Below, one piece after another: positions 1 to 45,984 of a stretch of 45,984 nucleotides of DNA. The stretch is from an uncultured Acidimicrobiia bacterium (lineage in GTDB: Bacteria; Actinomycetota; Acidimicrobiia; Acidimicrobiales; CAIXPF01), in contig CAIXPF010000031.1 in the NCBI GenBank assembly GCA_903921205.1, positions 1-45,984 on the forward strand, written 5' to 3'. The translations under genes were made by a program, and so were the position numbers. Below the pieces are notes generated by a model. The model did no database searches and had not been told where the DNA came from. It worked only from the letters and a program-made list of their open reading frames with translations. How positions within the stretch are numbered: the first letter of the stretch is position 1; each line of letters opens with the position of its first letter.

Positions 1-1
1 C

Positions 2-295
2 GCACCGGCGAAGCCCGCAGCCAAGGCGGCACCGGTCAAGGCGGCTGCCAAGCCCGCCGCCGCCAAGCCCGCCGCAGCCAAGGCGGCACCGGCCAAGGCC
101 GCCCCCAAGGCGGCACCGGCGAAGGCGGCTGCCAAGCCCGCAGCCAAGGCCGCACCGGTCAAGGCGGCTGCCAAGCCCGCCGCCAAGCCGGCTGCCAAGC
201 CGGCTGCCAAGGCGCCCGCCAAGGCCGCCGCCAAGCCCGTTGCCAAGGCCGCCACCAAGGCGCCCGCCAAGCCCCGGGCGGCCAAGAAGGCCTGA
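2..295 (+). CDS. C-terminal tail of a basic Ala/Lys/Pro-rich protein (5' partial)
   Basis: An open frame enters from the left edge and stops at TGA 293-295. The 97 visible residues are almost only Ala, Lys and Pro in irregular AAKP, APAK and APVK repeats, ending PRAAKKA. Tails of this kind are known on actinobacterial HU/HupB and histone H1-like nucleoid proteins, and on some ribosomal or RNA-binding proteins, where they bind nucleic acid without a fixed fold. The folded N-terminal domain lies outside the window, so the family cannot be named. The low-complexity sequence is repetitive at the DNA level and may vary in length between strains. A strong hairpin follows the stop. Confidence 0.75.
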   Translation, partial: APAKPAAKAAPVKAAAKPAAAKPAAAKAAPAKAAPKAAPAKAAAKPAAKAAPVKAAAKPAAKPAAKPAAKAPAKAAAKPVAKAATKAPAKPRAAKKA

Positions 296-324
296 TTCCT
301 CCCCTTCCGGGAGCGTTCGTCGAG

Positions 325-352
325 GGTGGGACCGGTTTGGGCCGGTCCCACC
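325..352 (+). terminator. Intrinsic-type terminator hairpin
   Basis: A perfect 11-bp inverted repeat (GGTGGGACCGG / CCGGTCCCACC) with a 6-nt loop lies 30 nt after the stop of the basic-protein gene and is followed by a T-rich stretch (TTCGCGTTTTC). It probably ends that transcript. Confidence 0.75.
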
Positions 353-473
353 TTCGCGTTTTCACGGCGACGACCACGTCCGGCCAAAGGACCCGCCCGG
401 CAGCGACCATTGCCCCTGCTGCGCCCGAGCCGGCGCCGCGCACACTGAGCGGAGCGAGACTTCTGGAGGCGTG

Positions 474-1328
474 GTGTTCCGACAAGTGCTGGTGGCCATC
501 GACGGCCTCGACGATGCCGGCCCGTTGATCCGGGTAGCTGCCGGTGCGGCCGGCCGCCTCGACGCCGGCCTGCTGCTGTGGGGCGTGCTGCGTCCCGGCG
601 AGAACCGCCACGAACTCGAGCAGCGTCTGCACCAACTGTTGCGCGACGAGGCCCGCGGTCACGGGGCGTTCATGGCCGTGGCGTCCGAGGACCCCGTGCA
701 GGCACTGGTCGACCATACCGAGCAGGCTCCGGGCACCTTGGTATGCGTACTCGCCGAGGAACGCAGCGTCGGGGCGACCCACGGCTCGGCCGGTTTCGCT
801 GCCGGTTGGCTGCGGCGGACCAACGCGCCCACCCTCGTTGTCGGGCCGCACCTTGCCCGATCGGGCGGTGCGATGTCGTGGCACCGTCTGGTGGCCTGCG
901 TCGACGCCTCCGACCGCGGGGAACGGGCGCTGGAAACCGCATCGGACTTCGCTCGCAGCTCCGGTCTCGAGCTGATGGTCGTCCAGGCCGTCTGCGACGG
1001 GGACGAGGTGTTCGACCGCAGGCGGACCCGTCATTACGTCGACGCCTTGGCCCAATCGGTGCGACCTCCGGCCTCGGCGATGGTGCTCGACGCCGTGGGC
1101 AGCCCGGCCCGAGCCCTGTACACCGAGACGAACGCCATGGACGGGGCCATCCTCGCGGTCGCCCCGCACGGCCGCAGCGGCTGCGGAGCACCGGGCACGA
1201 CCAGTGGTCGCCTCGGCTCGGTGACCGGCGAGTTGATCCGTCACAGCATCGGGCCGGTCCTGGTCATCCCCGAACCGTGCCCGTTCGCCTTCGCCGGACC
1301 GCACCGGCCCGGCTCGGCCATTTGGTGA
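474..1328 (+). CDS. Tandem-domain universal stress protein (UspA family)
   Basis: Predicted cytoplasmic protein of about 284 residues with two universal-stress-protein domains. The first (about 1-133) begins FRQVLVAIDGLDDAG and ends APTLVVGPHL. The second (about 140-280) begins WHRLVACVDASDRGERA and ends GPVLVIPEPCP. The second domain keeps a Gly-rich GRSG...GSVTGELIRHS stretch like the ATP-binding loop of the family, while the first is more diverged. Two GTG codons (471 and 474) follow a GGAGG at 465-469; 474 gives the better spacing. The same frame is open upstream to 240, but that part is low-complexity and crosses the terminator, so it is not taken as coding. Role in stress survival is a family inference. 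Confidence 0.8.
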   Translation: MFRQVLVAIDGLDDAGPLIRVAAGAAGRLDAGLLLWGVLRPGENRHELEQRLHQLLRDEARGHGAFMAVASEDPVQALVDHTEQAPGTLVCVLAEERSVGATHGSAGFAAGWLRRTNAPTLVVGPHLARSGGAMSWHRLVACVDASDRGERALETASDFARSSGLELMVVQAVCDGDEVFDRRRTRHYVDALAQSVRPPASAMVLDAVGSPARALYTETNAMDGAILAVAPHGRSGCGAPGTTSGRLGSVTGELIRHSIGPVLVIPEPCPFAFAGPHRPGSAIW

Positions 1329-1391
1329 CCGTCGGCACGTCCGCACGATTCCGGGCGTCAAGAACCCGCCAACCGCCTCGGTAGATGCCAG

Positions 1392-1414
1392 ACTTGACGC
1401 GATCGCGATCAAGT
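1392..1414. promoter_or_regulatory. Inverted repeat upstream of the DUF4916 gene
   Basis: ACTTGA and TCAAGT arms flank a CGCGATCGCG core, directly before the ribosome binding site (GGGAG, 1416-1420) of the next gene. It could be an operator or a leader hairpin; no specific regulator can be named. Confidence 0.4.
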
Positions 1415-1424
1415 CGGGAGAACC

Positions 1425-1967
1425 ATGAGCGAGATGGACCAGTTGGCGAACCAGACCGGTTGGCTGGCCCCCCACGATCTCGAGGCAGCACGCGAGCGGC
1501 TGCCCATCGTCTACGTCGACGCCGTCCCGGTGCGCCTCGACGAGGAAGGCCGGGTCGAGGCGCTCGGCCTGCTGCTGCGGGCCATGCCCGACGGTACGAT
1601 CAGCCGCGCCGTGGTCACCGGACGCATCCTCTACGGCGAAACGGTGCGGGCTGCGCTGTTGCGCCACCTGGCCAAGGACCTCGGGCCGCTCGCCCAACCC
1701 CAACTCCCACCGCAGCCGAGCCCCTTCACGGTGGTGGAGTACTTCCCCGACGCTGCCAAGAGCGGCTTCGTGGACCCCCGCCAGCATGCGGTCAGCCTGG
1801 CGTACATCGTGCCGGTGCTCGGCGAGTGCATGCCCGCACCGGAGACGCTGGAGTTCTCTTGGCTGACCCCCGAAGAGGCCGCCTCCCCCGAGGTGTCACG
1901 GGAGATGACCGGCGGGCACGACCGACTGGTGCGCATGGCCCTCGCCCACGTCGGCTGCCTGCCCTGA
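1425..1967 (+). CDS. DUF4916 (Nudix-like) protein
   Basis: A 180-residue protein with the hallmarks of the actinobacterial DUF4916 family: N-terminal GWL...LPIVYVDAVPVR, central VVTGRILYGETVRAALLRHLAKDLG, then VVEYFP and a C-terminal FSWLTPEEA. The layout resembles a Nudix fold, but no intact GX5EX7REUXEEXGU box is present, so hydrolase activity is uncertain. ATG at 1425 follows GGGAG with 4 nt spacing. Convergent with the minus-strand PPOX gene; a short tandem repeat sits between them. Confidence 0.8.
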   Translation: MSEMDQLANQTGWLAPHDLEAARERLPIVYVDAVPVRLDEEGRVEALGLLLRAMPDGTISRAVVTGRILYGETVRAALLRHLAKDLGPLAQPQLPPQPSPFTVVEYFPDAAKSGFVDPRQHAVSLAYIVPVLGECMPAPETLEFSWLTPEEAASPEVSREMTGGHDRLVRMALAHVGCLP

Positions 1968-1972
1968 CCGTC

Positions 1973-2017
1973 GCGACCGCTGACGTCGCGACCGCTGACG
2001 TCGCGACCGCTGACGTC
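1973..2017. repeat. Tandem repeat, three copies of a 15-bp unit
   Basis: GCGACCGCTGACGTC is repeated exactly three times (1973-1987, 1988-2002, 2003-2017) between the stops of two convergent genes. No terminator-like hairpin is obvious in it. Confidence 0.9.
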
Positions 2018-2020
2018 GGG

Positions 2021-2443
2021 TCAGCCCGCCGCTGACCAACCCTGCCAGGTCGTGATCTCGATGGCCACCACCGGGCCCTGCGGCGGGTTCGACCGGTACT
2101 GCGGGTAACGAGCCTGCAACGCGTCGCCACCGAACCCGGCCGGCCGGACCGTCGCCAAGCCCCGAGCCCGTACCCACCACAGGGTCTCCCAGTCGCCGTC
2201 GTCCCGATGGTCGAACAGCACCGTGACCGACGGGCGGCGCTCGATGTTGGCCAGCCGTGCCAGTCGGGTCGTGGACTTCGGCTTGTGGTCGACCGCGCTG
2301 ACCAAGAGGTCGCCGGACGACCCGGCGAGCAAGGCGAACGTGATCGGGACGAGGTCGGCGGCCCCGTTCGGGCCCAGCGTGGCGAGGACCGCGAACCTGG
2401 CCGTCGCGGCGTACCTGCGGCACTGATCGGGTTCGAGGCGCAT
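2021..2443 (-). CDS. PPOX-class F420-type oxidoreductase (TIGR03668-like)
   Basis: A 140-residue split-barrel flavin/F420-binding protein. MRLEPDQCRRYAATARFAVLAT is the usual start of the family, followed by GAADLVPITFAL, the VDHKPKSTTRLARLANI strand-helix segment (residues about 50-68) and a C-terminal WWVRARGLA...YPQY. Such proteins bind F420 or a flavin and reduce small substrates or act in redox protection; the substrate is unknown. Start 2443 is chosen because upstream residues are Arg-rich out-of-frame-like sequence and because TAACGT (2452-2457) ends 8 nt before it, as expected of a leaderless actinobacterial promoter. Divergent from the Sec-containing gene, 41 bp away. Confidence 0.8.
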   Translation of the reverse strand: MRLEPDQCRRYAATARFAVLATLGPNGAADLVPITFALLAGSSGDLLVSAVDHKPKSTTRLARLANIERRPSVTVLFDHRDDGDWETLWWVRARGLATVRPAGFGGDALQARYPQYRSNPPQGPVVAIEITTWQGWSAAG

Positions 2444-2451
2444 CGGACCCG

Positions 2452-2478
2452 ACGTTAGGCCACTGCGCTGGGTAACTT
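2452..2478. promoter_or_regulatory. Back-to-back -10 elements of a divergent promoter
   Basis: TAACGT (minus strand, 2452-2457) lies 8 nt before the PPOX start. TAACTT (plus strand, 2473-2478) lies 6 nt before the GTG of the selenoprotein gene. Neither gene has a convincing Shine-Dalgarno site, so both transcripts are probably leaderless. Confidence 0.5.
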
Positions 2479-2484
2479 CTGGCC

Positions 2485-3579
2485 GTGCTGCTCGACGACC
2501 TGATGCCCACCACCGCCGCATTCGCCGCCGCGACCGGTTGGAAGATCGAATCACGGGGTGCCTGCAAGGGCGACCTGTGCGTACCGCTGCCGGACGGGGC
2601 ATACCGCGAGGAACGGGTCGACGTCGCCGTCGTGGCCGAACGGCTCGGTATGGCCGTCGTGCCGGCCGAGAGTGGCGGTCTGTGGGCGGTCGGTCCGGAG
2701 TCCTTCAGCGGCCGGGCGCTGTCCACCGTGGCCGCACCCGACCTCGAGCTGCAGACCTTCGACGGACAGCCCTTCTCGCTCTCGTCGCTGCGCGGAACCA
2801 GGATGGTGCTCGTCGCCTGGGCCCCCTATTGAGGCTGCGCCCGTGACCTGCCAGGTTGGCAGGCCCTGCGCGCCGAGGTCGCCCCGCTCGGGGTCGAGAT
2901 CGTCACCGTCTGCCTCGAGACCCTCGGAGCTGCCGAAGGCCTGCCCTTCGTCGAGGCGGCCCGACCCGAACATCCGACGCTGCTCGACGTGGCCCACCAG
3001 GTCGATGCGGCCTTCGGCGTGGTGAACATCCCGAACGCGGTGTGGATCGACGAGAACTTCGACATCGTCCGCCCGGCCGAGCCGGCATGGCCGGCCCCGC
3101 GGGCGACCGGGGTGCGCTCACCGCTGCTGGACTCCGACCAGGCCCGTCTCGCCGCCATTGCCGGCCAGGCGACCAAGATCGTGTCGTGGACCGCCGACGA
3201 GTACGGCGACGCCGTACGGGACTGGGCCCGCAACGGCGCAGCCTCGCACTACGTCCTGCCGGCCGACGACGTGCTGGCCCGTTCGGGTCGCCGCGACGGC
3301 AACGGGTCCGCCGCAGCGGCGCACTTCGCCCTGGCCCAGCACTTCGAGCGGGACGGCCGTCACGACCGGGCCCTGCCGCATTTCCGGGCCGCCCACCGTC
3401 TCGCACCCGAGAACTGGACCTACAAGCGCCAGGCCTGGAGCCTGACCGGGCCGGAGGGGCCGCTCAAGCGCTTCTGGCAGGGCCCGCAGGACGGCCAGGA
3501 GTGGGAGTACGACAGCGACTGGCTGGCCGACATCGAGAGCTCCGGAGCCGAGACGTACTATCGACCCACGCAACTCTGA
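2485..3579 (+). CDS. ResA/redoxin-like selenoprotein (WAPY-U-GC), with in-frame UGA
   Basis: One gene of 364 residues if TGA 2830-2832 is read as selenocysteine (residue 116); otherwise it splits into a 115-residue piece and a 3' remnant. The frame is open and protein-like on both sides. Upstream is a thioredoxin-type lead-in (LELQTFDGQPFSLSSLRGTRMVLVAWAPY). Downstream is GCARDLPGWQALRAEV, a strand-helix region and the cis-proline loop NIPNAVWID (P183). Sec116 sits where redoxins keep their peroxidatic Cys, with C118 as a possible partner. The N-terminal third carries C27 and C32; the C-terminal part (about 270-310) looks like a single TPR-type helix pair. A SECIS-like hairpin follows the UGA. 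GTG 2485 has a -10 element 6 nt upstream. The Nudix gene follows after 2 nt. A ResA-like family with Sec members is, to my recollection, known; the substrate is not. Confidence 0.88.
2833..2874 (+). promoter_or_regulatory. Bacterial SECIS-like element after the UGA of the ResA-like gene
   Basis: Directly after the UGA is a lower stem (GGC-U-GCGC 2833-2840 with GCGC-GCC 2868-2874, one bulged U) and an apical stem (CCTGCCA 2847-2853 with TGGCAGG 2857-2863). The apical loop is GGT (2854-2856), the loop sequence found in the E. coli fdhF SECIS. The loop lies 21 nt after the UGA, within the range known for bacterial SelB-dependent elements. Confidence 0.8.
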
Positions 3580-3581
3580 CC

Positions 3582-4115
3582 GTGGGCGTGCCCTATCGCC
3601 CCATCGTGGGCACCCTGGCCTACGTGTGGGACCGAGCCGCCGACGTGGTGCTCCTGGTGCATCGCAACGCCCGTCCCCACGACGAGCACCTCGGCAAGTA
3701 CAACGGGCTCGGGGGCAAGCTCGAGGCCGACGAGGACGTGGTCAGCAGCGTGCAGCGCGAACTGCGCGAGGAAGCGGCGATCGAGCTCACGTCCTTCGTG
3801 CTGCGCGGCACGATCAGCTGGCCGGGCTTCGGCGCCAACGGCGAGGACTGGCTCGGCTTCGTGTTCCTCGTCGACGGCTGGAACGGGCAGATCCCTGCGG
3901 CCAACGACGAGGGTACCCTGTCATGGGTGCCACGTCGCCGTCTGCTCGAGGCCTGCCACGACGACCCTGCCGTTCGCGCCGCAGCGGCGTTGCCGATGTG
4001 GGAGGGCGACCGGCACTTCCTGCCGATGGTCTTCGACGAGGACCCGCGCCCGTTCTGGGGCGTGATGCCCTACGTTGACGGCAAGCCCGCGGACTGGCGT
4101 TACTGCCGGGCCTGA
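3582..4115 (+). CDS. Nudix hydrolase (MutT/8-oxo-dGTPase-like)
   Basis: A 177-residue Nudix protein. The box GX5EX7REUXEEX(G)U is seen at residues 45-67 (GKLEADE...RELREEAAI), with Ala in place of the last Gly. It is preceded by LGKYNGLGGK and followed by GTISWPGFG...GFVFLVDGW and WVPRRRLLE, the layout of 8-oxo-dGTP/nucleotide diphosphatases of the MutT/MTH1 type. C-terminal FDEDPRPFWGVMPYVDG is also typical. GTG 3582 begins 2 nt after the selenoprotein stop, so the two are probably co-transcribed; a second GTG at 3588 is possible. A nucleotide-sanitising role beside a thiol/selenol oxidoreductase would fit oxidative-stress defence, but that link is inference. The 3' end overlaps the convergent EamA gene by 16 nt. 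Confidence 0.85.
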   Translation: MGVPYRPIVGTLAYVWDRAADVVLLVHRNARPHDEHLGKYNGLGGKLEADEDVVSSVQRELREEAAIELTSFVLRGTISWPGFGANGEDWLGFVFLVDGWNGQIPAANDEGTLSWVPRRRLLEACHDDPAVRAAAALPMWEGDRHFLPMVFDEDPRPFWGVMPYVDGKPADWRYCRA

Positions 4116-5206
4116 ACGACCGGCGCCGGCGTGGCGTCCACGTCGCCGCCGGGATCCTCGGCCGGTGAACCGGCGACCGCGGTCGCCGCGGTCGCCGCGC
4201 CCACCTTGGCAGCCGGACGGCTGATCACTGCGGCGACAGCGCCGAGCACCACCAGACCGCCGAGCATCTGCACCACGGTCAGCGGCTCGTGATGGATCGG
4301 CCAGGCCGCCATGACCGCAACCACGTTCATCGACAGCAGGTACAACGACGCCTTCGAGGCATCGATGTGACGCAACACCCAGGCCATCAGCACGTGGCCC
4401 ACGATGCCGGTGACGATGATGGCCCACGCCAGCCACAGCCAGTCGCGGCCGCCGAGCTTGCCGAACCCCGCCAGAGGCTCGGTCAGCAACAGCAGCGGGG
4501 TGACCGTGACGGCCGAGAAGATGGTGACCCCGGCCATCCAGCTGAGGGCGTCGATCGGCTCGGTGGCCTTCGCCCGGGCGACCCGGGTCAGCAGGAAATA
4601 GCCCGTGAAGGACAGCATCGCGCCCACCGACAGGGCGATGCCCACCGTCGACGTGCGCATGGCAGAACCGGCGCCCAGGATCACCAGCACCGCCCCGCCG
4701 ACGCCGACCGCGGTCCAGCTGCGATGCCACCACGTCGCCCGTTCGCCGAGCAACGGACCGGCCACGACGAGGACCACCCCGGGCTGCAGCGCCGACATCA
4801 CCGACAGCGTGGCGATCGAGGCATGGTGGAACGCCGAGAACACCAGGCACATGTTCAGCCCGAACACCACCCCGGCCGGCGCGGTGAGGCGCAGCAGACG
4901 CCAGCTCAGGCGATGACCGGTGGCGTACATCCACGTCAGCAGCAACGGCACCGACAACCACAACCGGCTGGACGCGGTGATCAACGCCGGGGCAGTGATC
5001 AGCTTGGAGATCGGCGGACCCATCCCCCAGGCCAGCACGACGCCGACCATGGCCAGCCCGGCGAGCAGCGCCGTGGACGGCCGGGCCCGGCCGGACCCGG
5101 CTGCGGAGGCCGACGCGGCAAGCTCGTCGCTGTCTGCATCAGGGCGTTGCGCCGCAGCCAGGGATCGTTCGGATCGGTTCGGCACCGGACCAGCCTGCCA
5201 GGACAC
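4100..5206 (-). CDS. EamA-family (drug/metabolite) membrane transporter
   Basis: A 368-residue protein with a hydrophilic Ser/Ala-rich N-terminus (about 45 residues), then about ten membrane helices in two EamA repeats. Each repeat has the characteristic end: ASIATLSVMSALQPGVVLVVAGPLLGE in the first, and ASKASLYLLSMNVVAVMAAWPIHHEPLT in the second. A polar Ala-rich tail follows. The family exports metabolites or amino acids; the substrate is unknown. It is the last gene of a compact minus-strand run (18 nt after the CoA transferase) and may export a product of that pathway. Confidence 0.85.
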   Translation of the reverse strand: MSWQAGPVPNRSERSLAAAQRPDADSDELAASASAAGSGRARPSTALLAGLAMVGVVLAWGMGPPISKLITAPALITASSRLWLSVPLLLTWMYATGHRLSWRLLRLTAPAGVVFGLNMCLVFSAFHHASIATLSVMSALQPGVVLVVAGPLLGERATWWHRSWTAVGVGGAVLVILGAGSAMRTSTVGIALSVGAMLSFTGYFLLTRVARAKATEPIDALSWMAGVTIFSAVTVTPLLLLTEPLAGFGKLGGRDWLWLAWAIIVTGIVGHVLMAWVLRHIDASKASLYLLSMNVVAVMAAWPIHHEPLTVVQMLGGLVVLGAVAAVISRPAAKVGAATAATAVAGSPAEDPGGDVDATPAPVVQARQ

Positions 5207-5224
5207 CGACGGGGAAGCCAGACG

Positions 5225-6709
5225 TCAGCCGTCCTGCCACCGCGGCGGTGAAGATCCGGGCCACGGCGGAGGCGACGCCCAACGCACCGCAGCCCCGTCG
5301 AGGGTGCCCGGCATCGCGACGTGGCGCAGCACGGTCTCGCCGCCACCGGGCTCCGCCCGAACCGTGTCGAGCAGGAACGGCGACACGTCGTCGAGGTCAG
5401 GATCGGCCGGAACCGTTCCGCCGTAGCGGCCCAACCCGTCGAGCCATGCTGCCGTCGCGGCGAGTGACACCTCGGCACGCCACGAGCCGCCTTCGCGTCG
5501 CTGACGGAGGATCCCGGCCACCGCAGCCAGCGCCGCCAGCCACCCGGTGGCGTGGTCGAGGGCCTGGCAGGGCAACGGGACCGGCCCGTCGACACCGGTG
5601 CTGCGCGCCGCCTCGTCGGCCAGACCGCTCACCAACTGCACCAGGCTGTCGAACCCCCGCCGGGCCGCCCACGGGCCGCCGCTGCTGTACGCCCGCACGT
5701 CGACGACGACCAGGCCCGGCGACCGGCGGGCCAGGTCCTGCGGCCCGTACCCGAGCGCGGCCAGCGAGCCGGGGCGGTACGACTCGACCAGCACGTCCGC
5801 CTCGGCCAGCAACGCATCGAACGCCGCCCGGTCGGCGGGGCGCCGCAGGTCGAGCAGCGTCGAACGTTTCCCGAAGCCGGTGTCGAGCACCAACGGCTCG
5901 ATCTGCGGGAGGTGACCGGCGGCGACCTGCAGCACGTCGGCGCCGTGGGCGGCCAGCACCCGCCCGCAGACCGGCCCGGCAATGACCCGGGTCAGGTCCA
6001 GCACCCGCAAGCCCGCCAGCGGCCGCACCGCGTCACCCGGCACCGGCGCACCGGGCAGCCCGCTTCCCGGCCCGCTGGGCGATGCGTCGGGCCAGCGGCG
6101 CGGACCCGGCCGGACCTCACCCGGCGTCTCGGTCAGGCGGTGCAGCCGCAGGGGCGGCGTCGTGGCCTCGACACGCCCCTGGTCGTGGGCCCGCCAGGCC
6201 TCGGCGCTGCGCATCGCCGCCGCCACGCCGCCGGCGTCGATGATCGCCTGTTCGGCGTCGAGTGCCGCCAGTATGCGCAGACGGGCGGCCAGCGCCTCGC
6301 GGTCGGTGGGCACCCCGAGCGCAGCGGCCGCCGCCGCGGCGTGGTGGGCGAAGTTGGCGTGGACCTTCAGCCAACCATTGGCGCACTGGTAGTCACCGGA
6401 GAGCGGCGCCCACAACTCGCCCACCGTTCGGCCGTCCCGACGCAGGTAACGCTCGGACCGGAACGAGATCTGCGCACCCCGTTCGTCGACGGCCACCGAT
6501 GGATACCGACCGGTACGGCGCTGGTGCACGGTCGCGATCGCCGCGGTGGTCGCAGCCACGACCGACGTGGCCGCCACGTCGACCCGAAACCGGCCGGGCA
6601 GGATCAGGCCGGGAGTCGCGACCTCGACCGGACCCGGATCCACGCCCGCCAGACGTCCCAACGCCATCGCGGCCGTGGACGCGTCCGGTCCGGAGGTTGC
6701 GCCGCGCAC
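5225..6709 (-). CDS. CaiB/BaiF-type (class III) CoA transferase, with extra N-terminal segment
   Basis: 494 residues. The canonical start of a class III CoA transferase (LAGLRVLDLTRVIAGPVCGRVLAAHGADV) appears only at about residue 231. It is followed by KRSTLLDLRRPADRAAF, ADVLVESYRPGSLAALGYG and RRGFDSLVQ, where D354 matches the catalytic Asp that forms the acyl-anhydride. The first 200 residues resemble the second half of such enzymes (GDYQCANGWLKVHANF, ALDAEQAIIDAGGVAAAMRSAEAW), so the chain looks permuted or is a fusion of a C-like half with an N-like half. GTG 6709 starts 9 nt after the Cys-rich gene. Acyl substrate unknown. Confidence 0.8.
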   Translation of the reverse strand: MRGATSGPDASTAAMALGRLAGVDPGPVEVATPGLILPGRFRVDVAATSVVAATTAAIATVHQRRTGRYPSVAVDERGAQISFRSERYLRRDGRTVGELWAPLSGDYQCANGWLKVHANFAHHAAAAAAALGVPTDREALAARLRILAALDAEQAIIDAGGVAAAMRSAEAWRAHDQGRVEATTPPLRLHRLTETPGEVRPGPRRWPDASPSGPGSGLPGAPVPGDAVRPLAGLRVLDLTRVIAGPVCGRVLAAHGADVLQVAAGHLPQIEPLVLDTGFGKRSTLLDLRRPADRAAFDALLAEADVLVESYRPGSLAALGYGPQDLARRSPGLVVVDVRAYSSGGPWAARRGFDSLVQLVSGLADEAARSTGVDGPVPLPCQALDHATGWLAALAAVAGILRQRREGGSWRAEVSLAATAAWLDGLGRYGGTVPADPDLDDVSPFLLDTVRAEPGGGETVLRHVAMPGTLDGAAVRWASPPPWPGSSPPRWQDG

Positions 6710-6718
6710 CGCCCGGCC

Positions 6719-7489
6719 CTACCGAGCGTCGGCGGCGGTCGGTGGCGTCGTCGCTGCAGACCCGGCGGCTCCAGCCGACCCGGCAGGGCTCGTGCCGTCA
6801 CCTGACGTGGCAAGGTCCGTGGCCAGAGTCTCCCGCAGCAGCTCGTAGTCGGCCTGGCCGAGCAACCGCCGCAACGGTTCCGCCAGCGACTCGACGACCG
6901 GCTCGGGATGGTCGAAGCACTCCGAGGCCTCGGTGCACCACCAGGCCATGGTGGCCCCGCCCGGACCCCAGTCGTCGCGACGCCAGGGTCGCAGGGCCAT
7001 CCTCGGTGAGCCGTCCTCACCGTCGGGCAGGGACTCCACGCGCAGCGGGACCCGACCGCACACCCCCGGCTTGTAGTCCAGCGGGTCGACACCGTCGTCC
7101 TCGGCGGCGAGGTGCAGGGCACAGCCCATCCCGCCGGGGAACCCGGGCCGGTTCAGGAAGATGCACGCACCGTCGACCACCCGGGTGTTGCGCGCCGAGG
7201 CGTCGGCGAACACGCCCTCGTAGGCCGCCAACTCGAAGTACTGGAACTGCTCGGGCATCAGGCACGCCGCCAGCGCGGCGACGGTCATCGCCTCCTCCTC
7301 GTCGGCGAGGTGGGCGCCGACCGAGCAGCAGCCGAGGTGGGCATCCGGCGCTGCGGTGTCCTCGATGCCCTGGCAGCCCTCGCCCCAGATGCAACGCCAG
7401 CCGGAACGCAGGAAGCCCTGGTCGACCTTCCAGACAGTGCGGCCGTCGGCGCCGACGAACTCGACGAAACGGGTCTCGGGATCGCTCAC
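6719..7489 (-). CDS. Cys-rich conserved hypothetical protein (YkgJ/DUF3109-like?)
   Basis: 256 residues with ten cysteines: C33, C39, C54, C55, C76, C109, C123, C144, C185 and C191. They sit in blocks WRCIWGEGCQGI, HLGCCSVGAHL, GGMGCALHLAA, PGVCGRVPLR and WWCTEASECF. The pattern of Cys next to conserved Gly and His resembles the zinc/iron-chelating YkgJ and DUF3109 groups, but I cannot place it firmly. The last 25 residues are a low-complexity Ala/Gly/Thr tail. The start is GTG 7489, which overlaps the stop of the upstream histidine kinase by 4 nt (GTGA), so the two are translationally coupled; an upstream in-frame ATG lies inside the kinase gene and reads as a shadow. No function is assigned. 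Confidence 0.75.
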   Translation of the reverse strand: MSDPETRFVEFVGADGRTVWKVDQGFLRSGWRCIWGEGCQGIEDTAAPDAHLGCCSVGAHLADEEEAMTVAALAACLMPEQFQYFELAAYEGVFADASARNTRVVDGACIFLNRPGFPGGMGCALHLAAEDDGVDPLDYKPGVCGRVPLRVESLPDGEDGSPRMALRPWRRDDWGPGGATMAWWCTEASECFDHPEPVVESLAEPLRRLLGQADYELLRETLATDLATSGDGTSPAGSAGAAGSAATTPPTAADAR

Positions 7490-8562
7490 GGGAGCCGGGC
7501 CGTCCAGCTGGCGTCGAGCCCACCGGAGGGCCGGTCGAGCAGCTCGAAGGTCCCGCCATGCCGGCGAGCGCGCTCGCCGAGGTTGGCCAGGCCACGCCCG
7601 GCACGAGGGCTGTCCAGATCGAGCCGGCCGATCCCGTTGTCGCTGACCGTGCAACGCACCAGATCCCGGTCCACGACGATGGCGATGAGCAGCTCGGTGG
7701 CATGGGCGTGCCGTACGGCGTTGGACACCAACTCGCGCACCACGCCGAGCACCTCGACCGCGAACTCGCCGTCGATACGTGAGTCGACCGGACCGTCGAC
7801 ATGCACCCGGGGCAGGAAACCCAGCAGACGCTCGGCTTCCGCGGCGATGTCGAACAGGCCGGCCCGGACACCGGAACGCAGCGGACCTGCCTGGCTCAAC
7901 TGGAAGATGGCGCTGCGGATGTCGCGGATGGCGTCGTCGATGGCGTTGACCGCATCCTCGAGGCGGGGACGCAGGGACGGGTCGACCCGCATCGCCACGG
8001 ACTGCACCCCCAGACCGGTGGCGAACAGCCGCTGGATCACGATGTCGTGGAGGTCGCGGGCGATCCGTTCACGTTCGTCCGCGAGCAGCAGTCGCTGCTC
8101 GGCGTCACGCAGACGGTGGAGGTGGGCGAGACGTTCCCGGCTGTCGCGCACGGTCGCCATCGTGACCGATTCGCCCTCGAACAGCAGCGGGGCGAGGGAG
8201 ATCTCGACGGGGATCTCGCTGCCGTCGGCATGGCGGGCCGCGAGCTCGAGGGCGGGACCCATCGGCCGCGCCCGGGGACCGGAGACGAAGGTACGCCGGT
8301 GCTGCTCGTGGCCTTCCCGGCGGTCGTCGGGGATGAGCACCTCGAGCGATTGGCCGACGAGGGACCCGTGCGGGTAGCCGAGCAGGTCCTCGAGCCGCCG
8401 GTTGGCGAGCAGGATCCTGCCTGCGCCGTCGCAGACAACGATGCCGTCGGGTGAGCTGTCGAAAAGCTGGCGCTGGCGGTGCAGTTGCTCGCGCACACGG
8501 TGCTCGACGCCGTCCTCGTCGAGCTCTGCCAGGACCGGCACGCCGGGCGTCTCGGAACCCAT
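7486..8562 (-). CDS. PAS-domain sensor histidine kinase (HisKA_3, NarL-type)
   Basis: 358 residues, no membrane helix, hence soluble. PAS domain at about 30-140 (FDSSPDGIVVCDGAGRILLANRR...LLGYPHGSLVGQ). HisKA_3 dimerisation domain around 160-225 with ARDLHDIVIQRLF, H172 being the phospho-acceptor. HATPase domain 265-355 with N281 (RELVSNAVRHAHA) and the G1 box DNGIG (D308). It is related to the DevS/NarX type, which pairs with a LuxR-type response regulator; none lies beside it. TAGCAA ends 6 nt before the ATG, a possible leaderless promoter. First gene of the run leading to the Cys-rich protein, CoA transferase and EamA transporter. Confidence 0.88.
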   Translation of the reverse strand: MGSETPGVPVLAELDEDGVEHRVREQLHRQRQLFDSSPDGIVVCDGAGRILLANRRLEDLLGYPHGSLVGQSLEVLIPDDRREGHEQHRRTFVSGPRARPMGPALELAARHADGSEIPVEISLAPLLFEGESVTMATVRDSRERLAHLHRLRDAEQRLLLADERERIARDLHDIVIQRLFATGLGVQSVAMRVDPSLRPRLEDAVNAIDDAIRDIRSAIFQLSQAGPLRSGVRAGLFDIAAEAERLLGFLPRVHVDGPVDSRIDGEFAVEVLGVVRELVSNAVRHAHATELLIAIVVDRDLVRCTVSDNGIGRLDLDSPRAGRGLANLGERARRHGGTFELLDRPSGGLDASWTARLP

Positions 8563-8625
8563 GCACCATTGCTAGCGCACATCGGGCAGCTGTGCCCGGT
8601 CCGTCTCCCCGGTGGCCGGCGCCCG

Positions 8626-10527
8626 TCAGCCCTGGCCGGTCGCCGCCCCGCCGGAGCCGTCCGGGCTGTTGCCGAGCAGGGCGTAGACCTCGGCCCCGTC
8701 GATCACCTCCCGGTCGATGAGCTGGTCGATCAAGGCCTCGAGCGCCGGCCGATGGTCCGTCAACAGCTCGGTCGCCCGTTGCTCGGCCACCCGGAGGAAC
8801 TGCGCCACCAACTGTTCGACCTTTTCCTGGGTGCCCTCCGACAACAACGGCCGCACCGCGACGCCGTCGGCGTAGGCACGCGAGCTCTCGGCGTAGCTCA
8901 CCGGGCCCAACTCGGGGGCCAGTCCGAAGTCGGTGACCATTCGCGTGGCCACCGAGGTGGCCTGGGACAGGTCGTCGGCGGCGCCGCTGGACCCTTCACC
9001 GAACAGCAACTGCTCAGCCGCCCGGCCGGCGAGCCGAACCGTCAGGAAGTCGTCGAACCAACTCTTGGTGTAGAGGTGCCGTTCGTCGACGGGAAGCTGG
9101 TGGGTGACCCCGAGGGCCTGGCCCGAGGGCAGGATCGAGACCTTCTCCACCGGATCGGCGCGTGGGCACAGCGCCGCCACCAGGGCGTGACCGGCCTCGT
9201 GTGCGGCCACCAGGCGACGCTCGTCGGCGAGCAGCACCGTGCCCTTCTCGCGCCGGCCGAGGATGATGCGGTCACGGGCCGCGTCGAAGTCGCCGGCGGT
9301 GAGCACCCACCGATCGTCACGGACGGCCACGATGGCCGCCTCGTTGGCCAGGTTCGCCAGGTCGGCGCCGGAGAAGCCCGGCGTGGAGCGGGCCACCTTC
9401 GGCAGCTCCACGTCATCGGCGAGCTGCTTGCTGCGGCAGTGCACCTGCAGGATCGACAGCCGCTCGGCCTGGTTGGGCAGCGGGATGACCACCTGGCGGT
9501 CGAAGCGGCCCGGGCGCAACAGGGCCGCGTCGAGCACGTCGGGCCGGTTGGTGGCCGCCAGCACCACCACGCCGGTGGCGGGGTCGAACCCGTCCATCTC
9601 GGCGAGCAGCTGATCGAGGGTCTGCTCCCGCTCGTCGTTGGACATCATCGCCCTGCCGCCGCGCCGCTGGCCGATGGCGTCGATCTCGTCGATGAAGATG
9701 ATCGACGGCGAGCGTTGACGGGCCTGCGCGAAGAGGTCACGCACCCGGGCCGCGCCGACGCCGACGAACAGCTCCACGAAGCTCGATCCCGACACCGAGT
9801 AGAACGGGACACCGGCCTCACCGGCCACGGCCCGGGCGATGAGCGTCTTGCCCGTGCCCGGCGGACCCACCATCAGCACACCGCCGGGGCCGACCGCGCC
9901 GGCCTTGTGGTAGCGCTCGGGCCGGCGCAGGTAGTCCACGACCTCGAGCAGCTCGGCCTTGGCCCCCTCGTAGCCTGCCACGTCGGCGAAGGTGGTCTGG
10001 GGCTTCTCCGAGTCGACGACCTTGGCCTTGGCCCGGCCGAACCCGCCGAGCGCCGAACCACCGGCCCCGGAAGCCCGCCGGCTCATCCACAGGAAGAAGC
10101 CGAGCAGCAGCACCACCGGCGCGAAGGTGAGCAGCAACGACGTCCACGCCGCGGAGGGACCCTTGGCGGCGATCGTCACGTCGTGCTCGCCGAGGGTGCG
10201 CACGAGGTCCTCCGGCGGGGCCGCGGTGGGGATCTGACTGGTGAAGGCCGACCCGTCGGTCTGGGTGCCCACGACCCGGCCGTCGGGGTCGATCGTGACC
10301 TTGTCGACCTGACCGGCCTCGACGCGCTGCATGAACGTGGAGTAATCCAGTTCGGTGGAGGTCGGTGCTCCCCGACCGCCGAGCCAGAACAGCACCACGA
10401 CCGCCACCAACCCGACGACGGCGGTGATCCAGTTGAGTCGTTGCCGGCGACGGGCCTGCTCCGGGGACGTCGCGGTGTTCTTCGCAGGATCGGAGGTGGA
10501 CCCGGGGGTCGACTCTGGTTCGCTCAT
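8626..10527 (-). CDS. ftsH: ATP-dependent zinc metalloprotease FtsH
   Basis: 633 residues, of normal length for FtsH. Two membrane helices (about 32-49 and 130-148) flank a small extracytoplasmic domain. AAA module: Walker A GPPGTGKT (221-228), Walker B IIFIDEID (277-284), pore loop SSFVELFVGVGA (248-259), SRH ATNRPDVLDAALLRPGRFDR. Zinc protease motif HEAGH (443-447). It degrades membrane and short-lived cytosolic proteins as a membrane-anchored hexamer. It has a short, Ser/Gly-poor C-terminal tail. Transcribed alone: 146 bp separate it from the divergent CoA transferase gene and 63 bp from the kinase downstream. Confidence 0.97.
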   Translation of the reverse strand: MSEPESTPGSTSDPAKNTATSPEQARRRQRLNWITAVVGLVAVVVLFWLGGRGAPTSTELDYSTFMQRVEAGQVDKVTIDPDGRVVGTQTDGSAFTSQIPTAAPPEDLVRTLGEHDVTIAAKGPSAAWTSLLLTFAPVVLLLGFFLWMSRRASGAGGSALGGFGRAKAKVVDSEKPQTTFADVAGYEGAKAELLEVVDYLRRPERYHKAGAVGPGGVLMVGPPGTGKTLIARAVAGEAGVPFYSVSGSSFVELFVGVGAARVRDLFAQARQRSPSIIFIDEIDAIGQRRGGRAMMSNDEREQTLDQLLAEMDGFDPATGVVVLAATNRPDVLDAALLRPGRFDRQVVIPLPNQAERLSILQVHCRSKQLADDVELPKVARSTPGFSGADLANLANEAAIVAVRDDRWVLTAGDFDAARDRIILGRREKGTVLLADERRLVAAHEAGHALVAALCPRADPVEKVSILPSGQALGVTHQLPVDERHLYTKSWFDDFLTVRLAGRAAEQLLFGEGSSGAADDLSQATSVATRMVTDFGLAPELGPVSYAESSRAYADGVAVRPLLSEGTQEKVEQLVAQFLRVAEQRATELLTDHRPALEALIDQLIDREVIDGAEVYALLGNSPDGSGGAATGQG

Positions 10528-10673
10528 CGCCGGAGCCGGTTCGACATCGTCATCCAGGCAGTTCTACCGGATTTCTGCCGTCACCCCGCGCCGGACCGCG
10601 CACACCAGGCTCGCTGACGGCCCGGTGCCGATTGCCGCCCTGCCCACCCGGCTGTGACAGGCTCACCGGCGCT

Positions 10674-13268
10674 ATGACGGAGTTCACCCAGTCCGGGCCG
10701 CCCCCGCTCGCGGGGGTTCGGGTCGTCGAGTTCACGACCGGCATCGCCGGACCGTTCGCCGGACGATTCCTGGCCGACGCCGGAGCCGACGTCGTCAAGG
10801 TCGAGCCGCCCGGCGGCGATCCGGCCCGGGGCGAAGGCCCCTTCCCCGACGACGTCGTGGACCGGGAACGCAGCGGTGCGTTCCTCTACCTGAACACCAA
10901 CAAGCGGGCCCTGGTCGCCGACCCGGCCCGGACCGAGGACCGCAGGCTGATCGGCCGCCTCCTCGACGGGGCCGACCTGGTGATCGAGGGCGAGCCCCAC
11001 GCAGCCCTGCAGGCCTGGGGCTTCGCCGACGACGACGTGACGCAGCGCTGGCCGAGGCTGTCCCGGCTGTCGGTGACCGGGTTCGGCCTCGACGGGCCCT
11101 ACGCCGCCTGGCGCAGCTCCGAGATCGTCGCCTATGCGATGGGTGGCCCGATGCACACCGCCGGCATGACCGGCCGCGAGCCCCACAAGATGGCCGGCAA
11201 CGTCATCCAGATGCAGTGCGGCAACCTGGCGGCGGTGGCCGCGTTCGCGGCCCTCACCGTCGCCGAGCGCAGCGGTCGGGGCATCCGGGTCGACGTCTCG
11301 AACTTCGAGACCCAGGCCGGGTCGATCGACCGGCGAATGCCCTACCTGGTGTGGCACCGCTTCACCGGGCGTCCGATCCCACGCCAGGGCGGCCATCGGG
11401 CCGGGCTCATCCCGGCGGGCGTGTATCCCTCCGAGGACGGCTACGTCCAGGTGCTCGCCGCACCGGGCTGGCTGCCCCGGCTCGCCGCCATGCTCGGTGA
11501 CGACGAGGTCATCGCCCGCTTCGCCGACCCCGATTGGATGGACGACGACGAGTTGCCGGTGCTGCTCGACACCGCGCTGCACGTGTGGAGCCTGGGCCGC
11601 GACCGCTATGCCGCACAGGAGGAGGCCCAAGCCCTCGGGCTGGGGGTGATGGCGGTCAACTCGCCGGTGGACGCCCTCGCCGATCCGCAGTTCCGCAGCC
11701 GCGGCTTCTGGCGGGAGCTCGACCATCCGGTGGCCGGGCGTTACGTGGTGCCGGGACCGCCGTTCCGGATGGCCGGCGCCTGGTCGCTGCGCCGACCGGC
11801 GCCCACCCTCGACGAGCACGGACCGGAGCTGCGCGCCGAGTTCGCCGGCCCCTCGCCGCGGATCGACGGCGGATCGCCGGAACAACGAATCGACACCGAA
11901 TCGCCGGAACAACGAATCGACACCGAATCGGTGCTGCCGCTGCGGGGGATCCGGGTCCTCGACCTGACCCTGGTGTGGGCCGGCCCCTACGGCACGATGC
12001 TGCTCGGCGACCTCGGCGCCGAGGTCATCCGGGTCGACAACCCGAAGTTCTTCCCCACCGCCACCCGCGGCGCTACCCCACGCCCGCGGCCCGGCAAGGC
12101 GGCCGAGGCCGGACCCATCTGGGGTGCGTTCCCGAATGACGACCCCGGCCGGCGACCCTGGAACCGGGTCGGCGGGTTCATCGGCCACGCCCGCTCGAAG
12201 CTCGGGGTCACCCTCGATCTGCGCAGCGAGCTCGGTCGCGAGACGTTCCTCCGGCTGGTCGAGAAGTCCGACATCATCGTCGAGAACAACTCGGCCAAGG
12301 TGCTCGGCAACCTCGGCATCGGCTGGGACGTGCTGCAGGCCCGCAACCCGCGCTTGATCCTGATCCGGATGCCTTCGATCGGTCTGGAAGGCCCCTACGC
12401 CCACTACGTCGGCTTCGGGGCGCACGTCGAGGCTCTCACCGGCTTCACCGCGCTGCGTGGCTACACCGATCTCGACCTGTCGGCGAACGGTCCGACCTAC
12501 CACATGGACCCGGCGTCGGGCACGGCGGCGGTCTTCGCCGCGCTGGCGGCGCTGCGACGCCGTGAGCAGACCGGTGTCGGCGAGTGCATCGAGCTGGCCC
12601 AGGCGGAGAACCTGCTGCACCATCTCGGCGACCACCTGGCCGAGGCGTCCCTCAGTGGCACCCACCGGGAGCGGCTCGGCAACCGCCACGTCACCTACGC
12701 CCCGCAGGGGGCCTACCGCTGCGCGCCGGATCCGGGCGACGACAACGGGGACGACGAGGGCCCCGCCGATCGCTGGGTGGTGCTCACCGTGACCGACGAC
12801 GCCGACTGGTCGTCGCTGCGACGGGCCGTGGGCGGCCCGTCCTGGGCGGACGACGAGCGCTTCGCCACGGCCGCGGGGCGCCGGGCCCACCACGACGAGA
12901 TCGACGCCCACCTGTCCGCGTGGACCGCGACGTCGACCCGCCACGAGATCGCGGCTCGCCTGCAGGCCGAGGGCGTCGCCGCCGGGCCGGTCCTCGACGA
13001 GGCCGACCTGGTGGCCGACCCGCACCTGGCGCAGCGAGGCTTCTTCCGTCGCAACGGCTCCGAGGACCTCGGCGAGTGGGACCTGCCGGGCCATCTGTGG
13101 CACTGGGACGGCCCACCGCTGGCGTTCGGCCCGATCCAGCGGATGGGCGCGGACAATGCCTACGTGCTGCGCGACGTGGTCGGGATCGACGACGACACCT
13201 GGAACGCCCTCGAGGCCGACGGACAGCTGTCACTGGACTTCGTCGATGCGGACGGCAACCCGCTCTGA
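10674..13268 (+). CDS. Double-domain class III CoA transferase (two CaiB-like units fused)
   Basis: 864 residues made of two complete CaiB/BaiF-like units. Unit 1 (about 12-390) starts LAGVRVVEFTTGIAGPFAGRFLADAGADV. Unit 2 (about 423-855) starts LRGIRVLDLTLVWAGPYGTMLLGDLGAEV. The linker holds a duplicated nonapeptide, SPEQRIDTE twice. Aligned by eye, the position of the catalytic Asp (G-Y/F-D in active enzymes) holds E150 in unit 1 (RSSEIVAYAMGG) and G582 in unit 2 (GFGAHVEALTG), so neither unit keeps the usual nucleophile. The fused layout recalls DddD, which transfers CoA and cleaves a substrate. ATG 10674 is preferred over 10632. Acyl substrate and activity unknown. Confidence 0.85.
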   Translation: MTEFTQSGPPPLAGVRVVEFTTGIAGPFAGRFLADAGADVVKVEPPGGDPARGEGPFPDDVVDRERSGAFLYLNTNKRALVADPARTEDRRLIGRLLDGADLVIEGEPHAALQAWGFADDDVTQRWPRLSRLSVTGFGLDGPYAAWRSSEIVAYAMGGPMHTAGMTGREPHKMAGNVIQMQCGNLAAVAAFAALTVAERSGRGIRVDVSNFETQAGSIDRRMPYLVWHRFTGRPIPRQGGHRAGLIPAGVYPSEDGYVQVLAAPGWLPRLAAMLGDDEVIARFADPDWMDDDELPVLLDTALHVWSLGRDRYAAQEEAQALGLGVMAVNSPVDALADPQFRSRGFWRELDHPVAGRYVVPGPPFRMAGAWSLRRPAPTLDEHGPELRAEFAGPSPRIDGGSPEQRIDTESPEQRIDTESVLPLRGIRVLDLTLVWAGPYGTMLLGDLGAEVIRVDNPKFFPTATRGATPRPRPGKAAEAGPIWGAFPNDDPGRRPWNRVGGFIGHARSKLGVTLDLRSELGRETFLRLVEKSDIIVENNSAKVLGNLGIGWDVLQARNPRLILIRMPSIGLEGPYAHYVGFGAHVEALTGFTALRGYTDLDLSANGPTYHMDPASGTAAVFAALAALRRREQTGVGECIELAQAENLLHHLGDHLAEASLSGTHRERLGNRHVTYAPQGAYRCAPDPGDDNGDDEGPADRWVVLTVTDDADWSSLRRAVGGPSWADDERFATAAGRRAHHDEIDAHLSAWTATSTRHEIAARLQAEGVAAGPVLDEADLVADPHLAQRGFFRRNGSEDLGEWDLPGHLWHWDGPPLAFGPIQRMGADNAYVLRDVVGIDDDTWNALEADGQLSLDFVDADGNPL
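11874..11927. repeat. Two exact copies of a 27-bp unit in the CoA-transferase linker
   Basis: Units 11874-11900 and 11901-11927 are identical and in frame, encoding SPEQRIDTE twice. They carry the CGAATCG words also seen (as GATTCG) in the spacer at 22318-22400. Confidence 0.9.
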
Positions 13269-13323
13269 ACGACCACCGTGGACCGGGACGTGGGCGACAT
13301 GAGTCCGCCCCACCGCGTCCGGA

Positions 13324-13959
13324 TCAGTAGCCCCGGGCGATCCATTCCTCGAGCTGCGGCGTTTCCGCCCCGATCGTGGTGGACTCGCCGTGGCCGGTGT
13401 GCACCACGGTGTGCGGCGGCAGGCACAGCAGGCGGGTCCGGATCGAGTTGATGATGGTCGGGAAGTCGCTGAAGCTGCGACCGGTGGCACCGGGGCCGCC
13501 GCAGAACAGCGTGTCGCCGCTGAACACCACATCGGTGCCGTCGACACCAGCCCCGGGGGCATGGAAGCAGCAGCAGCCGGGGCTGTGACCGGGCGTGTGC
13601 AGCACCACGAGCTTGGTCCCGCCGAAGCGGAACGTCTTGCCATGGTTGAGTGCCTGGTCGGGCTTGGCCCCCGGATGCACGTCGTTCCACAGCATGAGAT
13701 CGTCGGGGTGCAGGTAGACCGGGGCGTCGGTCGCCTCGCTGAGGTCCACAGCGGCGTTGATGTGATCGTTGTGGCCGTGGGTGCAGATGATGGCGCGCAC
13801 CAGGCGGCCGTTGATCGCATCGACGATCGGCTGGTGGTCGTGGGCAGCGTCGATGACCGCCACCTCACGGTCGTTGCCGATCAGCCAGACGTTGTTGGTC
13901 ACTTCCCATTCACCGCCGTCGAGGGCGAACAGGCCGCTTGTGGTTACCAGCTCGATCAT
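13324..13959 (-). CDS. MBL-fold metallo-hydrolase (glyoxalase II-like)
   Basis: 211 residues, a single metallo-beta-lactamase domain. Metal ligands are visible: THGHNDH (H61, H63, D65, H66), TPGHSPG (H124), SGDTLF (D149) and HTGHGE (H190). This is the pattern of hydroxyacylglutathione-hydrolase-like enzymes. Close actinobacterial relatives sit beside mycothiol-dependent formaldehyde dehydrogenase, which suggests hydrolysis of a thioester of a low-molecular-weight thiol; that is inference here. The ATG has TAGTCT ending 7 nt upstream. A perfect CsoR/FrmR-type palindrome lies about 43 bp upstream, so expression is probably controlled by a metal-, formaldehyde- or persulfide-sensing repressor. 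Convergent with the double CoA transferase. Confidence 0.87.
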   Translation of the reverse strand: MIELVTTSGLFALDGGEWEVTNNVWLIGNDREVAVIDAAHDHQPIVDAINGRLVRAIICTHGHNDHINAAVDLSEATDAPVYLHPDDLMLWNDVHPGAKPDQALNHGKTFRFGGTKLVVLHTPGHSPGCCCFHAPGAGVDGTDVVFSGDTLFCGGPGATGRSFSDFPTIINSIRTRLLCLPPHTVVHTGHGESTTIGAETPQLEEWIARGY

Positions 13960-14001
13960 CGTGACCAGACTAGTGGGCCTGTCCAGCCCGGAGCGACATA
14001 T

Positions 14002-14016
14002 ACCCCCTGGGGGTAC
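14002..14016. promoter_or_regulatory. CsoR/FrmR/CstR-type operator palindrome
   Basis: TACCCCC-T-GGGGGTA is a perfect 15-bp palindrome in the 83-bp gap upstream of the MBL gene. TACCCC/GGGGTA dyads are the recognition sites of the CsoR family (CsoR for copper, FrmR for formaldehyde, CstR for persulfide). On the minus strand it runs directly into TATATG, a possible alternative -10 element. No CsoR-family gene is in the window. Confidence 0.65.
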
Positions 14017-14042
14017 ACGTCCTCCCGTTCGACCAGCGGCGA

Positions 14043-14879
14043 CTACCGGTTGATCTCGGCGTTGAGCTCACCGACGCGCAGCTCGCCCTCGCGGGTCTGC
14101 CCGCCGGCGGCGAGGAACCGGCGCATCGCCGCCTGTGCATCGGGGCGCGACAGCAGCTGATCGAACAGGTAGGCCTCCTCGAGCAGTCCCTCACGGGGGT
14201 CGCCCTCCGCGGCGAGCACCGCGGCCTTCCCGTTGATGACCGCCTGGGGCGGGAAGGAGGCGATGCGACGGGCCAGGTCGTCGACGTAGGCGTCGAGCTC
14301 CTCGAGCGTGGCGAACGCCCGGTTGAGCCACCCCCACCGCTCTGCGGTCGCAGCGTCGAGATCGACCCCGCCCAGGACCAGCTCCATGGCCCGGCCCCGT
14401 CCCACCAGTCGCGGCAGACGCTGGGTCCCCGTACCCCCAGGCAGGATGCCGATCGGGACCTCCATCTGGTTGATCACGGTCCCGCCGAGCAGACCGAAGC
14501 GCATGTCGCAACTCGCCGACAGCTCGGCGCCGCCCCCGCCGACCCGGCCCGCCACCTTCACGATGGTGGCCTTGGGCATGGTCCGCCACCGCTCGCACAT
14601 CAGGTGGAAGCCGCTGAGCTCGTTCTTGCGTTCGGCCGGACGGTCGGCCGGCCAGCTCAGGATGTTCTCCACGTCGTAGTGGGCGATGAAGAACTCGGGG
14701 TTCGCCGACTGCAGCACGACGGCACGCACGGCGTCGTCCTCGGCCACGGTCCGGCACAGCTTGCCGAGCTCCTTGGACAACGGCACGGTCATCACGTTGA
14801 CCGGCGGCGCGTCGATGGTGGCCCACAGCACGCCGTCGGCCTGATCGATGTGCAACAGGGAGAAGTCGTAGGTCGTCAC
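14043..14879 (-). CDS. Enoyl-CoA hydratase/isomerase (crotonase family)
   Basis: 278 residues with the crotonase fold. The oxyanion-hole segments are APPVNVMTVPLSKELG and NPEFFIAHYDVENIL. The catalytic loop GRVGGGGAELSASCDMRFG carries E119. The segment QMEVPIGILPGGTGTQRLPRLVG carries E140, which matches the second catalytic Glu of mitochondrial enoyl-CoA hydratase. Both acid residues are therefore kept, favouring hydratase activity. GTG 14879 is chosen because TAGGTT ends 7 nt upstream and the family motif begins right after. The same frame runs open far upstream, antisense to the MFS gene, which is a shadow. Acyl chain specificity unknown. Confidence 0.85.
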   Translation of the reverse strand: MTTYDFSLLHIDQADGVLWATIDAPPVNVMTVPLSKELGKLCRTVAEDDAVRAVVLQSANPEFFIAHYDVENILSWPADRPAERKNELSGFHLMCERWRTMPKATIVKVAGRVGGGGAELSASCDMRFGLLGGTVINQMEVPIGILPGGTGTQRLPRLVGRGRAMELVLGGVDLDAATAERWGWLNRAFATLEELDAYVDDLARRIASFPPQAVINGKAAVLAAEGDPREGLLEEAYLFDQLLSRPDAQAAMRRFLAAGGQTREGELRVGELNAEINR

Positions 14880-14944
14880 GAGCGGCAACCTACCCGAGGG
14901 CAGCCCGGGGCCGGCCGGTGGCGCGTCGGTCGAGCGGTCTCGGG

Positions 14945-16633
14945 TCAGTCGAAGGAGGGCCGGGCACCCGGCGGTACCGCAGAGCCGGAGGGATCCAGGT
15001 CGGCCGCATCCGACGCGGACACCGGCGCATCCCCGGCCTGCGGGTCCTGCGCCGGCTTGGCCGGGCCACCGAGCGCAGAGGTCGTCCGCAGCGGCTTCTC
15101 CTCGACCAGCAGGGCGAGCACGAACACGACCAGCATGAGCGGCACCACCCAGCGGATGACCCCGGTCACCGACTCGGCGACGGCCCCGACCACCGCGGCG
15201 TGCAGGTCCTCCGGCAGTTCCGCAACCACCTTCGGGCTGCGGATGAGGCCTTCGGCGCCGCCGACCTGGTCGAGGCGGTCGGCAGGGACCCGAGCGATCA
15301 AGGCGTCGCTGAGCTTGGCGTTGAGCAGAGCCCCGAGAAACGCCGCACCGAACGCCGCTCCCATGTTCCGGAAGAAGTTCGACGTCGAGGTGGCCACCCC
15401 GAGGTCGGTGATCTCCACGGCGTTCTGCACCCCGACGGTCATGTTCGGGAAGGCCAGACCGGTGCCGAACCCCATGATGACCAGATACGGGGCCAGGTCC
15501 CAGGCCGACGTGGTGGTGTCGATCGTCGACAGCAGCAGCAGGCCGACCGAGGCGATCAACGGGCCGGCGATCAGGGTCCACTTGTAGCGGCCGGTCCGGC
15601 TCACCAGAAAGCCCGACAGCGTCGCAGTGGCCGAGATCGAGAAGCTCTGCGGCACCATCATCAGGCCGGAACGGGTCGCCGATGCGCCGGTGGCGACCTG
15701 CAGGAACAACGGCAGGAACGTCGTGACGCTGATGAGGCTGAACATCAGGCCGAAGCCCATCCCGAAGATGGCGCTCACCGTCCGCTCGGAGAACAGCCGC
15801 AGTGGCAGGATGGGCTCTGCGGCCCGCCGCTCCTGCAGGACGAGACCCACACCGAGCACCAGCCCGAGCGCAACCACCCCGAACAGCGCCGGTGAGGTCC
15901 ACGCCAACGTCTCCCCGCCCCAGATCGGCACCATCAGCAGACAGGTCGCCGTCGCCACCAACAGCCCGGCACCGACCCAGTCGATGGGCCGCTTGCGCAC
16001 GATGAACGGCAGTCGCAGGCCCACCGAGGTGACCGCAAGGGCGATCGAGCCGAGCGGCAACATCAGCAGGAAGATCCATCGCCAGCCGGCGGTGTCCACC
16101 AGCAGGCCGCCCCACAGGGGACCGGTGACCGACGAGAAGGCGAACACGCCGGTGAACAGGCCCATGTAGCGGCCGCGTTCGCGGGGCGACAGCACGTCAC
16201 CGAGGATCACGAACGCAAGCGACATCAGACCACCGCCGCCCATGCCCTGCACCGCCCGGGCCGCTACCAGCTGCGTCATGGTCTGGGACACACCGCACAG
16301 CACCGAGCCCACGATGAACAGCGAGATCGAGGTCTGGTACACGATCCGGCGGCCGAAGAGGTCCGACAGCTTGCCGTACAGCGGGGTCACCACCGTCGAG
16401 GTCAGCAGGTAGGCCGACACCACCCACGACAGCTTCGACGCGCCGCCGAGGTCGCCGGCCATGGTCGGCAACGCCGTGGCGATGACCGAGCTCTCGGTGG
16501 CGGACAGGAACAGGCCGAGCATCAACCCCGCGATCAGCCACGTCAGCTGCCGGCGGGTGATGGCGGCTGCCGCCGGCGCAGCCACCGGGCCCGGCCCACC
16601 CGCCGCCGGTTCGGGAACGGGCAGCTCATCCAT
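14945..16633 (-). CDS. MFS exporter, DHA2 (14-TM, EmrB/QacA-like) family
   Basis: 562 residues: a polar 25-residue N-terminus, about 14 membrane helices, and a polar acidic tail of about 45 residues. DHA2 signatures: LDxT-like region as SATESSVIATALPTM, motif A GKLSDLFGRRIVYQTS, and motif C region in SSVTGPLWGGLLVDTAGWRWIF. Such proteins export drugs, dyes or lipids using the proton gradient. The ATG at 16633 lies inside the end of the upstream LLM oxidoreductase gene (8-nt overlap), so the two are translationally coupled, which suggests export of a compound handled by that enzyme. Confidence 0.9.
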   Translation of the reverse strand: MDELPVPEPAAGGPGPVAAPAAAAITRRQLTWLIAGLMLGLFLSATESSVIATALPTMAGDLGGASKLSWVVSAYLLTSTVVTPLYGKLSDLFGRRIVYQTSISLFIVGSVLCGVSQTMTQLVAARAVQGMGGGGLMSLAFVILGDVLSPRERGRYMGLFTGVFAFSSVTGPLWGGLLVDTAGWRWIFLLMLPLGSIALAVTSVGLRLPFIVRKRPIDWVGAGLLVATATCLLMVPIWGGETLAWTSPALFGVVALGLVLGVGLVLQERRAAEPILPLRLFSERTVSAIFGMGFGLMFSLISVTTFLPLFLQVATGASATRSGLMMVPQSFSISATATLSGFLVSRTGRYKWTLIAGPLIASVGLLLLSTIDTTTSAWDLAPYLVIMGFGTGLAFPNMTVGVQNAVEITDLGVATSTSNFFRNMGAAFGAAFLGALLNAKLSDALIARVPADRLDQVGGAEGLIRSPKVVAELPEDLHAAVVGAVAESVTGVIRWVVPLMLVVFVLALLVEEKPLRTTSALGGPAKPAQDPQAGDAPVSASDAADLDPSGSAVPPGARPSFD

Positions 16634-17633
16634 AGAACGTGGCGGCGATCCGCTCGTCGTAGGCCGCGCGGGCATCGAGGCGCAGCGGCGGGGCCTGCAG
16701 ACAGATCGAGTCGGCGACCTCCCACAGCGGCTCCATCTGCTTGCGGACCTGATCGGGCGTACCGCACAGCACGAAGGTGCGGGCCATCTCGTCGGGCACC
16801 AGCTCGAAGGCGTTGCGATCGTTGGCCGCCACCGCGGCCTGCAGCTGCCGGGCCTGCTCACCGAAGCCGTGGGCCGCGAAGTACGGCTCGTACTGGGCGA
16901 TCGAGCCGTAACTGGCGACGTGCAGCTTGGCGTCACGCACCGACTCGGCCACGTCGGGGTTGGGCGCCACCACGGTCCACAGGTTGATCTCCATCTGCGA
17001 ACGATCCCGGCCGGAGGCCTTCAGGGCCTCGGCATAGGGCCCGTTGATCTGCTGCAGGGTCCACGGCACCGACCACGAGGGATGGCCGATGAGGCCGTCA
17101 CCCTGCCGGCCGGCCAGCCGCACCATCGCGGTACGCAGCGCGGCGATCCATACCGGTAGGTTCGGTCGCACCGGTGGCTTGTGGGCCAGTCGGGAGAAGT
17201 CGACCTGATAGAAGCGACCGTCGAACCGGCCGAGGTCGCGGCCGCGGCCAGAGAGCACGGCCTTGATGATCGTCACCGCCTCCTCGAGCCGCGCCACCGG
17301 GTGCTCGTAGTCCACGCCGTAGAGGTCCTCGTGCCACCAGCGCACGCTCGTACCGAGCCCGAGGGTGAAACGCCCCCCGGTGAGGTGGTCGACGTCCATC
17401 GCCGAGAACGCGGTCTCGAGCGGCGAACGGGTGAAGCCGAGGGCGATGCCGGTGGCCAGGCGCAGCTCGCTGGTGCTCACCGCTGCCGCACCGAGCGGCA
17501 CCCACGGGCTGCAGCCCAACTGGATGGAGAACACCCCCTCGAGGCCCTGGGCCTCGGCCCGGCGGGCGGCCTCGGCGGTCTCCGCTGCAGTGCGGGAGGC
17601 GGGCAACATCATCCAGTAACGACGGTCGGCCAT
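16626..17633 (-). CDS. LLM-class F420-dependent oxidoreductase
   Basis: 335 residues, luciferase-like monooxygenase fold. Typical stretches: EAARRAEAQGLEGVFSIQ, STSELRLATGIALGFTRSPLETA, LTGGRFTLGLGTSVRWWHEDLYG, RLEEAVTIIKAVL and NLPVWIAAL. The family uses reduced F420 (or FMN) to transfer hydride to, or oxygenate, diverse substrates in actinobacteria. ATG 17633 is supported by TACCGT ending 7 nt upstream; the longer open frame upstream is Arg/Ser-rich and not protein-like. Coupled to the MFS exporter downstream. Confidence 0.9.
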   Translation of the reverse strand: MADRRYWMMLPASRTAAETAEAARRAEAQGLEGVFSIQLGCSPWVPLGAAAVSTSELRLATGIALGFTRSPLETAFSAMDVDHLTGGRFTLGLGTSVRWWHEDLYGVDYEHPVARLEEAVTIIKAVLSGRGRDLGRFDGRFYQVDFSRLAHKPPVRPNLPVWIAALRTAMVRLAGRQGDGLIGHPSWSVPWTLQQINGPYAEALKASGRDRSQMEINLWTVVAPNPDVAESVRDAKLHVASYGSIAQYEPYFAAHGFGEQARQLQAAVAANDRNAFELVPDEMARTFVLCGTPDQVRKQMEPLWEVADSICLQAPPLRLDARAAYDERIAATFYG

Positions 17634-17760
17634 GACGCGCACGGTAGCGCAGCGCCCCGCACCGCCTCGGCTTCGACCGGAGTGCGCCCCTGTTCCGAGC
17701 CGGAGGACACCGGCCGACGGCCGGCCGGGAGCGGCTGCCCCGCGGCCCGGCAGGAGAACG

Positions 17761-19458
17761 TCAGGACAGGCCCTGGATCTCGCCGTTCTCGTCGAGCTCG
17801 ACGATGTGCGCCGCGGGGTGGGCACCGAGCCCGGGCATGGTCCGCATGTCGCCGCAGATCGGGTAGACGAACCCGGCGCCGACCGAGGCCCGCACCTCTC
17901 GCACCGGCATGGTCCAGCCGGTGGGGGCGCCCTTGAGCGTGGCGTCGGACGAGATCGACAGGTGGGTCTTGGCGATGCAGACCGGCAGGGCGCCGAAGCC
18001 GTTCTCCTCGTAGGTGGCGAGCTGGCGGTTGGCGGCAGCGGAGTAGGTCACACCGTCGGCGCCGTACACCTTGGTGGCCACCGCCTCGATCTTCTCCTTC
18101 AGGGTGGCCGTGTCGGGGTACAGGAACGTGAAGGTCGACGGCTCCTCGGCGGCCTCGACCACCACCCGGGCCAGCTCCGTGGCCCCCGCACCGCCGTCGG
18201 CGAAGTGGGTGCACACCGCGACCCGAGCCCCGGCCGCCTCCGCCACCCGCCGGATGGCCTCGTGCTCGGAGGGGTGGTCGTCGGGGAAGGCATTGATGGC
18301 GACGACCGGCGACACGCCGTGCACCCGGATGTTCTCGATCTGCTTGCGCAGGTTGGCGGCGCCCTCGAGCACCTCGTCGGGGTTCTCCGCGAGCAGCGCC
18401 TCGGGCAGCGGGCGACCGGCGACGATGCGGTGGCGACCCGAGTGCGCCTTCAGCGCCCGCACCGTGGCCACCAGCACCGCAGCGTCGGGGTGCAACCCCG
18501 AGTTGCGGCACTTGATGTTGAAGAACCGCTCGGCGCCCATGTCGGCACCGAAGCCCGCCTCGGTGATGAGGTACTCCCCGCAGTGGATACCGATCAGGTC
18601 GGCCATGATCGAGCTGTTGCCGTGCGCGATGTTCCCGAAGGGACCGGCGTGGATGAGCACCGGGGTGTTCTCCAGCGTCTGCATGAGGTTCGGCTTGAGC
18701 GCCTCCTTCATGATCACCGCCATCGACCCGGCGCAATGCAGCTCCTCGGCGGTCACCGGCGAGCCGCCCTTGGTGTAGCCCACGACGATGCGGCCGAGAC
18801 GGGCCCGCATGTCGGCGAGCGAGGTCGACAGCGCCAGCACGGCCATGACCTCCGAGGCGGCGGTGATGTCGAACCCGCTCTGGCGGGTGACGCCGTCCTC
18901 CTTGGTCCCGAGGCCGATGATGATGTTGCGCAGCGCCCGGTCGTTGACATCGAGCACCCGCCGCCAGGTGATGTTGTGCAGGTCGAGATCGAGCTCGTTG
19001 CCCTGGTGGAGGTGGTTGTCGAGCACCGCGGCGAGCAGGTTGTGGGCCGCGGTGACCGCATGGAAGTCGCCGGTGAGGTGCAGGTTCAGCAACTCCATCG
19101 GCACGACCTGGCTGTAGCCGCCGCCGGCTGCGCCGCCCTTGATCCCGAAGGTCGGGCCCATCGAGGGTTGCCGCAACGAGAGGGTGGCCTTCTTGCCGAT
19201 GAGCTTCATGGCCTGACCGAGCCCGACCGTGGTGGTGGTCTTGCCCTCACCGAGCGGGGTCGGGGTGATGGCCGAGACCACCACGTACTTGGCCCGGGGC
19301 CGGTCGGCGAGCCGCTCCACGGCCTCGAGGCGGATCTTCGCCACCTCGTCGCCGTGCATCTCGAGCAGGTCGGTGGGCAGCCCCATCTGTGCGGCGATGT
19401 CGGTGAGCGGCGCGAGCTTGGCGGCGCGGGCGATCTCGAGGTCGGACGGGAAGCTCAT
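17761..19458 (-). CDS. fhs: Formate-tetrahydrofolate ligase
   Basis: 565 residues, of normal length. It makes 10-formyl-THF from formate, THF and ATP, feeding the one-carbon pool. The P-loop-like [13 protein letters not shown] lies at 65-77, followed by [32 protein letters not shown]-like sequence (here [14 protein letters not shown]), then DVNDRALR and the C-terminal [15 protein letters not shown]. ATG 19458 is chosen over an upstream in-frame ATG (19482) because AGAAAGG sits 7 nt before it. Transcribed alone; the strong hairpin upstream separates it from the peroxiredoxin gene. Confidence 0.96.
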   Translation of the reverse strand: [565 protein letters not shown]

Positions 19459-19553
19459 GGCAACGCCTTTCTGCGACGGCACGGGGCTGCTCGGGGCGCC
19501 TCAGCGTTGCACCCTACCGGCCCGACTGTCGAGCCGCCCCGACCGAACGCGAA

Positions 19554-19595
19554 ACGGCCCGGCAGGCGGCGGAGATCCGCAGCCTGCCGGGCCGT
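19554..19595 (-). terminator. Long hairpin terminator downstream of the peroxiredoxin gene
   Basis: A perfect 14-bp inverted repeat (19554-19567 with 19582-19595) encloses a further 4-bp GCGG/CCGC stem with an AGAT loop. On the minus strand it is followed by TTCGCGTTCGG, close to the tail after the terminator at 325-352. It stops transcription from the peroxiredoxin gene before fhs. Confidence 0.75.
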
Positions 19596-19625
19596 AGGAC
19601 AGCACCGGCCCGGGGCCGGGCACGC

Positions 19626-20111
19626 TCAGGAGAGCAGCTTGAGGATGTTCGAGCAGGCGCTGACGTCGACGCCGCTCTTGGGCTCGACGAGCAGCTGGGT
19701 GATCACGCCGTCCTCGATCACGGCGGCGTAGCGCTGCGAGTGCGAGCCGAGGCCGAAGCCACTGCCGTCCATGACCAGGCCCATGGCCTCGGTGAACGCA
19801 CCGTTGCCATCGGCGAGCATCAGGATGCTGTCGCCGACGCCCTGGGCCTCGCCCCAGGCCGACATGACGAAGGCGTCGTTGACGGCGACGCAGGCGATGG
19901 TGCCGACGCCCTTGTCGAGCAGCGCCTGGGCGTCCTGCACGTAGCCGGGCAGGTGCACCTTCGAGCAGCCCGGGGTGAACGCGCCCGGAACGGCGAACAA
20001 CACGACCTTGCCCGAACCGAGCGCCTCGCCGGTGCTGATCTTCTTGGGGCCCTCGGCGCCCATGGTGTGGATTTCGACGTTCGGAATGGCGTCGCCGACC
20101 TTGACCGTCAT
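19626..20111 (-). CDS. Type II (Prx5-like) peroxiredoxin
   Basis: 161 residues. Peroxidatic Cys C49 is in VPGAFTPGCSKVHLPGY, almost the human PRDX5 motif. C153 in VDVSACSNI is at the position of the PRDX5 resolving Cys, so an atypical two-Cys mechanism is likely; C74 is also present. The VNDAFVMSAWGEA segment is conserved in the group. It reduces H2O2 and organic peroxides with thiol reductants. ATG 20111 has AAGGGAAGGA about 9 nt upstream. Note that the catalytic residue is Cys, not Sec, although the same window encodes two likely selenoproteins. Confidence 0.92.
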   Translation of the reverse strand: MTVKVGDAIPNVEIHTMGAEGPKKISTGEALGSGKVVLFAVPGAFTPGCSKVHLPGYVQDAQALLDKGVGTIACVAVNDAFVMSAWGEAQGVGDSILMLADGNGAFTEAMGLVMDGSGFGLGSHSQRYAAVIEDGVITQLLVEPKSGVDVSACSNILKLLS

Positions 20112-20237
20112 GTGTTCGATCCTTCCCTTTGCAGCGCAGAGGCTGCTGATTCCCGTGAGAGGGCCACGGATCGACCGACCCGGAGCCTCGTCCAAGCTAA
20201 CGCCTCGGCCGGGGCCGAGCTGACGGTCTGGCGCGAA

Positions 20238-21179
20238 TCACGCCGTCCGGTCGATGACGGCGCGCACCTCGGCCCGGTCGGCTTCGGTCAGCGCCCAGCC
20301 GGCGGCGGCGACATTGCCGTTCACCTGGGCCGGTGAGGTGCATCCGGCGATCACCGTGGACACCACCGGGTTGGACGCCAGGTAGCTCATGGCCAACTCG
20401 AGCAGGCTGTGGCCACGTTCGGCGGCCCACGCCTCGAGCCGGGCCACGATCGCCAGCTTGTCCTCATCGATGAACGCCAGGCCGCGCTTGCCCCAGCGCG
20501 ACAGTCGGGAGTTCTCCGGCAGCGCATCCATCGCCTTGTACTTGCCGGTCAGCAGGCCCGACTCGAGCGGGAAGTACGGGACGAAGCCGACGCCGAGCTC
20601 GGCGCAGAGGTCGAGCACACCGTCGGTCTCGGGGCCGCGGGTGATCAGGCTGTAGTGGTTCTGGATCGACGGGAACGGCGCGAGGCCCGCCGCCGCAGCC
20701 GCGTCGGCCGCCTCCCGCAGCTGCGCGGCGCTGAAGCCGGTGCAGCCGATCTCGCGGATCTTGCCTTCCTGGCGCAGTTCGGCGAGCACCCCGAGGGTCT
20801 CCGCGACGGGCGTGTCGGGGTCGGGCCGGTGCAGCTGGTACTGGTCGACGTAGTCCATGCCGAGACGGGTCAGGCTGGCCTCGAGGCTCTGGCGCACGTG
20901 GGCCGGAGCACCGCAACGCTTGCCCTCGTCGGGCGAGGCGGTGAAGCCCCACTTGGTGGCGACGAGCACCTGGTCGCGCCGGCCGGCGAGGGCCCGGCCC
21001 AGGAACTCCTCCGACTGGCCGTTCCCGTAGGACTCGGCGGTGTCGAAGTACGTGATGCCGGCGTCGATGGCCGCGTCGACGACCGCCTTGGTGGCATCGG
21101 CGTCGATCGTCATGCCGAAGTTGTTGCAGCCCAGCCCGACGACGGACACGTCGAGGATTCCGATACGGCGAGTCTCCAT
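20238..21179 (-). CDS. Aldo/keto reductase
   Basis: 313 residues, TIM-barrel aldo/keto reductase. The catalytic tetrad is visible: D46 and Y51 ([10 protein letters not shown]), K76 (ATKWGF), H117 (YQLHRPD). The NADPH-binding C-terminal part has [22 protein letters not shown]. It reduces a carbonyl to an alcohol; the layout ([22 protein letters not shown] start) is of the AKR11/YajO-like group. ATG 21179 has TAGACA ending 7 nt upstream. Divergent from the dioxygenase gene. Confidence 0.9.
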
Positions 21180-21283
21180 GGTGCACTGTCTAGCCGCCGG
21201 GATGACCATACGGTTCGGTAGGTTGCGTGGCACGATCCGCCGGGCCGACCATCACCCGGATCAGATACCGGAGGGGATGTCCC

Positions 21284-22141
21284 ATGGCGGCCGCCAGCGA
21301 CCACGAAGCACAGCAGATCACCGATGCGGTGCTGCGAAACCTCACCGGCACCGGCGACGCCCGGCTCGGGGAGATCCTGCAGTCCCTGGTCCGACACCTG
21401 CACGCCTTCGCCCGGGAGGTGCGACTCACCGAGGCGGAATGGATGGCCGGCATCGAGTTCCTCACCGCCGTGGGCCAGGCGTGCACGGACACCCGCCAGG
21501 AGTTCATCCTGCTGTCGGACACCCACGGCTTGTCGTCGCTGGTCGACGTCCTGACCCAGGACGCCCCGGCCGGGGCGACGCAGTCCACCGTGCTCGGGCC
21601 GTTCTACGTGCCCGGGTCGCCGGCCCGGGCCAACGGCGAGTCGATGGCCGTGCACGACCCGGCGGCACCGGCGGTGATCCGTGGCAGGGTCCTGGCGCTC
21701 GACGGCACGGCTCTGGCGGGGGCGACGATCGACGTGTGGCAGACCGATTCGTCAGGGTTCTACGCCGTCCAGCAGCCGGGAGCACAGCCGGAGGACAACC
21801 TTCGCGGCGTCTACACCACCGACACCGACGGCCGCTACGAGCTGCTCACCGTGCGGCCGGTCGAGTACGCGGTCCCCACCGACGGCCCGGTCGGTGACCT
21901 GCTGCGGGCCGAGGGTCGCCATGCGTGGCGGGCTGCCCACATCCATGCCATCGTCTCGTGCCCGGGATACCGGCGGGTCGTCACCCACCTGTTCGACGGG
22001 GATCGGGGCTACCTCGATTCCGATGCGGTATTCGGCGTGAAGCCATCCCTGGTGCGGACCTTCACCCCGACCACCGCCGCCGACGGCTCCGCCATGTTCA
22101 CGCTCGAGCACGATTTCGTGCTGGTACCCGACCACCTCTGA
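21284..22141 (+). CDS. Intradiol ring-cleavage dioxygenase (catechol/hydroxyquinol 1,2-dioxygenase)
   Basis: 285 residues. A helical N-terminal dimerisation domain (to about residue 100) precedes the beta-sandwich catalytic domain. The Fe(III) ligands match catechol 1,2-dioxygenase: Y160 (SSGFYAVQQ), Y195 (PVEYAVPTDGPVG), H219 and H221 (AAHIHAIVS). STVLGPFYVPGSP and GATIDVWQTD are family hallmarks. It cleaves catechol-type rings between the hydroxyls, the entry to the beta-ketoadipate route. GPFYV plus the long N-terminal domain favours the hydroxyquinol/catechol group over protocatechuate enzymes. GGAGGGG lies 7-8 nt before ATG 21284. No muconate-pathway genes are adjacent. Confidence 0.9.
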   Translation: MAAASDHEAQQITDAVLRNLTGTGDARLGEILQSLVRHLHAFAREVRLTEAEWMAGIEFLTAVGQACTDTRQEFILLSDTHGLSSLVDVLTQDAPAGATQSTVLGPFYVPGSPARANGESMAVHDPAAPAVIRGRVLALDGTALAGATIDVWQTDSSGFYAVQQPGAQPEDNLRGVYTTDTDGRYELLTVRPVEYAVPTDGPVGDLLRAEGRHAWRAAHIHAIVSCPGYRRVVTHLFDGDRGYLDSDAVFGVKPSLVRTFTPTTAADGSAMFTLEHDFVLVPDHL

Positions 22142-22146
22142 CCCAG

Positions 22147-22192
22147 CCGCCGGCAGCCCCGACCGCCGGCAGCCCCAGCCGCCGGCAGCCCC
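22147..22192. repeat. Three copies of a 14-bp GC-rich unit, period 16
   Basis: CCGCCGGCAGCCCC occurs at 22147-22160, 22163-22176 and 22179-22192 with dinucleotide spacers, just after the dioxygenase stop. Confidence 0.85.
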
Positions 22193-22317
22193 GACCGGAC
22201 ACCCGACCGGTGGTCGAGCAGGCAGCGGACGCCACGGTGGGGATGATCCTGGCCGCGCAGCGTGACGTTCAGACGGGTTCGGGTCATCCGGACGTCGCAG
22301 GTACCACCCCTCGCACC

Positions 22318-22346
22318 GATTCGACGTCGATTCGACGTCGATTCGG
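22318..22346. repeat. Direct repeat of GATTCGACGTC (period 11)
   Basis: Two full copies (22318-22328, 22329-22339) and a partial third. Confidence 0.8.
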
Positions 22347-22355
22347 CGCGAGATC

Positions 22356-22400
22356 GGATTCGGCGGATTCGGCGGATTCGGCGGATTCGGCGGATTTGAC
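22356..22400. repeat. Tandem 9-bp repeat GGATTCGGC, four exact copies plus one degenerate
   Basis: Exact copies at 22356-22364, 22365-22373, 22374-22382 and 22383-22391, then GGATTTGAC. A similar flanking word (GCGAGATCGGATTCG) occurs on both sides, suggesting past slippage or duplication. Confidence 0.9.
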
Positions 22401-22520
22401 GCGAGATCGGATTCGACGGATTCACCGGGTCCGTCGGGCGACGACCGCCGGGGTCCGGTCGGGTCGGCGACGTCCGGGGGCACGGCCACCGTCGAAGGGC
22501 CGGCGCTACCCTCACGTGTC

Positions 22521-23552
22521 GTGGACGCCACCGATCGGTTCGACTCCCGGCCGGGATCGGCCGGTGCATCCCCGGCGACGGGCCGACGGTCTGCTGAGCA
22601 CCACCGAGCCGGGAGGCTCGCCGCCGCCACCACTGCGGTGCTGTTGGCGGTCACCGCCGTTGCCGGCTGCGGCGGAACCGACGATGCCGCACCATCCGTC
22701 GTCGCATCGCCGGCCGCCCCGACAACCGCAGGCGACCCGGTCGGATCCGGCACCACGGTCGCAACCACGGTCTCCCCCACCTCGCCGACCGCCATCCTGC
22801 CGAGCACCGTGCTGGCGGGCTCGGCCCCGGCGAGCGCCGGCCCCACCACCGCCATGCCGGCCGCGACGACCCCGAGTACCGCGACGGCACCGACATCGCC
22901 CGCCGACGTGACCACCACGTCGACCCCGGCTGCAAGCGGCGGCACCGGCACCGAGCCGCCGACGGTGCGGCCCGGGCCTGACGCGTTCCGCTTCGAGATC
23001 CACCGCATCGACGACGCCATGCGGGCCCGTATGGAGCCGACCTCGTGGCGACCGGGTTGCCCGGTCGGACTCGAGGACCTGCGCTATCTCCGTATCAGCC
23101 ACCGCGACTTCTCCGGCCAGGAACACCTCGGTGAGCTCGTCGTGCACCGCGATGCCGTCGACGCCATGTTCGACGTGTTCGCCGCCCTGTGGGTGGCCCG
23201 CTACCCGATCCGCAGCATGCGCCTCGTCGACGACTTCGGCGGCGACGACAACACCTCGATCGCCGCCGACAACACGTCGGCGTTCAACTGCCGCTTCGTC
23301 GCCGGCACGACCCGCTGGTCCAACCACGCCACCGGCCGTGCCATCGACATCAACCCCATCGAGAACCCCTGGGTCGAGAACGGCCGCACCGACCACCCGG
23401 CATCGGTGCCCTTCATCGACCGCCGGCCCGCCCCCGGCGTCATCATCGAAGGCGACGCAGTGACCCGGGCCTTCGACGCCGTCGGCTGGGGATGGGGTGG
23501 CCGCTGGGGCGAACCGCTCGACTACCAGCACTTCTCGGCCACCGGCAGCTGA
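22521..23552 (+). CDS. M15-family peptidase lipoprotein (D-Ala-D-Ala carboxypeptidase-like)
   Basis: 343 residues. A lipoprotein signal ends at AVAG|C50, so the protein is anchored outside the membrane. A Thr/Ser/Pro/Ala-rich linker spans about 51-150. The catalytic domain (about 155-343) has the M15 zinc site: H269 and D276 (SNHATGRAIDINPIENPW) and H337 (DYQHF). The VanY/peptidase M15_4 group trims peptidoglycan peptides or acts as an endolysin-like cell-wall hydrolase. The GTG start at 22521 has TACCCT ending 8 nt upstream. Confidence 0.87.
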   Translation: MDATDRFDSRPGSAGASPATGRRSAEHHRAGRLAAATTAVLLAVTAVAGCGGTDDAAPSVVASPAAPTTAGDPVGSGTTVATTVSPTSPTAILPSTVLAGSAPASAGPTTAMPAATTPSTATAPTSPADVTTTSTPAASGGTGTEPPTVRPGPDAFRFEIHRIDDAMRARMEPTSWRPGCPVGLEDLRYLRISHRDFSGQEHLGELVVHRDAVDAMFDVFAALWVARYPIRSMRLVDDFGGDDNTSIAADNTSAFNCRFVAGTTRWSNHATGRAIDINPIENPWVENGRTDHPASVPFIDRRPAPGVIIEGDAVTRAFDAVGWGWGGRWGEPLDYQHFSATGS

Positions 23553-23644
23553 ACTCGCACCCGCCGCCGCATCGCGGCCTGAACCCGGGGCAAGCGGCCG
23601 GCGGCGCCACGAGCCAGACTGGGCGCTCGAGCACCGGAGGGACC

Positions 23645-24178
23645 ATGACGACCACCACCCCTGCCAGCAATGCGGCGCTGCGCCTGCACCACCACGCGTT
23701 CGTGGTACGCGACCAAGAGGTCACCCGCCACTTCTACGAGGACATTCTCGGCTTCCCGCTGGTGGCCACCTGGTGCGAACGCGAACACGTCCGCGGCAAG
23801 GAGCGTACGTACTGCCACACGTTCTTCGAGTTGGCCGACGGCTCGGCGCTGGCGTTCTTCCAGATGGCCGATCCCGCCGATCACACCGAGCTCGCGGCGG
23901 CGACCCCCACCTCGCTCAACCATGTCGCCCTGGCGGCCACCGCCGAGGGACAGGCCGACATCGAGGCCCGACTCGGGGCCCACGACGTCCCGTTCCGGGT
24001 CATCGACCACGGCTACTGCCGGTCGCTCTACCTCGTCGATCCCGATGGTATGGCCCTCGAGTTCACCGTCGATGCCCCGGACGTGGCTGCGATCAACGAG
24101 CGCCGCCGAGCCGACGCCCACGACGAACTGCGCCGCTGGCTGGCCGGCGACCACACGCCGAACAACAACCTGCGCTGA
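23645..24178 (+). CDS. VOC-family (glyoxalase/dioxygenase-like) protein
   Basis: 177 residues, one vicinal-oxygen-chelate domain of two beta-alpha-beta-beta-beta units. LRLHHHAFVVRDQEVTRHFYEDILGFPLV begins the first and LNHVALAATAEGQADIEARL the second; YLVDPDGMALEFTVD closes it. Candidate metal ligands are a His of HHH (15-17), the His of LNHVAL and the Glu of ALEFTVD. The C-terminal helix ends in WLAGDHTPNNNLR. GGAGGG lies 3-8 nt before ATG 23645. Substrate unknown. Confidence 0.87.
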   Translation: MTTTTPASNAALRLHHHAFVVRDQEVTRHFYEDILGFPLVATWCEREHVRGKERTYCHTFFELADGSALAFFQMADPADHTELAAATPTSLNHVALAATAEGQADIEARLGAHDVPFRVIDHGYCRSLYLVDPDGMALEFTVDAPDVAAINERRRADAHDELRRWLAGDHTPNNNLR

Positions 24179-24222
24179 CCGGACCCGGCCAGAGGGGGCC
24201 GACCATTTCGCCAGAAAAGTTA

Positions 24223-24263
24223 GTCAACAATACTTGTTAGTTGACAGCCACTGTGGCTAGAGT
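24223..24263 (+). promoter_or_regulatory. Promoter and AT-rich operator of the perR-like gene
   Basis: An AT-rich island in a GC-rich genome. AACAA-TAC-TTGTT (24226-24238) is a perfect palindrome, nested within GTCAAC (24223-24228) and GTTGAC (24240-24245). TAGAGT (24258-24263) ends 8 nt before the ATG and is a likely -10 element. The dyad overlaps the -35 area, as expected of autoregulation by a Fur/PerR protein. Confidence 0.65.
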
Positions 24264-24271
24264 CGTCGTCG

Positions 24272-24703
24272 ATGCGAGCGCCGGAGGAGCTGACCGAGCG
24301 GTTCAGGAACCTGGGACTGAAGGTAACCCCCCAACGTCAGGGTGTATTCCAGGCGTTGTGGGGTGACGACAGCCATCCCACAGCCGAGGCGATCTGGGGC
24401 CGGGTCCGCGAGACCATGCCGACGGTGTCGCTTCGTACCGTGTACCAAGTGCTCAACGACCTCACCGACCTCGGCGAGATCAACACCGTCCGGCTCGGTT
24501 CCTCCCCGGTCCGTTTCGACCCCAACATCGACGGTCACGACCATTTCGTCTGCGAGCAGTGCTCACGGGTGTTCGACGTCCACGCACACGCCGTGGTCGA
24601 CCTGCCCGAGAAGCACTACCCCGGCTTCGAGGTGGCCGCCACCCAGATCGTGTTCCGGGGCTTCTGCCCGGACTGCGCCCGCATCAGCGCCGCAGCGCAC
24701 TGA
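24272..24703 (+). CDS. perR: Fur-family regulator, PerR-like peroxide sensor
   Basis: 143 residues. N-terminal winged helix ([14 protein letters not shown]...[12 protein letters not shown]). Structural zinc site C94, C97, C132 and C135. The regulatory-metal residues H35, D83, H89, H91 and D102 match B. subtilis PerR H37, D85, H91, H93 and D104 with a constant shift of two. Asp at 102, where Fur has Glu, favours peroxide sensing by iron-catalysed His oxidation rather than iron sensing. The gene appears leaderless and has a palindromic operator at its own promoter. Rubrerythrin starts 41 nt downstream, so it probably controls that block. Confidence 0.85.
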
Positions 24704-24744
24704 GTCCCATCCATCCAGTCCACAAGCGAACAGGGAGTACCCCC

Positions 24745-25164
<420 letters not shown>

Positions 25165-25221
25165 TCACGCTCACCGAGCAACGCTCATGACCGGCTGCTA
25201 CGGCCGGTCGATCTGACGCCG

Positions 25222-25260
25222 GGGGGCGGGTGCACGTCGCAAGGCGGCGCGCCCGCCCCC
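25222..25260 (+). terminator. GC-rich hairpin after the rubrerythrin gene
   Basis: GGGGGCGGGTGC (25222-25233) pairs with GCGCCCGCCCCC (25249-25260) with one G-U pair. It lacks a clear U tract. It may be an attenuating terminator between the rubrerythrin and GlpC-like genes. The rest of the 213-bp gap shows only a 7-bp hairpin near 25190. Confidence 0.45.
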
Positions 25261-25377
25261 GCTGTCTGTGCCGACCCGGCAGCCCCCTGCCCCAGCCCGA
25301 GCCGAAGTGCCCGGCTCCCCGCCCGACCCCGACGACGCCTGCCGCCCCGTCGCCGCCGACCTGCGCTAGGAAGCACC

Positions 25378-26697
25378 GTGACCACGACCTACGACCCCTT
25401 CCACCCCAAGTACTTCGTCGAGGCTGACCTGCGCGACGAGATGAACCGGGTGTACGACCTCTGCCACGGGTGCCGGCTGTGCTTCAAGTACTGCAGCGCC
25501 TTCCCCACGCTGTTCGACTTCATCGACCGCTTCGACGACCAGGACTCGGCACGGATGTCCGCCGCCGAGCAGGACCAGGTCGTCTCGGAGTGCAACAACT
25601 GCAAGCTGTGCTACATCAACTGCCCGTACATCCCCGGCCAGAGCGAGTGGGAGCTCGACTTCCCGCGTCTGATGCTGCGGGCCGAGCAGGTGCAGCACGC
25701 CAAGGGCGAGAAGTCCATCAAACAGAAGATCACCGACCAGGCCCTCGGTCGCGTCGACGTGACCGGGAAGATCGGCTCGCTGACCGCGCCGGTCGCCAAC
25801 AAACTGCTCGGAACGCCCGGGTCCGGGCCACGCAAGCTCATGGAGAAGGCGGTGGGCATCTCTTCCGAGCGGATCCTGCCCCCGCAGGCCAAGCAGCGCT
25901 TCTCGACCTGGTTCGACAAGCGCGACGCGCCGCAGCCGGCGCAGCCCAAGGCCACCGCCATCCTGTTCCCCACCTGCCAGGTCGAGTACTCCAACACCGG
26001 TATCGGCAAGGACCTGGTGAAGGTGTGCGACCGCAACGAGATCACCTGCTCGCTTCCCCCCGGGCAGCAGTGCTGCGGGGCCCCGTTCCTGCACCAGGGC
26101 AACGTCGAGCAGTTCCGCAAGCAGGGCGAGGCCAACGTGCGGGTGCTCACCAAGGCCATCCGCGAGGCCAAGGCCCGCGGCGAGGACCCCGCCATCGTCG
26201 TGCCCCAGCCGACCTGTGGGTACGTCCTCAAGTACGACTACCCCGACTACCTCGCCACCGAGGACGCCAAGGTCGTGGCCCAGCACACCGTCGACGCCGC
26301 CGAGTACCTGATGAAGGTCCACAAGGAGGGCGGTGGCCTCGACACCACCTTCACCGGCACGGTGCCCGAGAAGGTCACCTACCACGCCCCGTGCCACCTG
26401 CGGGCGCAGAACATGGGCCTCAAGAGCCGGGACCTGCTCAAGCTGACCGGGACCAAGCCCACGGTGATCGCCGAGTGCTCCGGCATCGACGGAACCTGGG
26501 GCCTGCGGGCGGAGAACCTCGATGCTGCCCGGGCCATGGGCAAGAAGCTGTTCGCCGGCATCGAGAAGGCCGGCAACGACACCGTGGTCGGCGACTGCAG
26601 CCTGGCCAACGGCGGCATCGAATTGGAGACGGGCAGGGCGCCGCAGCATCCGGTGCAGTTCCTGGCCCGCGCCTACGGAATCCAGGAGGAGGCATGA
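25378..26697 (+). CDS. GlpC/HdrD-like (Fe-S)-binding heterodisulfide-reductase-type protein
   Basis: 439 residues. Two N-terminal [4Fe-4S] motifs: CHGCRLCFKYC (C29, C32, C35, C39) and CNNCKLCYINCP (C72, C75, C78, C82). Two cysteine-rich CCG domains follow: FPTCQVEY...QQCCGAPFLHQG (C200, C232, C233) and HAPCHLRAQNMG, with a late GDCSLANGG. This is the architecture of anaerobic glycerol-3-phosphate dehydrogenase subunit C and HdrD. No GlpA/GlpB or glycolate oxidase subunit is nearby. Set between rubrerythrin and DUF3501, it is more likely an electron carrier for peroxide reduction; that is inference from context. GTG 25378 has AGGAAG upstream. Confidence 0.88.
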   Translation: MTTTYDPFHPKYFVEADLRDEMNRVYDLCHGCRLCFKYCSAFPTLFDFIDRFDDQDSARMSAAEQDQVVSECNNCKLCYINCPYIPGQSEWELDFPRLMLRAEQVQHAKGEKSIKQKITDQALGRVDVTGKIGSLTAPVANKLLGTPGSGPRKLMEKAVGISSERILPPQAKQRFSTWFDKRDAPQPAQPKATAILFPTCQVEYSNTGIGKDLVKVCDRNEITCSLPPGQQCCGAPFLHQGNVEQFRKQGEANVRVLTKAIREAKARGEDPAIVVPQPTCGYVLKYDYPDYLATEDAKVVAQHTVDAAEYLMKVHKEGGGLDTTFTGTVPEKVTYHAPCHLRAQNMGLKSRDLLKLTGTKPTVIAECSGIDGTWGLRAENLDAARAMGKKLFAGIEKAGNDTVVGDCSLANGGIELETGRAPQHPVQFLARAYGIQEEA

Positions 26698-27302
26698 CCA
26701 CCGTGACCGACCATGAGTTGACCCTCGACGACATCGCCGACCTGCGCGCCTACGAACGCGAACGGCAGGAGTTCCGGGCGAGGGTCATCGCCCTGAAGAA
26801 GCCCCGCCGGGTCCACCTCGGCACCATCCAGACGTTGGTCTTCGAGAACCGCGACACCATCCGTTTCCAGATCCAGGAGATGGCCAGGGTCGAGAAGATC
26901 TTCACCGACGAGGGCATCCTCCACGAGCTGGCGACCTACAACCCGTTGATCAGCCGGCCCGGCAAGCTGTCGGCCACGCTGTTCATCGAGCTGACCAGCG
27001 ACGAGCAGCTGCGCGAATGGTTGCCGAAGCTGGCGGGCGTCGAGCGCTGCTTCGAGCTGCACGTCGGCGAGGGCGACGACCTCGAGATCATCCCGGCCCG
27101 GCTCGACGCCGCCCACGAGGGCCAGCTCACCCGGGACGAGATGACCGCCTCGGTCCATTACCTCTGGTGGCCGCTCGACGCCGCGCAGACCGACAAGCTG
27201 GCCGCCGGGCCGGCATCGGTGGTGTGCACCCACCCGTCCTACCTCGAGCAGGCCGAGCTCGGCGACACCACCCGGGCGAGTCTCGTGGCCGACCTGCGCT
27301 GA
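26694..27302 (+). CDS. DUF3501 family protein
   Basis: 202 residues, typical DUF3501: TLDDIADLRAYERERQEFRARVIALKK, VHLGTIQTLVFENRDTIRFQIQEMARVE, and FELHVGEGDDLEIIPA. Function is unknown. The ATG overlaps the stop of the GlpC-like gene (ATGA), so the two are translationally coupled. The grouping of rubrerythrin, GlpC-like protein and DUF3501 is also known in Proteobacteria, which supports a joint redox role. A terminator follows. Confidence 0.92.
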   Translation: MTTVTDHELTLDDIADLRAYERERQEFRARVIALKKPRRVHLGTIQTLVFENRDTIRFQIQEMARVEKIFTDEGILHELATYNPLISRPGKLSATLFIELTSDEQLREWLPKLAGVERCFELHVGEGDDLEIIPARLDAAHEGQLTRDEMTASVHYLWWPLDAAQTDKLAAGPASVVCTHPSYLEQAELGDTTRASLVADLR

Positions 27303-27345
27303 CCGTAGGCGACCGGACACGACGCCGAACGCGATCCGTGCCATG

Positions 27346-27380
27346 CGGCGGGGTGACGGCCTTCGGGCCGCACCCCGCCG
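27346..27380 (+). terminator. Terminator hairpin with TTCG loop
   Basis: A 10-bp stem (CGGCGGGGTG / CACCCCGCCG), a bulged A, a 5-bp CGGCC/GGCCG stem and a TTCG tetraloop, 44 nt after the DUF3501 stop. It closes the rubrerythrin-GlpC-DUF3501 transcript. Confidence 0.75.
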
Positions 27381-27388
27381 TCGCGCTC

Positions 27389-27416
27389 GGGCCGGGCCGG
27401 GCCGGGCCGGGCCGGG
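27389..27416. repeat. Pentanucleotide repeat (GGGCC), five copies
   Basis: Five exact GGGCC units plus GGG, between the terminator and the MarR gene. Confidence 0.85.
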
Positions 27417-27494
27417 CGGCAACGTACGGACGCCGGACCGACGGGCCGTCGACGGGCAGGTTTGGGCCCGGGCCGCGACGGGAACGTCAGCCTC

Positions 27495-28220
27495 GTGGAT
27501 ACTCTCGTCAAAGCCCCGATCGATGTCGACGAACTGGCCGCCGAGCTGTCCCAGGTCGTCACCAGACTGCGCCGGGCGTTGCAACGTTCGGCGCGCGCCC
27601 ACCTCGACGGCGAATCGCTGTCGCCCACCGAGATCGAGCTGCTGCTGCTCGTCGCCGAGCGTCCCGGCGTCGGCGTGGCCGATGCGGCCGCCGAACTCGG
27701 TGCGGCGCCGAACACGGTCAGTACCCTGATCCGCAAGCTGGTCGACCTCGGCCTGCTGCGCCGCGACTCCAACCGCGACGACCGGCGGGTGGCCCGCCTG
27801 CTGCTCACCGAGGACGCCGAGGCCCGGCTGGTCCGCTGGCGGGTGCAGCGGGCCGAGGTGCTCACCGAGTCGTTCGACCAGCTCGATGCCGACGAACTGT
27901 GCCGCCTGCACGATGCGGTGACCGCCATGGAGTCGCTCTCCTCGGCGCTCTACCGGCCCCGGCAGCGACGCGGCACCCCCCACGACGACGAGCACGCAGG
28001 TGGGCATCGTGATTCCGGTGGCGGGCCCGGCGATGGGCCCACCGTCGTGACGACGGCGGCAACGGCGTCGACGACGGCTCCCATGGCTCCGACGGTCCTC
28101 GGCGCGCTGCCGGCGCCGCACGGCGGCCACCCCCTCGAGCCGTGGCAACGCACCGCCACGGTGGTCGAGCCGTACCGGCCGTGGAGCCCACGCAACGCCC
28201 AGGATCCCGCCGGAAGCTGA
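27495..28220 (+). CDS. MarR-family transcriptional regulator with long C-terminal extension
   Basis: About 241 residues. The winged-helix DNA-binding domain covers roughly 15-150 (LSPTEIELLLLVAERPGVGVADAAAELGAAPNTVSTLIRKLVDLGLLRRDSNRDDRRVARLLLT), with the RDDRR wing typical of MarR. After about residue 155 comes an 85-residue Thr/Pro/Gly-rich tail with no recognisable fold. GTG 27495 is chosen because the preceding in-frame residues from ATG 27462 are short and Gly-rich; either start is possible. Regulated genes and ligand are not evident; it is separated from the DUF3501 gene by a terminator. Confidence 0.8.
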   Translation: MDTLVKAPIDVDELAAELSQVVTRLRRALQRSARAHLDGESLSPTEIELLLLVAERPGVGVADAAAELGAAPNTVSTLIRKLVDLGLLRRDSNRDDRRVARLLLTEDAEARLVRWRVQRAEVLTESFDQLDADELCRLHDAVTAMESLSSALYRPRQRRGTPHDDEHAGGHRDSGGGPGDGPTVVTTAATASTTAPMAPTVLGALPAPHGGHPLEPWQRTATVVEPYRPWSPRNAQDPAGS

Positions 28221-28247
28221 ACGACGGGTCAGCTCGGGCCGGGTCGG

Positions 28248-28715
28248 TCAGCCGGCGGGTTCCCCCGGCCTCGGGTCGCCCTCGCTGCGGGATCGTTGGC
28301 GGGCCTCGAACAAGGCCAGCAGGTCCTCGCGGCCGAACAGCACCGCCACGCTGACCGGCGGGGGGCTGCCCGCAGCGGGATCGGCCCCGAAACGCAGCAG
28401 CGTTTCGACGACGTCGGCGTATCCCTTGAACGTCGCCCCGCTGAGCGGTGTCTGGCCCCGATCGTTGATCTGATCGGCGAACGCACCGGCCCGTAGCAGC
28501 ACCTCCACCGCCTCGGCATGGCCGTGGTAGGCGGCGAGCATCACCAGCGAATCGCCGTTCTGGTTGGTCAGATCGGGCGGGGCCCCGCCCTCGGTGGCCT
28601 CGCGCAGCAGCCCGACGTCACCCTGCCGAGCGGCTTGGAACAACAGGTTCGCCAGCCGGGTCAACCGCTCCTGGTCGCTCTCCCCCGCCGGGGCCATGTC
28701 GCGCTCGTCGCTCAT
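28248..28715 (-). CDS. Ankyrin-repeat protein
   Basis: 155 residues with about three to four ankyrin repeats: LFQAARQGDVGLLREATEGGA, TNQNGDSLVMLAAYHGHAEAVEVLLRAGA, NDRGQTPLSGATFKGYADVVETLLRFGAD, and a degenerate last one. Such small bacterial ankyrin proteins mediate protein contacts; the partner is unknown. ATG 28715 has TAGGGT ending 6 nt upstream, so the transcript is probably leaderless. Confidence 0.9.
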   Translation of the reverse strand: MSDERDMAPAGESDQERLTRLANLLFQAARQGDVGLLREATEGGAPPDLTNQNGDSLVMLAAYHGHAEAVEVLLRAGAFADQINDRGQTPLSGATFKGYADVVETLLRFGADPAAGSPPPVSVAVLFGREDLLALFEARQRSRSEGDPRPGEPAG

Positions 28716-28811
28716 GGCCCGACCCTACCCACCGGGCAACGAGCCCGGCCCGTTCCGGGCGACTAGACAGACGTCGCACCAGCCGAACCGGCCGACATCG
28801 GGGGAACAGCC

Positions 28812-29270
28812 ATGGCAGTCATCGGGATCTCGCACGTCGCCGTGGGCGTACGTGACATGGAGCGGGCGCTGGTGTTCTACCGCGACCTCATCGGCCTCGA
28901 GGTCACCCTCGACACCGAGGAGGGCGGGTTCGGCTCCAGCCGTCAGGAGCGCAGACGGGCCGTCTACCTGCGCCTGCCCGGCTCGGCGGACCCCCACGAC
29001 TTCTTCATCGTTCTCGACCAGCAGCTGACCCGAGAGCCCTTCGGTGCACCACCGCGGCTGTTCGAGCTGGGCACCCACCACTTCAGCTTCTGGTGCGACG
29101 ACCTCGAGGAACGCTTCGAGCGCATCGTGGCCGCCGGGTTCAAGGTGCTCGTCCCGCCCAGCGCGGCCGACGCCCTCGCCTACGGCGAGCCGGCCGGATC
29201 GGGGCGGGTGGCCACCACGCTGGTCAAGGACGACGATGGCAACGTGGTGCAGCTCGACATGCGGATCTGA
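28812..29270 (+). CDS. VOC-family (glyoxalase/bleomycin-resistance-like) protein
   Basis: 152 residues, one vicinal-oxygen-chelate domain. ISHVAVGVRDMERALVFYRDLIGLEV opens the first half; GTHHFSFWCDDLEERFERIVAAGFKV opens the second; VKDDDGNVVQLDMRI closes it, with Gln-Leu-Asp where many relatives have a metal-binding Glu. Metal binding may therefore differ. GGGGGAA lies before ATG 28812. Substrate unknown; unrelated in sequence detail to the VOC protein at 23645. Confidence 0.87.
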   Translation: MAVIGISHVAVGVRDMERALVFYRDLIGLEVTLDTEEGGFGSSRQERRRAVYLRLPGSADPHDFFIVLDQQLTREPFGAPPRLFELGTHHFSFWCDDLEERFERIVAAGFKVLVPPSAADALAYGEPAGSGRVATTLVKDDDGNVVQLDMRI

Positions 29271-29299
29271 CTTCGTCGGGATGCTGCCGGGCGGGCCGG

Positions 29300-30184
29300 T
29301 CAGCTTGCGCCGGACTCGATCCCGAAGTGCCGGCCGGCCCGGAACGCCTCGGCCACGCTGTCCATCCGGGCGAAGGCCACGCCGAGGCCGGCGATCTCGT
29401 CGAGCCATTCCTCGAGGGCCAGCAGGCGGCCGCCACGACCGATCACCTGCGGATGGAACACGACGTTGCACACCCCGTGACTGACGTCGCGCACCATCCA
29501 GCGCACGTCGTCGGCGAAGTTCGCGAACATCGTCTGGGGGCGCTGCAAGCCCGGCATCAGCATCTTGCGGAAGGTCACGAACTCGAGGTGCACGTAGTCG
29601 TCGAGGGTCCAGCTGAAGGGCAGCTCGACGACATCGACGGGGTCGCCCCACTCGACGGGGCCGTCCTCGGGGAACCGGTCCCCCGAACGAACCCAGTACG
29701 GCGACACGTCGTGGCCCATGAGCGACGAGTCGTAGCGCACACCGAACTCCACGAGCGCAGCGATGGTCTGTGCGGTCAGGTCACCCGAAGGGGCCCGGTA
29801 GCCGACCGGGGCGGTGCCCGTCAGCGCTTCGAGCAGTTCACAGCTGCGCTGCATGACCCAGCGTTCGCGGTCCGGGGACAGGCCGGGGTTGAACTCGTGG
29901 GCGTAGCCGTGCAGGCCGACCTCGTGACCGGCGTCGACCACCGCCCGGCAGATGTCGGGGTAGGTCTCGAGCGTGTGACCGGGGATGAAGAACGTGGCGG
30001 TGATGTCTCGCTTGGCCAGCAACCGCAGGATGCGGGGCACGGCGACCGCCCCGAACTCGCCGCGCGACATCGGGGTCGGGCTGGTCTGGCGGCGCTGCAT
30101 CCACAGCGACGGGCCGTCGAAGTCGAACGACAGGCACACATAGCCCGCCGGGTTGGCGTCGAGGCCGGGCACGGACACGCTCAT
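29300..30184 (-). CDS. Polysaccharide-deacetylase-fold hydrolase (HpPgdA/PuuE-like)
   Basis: 294 residues, CE4 fold. The metal/catalytic motif 1 is SFDFDG (D21, D23), and motif 2 is GLHGYAHE (H92, H96). RAPSGDLT (motif 3) and the late FHPQVIGRGGR segment complete the site. The long insertion GPSLWMQRRQTSPTPMSRGEFGAV is typical of the clade that holds H. pylori PgdA, PuuE allantoinase and cyclic imidases; no signal peptide is seen, so a cytoplasmic amide hydrolase is as likely as a cell-wall enzyme. ATG 30184 has TAGGAG 5 nt upstream. It follows the PDR-type reductase by 8 nt, so both are in one operon. Confidence 0.85.
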   Translation of the reverse strand: MSVSVPGLDANPAGYVCLSFDFDGPSLWMQRRQTSPTPMSRGEFGAVAVPRILRLLAKRDITATFFIPGHTLETYPDICRAVVDAGHEVGLHGYAHEFNPGLSPDRERWVMQRSCELLEALTGTAPVGYRAPSGDLTAQTIAALVEFGVRYDSSLMGHDVSPYWVRSGDRFPEDGPVEWGDPVDVVELPFSWTLDDYVHLEFVTFRKMLMPGLQRPQTMFANFADDVRWMVRDVSHGVCNVVFHPQVIGRGGRLLALEEWLDEIAGLGVAFARMDSVAEAFRAGRHFGIESGAS

Positions 30185-30192
30185 GGTCACTC

Positions 30193-31149
30193 CTACAGAT
30201 CGAGAACGAGCTCGGGGGTCAGACTGCCGGAGCAGCAGATCATCATGGCGGTGCCATCCTCCTGCTCCTCCGGCGACAGCACCGCATCACGATGGTCGGG
30301 CGTACCTTCAAGTACGGCCACTTCGCAGACACCGCAGGCACCCCGTTCGCAGATGGTCTGCGTCGACAGGCCGGCCTTGCGCAACGCACCGAGGATCGTC
30401 GTTCCCGGCGGCACCCACAGGCGGGTGCCGGAACGGGCGAGTACCACGGTGTAGCCGCCACCGGTCGCAGCGTCGGCCACCGGGTCGAAACGCTCGACCG
30501 CGATCGTGGCACGATCGCGCCCGGCCGCAACCGCTGCCTGTTCCAACGCCGCCAGCATCGGGTTGGGGCCGCAGGCGTACAGCCGGGCGTCGGGCGGCGA
30601 TTCGGCGACGATTCGCCGCAGGTCGAGCAGCGACCCGGCCTCGGCATCCACGTGCAGCCGCACGCGGTCGCCGTGGCGGGCCAACTCGTCGAGCAGCGCA
30701 GCCTGGTCGCGTCGGGCCACGGCGTAGTGCAGCCGCCAGGACCTCTCGCCCCTGCCTTCGAGGGCTGCGGCCATCGAGACCAGCGGAGTGATCCCGATCC
30801 CCCCACCGACGAGCACCGCCGGCCCCTCCTGCAGCGGGAAGGTGTTGCGCGGCGCGGACACCGTGAGCAGCGCACCGACCTGACCCCGGGTGAACAGCCA
30901 CCGGGTGCCGCCGGTCGAATCGGCCGCACGCTTGATCGCCACCCGATAGGTGTCGGCCCGGCCCGACGGCAGCAGCGAGTACGGCCGAGCGAGCCCGTTG
31001 CCCAACTCGAGCTCGATGTGGGCACCGGCCTCCCACGACGGCAACGGCGCACCGTCGGTGGCGCGCAGCTCGAACAGGCGGACGTCGTCACCCGCCCACG
31101 TCAGGCGGTGCAGTCGGACGGGACGGTGGGCATCGGCAGCGGCGGTCAC
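30193..31149 (-). CDS. PDR/VanB-family oxidoreductase (FMN, NAD, 2Fe-2S)
   Basis: 318 residues in the phthalate-dioxygenase-reductase order. Flavin domain to about 105 with ARPYSLL (R55, Y57, S58). NAD domain 108-225 with LVGGGIGITPLVSM and YACGPNPML. C-terminal plant-type ferredoxin with CERGACGVC (C267, C272, C275) and ICCSG (C305). It passes electrons from NAD(P)H to a terminal oxygenase or demethylase. No Rieske oxygenase is adjacent; the downstream partner gene is a deacetylase-fold hydrolase. The GTG start at 31149 has TACGAT about 10 nt upstream. The 224-bp gap to the divergent NIPSNAP gene shows nothing else clear. Confidence 0.9.
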   Translation of the reverse strand: MTAAADAHRPVRLHRLTWAGDDVRLFELRATDGAPLPSWEAGAHIELELGNGLARPYSLLPSGRADTYRVAIKRAADSTGGTRWLFTRGQVGALLTVSAPRNTFPLQEGPAVLVGGGIGITPLVSMAAALEGRGERSWRLHYAVARRDQAALLDELARHGDRVRLHVDAEAGSLLDLRRIVAESPPDARLYACGPNPMLAALEQAAVAAGRDRATIAVERFDPVADAATGGGYTVVLARSGTRLWVPPGTTILGALRKAGLSTQTICERGACGVCEVAVLEGTPDHRDAVLSPEEQEDGTAMMICCSGSLTPELVLDL

Positions 31150-31373
31150 GGTGCCGTGGATCGTACCGGCGCCACCGAGCCGCACGCTCGGTGGAGATCG
31201 CACCAGGCCGGCGGAGCACCGGGGGCGAGAGAGAGGGCACACGCCGGACGACCGGCGGGGACCGCACCGGGCGCGCCGCACGACCCGACCGGTCGCCGGG
31301 ATGGCAAGATCACGCCGAACAGATCCGGCATGGCCGACCGGCCGGCCGGCAGCCACGTCGAGGAGAACCTCCC

Positions 31374-31673
31374 ATGACCACCACCCAGCTGCGTCGCTAC
31401 GAGTTGCACGACGGCATGATGGACGACTTCCTCGCCTGGTTCCCGAACATCGTCCCGGTACGGGCCAAGTACGGGTTCACGGTCGAGGTCGGCTTCGCGG
31501 ACCGTGAGACCAACCAGTTCGTGTGGGCCGTCAGCTTCGACGGGGACGAGGCCGCCTTCCGCGCCGCCGAGGCGGTGTACACCGAGTCGCCGGAACGGGC
31601 GGCCGTGTTCGCCGGCCAGCCGAGCCGGGTCGCCAAGATGCACCTCGCCCTTGTGGAGCCCGTCAGCGTCTGA
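31374..31673 (+). CDS. NIPSNAP-family small protein
   Basis: 99 residues, a single ferredoxin-like alpha/beta (dimeric barrel) domain: LRRYELHDGMMDDFLAWFPNIVPVRAKYGF then FVWAVSFDGDEAAFRAAEAVYTESPER. Small NIPSNAP/EthD-like proteins often accompany catabolic operons; function is not defined. GAGGAGAA lies about 7 nt before ATG 31374. Divergent from the PDR-type reductase. Confidence 0.8.
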   Translation: MTTTQLRRYELHDGMMDDFLAWFPNIVPVRAKYGFTVEVGFADRETNQFVWAVSFDGDEAAFRAAEAVYTESPERAAVFAGQPSRVAKMHLALVEPVSV

Positions 31674-31738
31674 GCACCGGCCGGTGCCGGTGGGCCGGGT
31701 GACCGGACCGGCCCGCCGGCACCGCTAGCGTCGGGGAG

Positions 31739-32722
31739 ATGTTCCGGCGCCCAGACGACCTCCGCCGCCGCCTGCGCGAGGCCGGCGAGCAGGTCCGCCG
31801 AACGGCCGAGAGCACGATCGAGAACCTCGAGCAGCGACGCGGCGGGATGCCCGCCACCCGCTCCGCCCCACCCCGTCCGCTGGCAGAGATCCAGGCCGAT
31901 CTCGATGCCCTCGTCGGCCTCGACTCGGTCAAGGAGCAGGTCCGGACGCTGATCGCCTTCCTGCAGGTCCAGGGACGGCGGCGCGAGCACGGCCTGGCCG
32001 GCGTACCCACCAGCCAGCACCTGGTCTTCCTCGGCAACCCCGGGACCGGCAAGACCACCGTGGCCCGGCTCCTTGCCGAGATGTACGGATCGGTCGGACT
32101 GCTGGCCAAAGGCCACCTGGTCGAGGTCGACCGGGCCGGGCTGGTCGGCCAGTACGTCGGGCACACCGCGGCAAAGACCAACAAGGCCATCCGCCGGGCG
32201 TTGGACGGCGTGCTGTTCATCGACGAGGCCTACGCCCTGTCACCGCCGGGGCTGCACAACAGCAACGACTTCGGCTCCGAGGCGGTCGAGACCCTCCTCA
32301 AGCGCATGGAGGACCACCGCGACCGACTGGTGGTCATCGCCGCCGGTTACCCCAAGTTGATGAACGCGTTCCTCAACTCCAACCCGGGGCTTCGTTCGCG
32401 CTTCGCCCGGGAGATCGCCTTTCCCGACTACGCCACGGCCGAACTGGTGGCCATCACCGAGAAGATCGCCACCGACGCCGATTACCGCCTCGGCCCCGAC
32501 GCCCACGAGGCGCTCAGCCGGATCTTCGAGCGGGCCGTGCGCAACGAACGTTTCGGCAACGCGCGCTTCTCGCGCACCCTGTTCGAGCAGGCGATCAACC
32601 GTCAGGCGCTGCGCCTCGCCGGCGACCGGGGCGTGCACGACCTCGACGCCCGCAGCGTCGCCGTGCTCGACGCGGTCGACTTCGTCGAGGCCGCCGCGGT
32701 GCTGCTGCCCGGCGGCCGCTGA
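31739..32722 (+). CDS. CbbX/SpoVK-type AAA+ ATPase
   Basis: 327 residues. A helical N-terminus with the charged [19 protein letters not shown] segment precedes one AAA+ module: [21 protein letters not shown], Walker A GNPGTGKT (99-106), Walker B VLFIDEA (158-164) and the [18 protein letters not shown] arginine-finger region. The group includes rubisco activase CbbX, EccA of type VII secretion and SpoVK. No rubisco or ESX gene is near, so the remodelled client is unknown. TAGCGT ends 7 nt before ATG 31739, indicating a leaderless transcript. Confidence 0.88.
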
Positions 32723-32796
32723 CCACCACCGAGCCAGGGCCGACCGCCGGTTCCGACCGCTGGCGGACCCACCGGACCCGGCTGGACCCGGCTGCG

Positions 32797-34371
32797 TCAG
32801 CAGGTCGGCCAGGTCCGCAGCGGCCGTTCCTCCAGCGGCGGAACCCGCCGGTTGGCGAGCAGGCCGAGGCCGCGTGCCAGCACCGCCCGGGTTGACGCAG
32901 GGTCGATCACCTCGTCGATGTTCATGACCCCGGCCGCACCGTAGGGGGCGGTGACCGCAGCCATCTCGGCCGCGGTGCGGGCCTTCTCCTCGGCCGACAT
33001 CCGGTCGCCGTAGAGCACGTTGACGCCGACCCCGGGGTCCATGAAGCCGATCTCCGCGGTGGGCCAGGCGTACAGCCCCTGGGTGTAGCCGGGCAGGCCG
33101 TTGAGGGCCTGCCACGCCAGGCCGAACGCCTTGCGCACGATGACCGTCATGCTCGGGGCGCTGCACAGCATCAACGCCTCGTAGAAGCGGATGGCCCGGT
33201 ACAGCAGACGGTTGTGCTCCACCTGGCGGCCCACCAGGAACCCGGGGACGTCCTGCAGGCAGATCAGCGGGATGTTGAAGCTGTCGCACAGCACGAGCAG
33301 CCGCAGGCCCTTCTCGCAGGTGGCCGGGTCGAGCGTGCCGGCATTGAACATCGGGTTGGATGCCATCACCGCGACCGGCCAACCGTCGATGCGGGCGAAG
33401 CCGGTCCACAGGCCGCGGCCCATGTCCGGGCGCAGCTCGAACAGCGAATCGGGATCCGCGATGCGCGCCAGCACCTTGCGCATGTCATAGGCCCGTGACC
33501 GTTTGGCCGGCACCAACCCGGCCAGGTCGGGATCGTCCTCGATCGGCCCGACCCCCTCGGCCGGCACACGCGGCGCCGGGGTCCAGGCATTGGGCGGCAG
33601 GTAGGACAGGAACCGGCGGATCGCCGTATAGGCCTCGTCGAAGCTGTCCACCGCCAGGTCGATCTGACCGGTCTGGCGGGCATGGACGTCGACCCCACCG
33701 AGCTCCTCGAAGCCGATCTGCTCGCCGGTCGCCACCTCGACCACCCGGGGCGAGGTCACCGCCAGGCACGAACCGCGTACCTGTACCACGAAGTCGCTCA
33801 TGGCCGAGGTGAAGCTCGACGCACCGAAGCTCTGGCCCACGATCGCGGTGGCCACCGGAACCAGATGGTTGCGCTGGGCCAGCTCCATCATCGAGGACAG
33901 CTCGGAGAACCCTTCGGCCGACATGATGTCGGGTACGCGGGCTCCGCCGGTCTGGCCGAAGTAGACGAAGGGATGCCCGCGGTCGATGGCCAGGCGCAGC
34001 AGCCGGTCGATGCGGCGACTGCCCACCACCGCGGTCGAGCCCCGCTTGACGGTGATGTCGTCGCCGCCGACCGCCACCGGACGGCCGTCGACGGTGCCGA
34101 TCCCGCCGATCTTGCCGTCGCCCGGCGTCGAGCCGCGGTCCTCGAGCCGCATCGAGTGGGCGAAGGTGCCGAGCTCCTCGAAGGAGCCGGGATCGAGGAA
34201 CCCGTCGAGGTGCTCACGGATGGTGCGCTCGCCACGCTCGTGGATACGGGCGATGGCGTCGAGGCCACCCATCTCGGTGCGGATCCGCCGGGCGAGCTCG
34301 TCCCGCTCGGCGATGAGGTCCGACAGCGGTGGCACGGCTACCGACGGTTCAGGGGCTGACGGTTCGGGCAC
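32797..34371 (-). CDS. Acyl-CoA carboxylase carboxyltransferase (beta) subunit, copy 2 of a tandem pair
   Basis: 524 residues with both carboxyltransferase halves. N-half: TGGARVPDIMSAEG, SFGASSFTSAMSDFVVQVRGSCLAVTSPRVV, TGEQIGFEELGG. C-half: LWTGFARIDGWPVAVMASNP, LCDSFNIPLICLQDVPGFLVG and AEIGFMDPGVGVNV. It transfers carboxyl from biotin to an acyl-CoA (acetyl-, propionyl- or a longer substrate). GTG 34371 has GGAG 8 nt upstream; 34380 is an alternative. Starts 16 nt after its paralog. No biotin carboxylase or biotin carrier gene is in the window. The C-terminus RPLRTWPTC closely matches that of the paralog. Confidence 0.9.
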   Translation of the reverse strand: MPEPSAPEPSVAVPPLSDLIAERDELARRIRTEMGGLDAIARIHERGERTIREHLDGFLDPGSFEELGTFAHSMRLEDRGSTPGDGKIGGIGTVDGRPVAVGGDDITVKRGSTAVVGSRRIDRLLRLAIDRGHPFVYFGQTGGARVPDIMSAEGFSELSSMMELAQRNHLVPVATAIVGQSFGASSFTSAMSDFVVQVRGSCLAVTSPRVVEVATGEQIGFEELGGVDVHARQTGQIDLAVDSFDEAYTAIRRFLSYLPPNAWTPAPRVPAEGVGPIEDDPDLAGLVPAKRSRAYDMRKVLARIADPDSLFELRPDMGRGLWTGFARIDGWPVAVMASNPMFNAGTLDPATCEKGLRLLVLCDSFNIPLICLQDVPGFLVGRQVEHNRLLYRAIRFYEALMLCSAPSMTVIVRKAFGLAWQALNGLPGYTQGLYAWPTAEIGFMDPGVGVNVLYGDRMSAEEKARTAAEMAAVTAPYGAAGVMNIDEVIDPASTRAVLARGLGLLANRRVPPLEERPLRTWPTC

Positions 34372-34387
34372 AGCGGTCACTCCTCGC

Positions 34388-35920
34388 TCAGCACGTGGAC
34401 CAGGTCGACAACGGACGTGACGTGTGTGGCCGGGGCTCACGGGTGGCCAGCCGGCGCAGGTCCTCCGCCAGGACCACCCGGGTGTCGGCCGGATCGATGA
34501 CGTCATCGAGCATCATCACCTCGGCGGCCCCGTACGGGCTGGTCGCACCGACCTGGCGGGCGTATTCGGCCTCGCGGTCGGCCCCGGTGGCGTTGGGTCG
34601 CACGATGTTGACCGCGACCTCCGGGTCCATGAACCCGATCTCGGCACCCGGCCAGGCGTAGATGGCGTCGGCCACGACCCCGGAGCCGTTGAGCGTCTTG
34701 AACGCCAGGCCGAACGCCTTGCGCACGATGACGGTGAGGGTCGGACACGAGCAGTTCGACAGCGCCTCCCGGAAGCGCATGGCCTTGTAGAGCAGCCGGT
34801 CGTGCTCGACCTGCCGGCCCACCAGGAAGCCCGGCACGTCCTGCAGGAACAGCACCGGGATGTCGAAGCTGTCGCAGAGCACCAGCAGCCGGGTGGCCTT
34901 CTCGCAGCCGTCCACGTCGATCGCCCCGGCGCCGAACATCGGGTTGGAGGCGATGATGCCGACGGGGAACCCGTCGATGCGGCCGAACCCGGTGGTCAGG
35001 TTCCGGCCGATGGTGGGCCGCAGCTCGAAGAAGCTGTCGGGGTCACACAGCTTGGCGATGAGCCGGCGCATGTCGTAGCCCCGCTTGCGCTCGACAGGGA
35101 CCACGGAGCGGATCGACGGGTCGGGCTCGATCGGGCCGACACCGCCCTCGGGCAGACGCGGTGCGGGCGTCCAGGCGTTGGAGGGCAGATAGGAGAGGAA
35201 GCGCCGGACCGCATCCCAGGCCTCCTCCTCGGTGTCGACCCCGAGGTCGATCTGACCGGTCTCCCGAGCGTGCACGTCGACCCCGCCGAGCGCCTCGAAG
35301 CTGATCTGCTCGCCGGTGGCCACCTCGATCACCCGTGGCGAGGTGACGGCCAGGCACGAACCACGTACCTGCACCGTGAGATCGCTCATGGCCGCCAGGA
35401 ACGACGAACCGCCGAAGGACTTGCCCACGATGACGGTGGCCATCGGTACCCGGTGCCGACGGGTGGCCACTCCGGGGAAGGGCACGAACGCCGAGATACC
35501 CTCCGAGCCGAGGATGTCGGGGATACGGGCCCCGCCGGTCTCACCGATGTGCACGATCGGCGTGCCGTGCAGCAGGGCGTGGTCGACGAGGCGGTCCTCC
35601 TTGCGCATCGACACCAGCGAGCTCGAGCCCTGGCGCACGGTGATGTCGTCGCCGAACACCACCACCGGCCGGCCGTCGAGACGGGCGTGGCCGCCGATCT
35701 TGCCGTCGCCGGGGGTGTTCTCCCGGTCGGCGGGGTCGGCGGATCGGGCGAACCGCCCGAGCTCCCGGAACGACCCGGGGTCGACCAGTGCGTCGATGCG
35801 CTCGCGGATCGTGTGGCCACCGCGTTCGTGGATGCGGGCGATGCGCTCGGCACCACCCATCTCGGTACGGATCTTCTCGGCCCGTTCGGCCAGATCGGCC
35901 GCCAGCTCGTCCTGGTTCAC
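34388..35920 (-). CDS. Acyl-CoA carboxylase carboxyltransferase (beta) subunit, copy 1 of a tandem pair
   Basis: 510 residues, paralog of the following gene along the full length: TGGARIPDILGSEG, SFGGSSFLAAMSDLTVQVRGSCLAVTSPRVIEVATGEQ, LCDSFDIPVLFLQDVPGFLVGRQVEHDRLLYKAM, AEIGFMDPEVAVNIV. It forms the carboxyltransferase of a biotin-dependent acyl-CoA carboxylase. The two copies may form a mixed complex or serve different acyl-CoAs. GTG 35920 has TAAGCA ending 6 nt upstream, a weak leaderless-type -10. Divergent from the SGNH lipoprotein gene. Confidence 0.9.
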   Translation of the reverse strand: MNQDELAADLAERAEKIRTEMGGAERIARIHERGGHTIRERIDALVDPGSFRELGRFARSADPADRENTPGDGKIGGHARLDGRPVVVFGDDITVRQGSSSLVSMRKEDRLVDHALLHGTPIVHIGETGGARIPDILGSEGISAFVPFPGVATRRHRVPMATVIVGKSFGGSSFLAAMSDLTVQVRGSCLAVTSPRVIEVATGEQISFEALGGVDVHARETGQIDLGVDTEEEAWDAVRRFLSYLPSNAWTPAPRLPEGGVGPIEPDPSIRSVVPVERKRGYDMRRLIAKLCDPDSFFELRPTIGRNLTTGFGRIDGFPVGIIASNPMFGAGAIDVDGCEKATRLLVLCDSFDIPVLFLQDVPGFLVGRQVEHDRLLYKAMRFREALSNCSCPTLTVIVRKAFGLAFKTLNGSGVVADAIYAWPGAEIGFMDPEVAVNIVRPNATGADREAEYARQVGATSPYGAAEVMMLDDVIDPADTRVVLAEDLRRLATREPRPHTSRPLSTWSTC

Positions 35921-35960
35921 CCGCTCTGCTTAGCGCACCCGGACCGACAGACTGGAGTCC

Positions 35961-37175
35961 ATGACAGGACGTCGGCAGAGGCGATCGGGGCGACGGTCGA
36001 CGCGCACGACGTGGGCCGCCGTCCTCGGCGTCCTCGCTGTGACGGGCGTGCTGGGCGCGTGCAGCGGCGGGAGTCGCGGAACCAACGGCGCCGGCACGGA
36101 CGCAGCCTCGGTCGCGGTGGTCCCGACGACGGTCGCGGTTCCTGTGCTCCGCTGGGTTGCGCTCGGCGACTCCTACAGCGCCGGCCACGGGGGTAGCCGC
36201 AGCCGGGTGGTCCTGCGCAGCAGCGCGGCCTCGACCGCAACCGGACCGACCGCAGCTGGACCGACCGCAGCTGGACCGACCGCAGCCGGCGGCCCGGCCG
36301 CGGGTTCCCCGACGGCGGGCGGCGAGCGGGCGGCGTGCATGCAGGCCGAGGCCGACAGCTACGCCCGACGAGCCACCGAGCTGCTGGGGCCGCGACCCAT
36401 CGAGCTGACGCTGGCGGCGTGCGGTGGGGCGCTCAGCAGCGACCTGACTTCCCAGCTGGCCGCCGCCGGTCCAGCCGGAAGGACCGATGTCGCGACCGTC
36501 ACGGTGGGCGGCAACGACATCGGGTTCGGCGAGCTGATCCGGCAGTGCTCAAGCGGCAGCTGTCCCGACCTCGCGGCCGACCTCGCCGATCTCCCCGGGG
36601 TACCCGGTACCCCAGGCGGCGCCGACCGGACAGCCGGTGCCGGCGGTCCCGGTTCGACCGGCACGCCGGGCACGACCGGAGCCACTGATTGGGATCTCCT
36701 CGGCGACCGGCTCACCGCCCGTTTCGGCGACCTCGCCGGCTGGCTGCGACCGGGCGGAACGCTGGTGGTGCTCACCTACCCGCTGCCCTTTCCCGAGCGG
36801 GCCGGTGCCTGTCCTACCGGGGTCGGTCTCAACCGACCGGAGGACGCCGCCCTCGTCAACGCAGCCATCGTGCGCCTCGACGACACCGTGGTGGCCGCTG
36901 CGGCCCGTGCCGGCCGGCAGCACCGGGACCGCACCATCACCGTCATCGAATGGCGAACACCCGACGGCACCACGCCCACGTCCGAGCGCACCGCCGCCGA
37001 CGGCAGCATGCGCCGGGTCGGATGGAACCCGGCTGGAATCTGCGGATCCGACCCGATGCTCAACGGGTTGCGGCTCGACACCGAACTCGCCGACAGCTTC
37101 CATCCCAGCGACCGGGGCCTCGACCTCGCGGCGGCTGCCGTCGCCGGTGAGGTCCAGCGCCTCGCCGGCCACTGA
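35961..37175 (+). CDS. SGNH/GDSL-family hydrolase lipoprotein
   Basis: 404 residues. Lipoprotein signal ending LGA|C34. Block I is ALGDSYSAG with nucleophile S72; block III is GGNDIGF (G185, N186); block V is DSFHPSDRG with D378 and H381. The enzyme is therefore an exported esterase/lipase of the SEST-like type. Two low-complexity insertions occur: GPTAA repeats near residues 96-112 and a Gly/Pro/Thr stretch near 215-240, both poor in conserved residues. ATG 35961 has CTGGAG upstream. Substrate unknown. Confidence 0.9.
   Translation: MTGRRQRRSGRRSTRTTWAAVLGVLAVTGVLGACSGGSRGTNGAGTDAASVAVVPTTVAVPVLRWVALGDSYSAGHGGSRSRVVLRSSAASTATGPTAAGPTAAGPTAAGGPAAGSPTAGGERAACMQAEADSYARRATELLGPRPIELTLAACGGALSSDLTSQLAAAGPAGRTDVATVTVGGNDIGFGELIRQCSSGSCPDLAADLADLPGVPGTPGGADRTAGAGGPGSTGTPGTTGATDWDLLGDRLTARFGDLAGWLRPGGTLVVLTYPLPFPERAGACPTGVGLNRPEDAALVNAAIVRLDDTVVAAAARAGRQHRDRTITVIEWRTPDGTTPTSERTAADGSMRRVGWNPAGICGSDPMLNGLRLDTELADSFHPSDRGLDLAAAAVAGEVQRLAGH
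36243..36287. repeat. 15-bp tandem repeat inside the SGNH gene
   Basis: GGACCGACCGCAGCT is present in two exact copies and a third with one change at its end; in frame it encodes GPTAA three times. Confidence 0.9.
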
Positions 37176-37208
37176 CCGACCGGCCGGCGCGCACCGCAAC
37201 CGCGTCCC

Positions 37209-37254
37209 CGGGCTGTGCGCCCGGGCTGCGCGCCCGGGCTGCGCGCCCGGGCCC
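37209..37254 (+). repeat. 13-bp tandem repeat forming terminator-like hairpins
   Basis: CGGGCTGYGCGCC occurs three times (37209-37221, 37222-37234, 37235-37247) then CGGGC. CCCGGGC-TGCGC-GCCCGGG stems can form in alternative registers. It follows the SGNH stop by 33 nt and probably acts as its terminator. Confidence 0.7.
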
Positions 37255-37299
37255 GCCTGCCTACGGGCCCGGCGCTCGAGGTGACCGGAGCGGCGGTAG

Positions 37300-37328
37300 T
37301 TGACCGGGAGGCCGCACCTCCCTAGCGT
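37300..37328 (+). promoter_or_regulatory. Promoter with palindromic spacer upstream of the MFS gene
   Basis: TTGACC (37300-37305), a 17-nt spacer and TAGCGT (37323-37328) make a good sigma-70-type promoter. The spacer is a dyad, GGGAGG-CCGCA-CCTCCC (37306-37322), which could be an operator between -35 and -10. TSS would lie about 55 nt before the ATG. Confidence 0.6.
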
Positions 37329-37388
37329 CCAAGCGGCCGAGCAGGCCGCGCCACCGTCGCCGCGATCTCGGACTCGAAAGCAGGACCG

Positions 37389-38696
37389 ATGACCGACGCC
37401 GACACCACCGACAGCGGTGCGGGCAGCGTCGCCCCCGCGGCGTCGGAGGCCGATCGTACGCCGGGCCGCCGACGGCTCCCCGCCGGTGTCCCGGCAGTCA
37501 TCGGTACCGTCGCGGTGTCGACCATCGGCACCCTGGCCATGGCCACCGCGCTGGGCAAGCTGGTCTTCGACATCACCGGCCGCGCGCTCGATCTGGGCCT
37601 GATCGGACTCGCCGAGTTCCTGCCCACCGCCATCCTCGCCCCCCTCGTCGGTCCGATGGCCGACCGTTTCGACCGCCGCAAGGTGGTGGCCCTCGGGCTG
37701 CTGGCCGAGGCGCTGTGCGCGCTGGGGATGGCCCTGTATGCCGCATCGGATCCGACGCGGGCCTGGCCGGTGTTCGCCCTGGTCGCCGGGTACGGCACGG
37801 CACGGGCTGCGGTCACCCCGGCCCTGCGGGCACTGCCGGCGGACCTGGCCGGGGCGCAGCTGTCACGCGTGGTGCCGCTGAACTCGGCGGCCTGGCAGCT
37901 CGCGGTGATCATCGGGCCGGTGGTTGCAGGTTTCCTCTATGTCGGTGGACCGTCCTGGCCGTTCGTGTTCGGCACGGCGACGCTGTTGATCGCCGTCGTC
38001 CTCATCCTGCAGGTACCCGACGTGCGCAGCACGTCGGGCCAGCGGGCGGCCGGCACGGCATCGGCCACCGGACCGTTGCGGGAGGCGCTCGAGGGCCTGC
38101 GCTTCGTCCGGCGGACGCCGATCCTGTTCGGGGCGATCTCCCTCGACCTGTTCGCCGTGCTCTTCGGTGGCGCCGTGGCGCTGCTACCGGCCATTGCCGA
38201 CACCCGGCTCGGCGTGGGCTCGGTCGGGCTCGGCTGGTTGCGCGCCGCAGGTGGCATCGGGGCGGGCACCACCACCCTGCTGTTGGCGTGGCGACCGTTG
38301 CGACGCCGGGTCGGCCGCGTGCTGCTGGTCGCCGTGGCCGTCTTCGGGGTCTTCACGCTGCTGCTCGCCTTCACCACCAACTTCGCCGTGGCGTTCGTCG
38401 CCCTGGCCGTGCTGAGTTCGGCCGACGCCATCAGCGTGTTCGTGCGCGGCACCCTCGTGCCGTTGGCCACGCCGGCGGTGATGCGCGGCCGGGTGATGGC
38501 GACCGAGAACGTGTTCATCGGCGCCTCCAACGAACTCGGGGCCTTCGAGTCCGGTGTTGCCGCCCAGTTGCTCGGGGTCGTGGGGGCTGTGGCCCTCGGC
38601 GGGATCGCCACCCTGGCGATCGTGGGGATCTGGTGGTGGCGCTTCCCGGCGCTGCGCAACGTCGACCGCTTCGAAGAGGTCATGGAGAAGGTCTGA
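37389..38696 (+). CDS. MFS transporter (EntS/MFS_3-like, 12 TM)
   Basis: 435 residues with a 30-residue polar N-terminus and about 12 membrane helices. The motif A equivalent is PMADRFDRRKVVALGLLAEAL, and AEFLPTAILAPLVG precedes it, as in the EntS enterobactin-exporter group. A second loop motif sits near VRGTLVPLATPAVMRGRVMATENVFIGASNELGAFESG, also characteristic of that group. Substrate unknown; no siderophore genes adjoin. Has its own promoter with a palindromic spacer. Confidence 0.88.
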   Translation: MTDADTTDSGAGSVAPAASEADRTPGRRRLPAGVPAVIGTVAVSTIGTLAMATALGKLVFDITGRALDLGLIGLAEFLPTAILAPLVGPMADRFDRRKVVALGLLAEALCALGMALYAASDPTRAWPVFALVAGYGTARAAVTPALRALPADLAGAQLSRVVPLNSAAWQLAVIIGPVVAGFLYVGGPSWPFVFGTATLLIAVVLILQVPDVRSTSGQRAAGTASATGPLREALEGLRFVRRTPILFGAISLDLFAVLFGGAVALLPAIADTRLGVGSVGLGWLRAAGGIGAGTTTLLLAWRPLRRRVGRVLLVAVAVFGVFTLLLAFTTNFAVAFVALAVLSSADAISVFVRGTLVPLATPAVMRGRVMATENVFIGASNELGAFESGVAAQLLGVVGAVALGGIATLAIVGIWWWRFPALRNVDRFEEVMEKV

Positions 38697-38778
38697 ACCC
38701 GTCGACGCAAGCCGACCGGCCCACCGACCGGCGCAGTCGACAGCCCGACCGGACCCACCTGGCCGCGGTGTGCGGCGA

Positions 38779-39642
38779 TCAGGGGGCCGACGTGAGCGGC
38801 CCGAAGACCACGGGGAACACGGCGTCGTCGTCGATCCGTGAGCCGGGCGTCATGGCCGTGTCCTCGGGCCCAATGACCGGGTCTGCACCGGGGACAGGCG
38901 CCCACAACGCATCATCGCCGAGCCAGCGATAGGACACCGCGACCCGGGCGCGATCGGTGGGGTTGCCACGGCTGCGGTGCACGATGCGATAGCTGAACAG
39001 CAGAACATCGCCCGGTTCGACGTCGAACCCGATGATGTCGAACCGATCGGGATGGTCCTCGAACGCCTCGATCCGGTCGTCGAGTGCGGCGGCGCGGTCT
39101 CCGAAGTGGGGCCACATCCGGTTCAGGTCCTCCGTCGTGGAACGCTCCCCGAAGTACGGCCGGAACTCCTTGTCCCAGCGATGCGAGCCGGCCACGAACT
39201 CCAGAGCACTGGTGGACACCGTCGCCGGGGTCAACGCCACCCAGGTCGACGCCACCTGCGAACCGCGGATCGGCCAGAACGGCTGGTCCTGATGCCAGTG
39301 GAAGTAGCGCTCCGCAGCGCCCGCCGGTTTGACGAAGATCTGGTCGAAGTAGATGCGGATCCGCTCGCTGTCGAGCGCATCGGCAGCCAGTGCCGCCAGA
39401 TCGGTGCCGAACACGAAGGCGTTGAAGGCATCGTCGCGGGCGTAGACGCGCCGGTCCATGCCGGTGCCGCCCGCCGAACCCGGCGACGCCAGCCAACGTT
39501 CGACCGCCGCCGACATCTGGCCGACCGTCGAGCCATCGACGGCGCCCGGCACCTTCACCACCCCGTCGCGACGGAACGCCATCCGCTGCGCCTCGGTCAG
39601 CCGGGCACGCCCGACCGCACCCGCCCCGATCTCCTCGCCCAT
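38779..39642 (-). CDS. Phytanoyl-CoA dioxygenase (PhyH) family protein
   Basis: 287 residues, double-stranded beta-helix Fe(II)/2-oxoglutarate oxygenase fold. Iron ligands: H117 and D119 (FHWHQDQPFWPI) and H222 (RIVHRSRGNPTDRARVAVSYRW), with Arg residues about ten positions after H222 as candidates for 2-oxoglutarate binding. LEFVAGSHRW and VEPGDVLLFS are family marks. It hydroxylates a lipid or small metabolite; the target is not evident. ATG 39642 has GGGAGGGAG about 8 nt upstream. Divergent from a TetR gene, which is a candidate regulator. Confidence 0.88.
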   Translation of the reverse strand: MGEEIGAGAVGRARLTEAQRMAFRRDGVVKVPGAVDGSTVGQMSAAVERWLASPGSAGGTGMDRRVYARDDAFNAFVFGTDLAALAADALDSERIRIYFDQIFVKPAGAAERYFHWHQDQPFWPIRGSQVASTWVALTPATVSTSALEFVAGSHRWDKEFRPYFGERSTTEDLNRMWPHFGDRAAALDDRIEAFEDHPDRFDIIGFDVEPGDVLLFSYRIVHRSRGNPTDRARVAVSYRWLGDDALWAPVPGADPVIGPEDTAMTPGSRIDDDAVFPVVFGPLTSAP

Positions 39643-39831
39643 GTCCGGAACTCCCTCCCGCGATCGGAGCGGCGAGATCCTGCTCACCGACGCCCGGTTG
39701 CCGCACCGCAGCGTAGCGAGCACCACGCGCGCCAGAACGCGCCGTCGTGGCGGGCCAGACCCGGCGGTTCGACGCGAGCAGGCTGCACCCACAGCAGGCA
39801 GGATCCGTGGCGGGCAGTACATTCGGCGGTC

Positions 39832-40485
39832 ATGGCCGGCCCCGGAACGCCACCACCACCCGGACACAGCCACACCGCCGATGGCGACGCAGCTCGCCCG
39901 GGCACACCCAACCGACGCGAGGAGATCCTGGCGGTGGCCGCGGCCATCTTCGCCCGCAAGGGGGTGACGAACACCACGGTGAGGGACATCGCCACCGAGG
40001 CCGGGATGTTGTCGGGCAGCCTCTACCACCACTTCGCGAGCAAGGACGAGATGCTCGACGAGATCATCCGCAATGCCCTCGACGCCGACATCGCGCTCGA
40101 TGAAGCCCTGGCCCGCTCGTCCGAGCTGGAGCCCCGGGCGGCCGTTCGTGAGTTGCTGCACCGCGGGATGCGCTTCGCTGTCGATCATCCGGATGTCAGT
40201 GCCATCATGCGCGACAGCTCGAAGGAGTTCGCCGGTACCGCGACCTACGAGCTGATCCGGCGGCGGGACCGGGCGATCCGCCTGGCCTGGACCAGGGTGC
40301 TCGAACGCGGCGTGACCGCCGGTGCCTTCCGGGCGGACCTCGACCCCGACCTCGTATTCCTTGCCATGATCTCGGTCGTCATCTCCTTCGGACGGTGGTA
40401 CCGACCCGACGGCCCGCGCACCATGGACCAGATCGCCGACACCATGTGCGACCTGCTCCTCGACGGCCTCGCCAACCCGGTCTGA
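39832..40485 (+). CDS. TetR-family transcriptional regulator (KstR2-like)
   Basis: 217 residues. HTH domain at about 28-75 with TTVRDIATEAGMLSGSLYHHFASKDEMLDEII. The ligand-binding part (RFAVDHPDVSAIMRDSSKEFAG, FGRWYRPDGPRTMDQIADTMCDLLLDGL) resembles the KstR2 group, whose members bind acyl-CoA ligands and repress lipid or steroid catabolism. TACATT (39818-39823) ends 8 nt before the ATG, so the transcript is likely leaderless. The 189-bp gap to the divergent PhyH gene is a likely shared control region. Confidence 0.87.
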   Translation: MAGPGTPPPPGHSHTADGDAARPGTPNRREEILAVAAAIFARKGVTNTTVRDIATEAGMLSGSLYHHFASKDEMLDEIIRNALDADIALDEALARSSELEPRAAVRELLHRGMRFAVDHPDVSAIMRDSSKEFAGTATYELIRRRDRAIRLAWTRVLERGVTAGAFRADLDPDLVFLAMISVVISFGRWYRPDGPRTMDQIADTMCDLLLDGLANPV

Positions 40486-40569
40486 GCTCCGGCAACACCG
40501 ACCCGCCGCTATCCACCGACCCGAGGCAGCGGACCCCCCCCCGGACGCCGGCCTGACGCCACGACCGGC

Positions 40570-43500
40570 TCAGCCGCTCCCCTCGGGCAGCTCGCCCGAG
40601 GGGGTCCCGGCTCGCTGCGGCAAGGGAACGATGGCTTCGACGACCGTACCCCCCGCACCACCACGGAATACCCGGCAGCGTCCGCCGACCACAGCCATCT
40701 GGTCGACCATGGCGAGCAGCCCGAGATGACCCGGCGCCGACGAGGTGCCCTCGGCGATGCCCACACCGTCGTCGGTGACCCGCAGCACGATCGCGCCGTC
40801 CTGCTCGTCGAACTCGACGAGCGCCTCGGAGGCGGCCGCATGCTGCTGCACGTTGGCGAGGGCCTCGAGCGCCACCCGGAACAACGAGGTCCGAACCGCT
40901 TCAGGCACGGTGACGGTGAGACGGTCCTCGATCCGCACCACCGGGCGTTGGTCGCCACCGGGCTCGACCTCGTCACGGTCCTGGTACAGGCGGCGCAGGG
41001 CCTCTCCCAGCGGCAACCCGGCCAAGGCCCTGGGATACAACTGGGGCAGCAGCTGCCGCAGTTCCTCGAGGGTGCTGCGCACCTCGCCGGTGATCCCACC
41101 GAGGCTTCCGTCCGGCACTGCGTCGTCTCGCTGCAGCAGGTCGAGCCGCAACGCCACCGCCGACAGCCGTTGCACCGGACCGTCGTGGAGGTCGGCGGCG
41201 AGGCGACGGCGTTCCCCCCCGGCGACGGCCGCCACCCGCTCCCGCAGCCGCTGACGATCGGCCTCTGCGGCCACCCGGGCGGTCTGGTCGCTCAGCAGCA
41301 CCAGACGAGCGGGCCGACCGGCAAAGGTCACGGCGTTGCGCCCCGAGGCCTCGGCCACGAACCCCGAGCCGTCCTTTCGCCGGACCGGGAACAGGCCGCT
41401 GGTGCTGGTCTCCACCTTCCGTGCCCGACGGTCGGCCGCTGCGGCCACCAGCCCCTCACGCAGCTCCGGCTCGACGAGATCGGTCAGGTGCAGGCCGAGG
41501 AACTCCTCCTCGGAGTAGCCGAAGGCGTCGATGAGCGCCGTGTTGACGGCGAGCACCGCCAGGTTCTCGTCGTCGTAGACCAACATCGGCTGGGGATGGT
41601 TGCGGAACAGTTCCTCGTAGCTGGTGAACAACCGCTCGTAGCGCTCGGCGGCCTCGCTGGTCCGCTCGAAGTCGGCGGCGCGGTAGAGGGCCTCGCCGCA
41701 CAGATCGGCCACGGTCAGCAGCAGCTCGCGGTCGGCAACCGGGATCGGGCGTGGATCGGCGAAGGCCACCCCGAACACGGCGGCGGGCGAGCCGTCGATG
41801 AGGATCGGGACCAGCCCGCCTGCGCCCCATGAGCCGAACTCGGACGGCTGGTTGGTCTCGTACCAACGGACGACGCCGTCGAGCAGGGCATCACAGAGCG
41901 CCGGAGGCGGTGGCGACTCGGGCGGCGCAGGGGCGTCGACCGTGCGGCCGGCGGGGTCGAGACCCACCGCCTGAACCACGTGGACCGCGCCGTCGCGCAG
42001 GACGCTGGCCCCCACTGCATCGGCCCCGAGGGTGACGAGGATCTCGTCGACAGCGACGGCGAAGACCTCGCTGACGGTCGCCGCGCGGGCGAGCGCGCTG
42101 GTCAGACGGTGCAGGGTGCGCAACCGGGCGGCCGATCGACGCTCCTCCTCGTAACGACCTGCCCGACGAACCGCCTCGGCGCACAACGACGCCAGCGACT
42201 CGCCGAACGAATGATCTGCAGGACGAGCCGTCCGCTGCGCGCCGAACGAGACCGCCAGCACCCCGAGCGGGAGCCCGTCGAGGGCAACGGGCAGAAACGC
42301 TGCACCGCCGCTGCCGTGCACCCAGCGCGACCCGGGGAACTCGAGGAACAACTCCTCGGCCGAGGCATAGTGCCGTGGCCTGCCGTCATGCAGGACCGCC
42401 TGCTCGGGCTCGCTGATCGCAGCAGCCACGGTGACCTCGGCCACCTCGATGGGGCCGGACCGTCGGAACCAGCGGCGTACCTGGCCGTCCTCGTCGATGA
42501 GCACCGCGGCCGCCACCGGCGCGTCGAACCCTTCGAGCAGGGCCGCCGTGGCCGTGTCGACGACCTCGCTGACGGTGGTGGAGCGCGAGAATGCCTCGGT
42601 GACCTGGTGCAGGGCCGCAGCGCGATTGTTGGCCTGCCGGACGACCTGACGCAGACCGATCCGGCGGAGCCCCTCGCCGCACAACGTCGCCAGCGAGGAC
42701 ACCAGCAGCCGATCCGACTCGGCGAGACGGTGTGGCGCCCGGTGCACCAAAGACAGGCTGCCCACCGTACGGTTCCCCACCACGATCGGTTCCACGACTC
42801 CCGAATCCCAGGACAGCCTGGGGGCGTAGGCGGGGAATTCCGCCAGGAGTTCGTCCCGGCTGTGGAACCGGCGGGCCTTGCCGTCGCGGATGACTGCGGA
42901 CATGACGAAGTTCGGCGAGCCCGGGTGGATGGCGAACCGTTCGAAGGCCCGGGTGGTCGGCTGCAGCCGGGTGACCTGCACGACATCGTCGTCGTCGAGC
43001 AGACCGGCGCCGGCCCAACCGGCGGGACCTACCAGGTCGCGAATGGCCTCGAGCATGGCCTCGAGGGTTTCCTGTGGGGTCTCCGAGCGGGCGAACGCCG
43101 TGGCCGCGGCGTGCAGCGCCACGTTGCTGATCGTGATCCTTCGATGCTCGCTGAGCTGCGACGTCCGCCGGACCGCCTCGGCGGCGACGCCGGCCAGGCA
43201 GCGCAGGAACTCACGGTCCGAAGCCGGCATCGGACCAGGCCGCTCGAGCGCGACGACCAGGACACCGACCACGTCGGTGTCGACCAGCAACGGCACCAGC
43301 CCGCTGCCGGTCGCGACACCTGACCCGGCGAACCAGTCCGTCTCGACCCAACTCTCGGACCCCTCGAGCAGCGCGTCCCGAAGGGGGCCCCTCGGCTCGA
43401 GATCGTCGACGGAGTGCAACGCACCGAGCAGCAGCGGCCGACCCCGTTCGCCCGCCGGGAACACCCCGCGCGGCCCGGACCGGCGCACCAGTGCAACCGA

Positions 43501-43668
43501 GCACGGTGCCAGCACCTCGGCCGCTGCGTCGAGCACCGCATCGAGCAGGAGTTGGTCGCCGTCGGCATCGGCCGTTGCGGCGAAGACCTCGGTGACCCGC
43601 CGTAGCGCTGCGAGCCGACGGCCGTCGTCGGCAGGCACAGCGGCGGTGGCGTGGACTTCGGCGGGCAC
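40570..43668 (-). CDS. Large soluble sensor histidine kinase with four GAF domains and a PAS domain
   Basis: 1032 residues, no membrane helix. Four GAF-like domains (about 18-172, 180-338, 350-503, 514-664), each closing with LA.LC.EA.RR-type helices; they look like diverged internal copies. PAS at about 680-800 (FRNHPQPMLVYDDENLAVLAVN...FGYSEEEFLGLHL). HisKA_3 with GGERRRLAADLHDGPVQRLSAVALRLD, H828 being the phospho-acceptor. HATPase 915-1017 with N939 and DDGVG. NarL-type output, but no response regulator adjoins. GTG 43668 has TAGGTT ending 6 nt upstream. Ligands of the GAF domains are unknown. Confidence 0.88.
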   Translation of the reverse strand: MPAEVHATAAVPADDGRRLAALRRVTEVFAATADADGDQLLLDAVLDAAAEVLAPCSVALVRRSGPRGVFPAGERGRPLLLGALHSVDDLEPRGPLRDALLEGSESWVETDWFAGSGVATGSGLVPLLVDTDVVGVLVVALERPGPMPASDREFLRCLAGVAAEAVRRTSQLSEHRRITISNVALHAAATAFARSETPQETLEAMLEAIRDLVGPAGWAGAGLLDDDDVVQVTRLQPTTRAFERFAIHPGSPNFVMSAVIRDGKARRFHSRDELLAEFPAYAPRLSWDSGVVEPIVVGNRTVGSLSLVHRAPHRLAESDRLLVSSLATLCGEGLRRIGLRQVVRQANNRAAALHQVTEAFSRSTTVSEVVDTATAALLEGFDAPVAAAVLIDEDGQVRRWFRRSGPIEVAEVTVAAAISEPEQAVLHDGRPRHYASAEELFLEFPGSRWVHGSGGAAFLPVALDGLPLGVLAVSFGAQRTARPADHSFGESLASLCAEAVRRAGRYEEERRSAARLRTLHRLTSALARAATVSEVFAVAVDEILVTLGADAVGASVLRDGAVHVVQAVGLDPAGRTVDAPAPPESPPPPALCDALLDGVVRWYETNQPSEFGSWGAGGLVPILIDGSPAAVFGVAFADPRPIPVADRELLLTVADLCGEALYRAADFERTSEAAERYERLFTSYEELFRNHPQPMLVYDDENLAVLAVNTALIDAFGYSEEEFLGLHLTDLVEPELREGLVAAAADRRARKVETSTSGLFPVRRKDGSGFVAEASGRNAVTFAGRPARLVLLSDQTARVAAEADRQRLRERVAAVAGGERRRLAADLHDGPVQRLSAVALRLDLLQRDDAVPDGSLGGITGEVRSTLEELRQLLPQLYPRALAGLPLGEALRRLYQDRDEVEPGGDQRPVVRIEDRLTVTVPEAVRTSLFRVALEALANVQQHAAASEALVEFDEQDGAIVLRVTDDGVGIAEGTSSAPGHLGLLAMVDQMAVVGGRCRVFRGGAGGTVVEAIVPLPQRAGTPSGELPEGSG

Positions 43669-43822
43669 GGGGTCAACCTACTTGGACCCTGTGACAACGA
43701 AGCCGGAGCGGCCCTTCGCACACCTCACCGGGGCGAGCGGCCCCGACACGATCGCCGCGGGACCCACCCCCACCCGGAAATCCATGGTGGACGCGGGGTG
43801 CGGCGCCGACTACAACCGCAGT

Positions 43823-44869
43823 GTGCGATTCCAGGCGCGGACCCTCGAGGCAGTCGACGACGACGCCATGCAGCAGCTCTACCGGGAGCGCGGGTGGACC
43901 GACGGGCTTCCGGTGGTGGCTCCCACGCCGGCCAGGGTCGAGTCCATGCTCGCGTTCGGCGGCTTCGCACCGGACCAGGTCATCGGGGTCGAGCTGGTCA
44001 AGCAACGGGCGCTCACGGCGGAGAAGGTGGCGATCAACGCGGTGTTGGCCGGGTGCCTGCCACCGGACTTCCCGGTGGTGGCGGCGGCGATCGAGGCCAT
44101 GTGCAAGGAGGAGTTCCTGGTGCACGGGGCCACCGCCTCGACGGGCGGGTGTGCCGTCCTGCTGGTGGTCAACGGGCCGATCCGCCGTCAGCTCGCCATG
44201 TCGTCCACCTTCTCGGTTCTCGCCGGCCCGGACCGGGCGTCGGTGTGCATCGGCCGGGCCGTCCGACTGGTGCTGCGCAACCTGCTCGAGGTTCGCCCCG
44301 GCGAGCTCGACCGCTCCACCCTGGGCCACCCCGGCAAGCTGTCGTGGTGCCTCGCCGAGGATGAAGAGGGCGGCGCGCCGTGGCTCCCGTTGGGCACCGA
44401 GCGCGGCATGCCCGACGACGTCAGCTCCGTCACCGCCTTCGCCGCCTCCGCACCCCGCCAGATCATGAACGAATGGACGACCGACCCCGTCGAACTGCTC
44501 ACCACGGTGGTCGCGGAGATCAAGGCGACCATGCTGCACTACTCGATCTGGTCGGGGAACTACGCCGTGGTCCTGCCGCCGCAGATCCGCGCGGTCCTGC
44601 ATCAGGCCGGCTGGTCCAAGGCCGATGTCCGCCGCTTCGTCTACGAACAGGCGGTGGTGCGTCGCTCCGACTGGGAACGGGTCGGCAAGGCCGCCGTGGT
44701 CAACGACCGCAACCGTGACTTCGAGTACCGGGCCCTGCCCTCGCCGGATCACCTGCTGGTGATCTCCGCCGGCGGGGAGGCCGGCGGATTCGCCGCCGTC
44801 ATCCCGCCCTGGCTCGGCCCGAAGTCGGCCGCCACCACCGCCGCCATCGGCGTCTGCATCGACTGCTGA
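43823..44869 (+). CDS. Conserved hypothetical partner of the UGSC selenoprotein, C-terminal CxxC
   Basis: 348 residues from GTG 43823. Conserved-looking stretches: YRERGWTDGLPVVAPTPARVESML, TAEKVAINAVLAGCLPPDFPVVAAAIEAM, STGGCAVLLVVNGPIRRQLAM, ASVCIGRAVRLVLRNLLEVRPGELD and HPGKLSWCLAEDEEG. The protein ends GVCIDC, so C345 and C348 form a CxxC at the very C-terminus, placed like the mobile redox tails of some reductases. I recall this family beside UGSC genes but know no function. TACAAC ends 6 nt before GTG 43823; ATG 43784 and ATG 43868 are alternative starts. The UGSC gene begins 27 nt downstream with its own GAAAGGA site. Confidence 0.72.
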   Translation: MRFQARTLEAVDDDAMQQLYRERGWTDGLPVVAPTPARVESMLAFGGFAPDQVIGVELVKQRALTAEKVAINAVLAGCLPPDFPVVAAAIEAMCKEEFLVHGATASTGGCAVLLVVNGPIRRQLAMSSTFSVLAGPDRASVCIGRAVRLVLRNLLEVRPGELDRSTLGHPGKLSWCLAEDEEGGAPWLPLGTERGMPDDVSSVTAFAASAPRQIMNEWTTDPVELLTTVVAEIKATMLHYSIWSGNYAVVLPPQIRAVLHQAGWSKADVRRFVYEQAVVRRSDWERVGKAAVVNDRNRDFEYRALPSPDHLLVISAGGEAGGFAAVIPPWLGPKSAATTAAIGVCIDC

Positions 44870-44896
44870 ACCGGACGAGCCGAAAGGAACCTACCG

Positions 44897-45421
44897 ATGA
44901 GTATGACCGTGCTCGACCCCAGCTTCGAGGAGGACGCCGCCACCGTCGTGTTGCCGCAACGGCCGCACAGTCTCGCCGGCGCCACCGTGGGCTTCATCTC
45001 CAACGGTAAGCAGGGAACCAAGGGATTCTTCGCCCATCTCGAGCGCCTACTGCGCGACGAGTGGGGCGTGGCCGAGGTGGTCTACCGCACGAAGCGGAAC
45101 TACTCGGCGCCGGCAGAGACCGAGCTGATCAACGAGGCCGCAGGTTGGGCCGCCACCTTCGCCGGTATCGGCGATTGAGGCAGCTGCTCGTCGTGCAGTT
45201 TGCACGACGCTGTCAGCTCGGAACGCGCCGGCACCCCCGCCGTCGGGGTGATGACCGTGCCCTTCGTCAACGGGGCCGAGCTCATGGCCCAGGCGCTCGG
45301 AGTCCCGGGCTACCCGTTCGTGGTCATCTCCCACCCGATCTCCTCGGCAACCGACGCCGAACTCGAGGCCAAGGCCCGCCACACCCTCGAACAAGCCCGC
45401 CGGTTGCTGCTGACGCCATGA
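44897..45421 (+). CDS. UGSC-family selenoprotein, with in-frame UGA
   Basis: 174 residues if TGA 45176-45178 is read as Sec94, in GIGD-U-GSCSSCSLHDA. This is the signature that names the UGSC (seleno)protein family, in which Cys forms (CGSC) also exist. Upstream sequence has ATVGFISNGKQGTKGFFAHLERLL; downstream has AGTPAVGVMTVPFVNG and GYPFVVISHPISSATDAELEAKA, a Rossmann-like alpha/beta pattern. The frame is unbroken except for the UGA, and a SECIS-like hairpin follows it. Without Sec the gene would be cut to 93 residues. AAAGGA lies about 8 nt before ATG 44897. Redox function is likely, but substrate and partner are unknown; the upstream gene is the prime candidate. Confidence 0.88.
45182..45218 (+). 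promoter_or_regulatory. Bacterial SECIS-like element after the UGA of the UGSC gene
   Basis: Apical stem CGTCGTGCA (45189-45197) pairs with TGCACGACG (45201-45209) around the loop GTT. A lower stem AGCTG (45182-45186) pairs with CAGCT (45214-45218). The loop begins 19 nt after the UGA. A G-U in the apical loop at this distance is what bacterial SelB recognition requires. Confidence 0.78.
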
Positions 45422-45474
45422 ACGACCCGGCGCTGGTTTCGCCGAAGGAGCAACGGGGCAGATACCTCCCATGA
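45418..45474 (+). other. 18-codon ORF bridging the UGSC and lipoprotein genes
   Basis: ATG 45418 overlaps the UGSC stop (ATGA), and the TGA at 45472-45474 overlaps the ATG of the next gene (ATGA again). The 18-residue product has no recognisable feature. It may be chance, or may carry ribosomes through to the lipoprotein start. Confidence 0.25.
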
Positions 45475-45984
45475 CGACCGAAACCACCGCGGTGTCGCCT
45501 CCGGCTCCGGCGAGACCCCAGCGGCGTCGGGCCGGCCACGCCCTGATCGCCCTCGCCCTGCTCCTCGGCAGCGGAGCTGCCGCCTCCTGCAGCAGCGACG
45601 ACTCGGCCACCCCGAGCGGCACCTCGGTGAGCAGCAGCACACCGATGGGCACCTCGTCTCGGCCGACCACGAGCTCGACATCCGGCTCGACCACGGTTCC
45701 CGCACCAAGCACCTCCGCCGGGCCGACCACCATCGCCGCAACCACCACGACGGCAACCACCACGACGGCAACCACCCCGGCGATCCCGCCGACCACCACG
45801 GCACCGCCCGGACCGGCATTCCAGCCGGCGACCGCCGTGGTGGAACAGAACTTCCCCGGCACCAACCGTCTGGCGGTGCTCACCGATGTCCGCCTGGGCC
45901 GCAACGACGGTTTCGACCGGGTGGTGTTCCAGTTCCGCGACGACGACGCCCTGCCCGGCTACCTGGTCGACTACCGGCCGCTAC
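45471..45984 (+). CDS. AMIN-like-domain lipoprotein (3' partial)
   Basis: The frame is open to the right edge: 171 complete codons. MTTETTAVSP starts a cytoplasmic stretch with PQRRRAGHALIALALLLGSGAAAS|C40, a lipoprotein signal. A Thr/Ser-rich linker (about 41-115) includes TTTTATTTTATT repeats. Then VLTDVRLGRNDGFDRVVFQFRDD begins an AMIN-like domain, a beta domain found in exported actinobacterial proteins and thought to bind cell-envelope glycans. ATG 45471 follows the UGSC stop by about 50 nt with GGGGCAG upstream, so read-through from the UGSC operon is possible. Confidence 0.8.
   Translation, partial: MTTETTAVSPPAPARPQRRRAGHALIALALLLGSGAAASCSSDDSATPSGTSVSSSTPMGTSSRPTTSSTSGSTTVPAPSTSAGPTTIAATTTTATTTTATTPAIPPTTTAPPGPAFQPATAVVEQNFPGTNRLAVLTDVRLGRNDGFDRVVFQFRDDDALPGYLVDYRPL

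Follow-up and report, generated by a model that had tools for sequence, protein, structure and literature searches.

A CxxC active site is characteristic of ResA, which, like TlpA and StoA, is a thiol-disulfide oxidoreductase with a redoxin domain. Selenoproteins that carry selenocysteine (Sec, U) in a U-G-C motif within an AhpC-TSA/TlpA domain, like the protein described here, are also in print: the Global Ocean Sampling survey (PMC2398784) counted in its samples 46 selenoproteins and 855 Cys homologs of a type listed as "Prx-like (UGC-containing)" (pfam00578), a UGC-containing Prx-like protein is given in PMC9312934, and a UGC-containing TlpA disulfide reductase family protein is given in PMC13188914. 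In addition, NCBIfam holds a curated equivalog model, NF041054.1 (WAxxUGC_long, "ResA-like WAxxUGC motif-containing protein"). Judging from motif and domain, the published proteins would appear to belong to the NF041054 family; the string NF041054 is absent from the text of PMC13188914, and no experimental study of the WAxxUGC/NF041054 family was found in a limited open-access literature search.

The locus analyzed herein lies in a contig of 45,984 nucleotides from an uncultured Acidimicrobiia bacterium, the whole of which is referred to as the window. Its relevant features are as follows.

2485..3579, + strand: predicted WAxxUGC-type selenoprotein gene, 364 residues with Sec116
2485..2724, + strand: N-terminal region, residues 1-80, with the Cys pair C27-x4-C32, conserved across the aligned relatives
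2731..3057, + strand: AhpC-TSA/TlpA-ResA-type redoxin domain, residues 83-191 (PF00578, E 1.9e-11)
2830..2832, + strand: in-frame UGA, residue 116, predicted to be read as selenocysteine
2847..2863, + strand: SECIS-like apical hairpin with a six-pair stem CCUGCC/GGCAGG, the tip A-GG-U and an unpaired U at 2857
3313..3414, + strand: weak TPR-like stretch, residues 277-310 (PF07719, TPR_2, E 5.2e-5)
3582..4115, + strand: Nudix hydrolase gene (PF00293, E 2.5e-12), starting 2 nt past the selenoprotein stop

The interval 2485-3579 formed a single frame of 364 codons with an internal TGA as codon 116 and a terminal UGA. GTG 2485 was the earliest start codon in the ORF listing, three codons past a stop, and the two congeneric genes started at the same place, with GTG (L009) and ATG (L010). 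The dN/dS ratios before the UGA were 0.172 and 0.143 for the window gene against L009 and L010, and 0.150 between the latter two; the corresponding values after the UGA were 0.118, 0.105 and 0.097. These ratios indicated that purifying selection acts on both sides of the UGA and that the downstream part is kept as protein, in agreement with an earlier note on this DNA, made from the letters alone, which had described the frame as open and protein-like across the TGA. The note had also placed the UGA at the active site of a redoxin fold, in the motif WAPY-U-GC with U116 and C118, and this assignment was reproduced, as were the intact cis-Pro loop downstream (N181-I-P183) and the Cys pair C27/C32.

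The full-length product scored 457.1 bits with NF041054 against a cut-off of 300, residues 2-362 aligning with model positions 2-352 of 354, and it carried the family motif as WAPYUGC at the in-frame TGA. No difference from the family was found, apart from many relatives having WASW or WSPY where the window protein has WAPY before Sec. Because the family is already curated and proteins of this kind are in print, the gene does not represent a new kind but is a further member of a catalogued protein family. The designation "ResA-like" adopted in the earlier note holds at the level of the domain: the Pfam Redoxin model also matched (E 1.8e-6), phmmer matched the protein to solved TlpA and ResA chains, and Sec occupies the column of the first Cys of the ResA/TlpA/StoA enzymes. 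The protein is nevertheless not a ResA, because its motif is UxC (U-G-C) rather than CxxC; it further differs from those enzymes in its extra N-terminal C-x4-C and C-terminal regions, and the ResA model NF002854 gave just 39.2 bits against a cut-off of 170. As for the TPR-like C-terminal region proposed in the note, a stretch was indeed found, but it was weak (23.5 bits against a cut-off of 27 for PF07719), and the Pfam TPR models matching residues 271-313 were all under their cut-offs. An AlphaFold model built from four sequences had a mean pLDDT of 45.5, too poor for use.

Relatives were compared by a pattern scan of 93 loci, in which the position of the UGA column was left free. This position was occupied by U in 73 and by C in 17 of the 90 matching loci, and by no other residue, so that the earlier prediction of Cys or Sec at residue 116 among homologs was borne out. 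The three loci without a match either begin past the UGA column (L036 and L039) or are frame-broken there (L035). After removal of duplicates (L029, identical to the window; L102, which is gene L037; and L092 and L094, equated with L009 and L010), 70 distinct UGA rows from many genera and 16 distinct Cys rows remained, the rows being the loci taken for alignment, a subset of the matches found. Among the UGA rows, 64 were over the NF041054 cut-off and six under it (L038, L040-L042, L119 and L120), whereas all 16 Cys rows were under it. The conservation of G-C after the free position, of an aromatic residue at the W125 column and of N-[V/I]-P downstream is partly due to selection, because the pattern demanded them; P123, D168, W187 and E190, among other residues that the pattern did not require, were identical in all 70 UGA rows. 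C27 and C32 were each present in 69 of the 70 UGA-form rows and in 16/16 Cys-form rows.

The family was over its cut-off in 67 of 397 genomes of the order, and exactly one in-frame TGA was present in each of the 84 over-cut-off matches from these 67 genomes, as counted from the listing. Among 396 genomes drawn from the phylum, 13 had a match over the cut-off, six belonging to the window's order (its own genome included) and seven to other classes; 12 of the 13 rows passing alone had one TGA, and the thirteenth, L035, was frame-broken at the active site. This last member (G237:C1:2560989-2562026), split across frames in a single-contig genome, may represent assembly indels or decay, and the same genome holds another family copy with one TGA and one TAG. 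Neither a genome of the same genus (G528, 88% complete) nor one of the same family (G552) had an NF041054 match at E 1e-40. Outside the phylum, a Rhodospirillales member (L011) carried the UGA and scored just over the cut-off (308.9 against 300). A scan of named genomes, reaching close relatives only, returned three relatives, and no relative was confirmed in a viral sequence collection.

In a protein tree of 86 rows, all 16 Cys rows fell inside one clade of 20, together with the UGA rows L038 and L040-L042, and Sec/Cys exchange took four changes, three of them forced, all in this sister clade. Since the Cys rows are under the cut-off and in the sister clade, the exchange was seen in the wider family and not inside the long form, of which no Cys member was present among the rows examined. 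More distant TlpA-like proteins (L045-L052) had Cys at the UGA column. A distant redoxin relative, L044 (G248:C63:3745-4077), had a UGA in FSSW-U-TC, UxC but not UGC, and is possibly another selenoprotein form.

The earlier note had further described a hairpin with a GGU apical loop right after the UGA. The window sequence there reads CCUGCC-AGGUU-GGCAGG, and when positions are numbered from the U of the UGA, the stem joins 18-23 with 29-34. The GGU loop was recovered in the structure drawn by RNAfold, in which A2853 (position 24) pairs with U2857 (position 28) around a GGU triloop; across the relatives, however, the conserved partner of 2853 was the base at 2856 (position 27) and not 2857. 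Position 28 was U in 70/70 UGA rows, and both forms of the tip can be drawn only in rows with A24. Like the E. coli fdhF SECIS, the hairpin combines a small apical loop containing G-G or G-U with an unpaired U; in fdhF this U is bulged on the 5' side, whereas the invariant U of the present hairpin follows the tip on the 3' side. The bacterial SECIS model described in PMC13188914 comprises an apical loop of 3-9 nt, an upper stem of 4-16 bp, a distance of 16-37 nt from UGA to loop and an MFE of at most -7.5 kcal/mol, the loop having G in its first two positions and mostly the form N1-G-[G/U]-N-N2 with N1 and N2 paired. The window hairpin is in agreement with this model, having a six- or seven-pair stem and, 20 or 21 nt after the UGA, a loop AGGUU or GGU. 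At gathering scores, Rfam had no match in the window.

Folding energy was rejected as evidence for the SECIS. The segment 2830-2880 folded at -23.9 kcal/mol and the hairpin alone at -11.5 kcal/mol, but the former value was unremarkable for GC-rich DNA (z -1.07, with 29 of 200 shuffles equally stable), and z was -1.88 for the isolated 23-nt stretch and 0.38 for 41 nt; for L011, RNAfold favoured a different fold. What speaks for a role of the hairpin is instead its covariation across the aligned genes. The tip pair (24 with 27) links the third bases of two successive codons, the first for Pro and the second for Gly or Val, so that the amino acids do not force the pairing. It was nonetheless Watson-Crick in 69 of the 70 rows (C-G in 56, G-C in seven and A-U in six), the exception being A-G in L060, whereas 46.9 such pairs were expected from the columns, and none of 20000 permutations gave as many. 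Among 1185 pairs of third codon positions in the gene that are separated by no more than four codons, the tip pair ranked first with an excess of 22.1, the runner-up reaching 14.7. On the protein tree, which still includes the columns under the hairpin, G-C required seven changes (five forced) and A-U four (all four forced, as judged by starred branches), and the swaps are therefore not one inherited event. Other compensations occurred in four rows that have U-A instead of C-G at 19-33, and in L040, which has G-C at 19-33 and C-G at 21-31 with changed amino acids; the stem was broken at 19-33 in L091 (G-G) and at 18-34 in L041 (G-A). Standard pairs filled 99.4% of the pair cells, as against 30-60% when one side was slid by 1 to 3 positions. 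The five-pair stem was whole in 69/70 UGA rows but in 7/16 Cys rows, and the stem together with the tip pair in 68/70 and 4/16, respectively.

This covariation bears on the possibility that the UGA codes for some residue other than Sec, or is passed by plain readthrough without a SECIS. We found no evidence in support of this explanation and consider it very improbable: the hairpin covaries, the relatives without UGA carry Cys, not Trp, at the column, and TGA also terminates the window gene and the genes of its two congeners.

The genome containing the window was found to encode the machinery for selenocysteine, the absence of which would, according to the earlier note, have refuted the selenoprotein reading. 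Profile searches detected selA (397.8 bits), selB (280.7 bits) and selD (344.3 bits), all over their cut-offs, and a tRNA-Sec scoring 66.2 bits against a cut-off of 47, which ARAGORN called as SeC with tca. The selA and selB matches were 1.4 kb apart on the same contig, and the selenoprotein gene, tRNA-Sec, selA/selB and selD were distributed over four of the 208 contigs of the assembly. An in-frame UGA was also present in SelD itself (L021, contig C67), in the stretch SHGAGUACK, and in a formate-dehydrogenase-like gene (L121, C169:2985-4856; 630 bits, under the model cut-off of 666), in the stretch CNRTUHAP, making these the second and third predicted selenoproteins of the genome; both UGA positions are presumably the usual Sec sites of the two families. 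tRNA-Sec was found in 31 of 32 UGA-form genomes, the lone miss being 80% complete (G454), and in three of 16 Cys-form genomes, one of these with a 73-nt match of 50 bits, a contrast that is a comparison of two clades. Two Cys-form genomes (G519 and G433) keep a full-length tRNA-Sec match, which may reflect other selenoproteins or a recent replacement by Cys.

The alternative that the TGA arose by recent nonsense mutation in a pseudogene, or by a sequencing or assembly error in a Cys codon (TGC/TGT), might draw on its being one base from TGC and on the Cys-form relatives in the sister clade. We regard it as extremely improbable, since this TGA is shared by 70 distinct rows spanning many genera, a codon conservation that refutes it, and since dN/dS is as low after the UGA as before it and tRNA-Sec is present in nearly all UGA-form genomes. 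Although open reading frames for two separate proteins, a 115-residue product and a restart at GTG 2989, do exist mechanically, this explanation is scarcely credible, as the split would run through the active site of the redoxin domain, a single family model spans residues 2-362, and the frame runs through that place without interruption in the 16 Cys-form relatives.

The neighbouring genes were also considered. Because only 2 nt separate the Nudix gene from the stop, the co-transcription suggested in the earlier note is plausible, but no functional link is indicated, because a Nudix box was found in none of the 64 other UGA loci (of 67) with at least 200 nt downstream; the box was seen only behind the window gene, L009 and L010, by a strict pattern from which divergent boxes could escape. 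The Nudix neighbour thus looks local to the genus, and it was set aside as a functional partner. The upstream gene, running in the opposite direction (ORF 2021-2602), is PNPOx-like (PF01243, E 1.7e-8, the match beginning at residue 59 of the ORF), and the interval 2300-4200 showed nothing resembling a promoter or terminator.

The reading that we prefer, with a probability of about 0.96, is that 2485-3579 is a bacterial selenoprotein gene of the NF041054 family, encoding a thioredoxin-fold oxidoreductase with SelB-dependent Sec at residue 116. The single 364-residue selenoprotein postulated in the earlier note is supported by the machinery, the Cys relatives, the covarying hairpin and the family match, and we strongly infer from these sequence comparisons that the UGA is decoded as selenocysteine in the cell. 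In the proposed mechanism, SelB with Sec-tRNA(UCA) would recognize the hairpin just past the UGA, leading to insertion of selenocysteine at residue 116. The product would then act on its substrate as a thiol/disulfide or peroxide oxidoreductase, with the selenol of Sec116 as the probable nucleophile and Cys118 as the putative resolving residue, and the N-terminal C27/C32 pair may pass electrons to or from the Sec116 site.

The locus provides a clean positive case in which a selenocysteine UGA was called by eye from raw sequence and then backed by machinery, Cys relatives and SECIS covariation. The wobble-pair test, resting on two third-codon bases that pair in 69/70 rows, is hardly affected by constraint on the amino acids, and may be of use in settings such as GC-rich genomes, in which folding energy is not very informative. 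For the family, we tentatively raise the idea, which at present we consider rather unlikely, that the long form could be a selenoenzyme type of its own in several Actinomycetota families, combining the UxC site with a fused N-terminal C-x4-C relay, with Sec kept throughout, in contrast to repeated switching between Sec and Cys in its sister clade.
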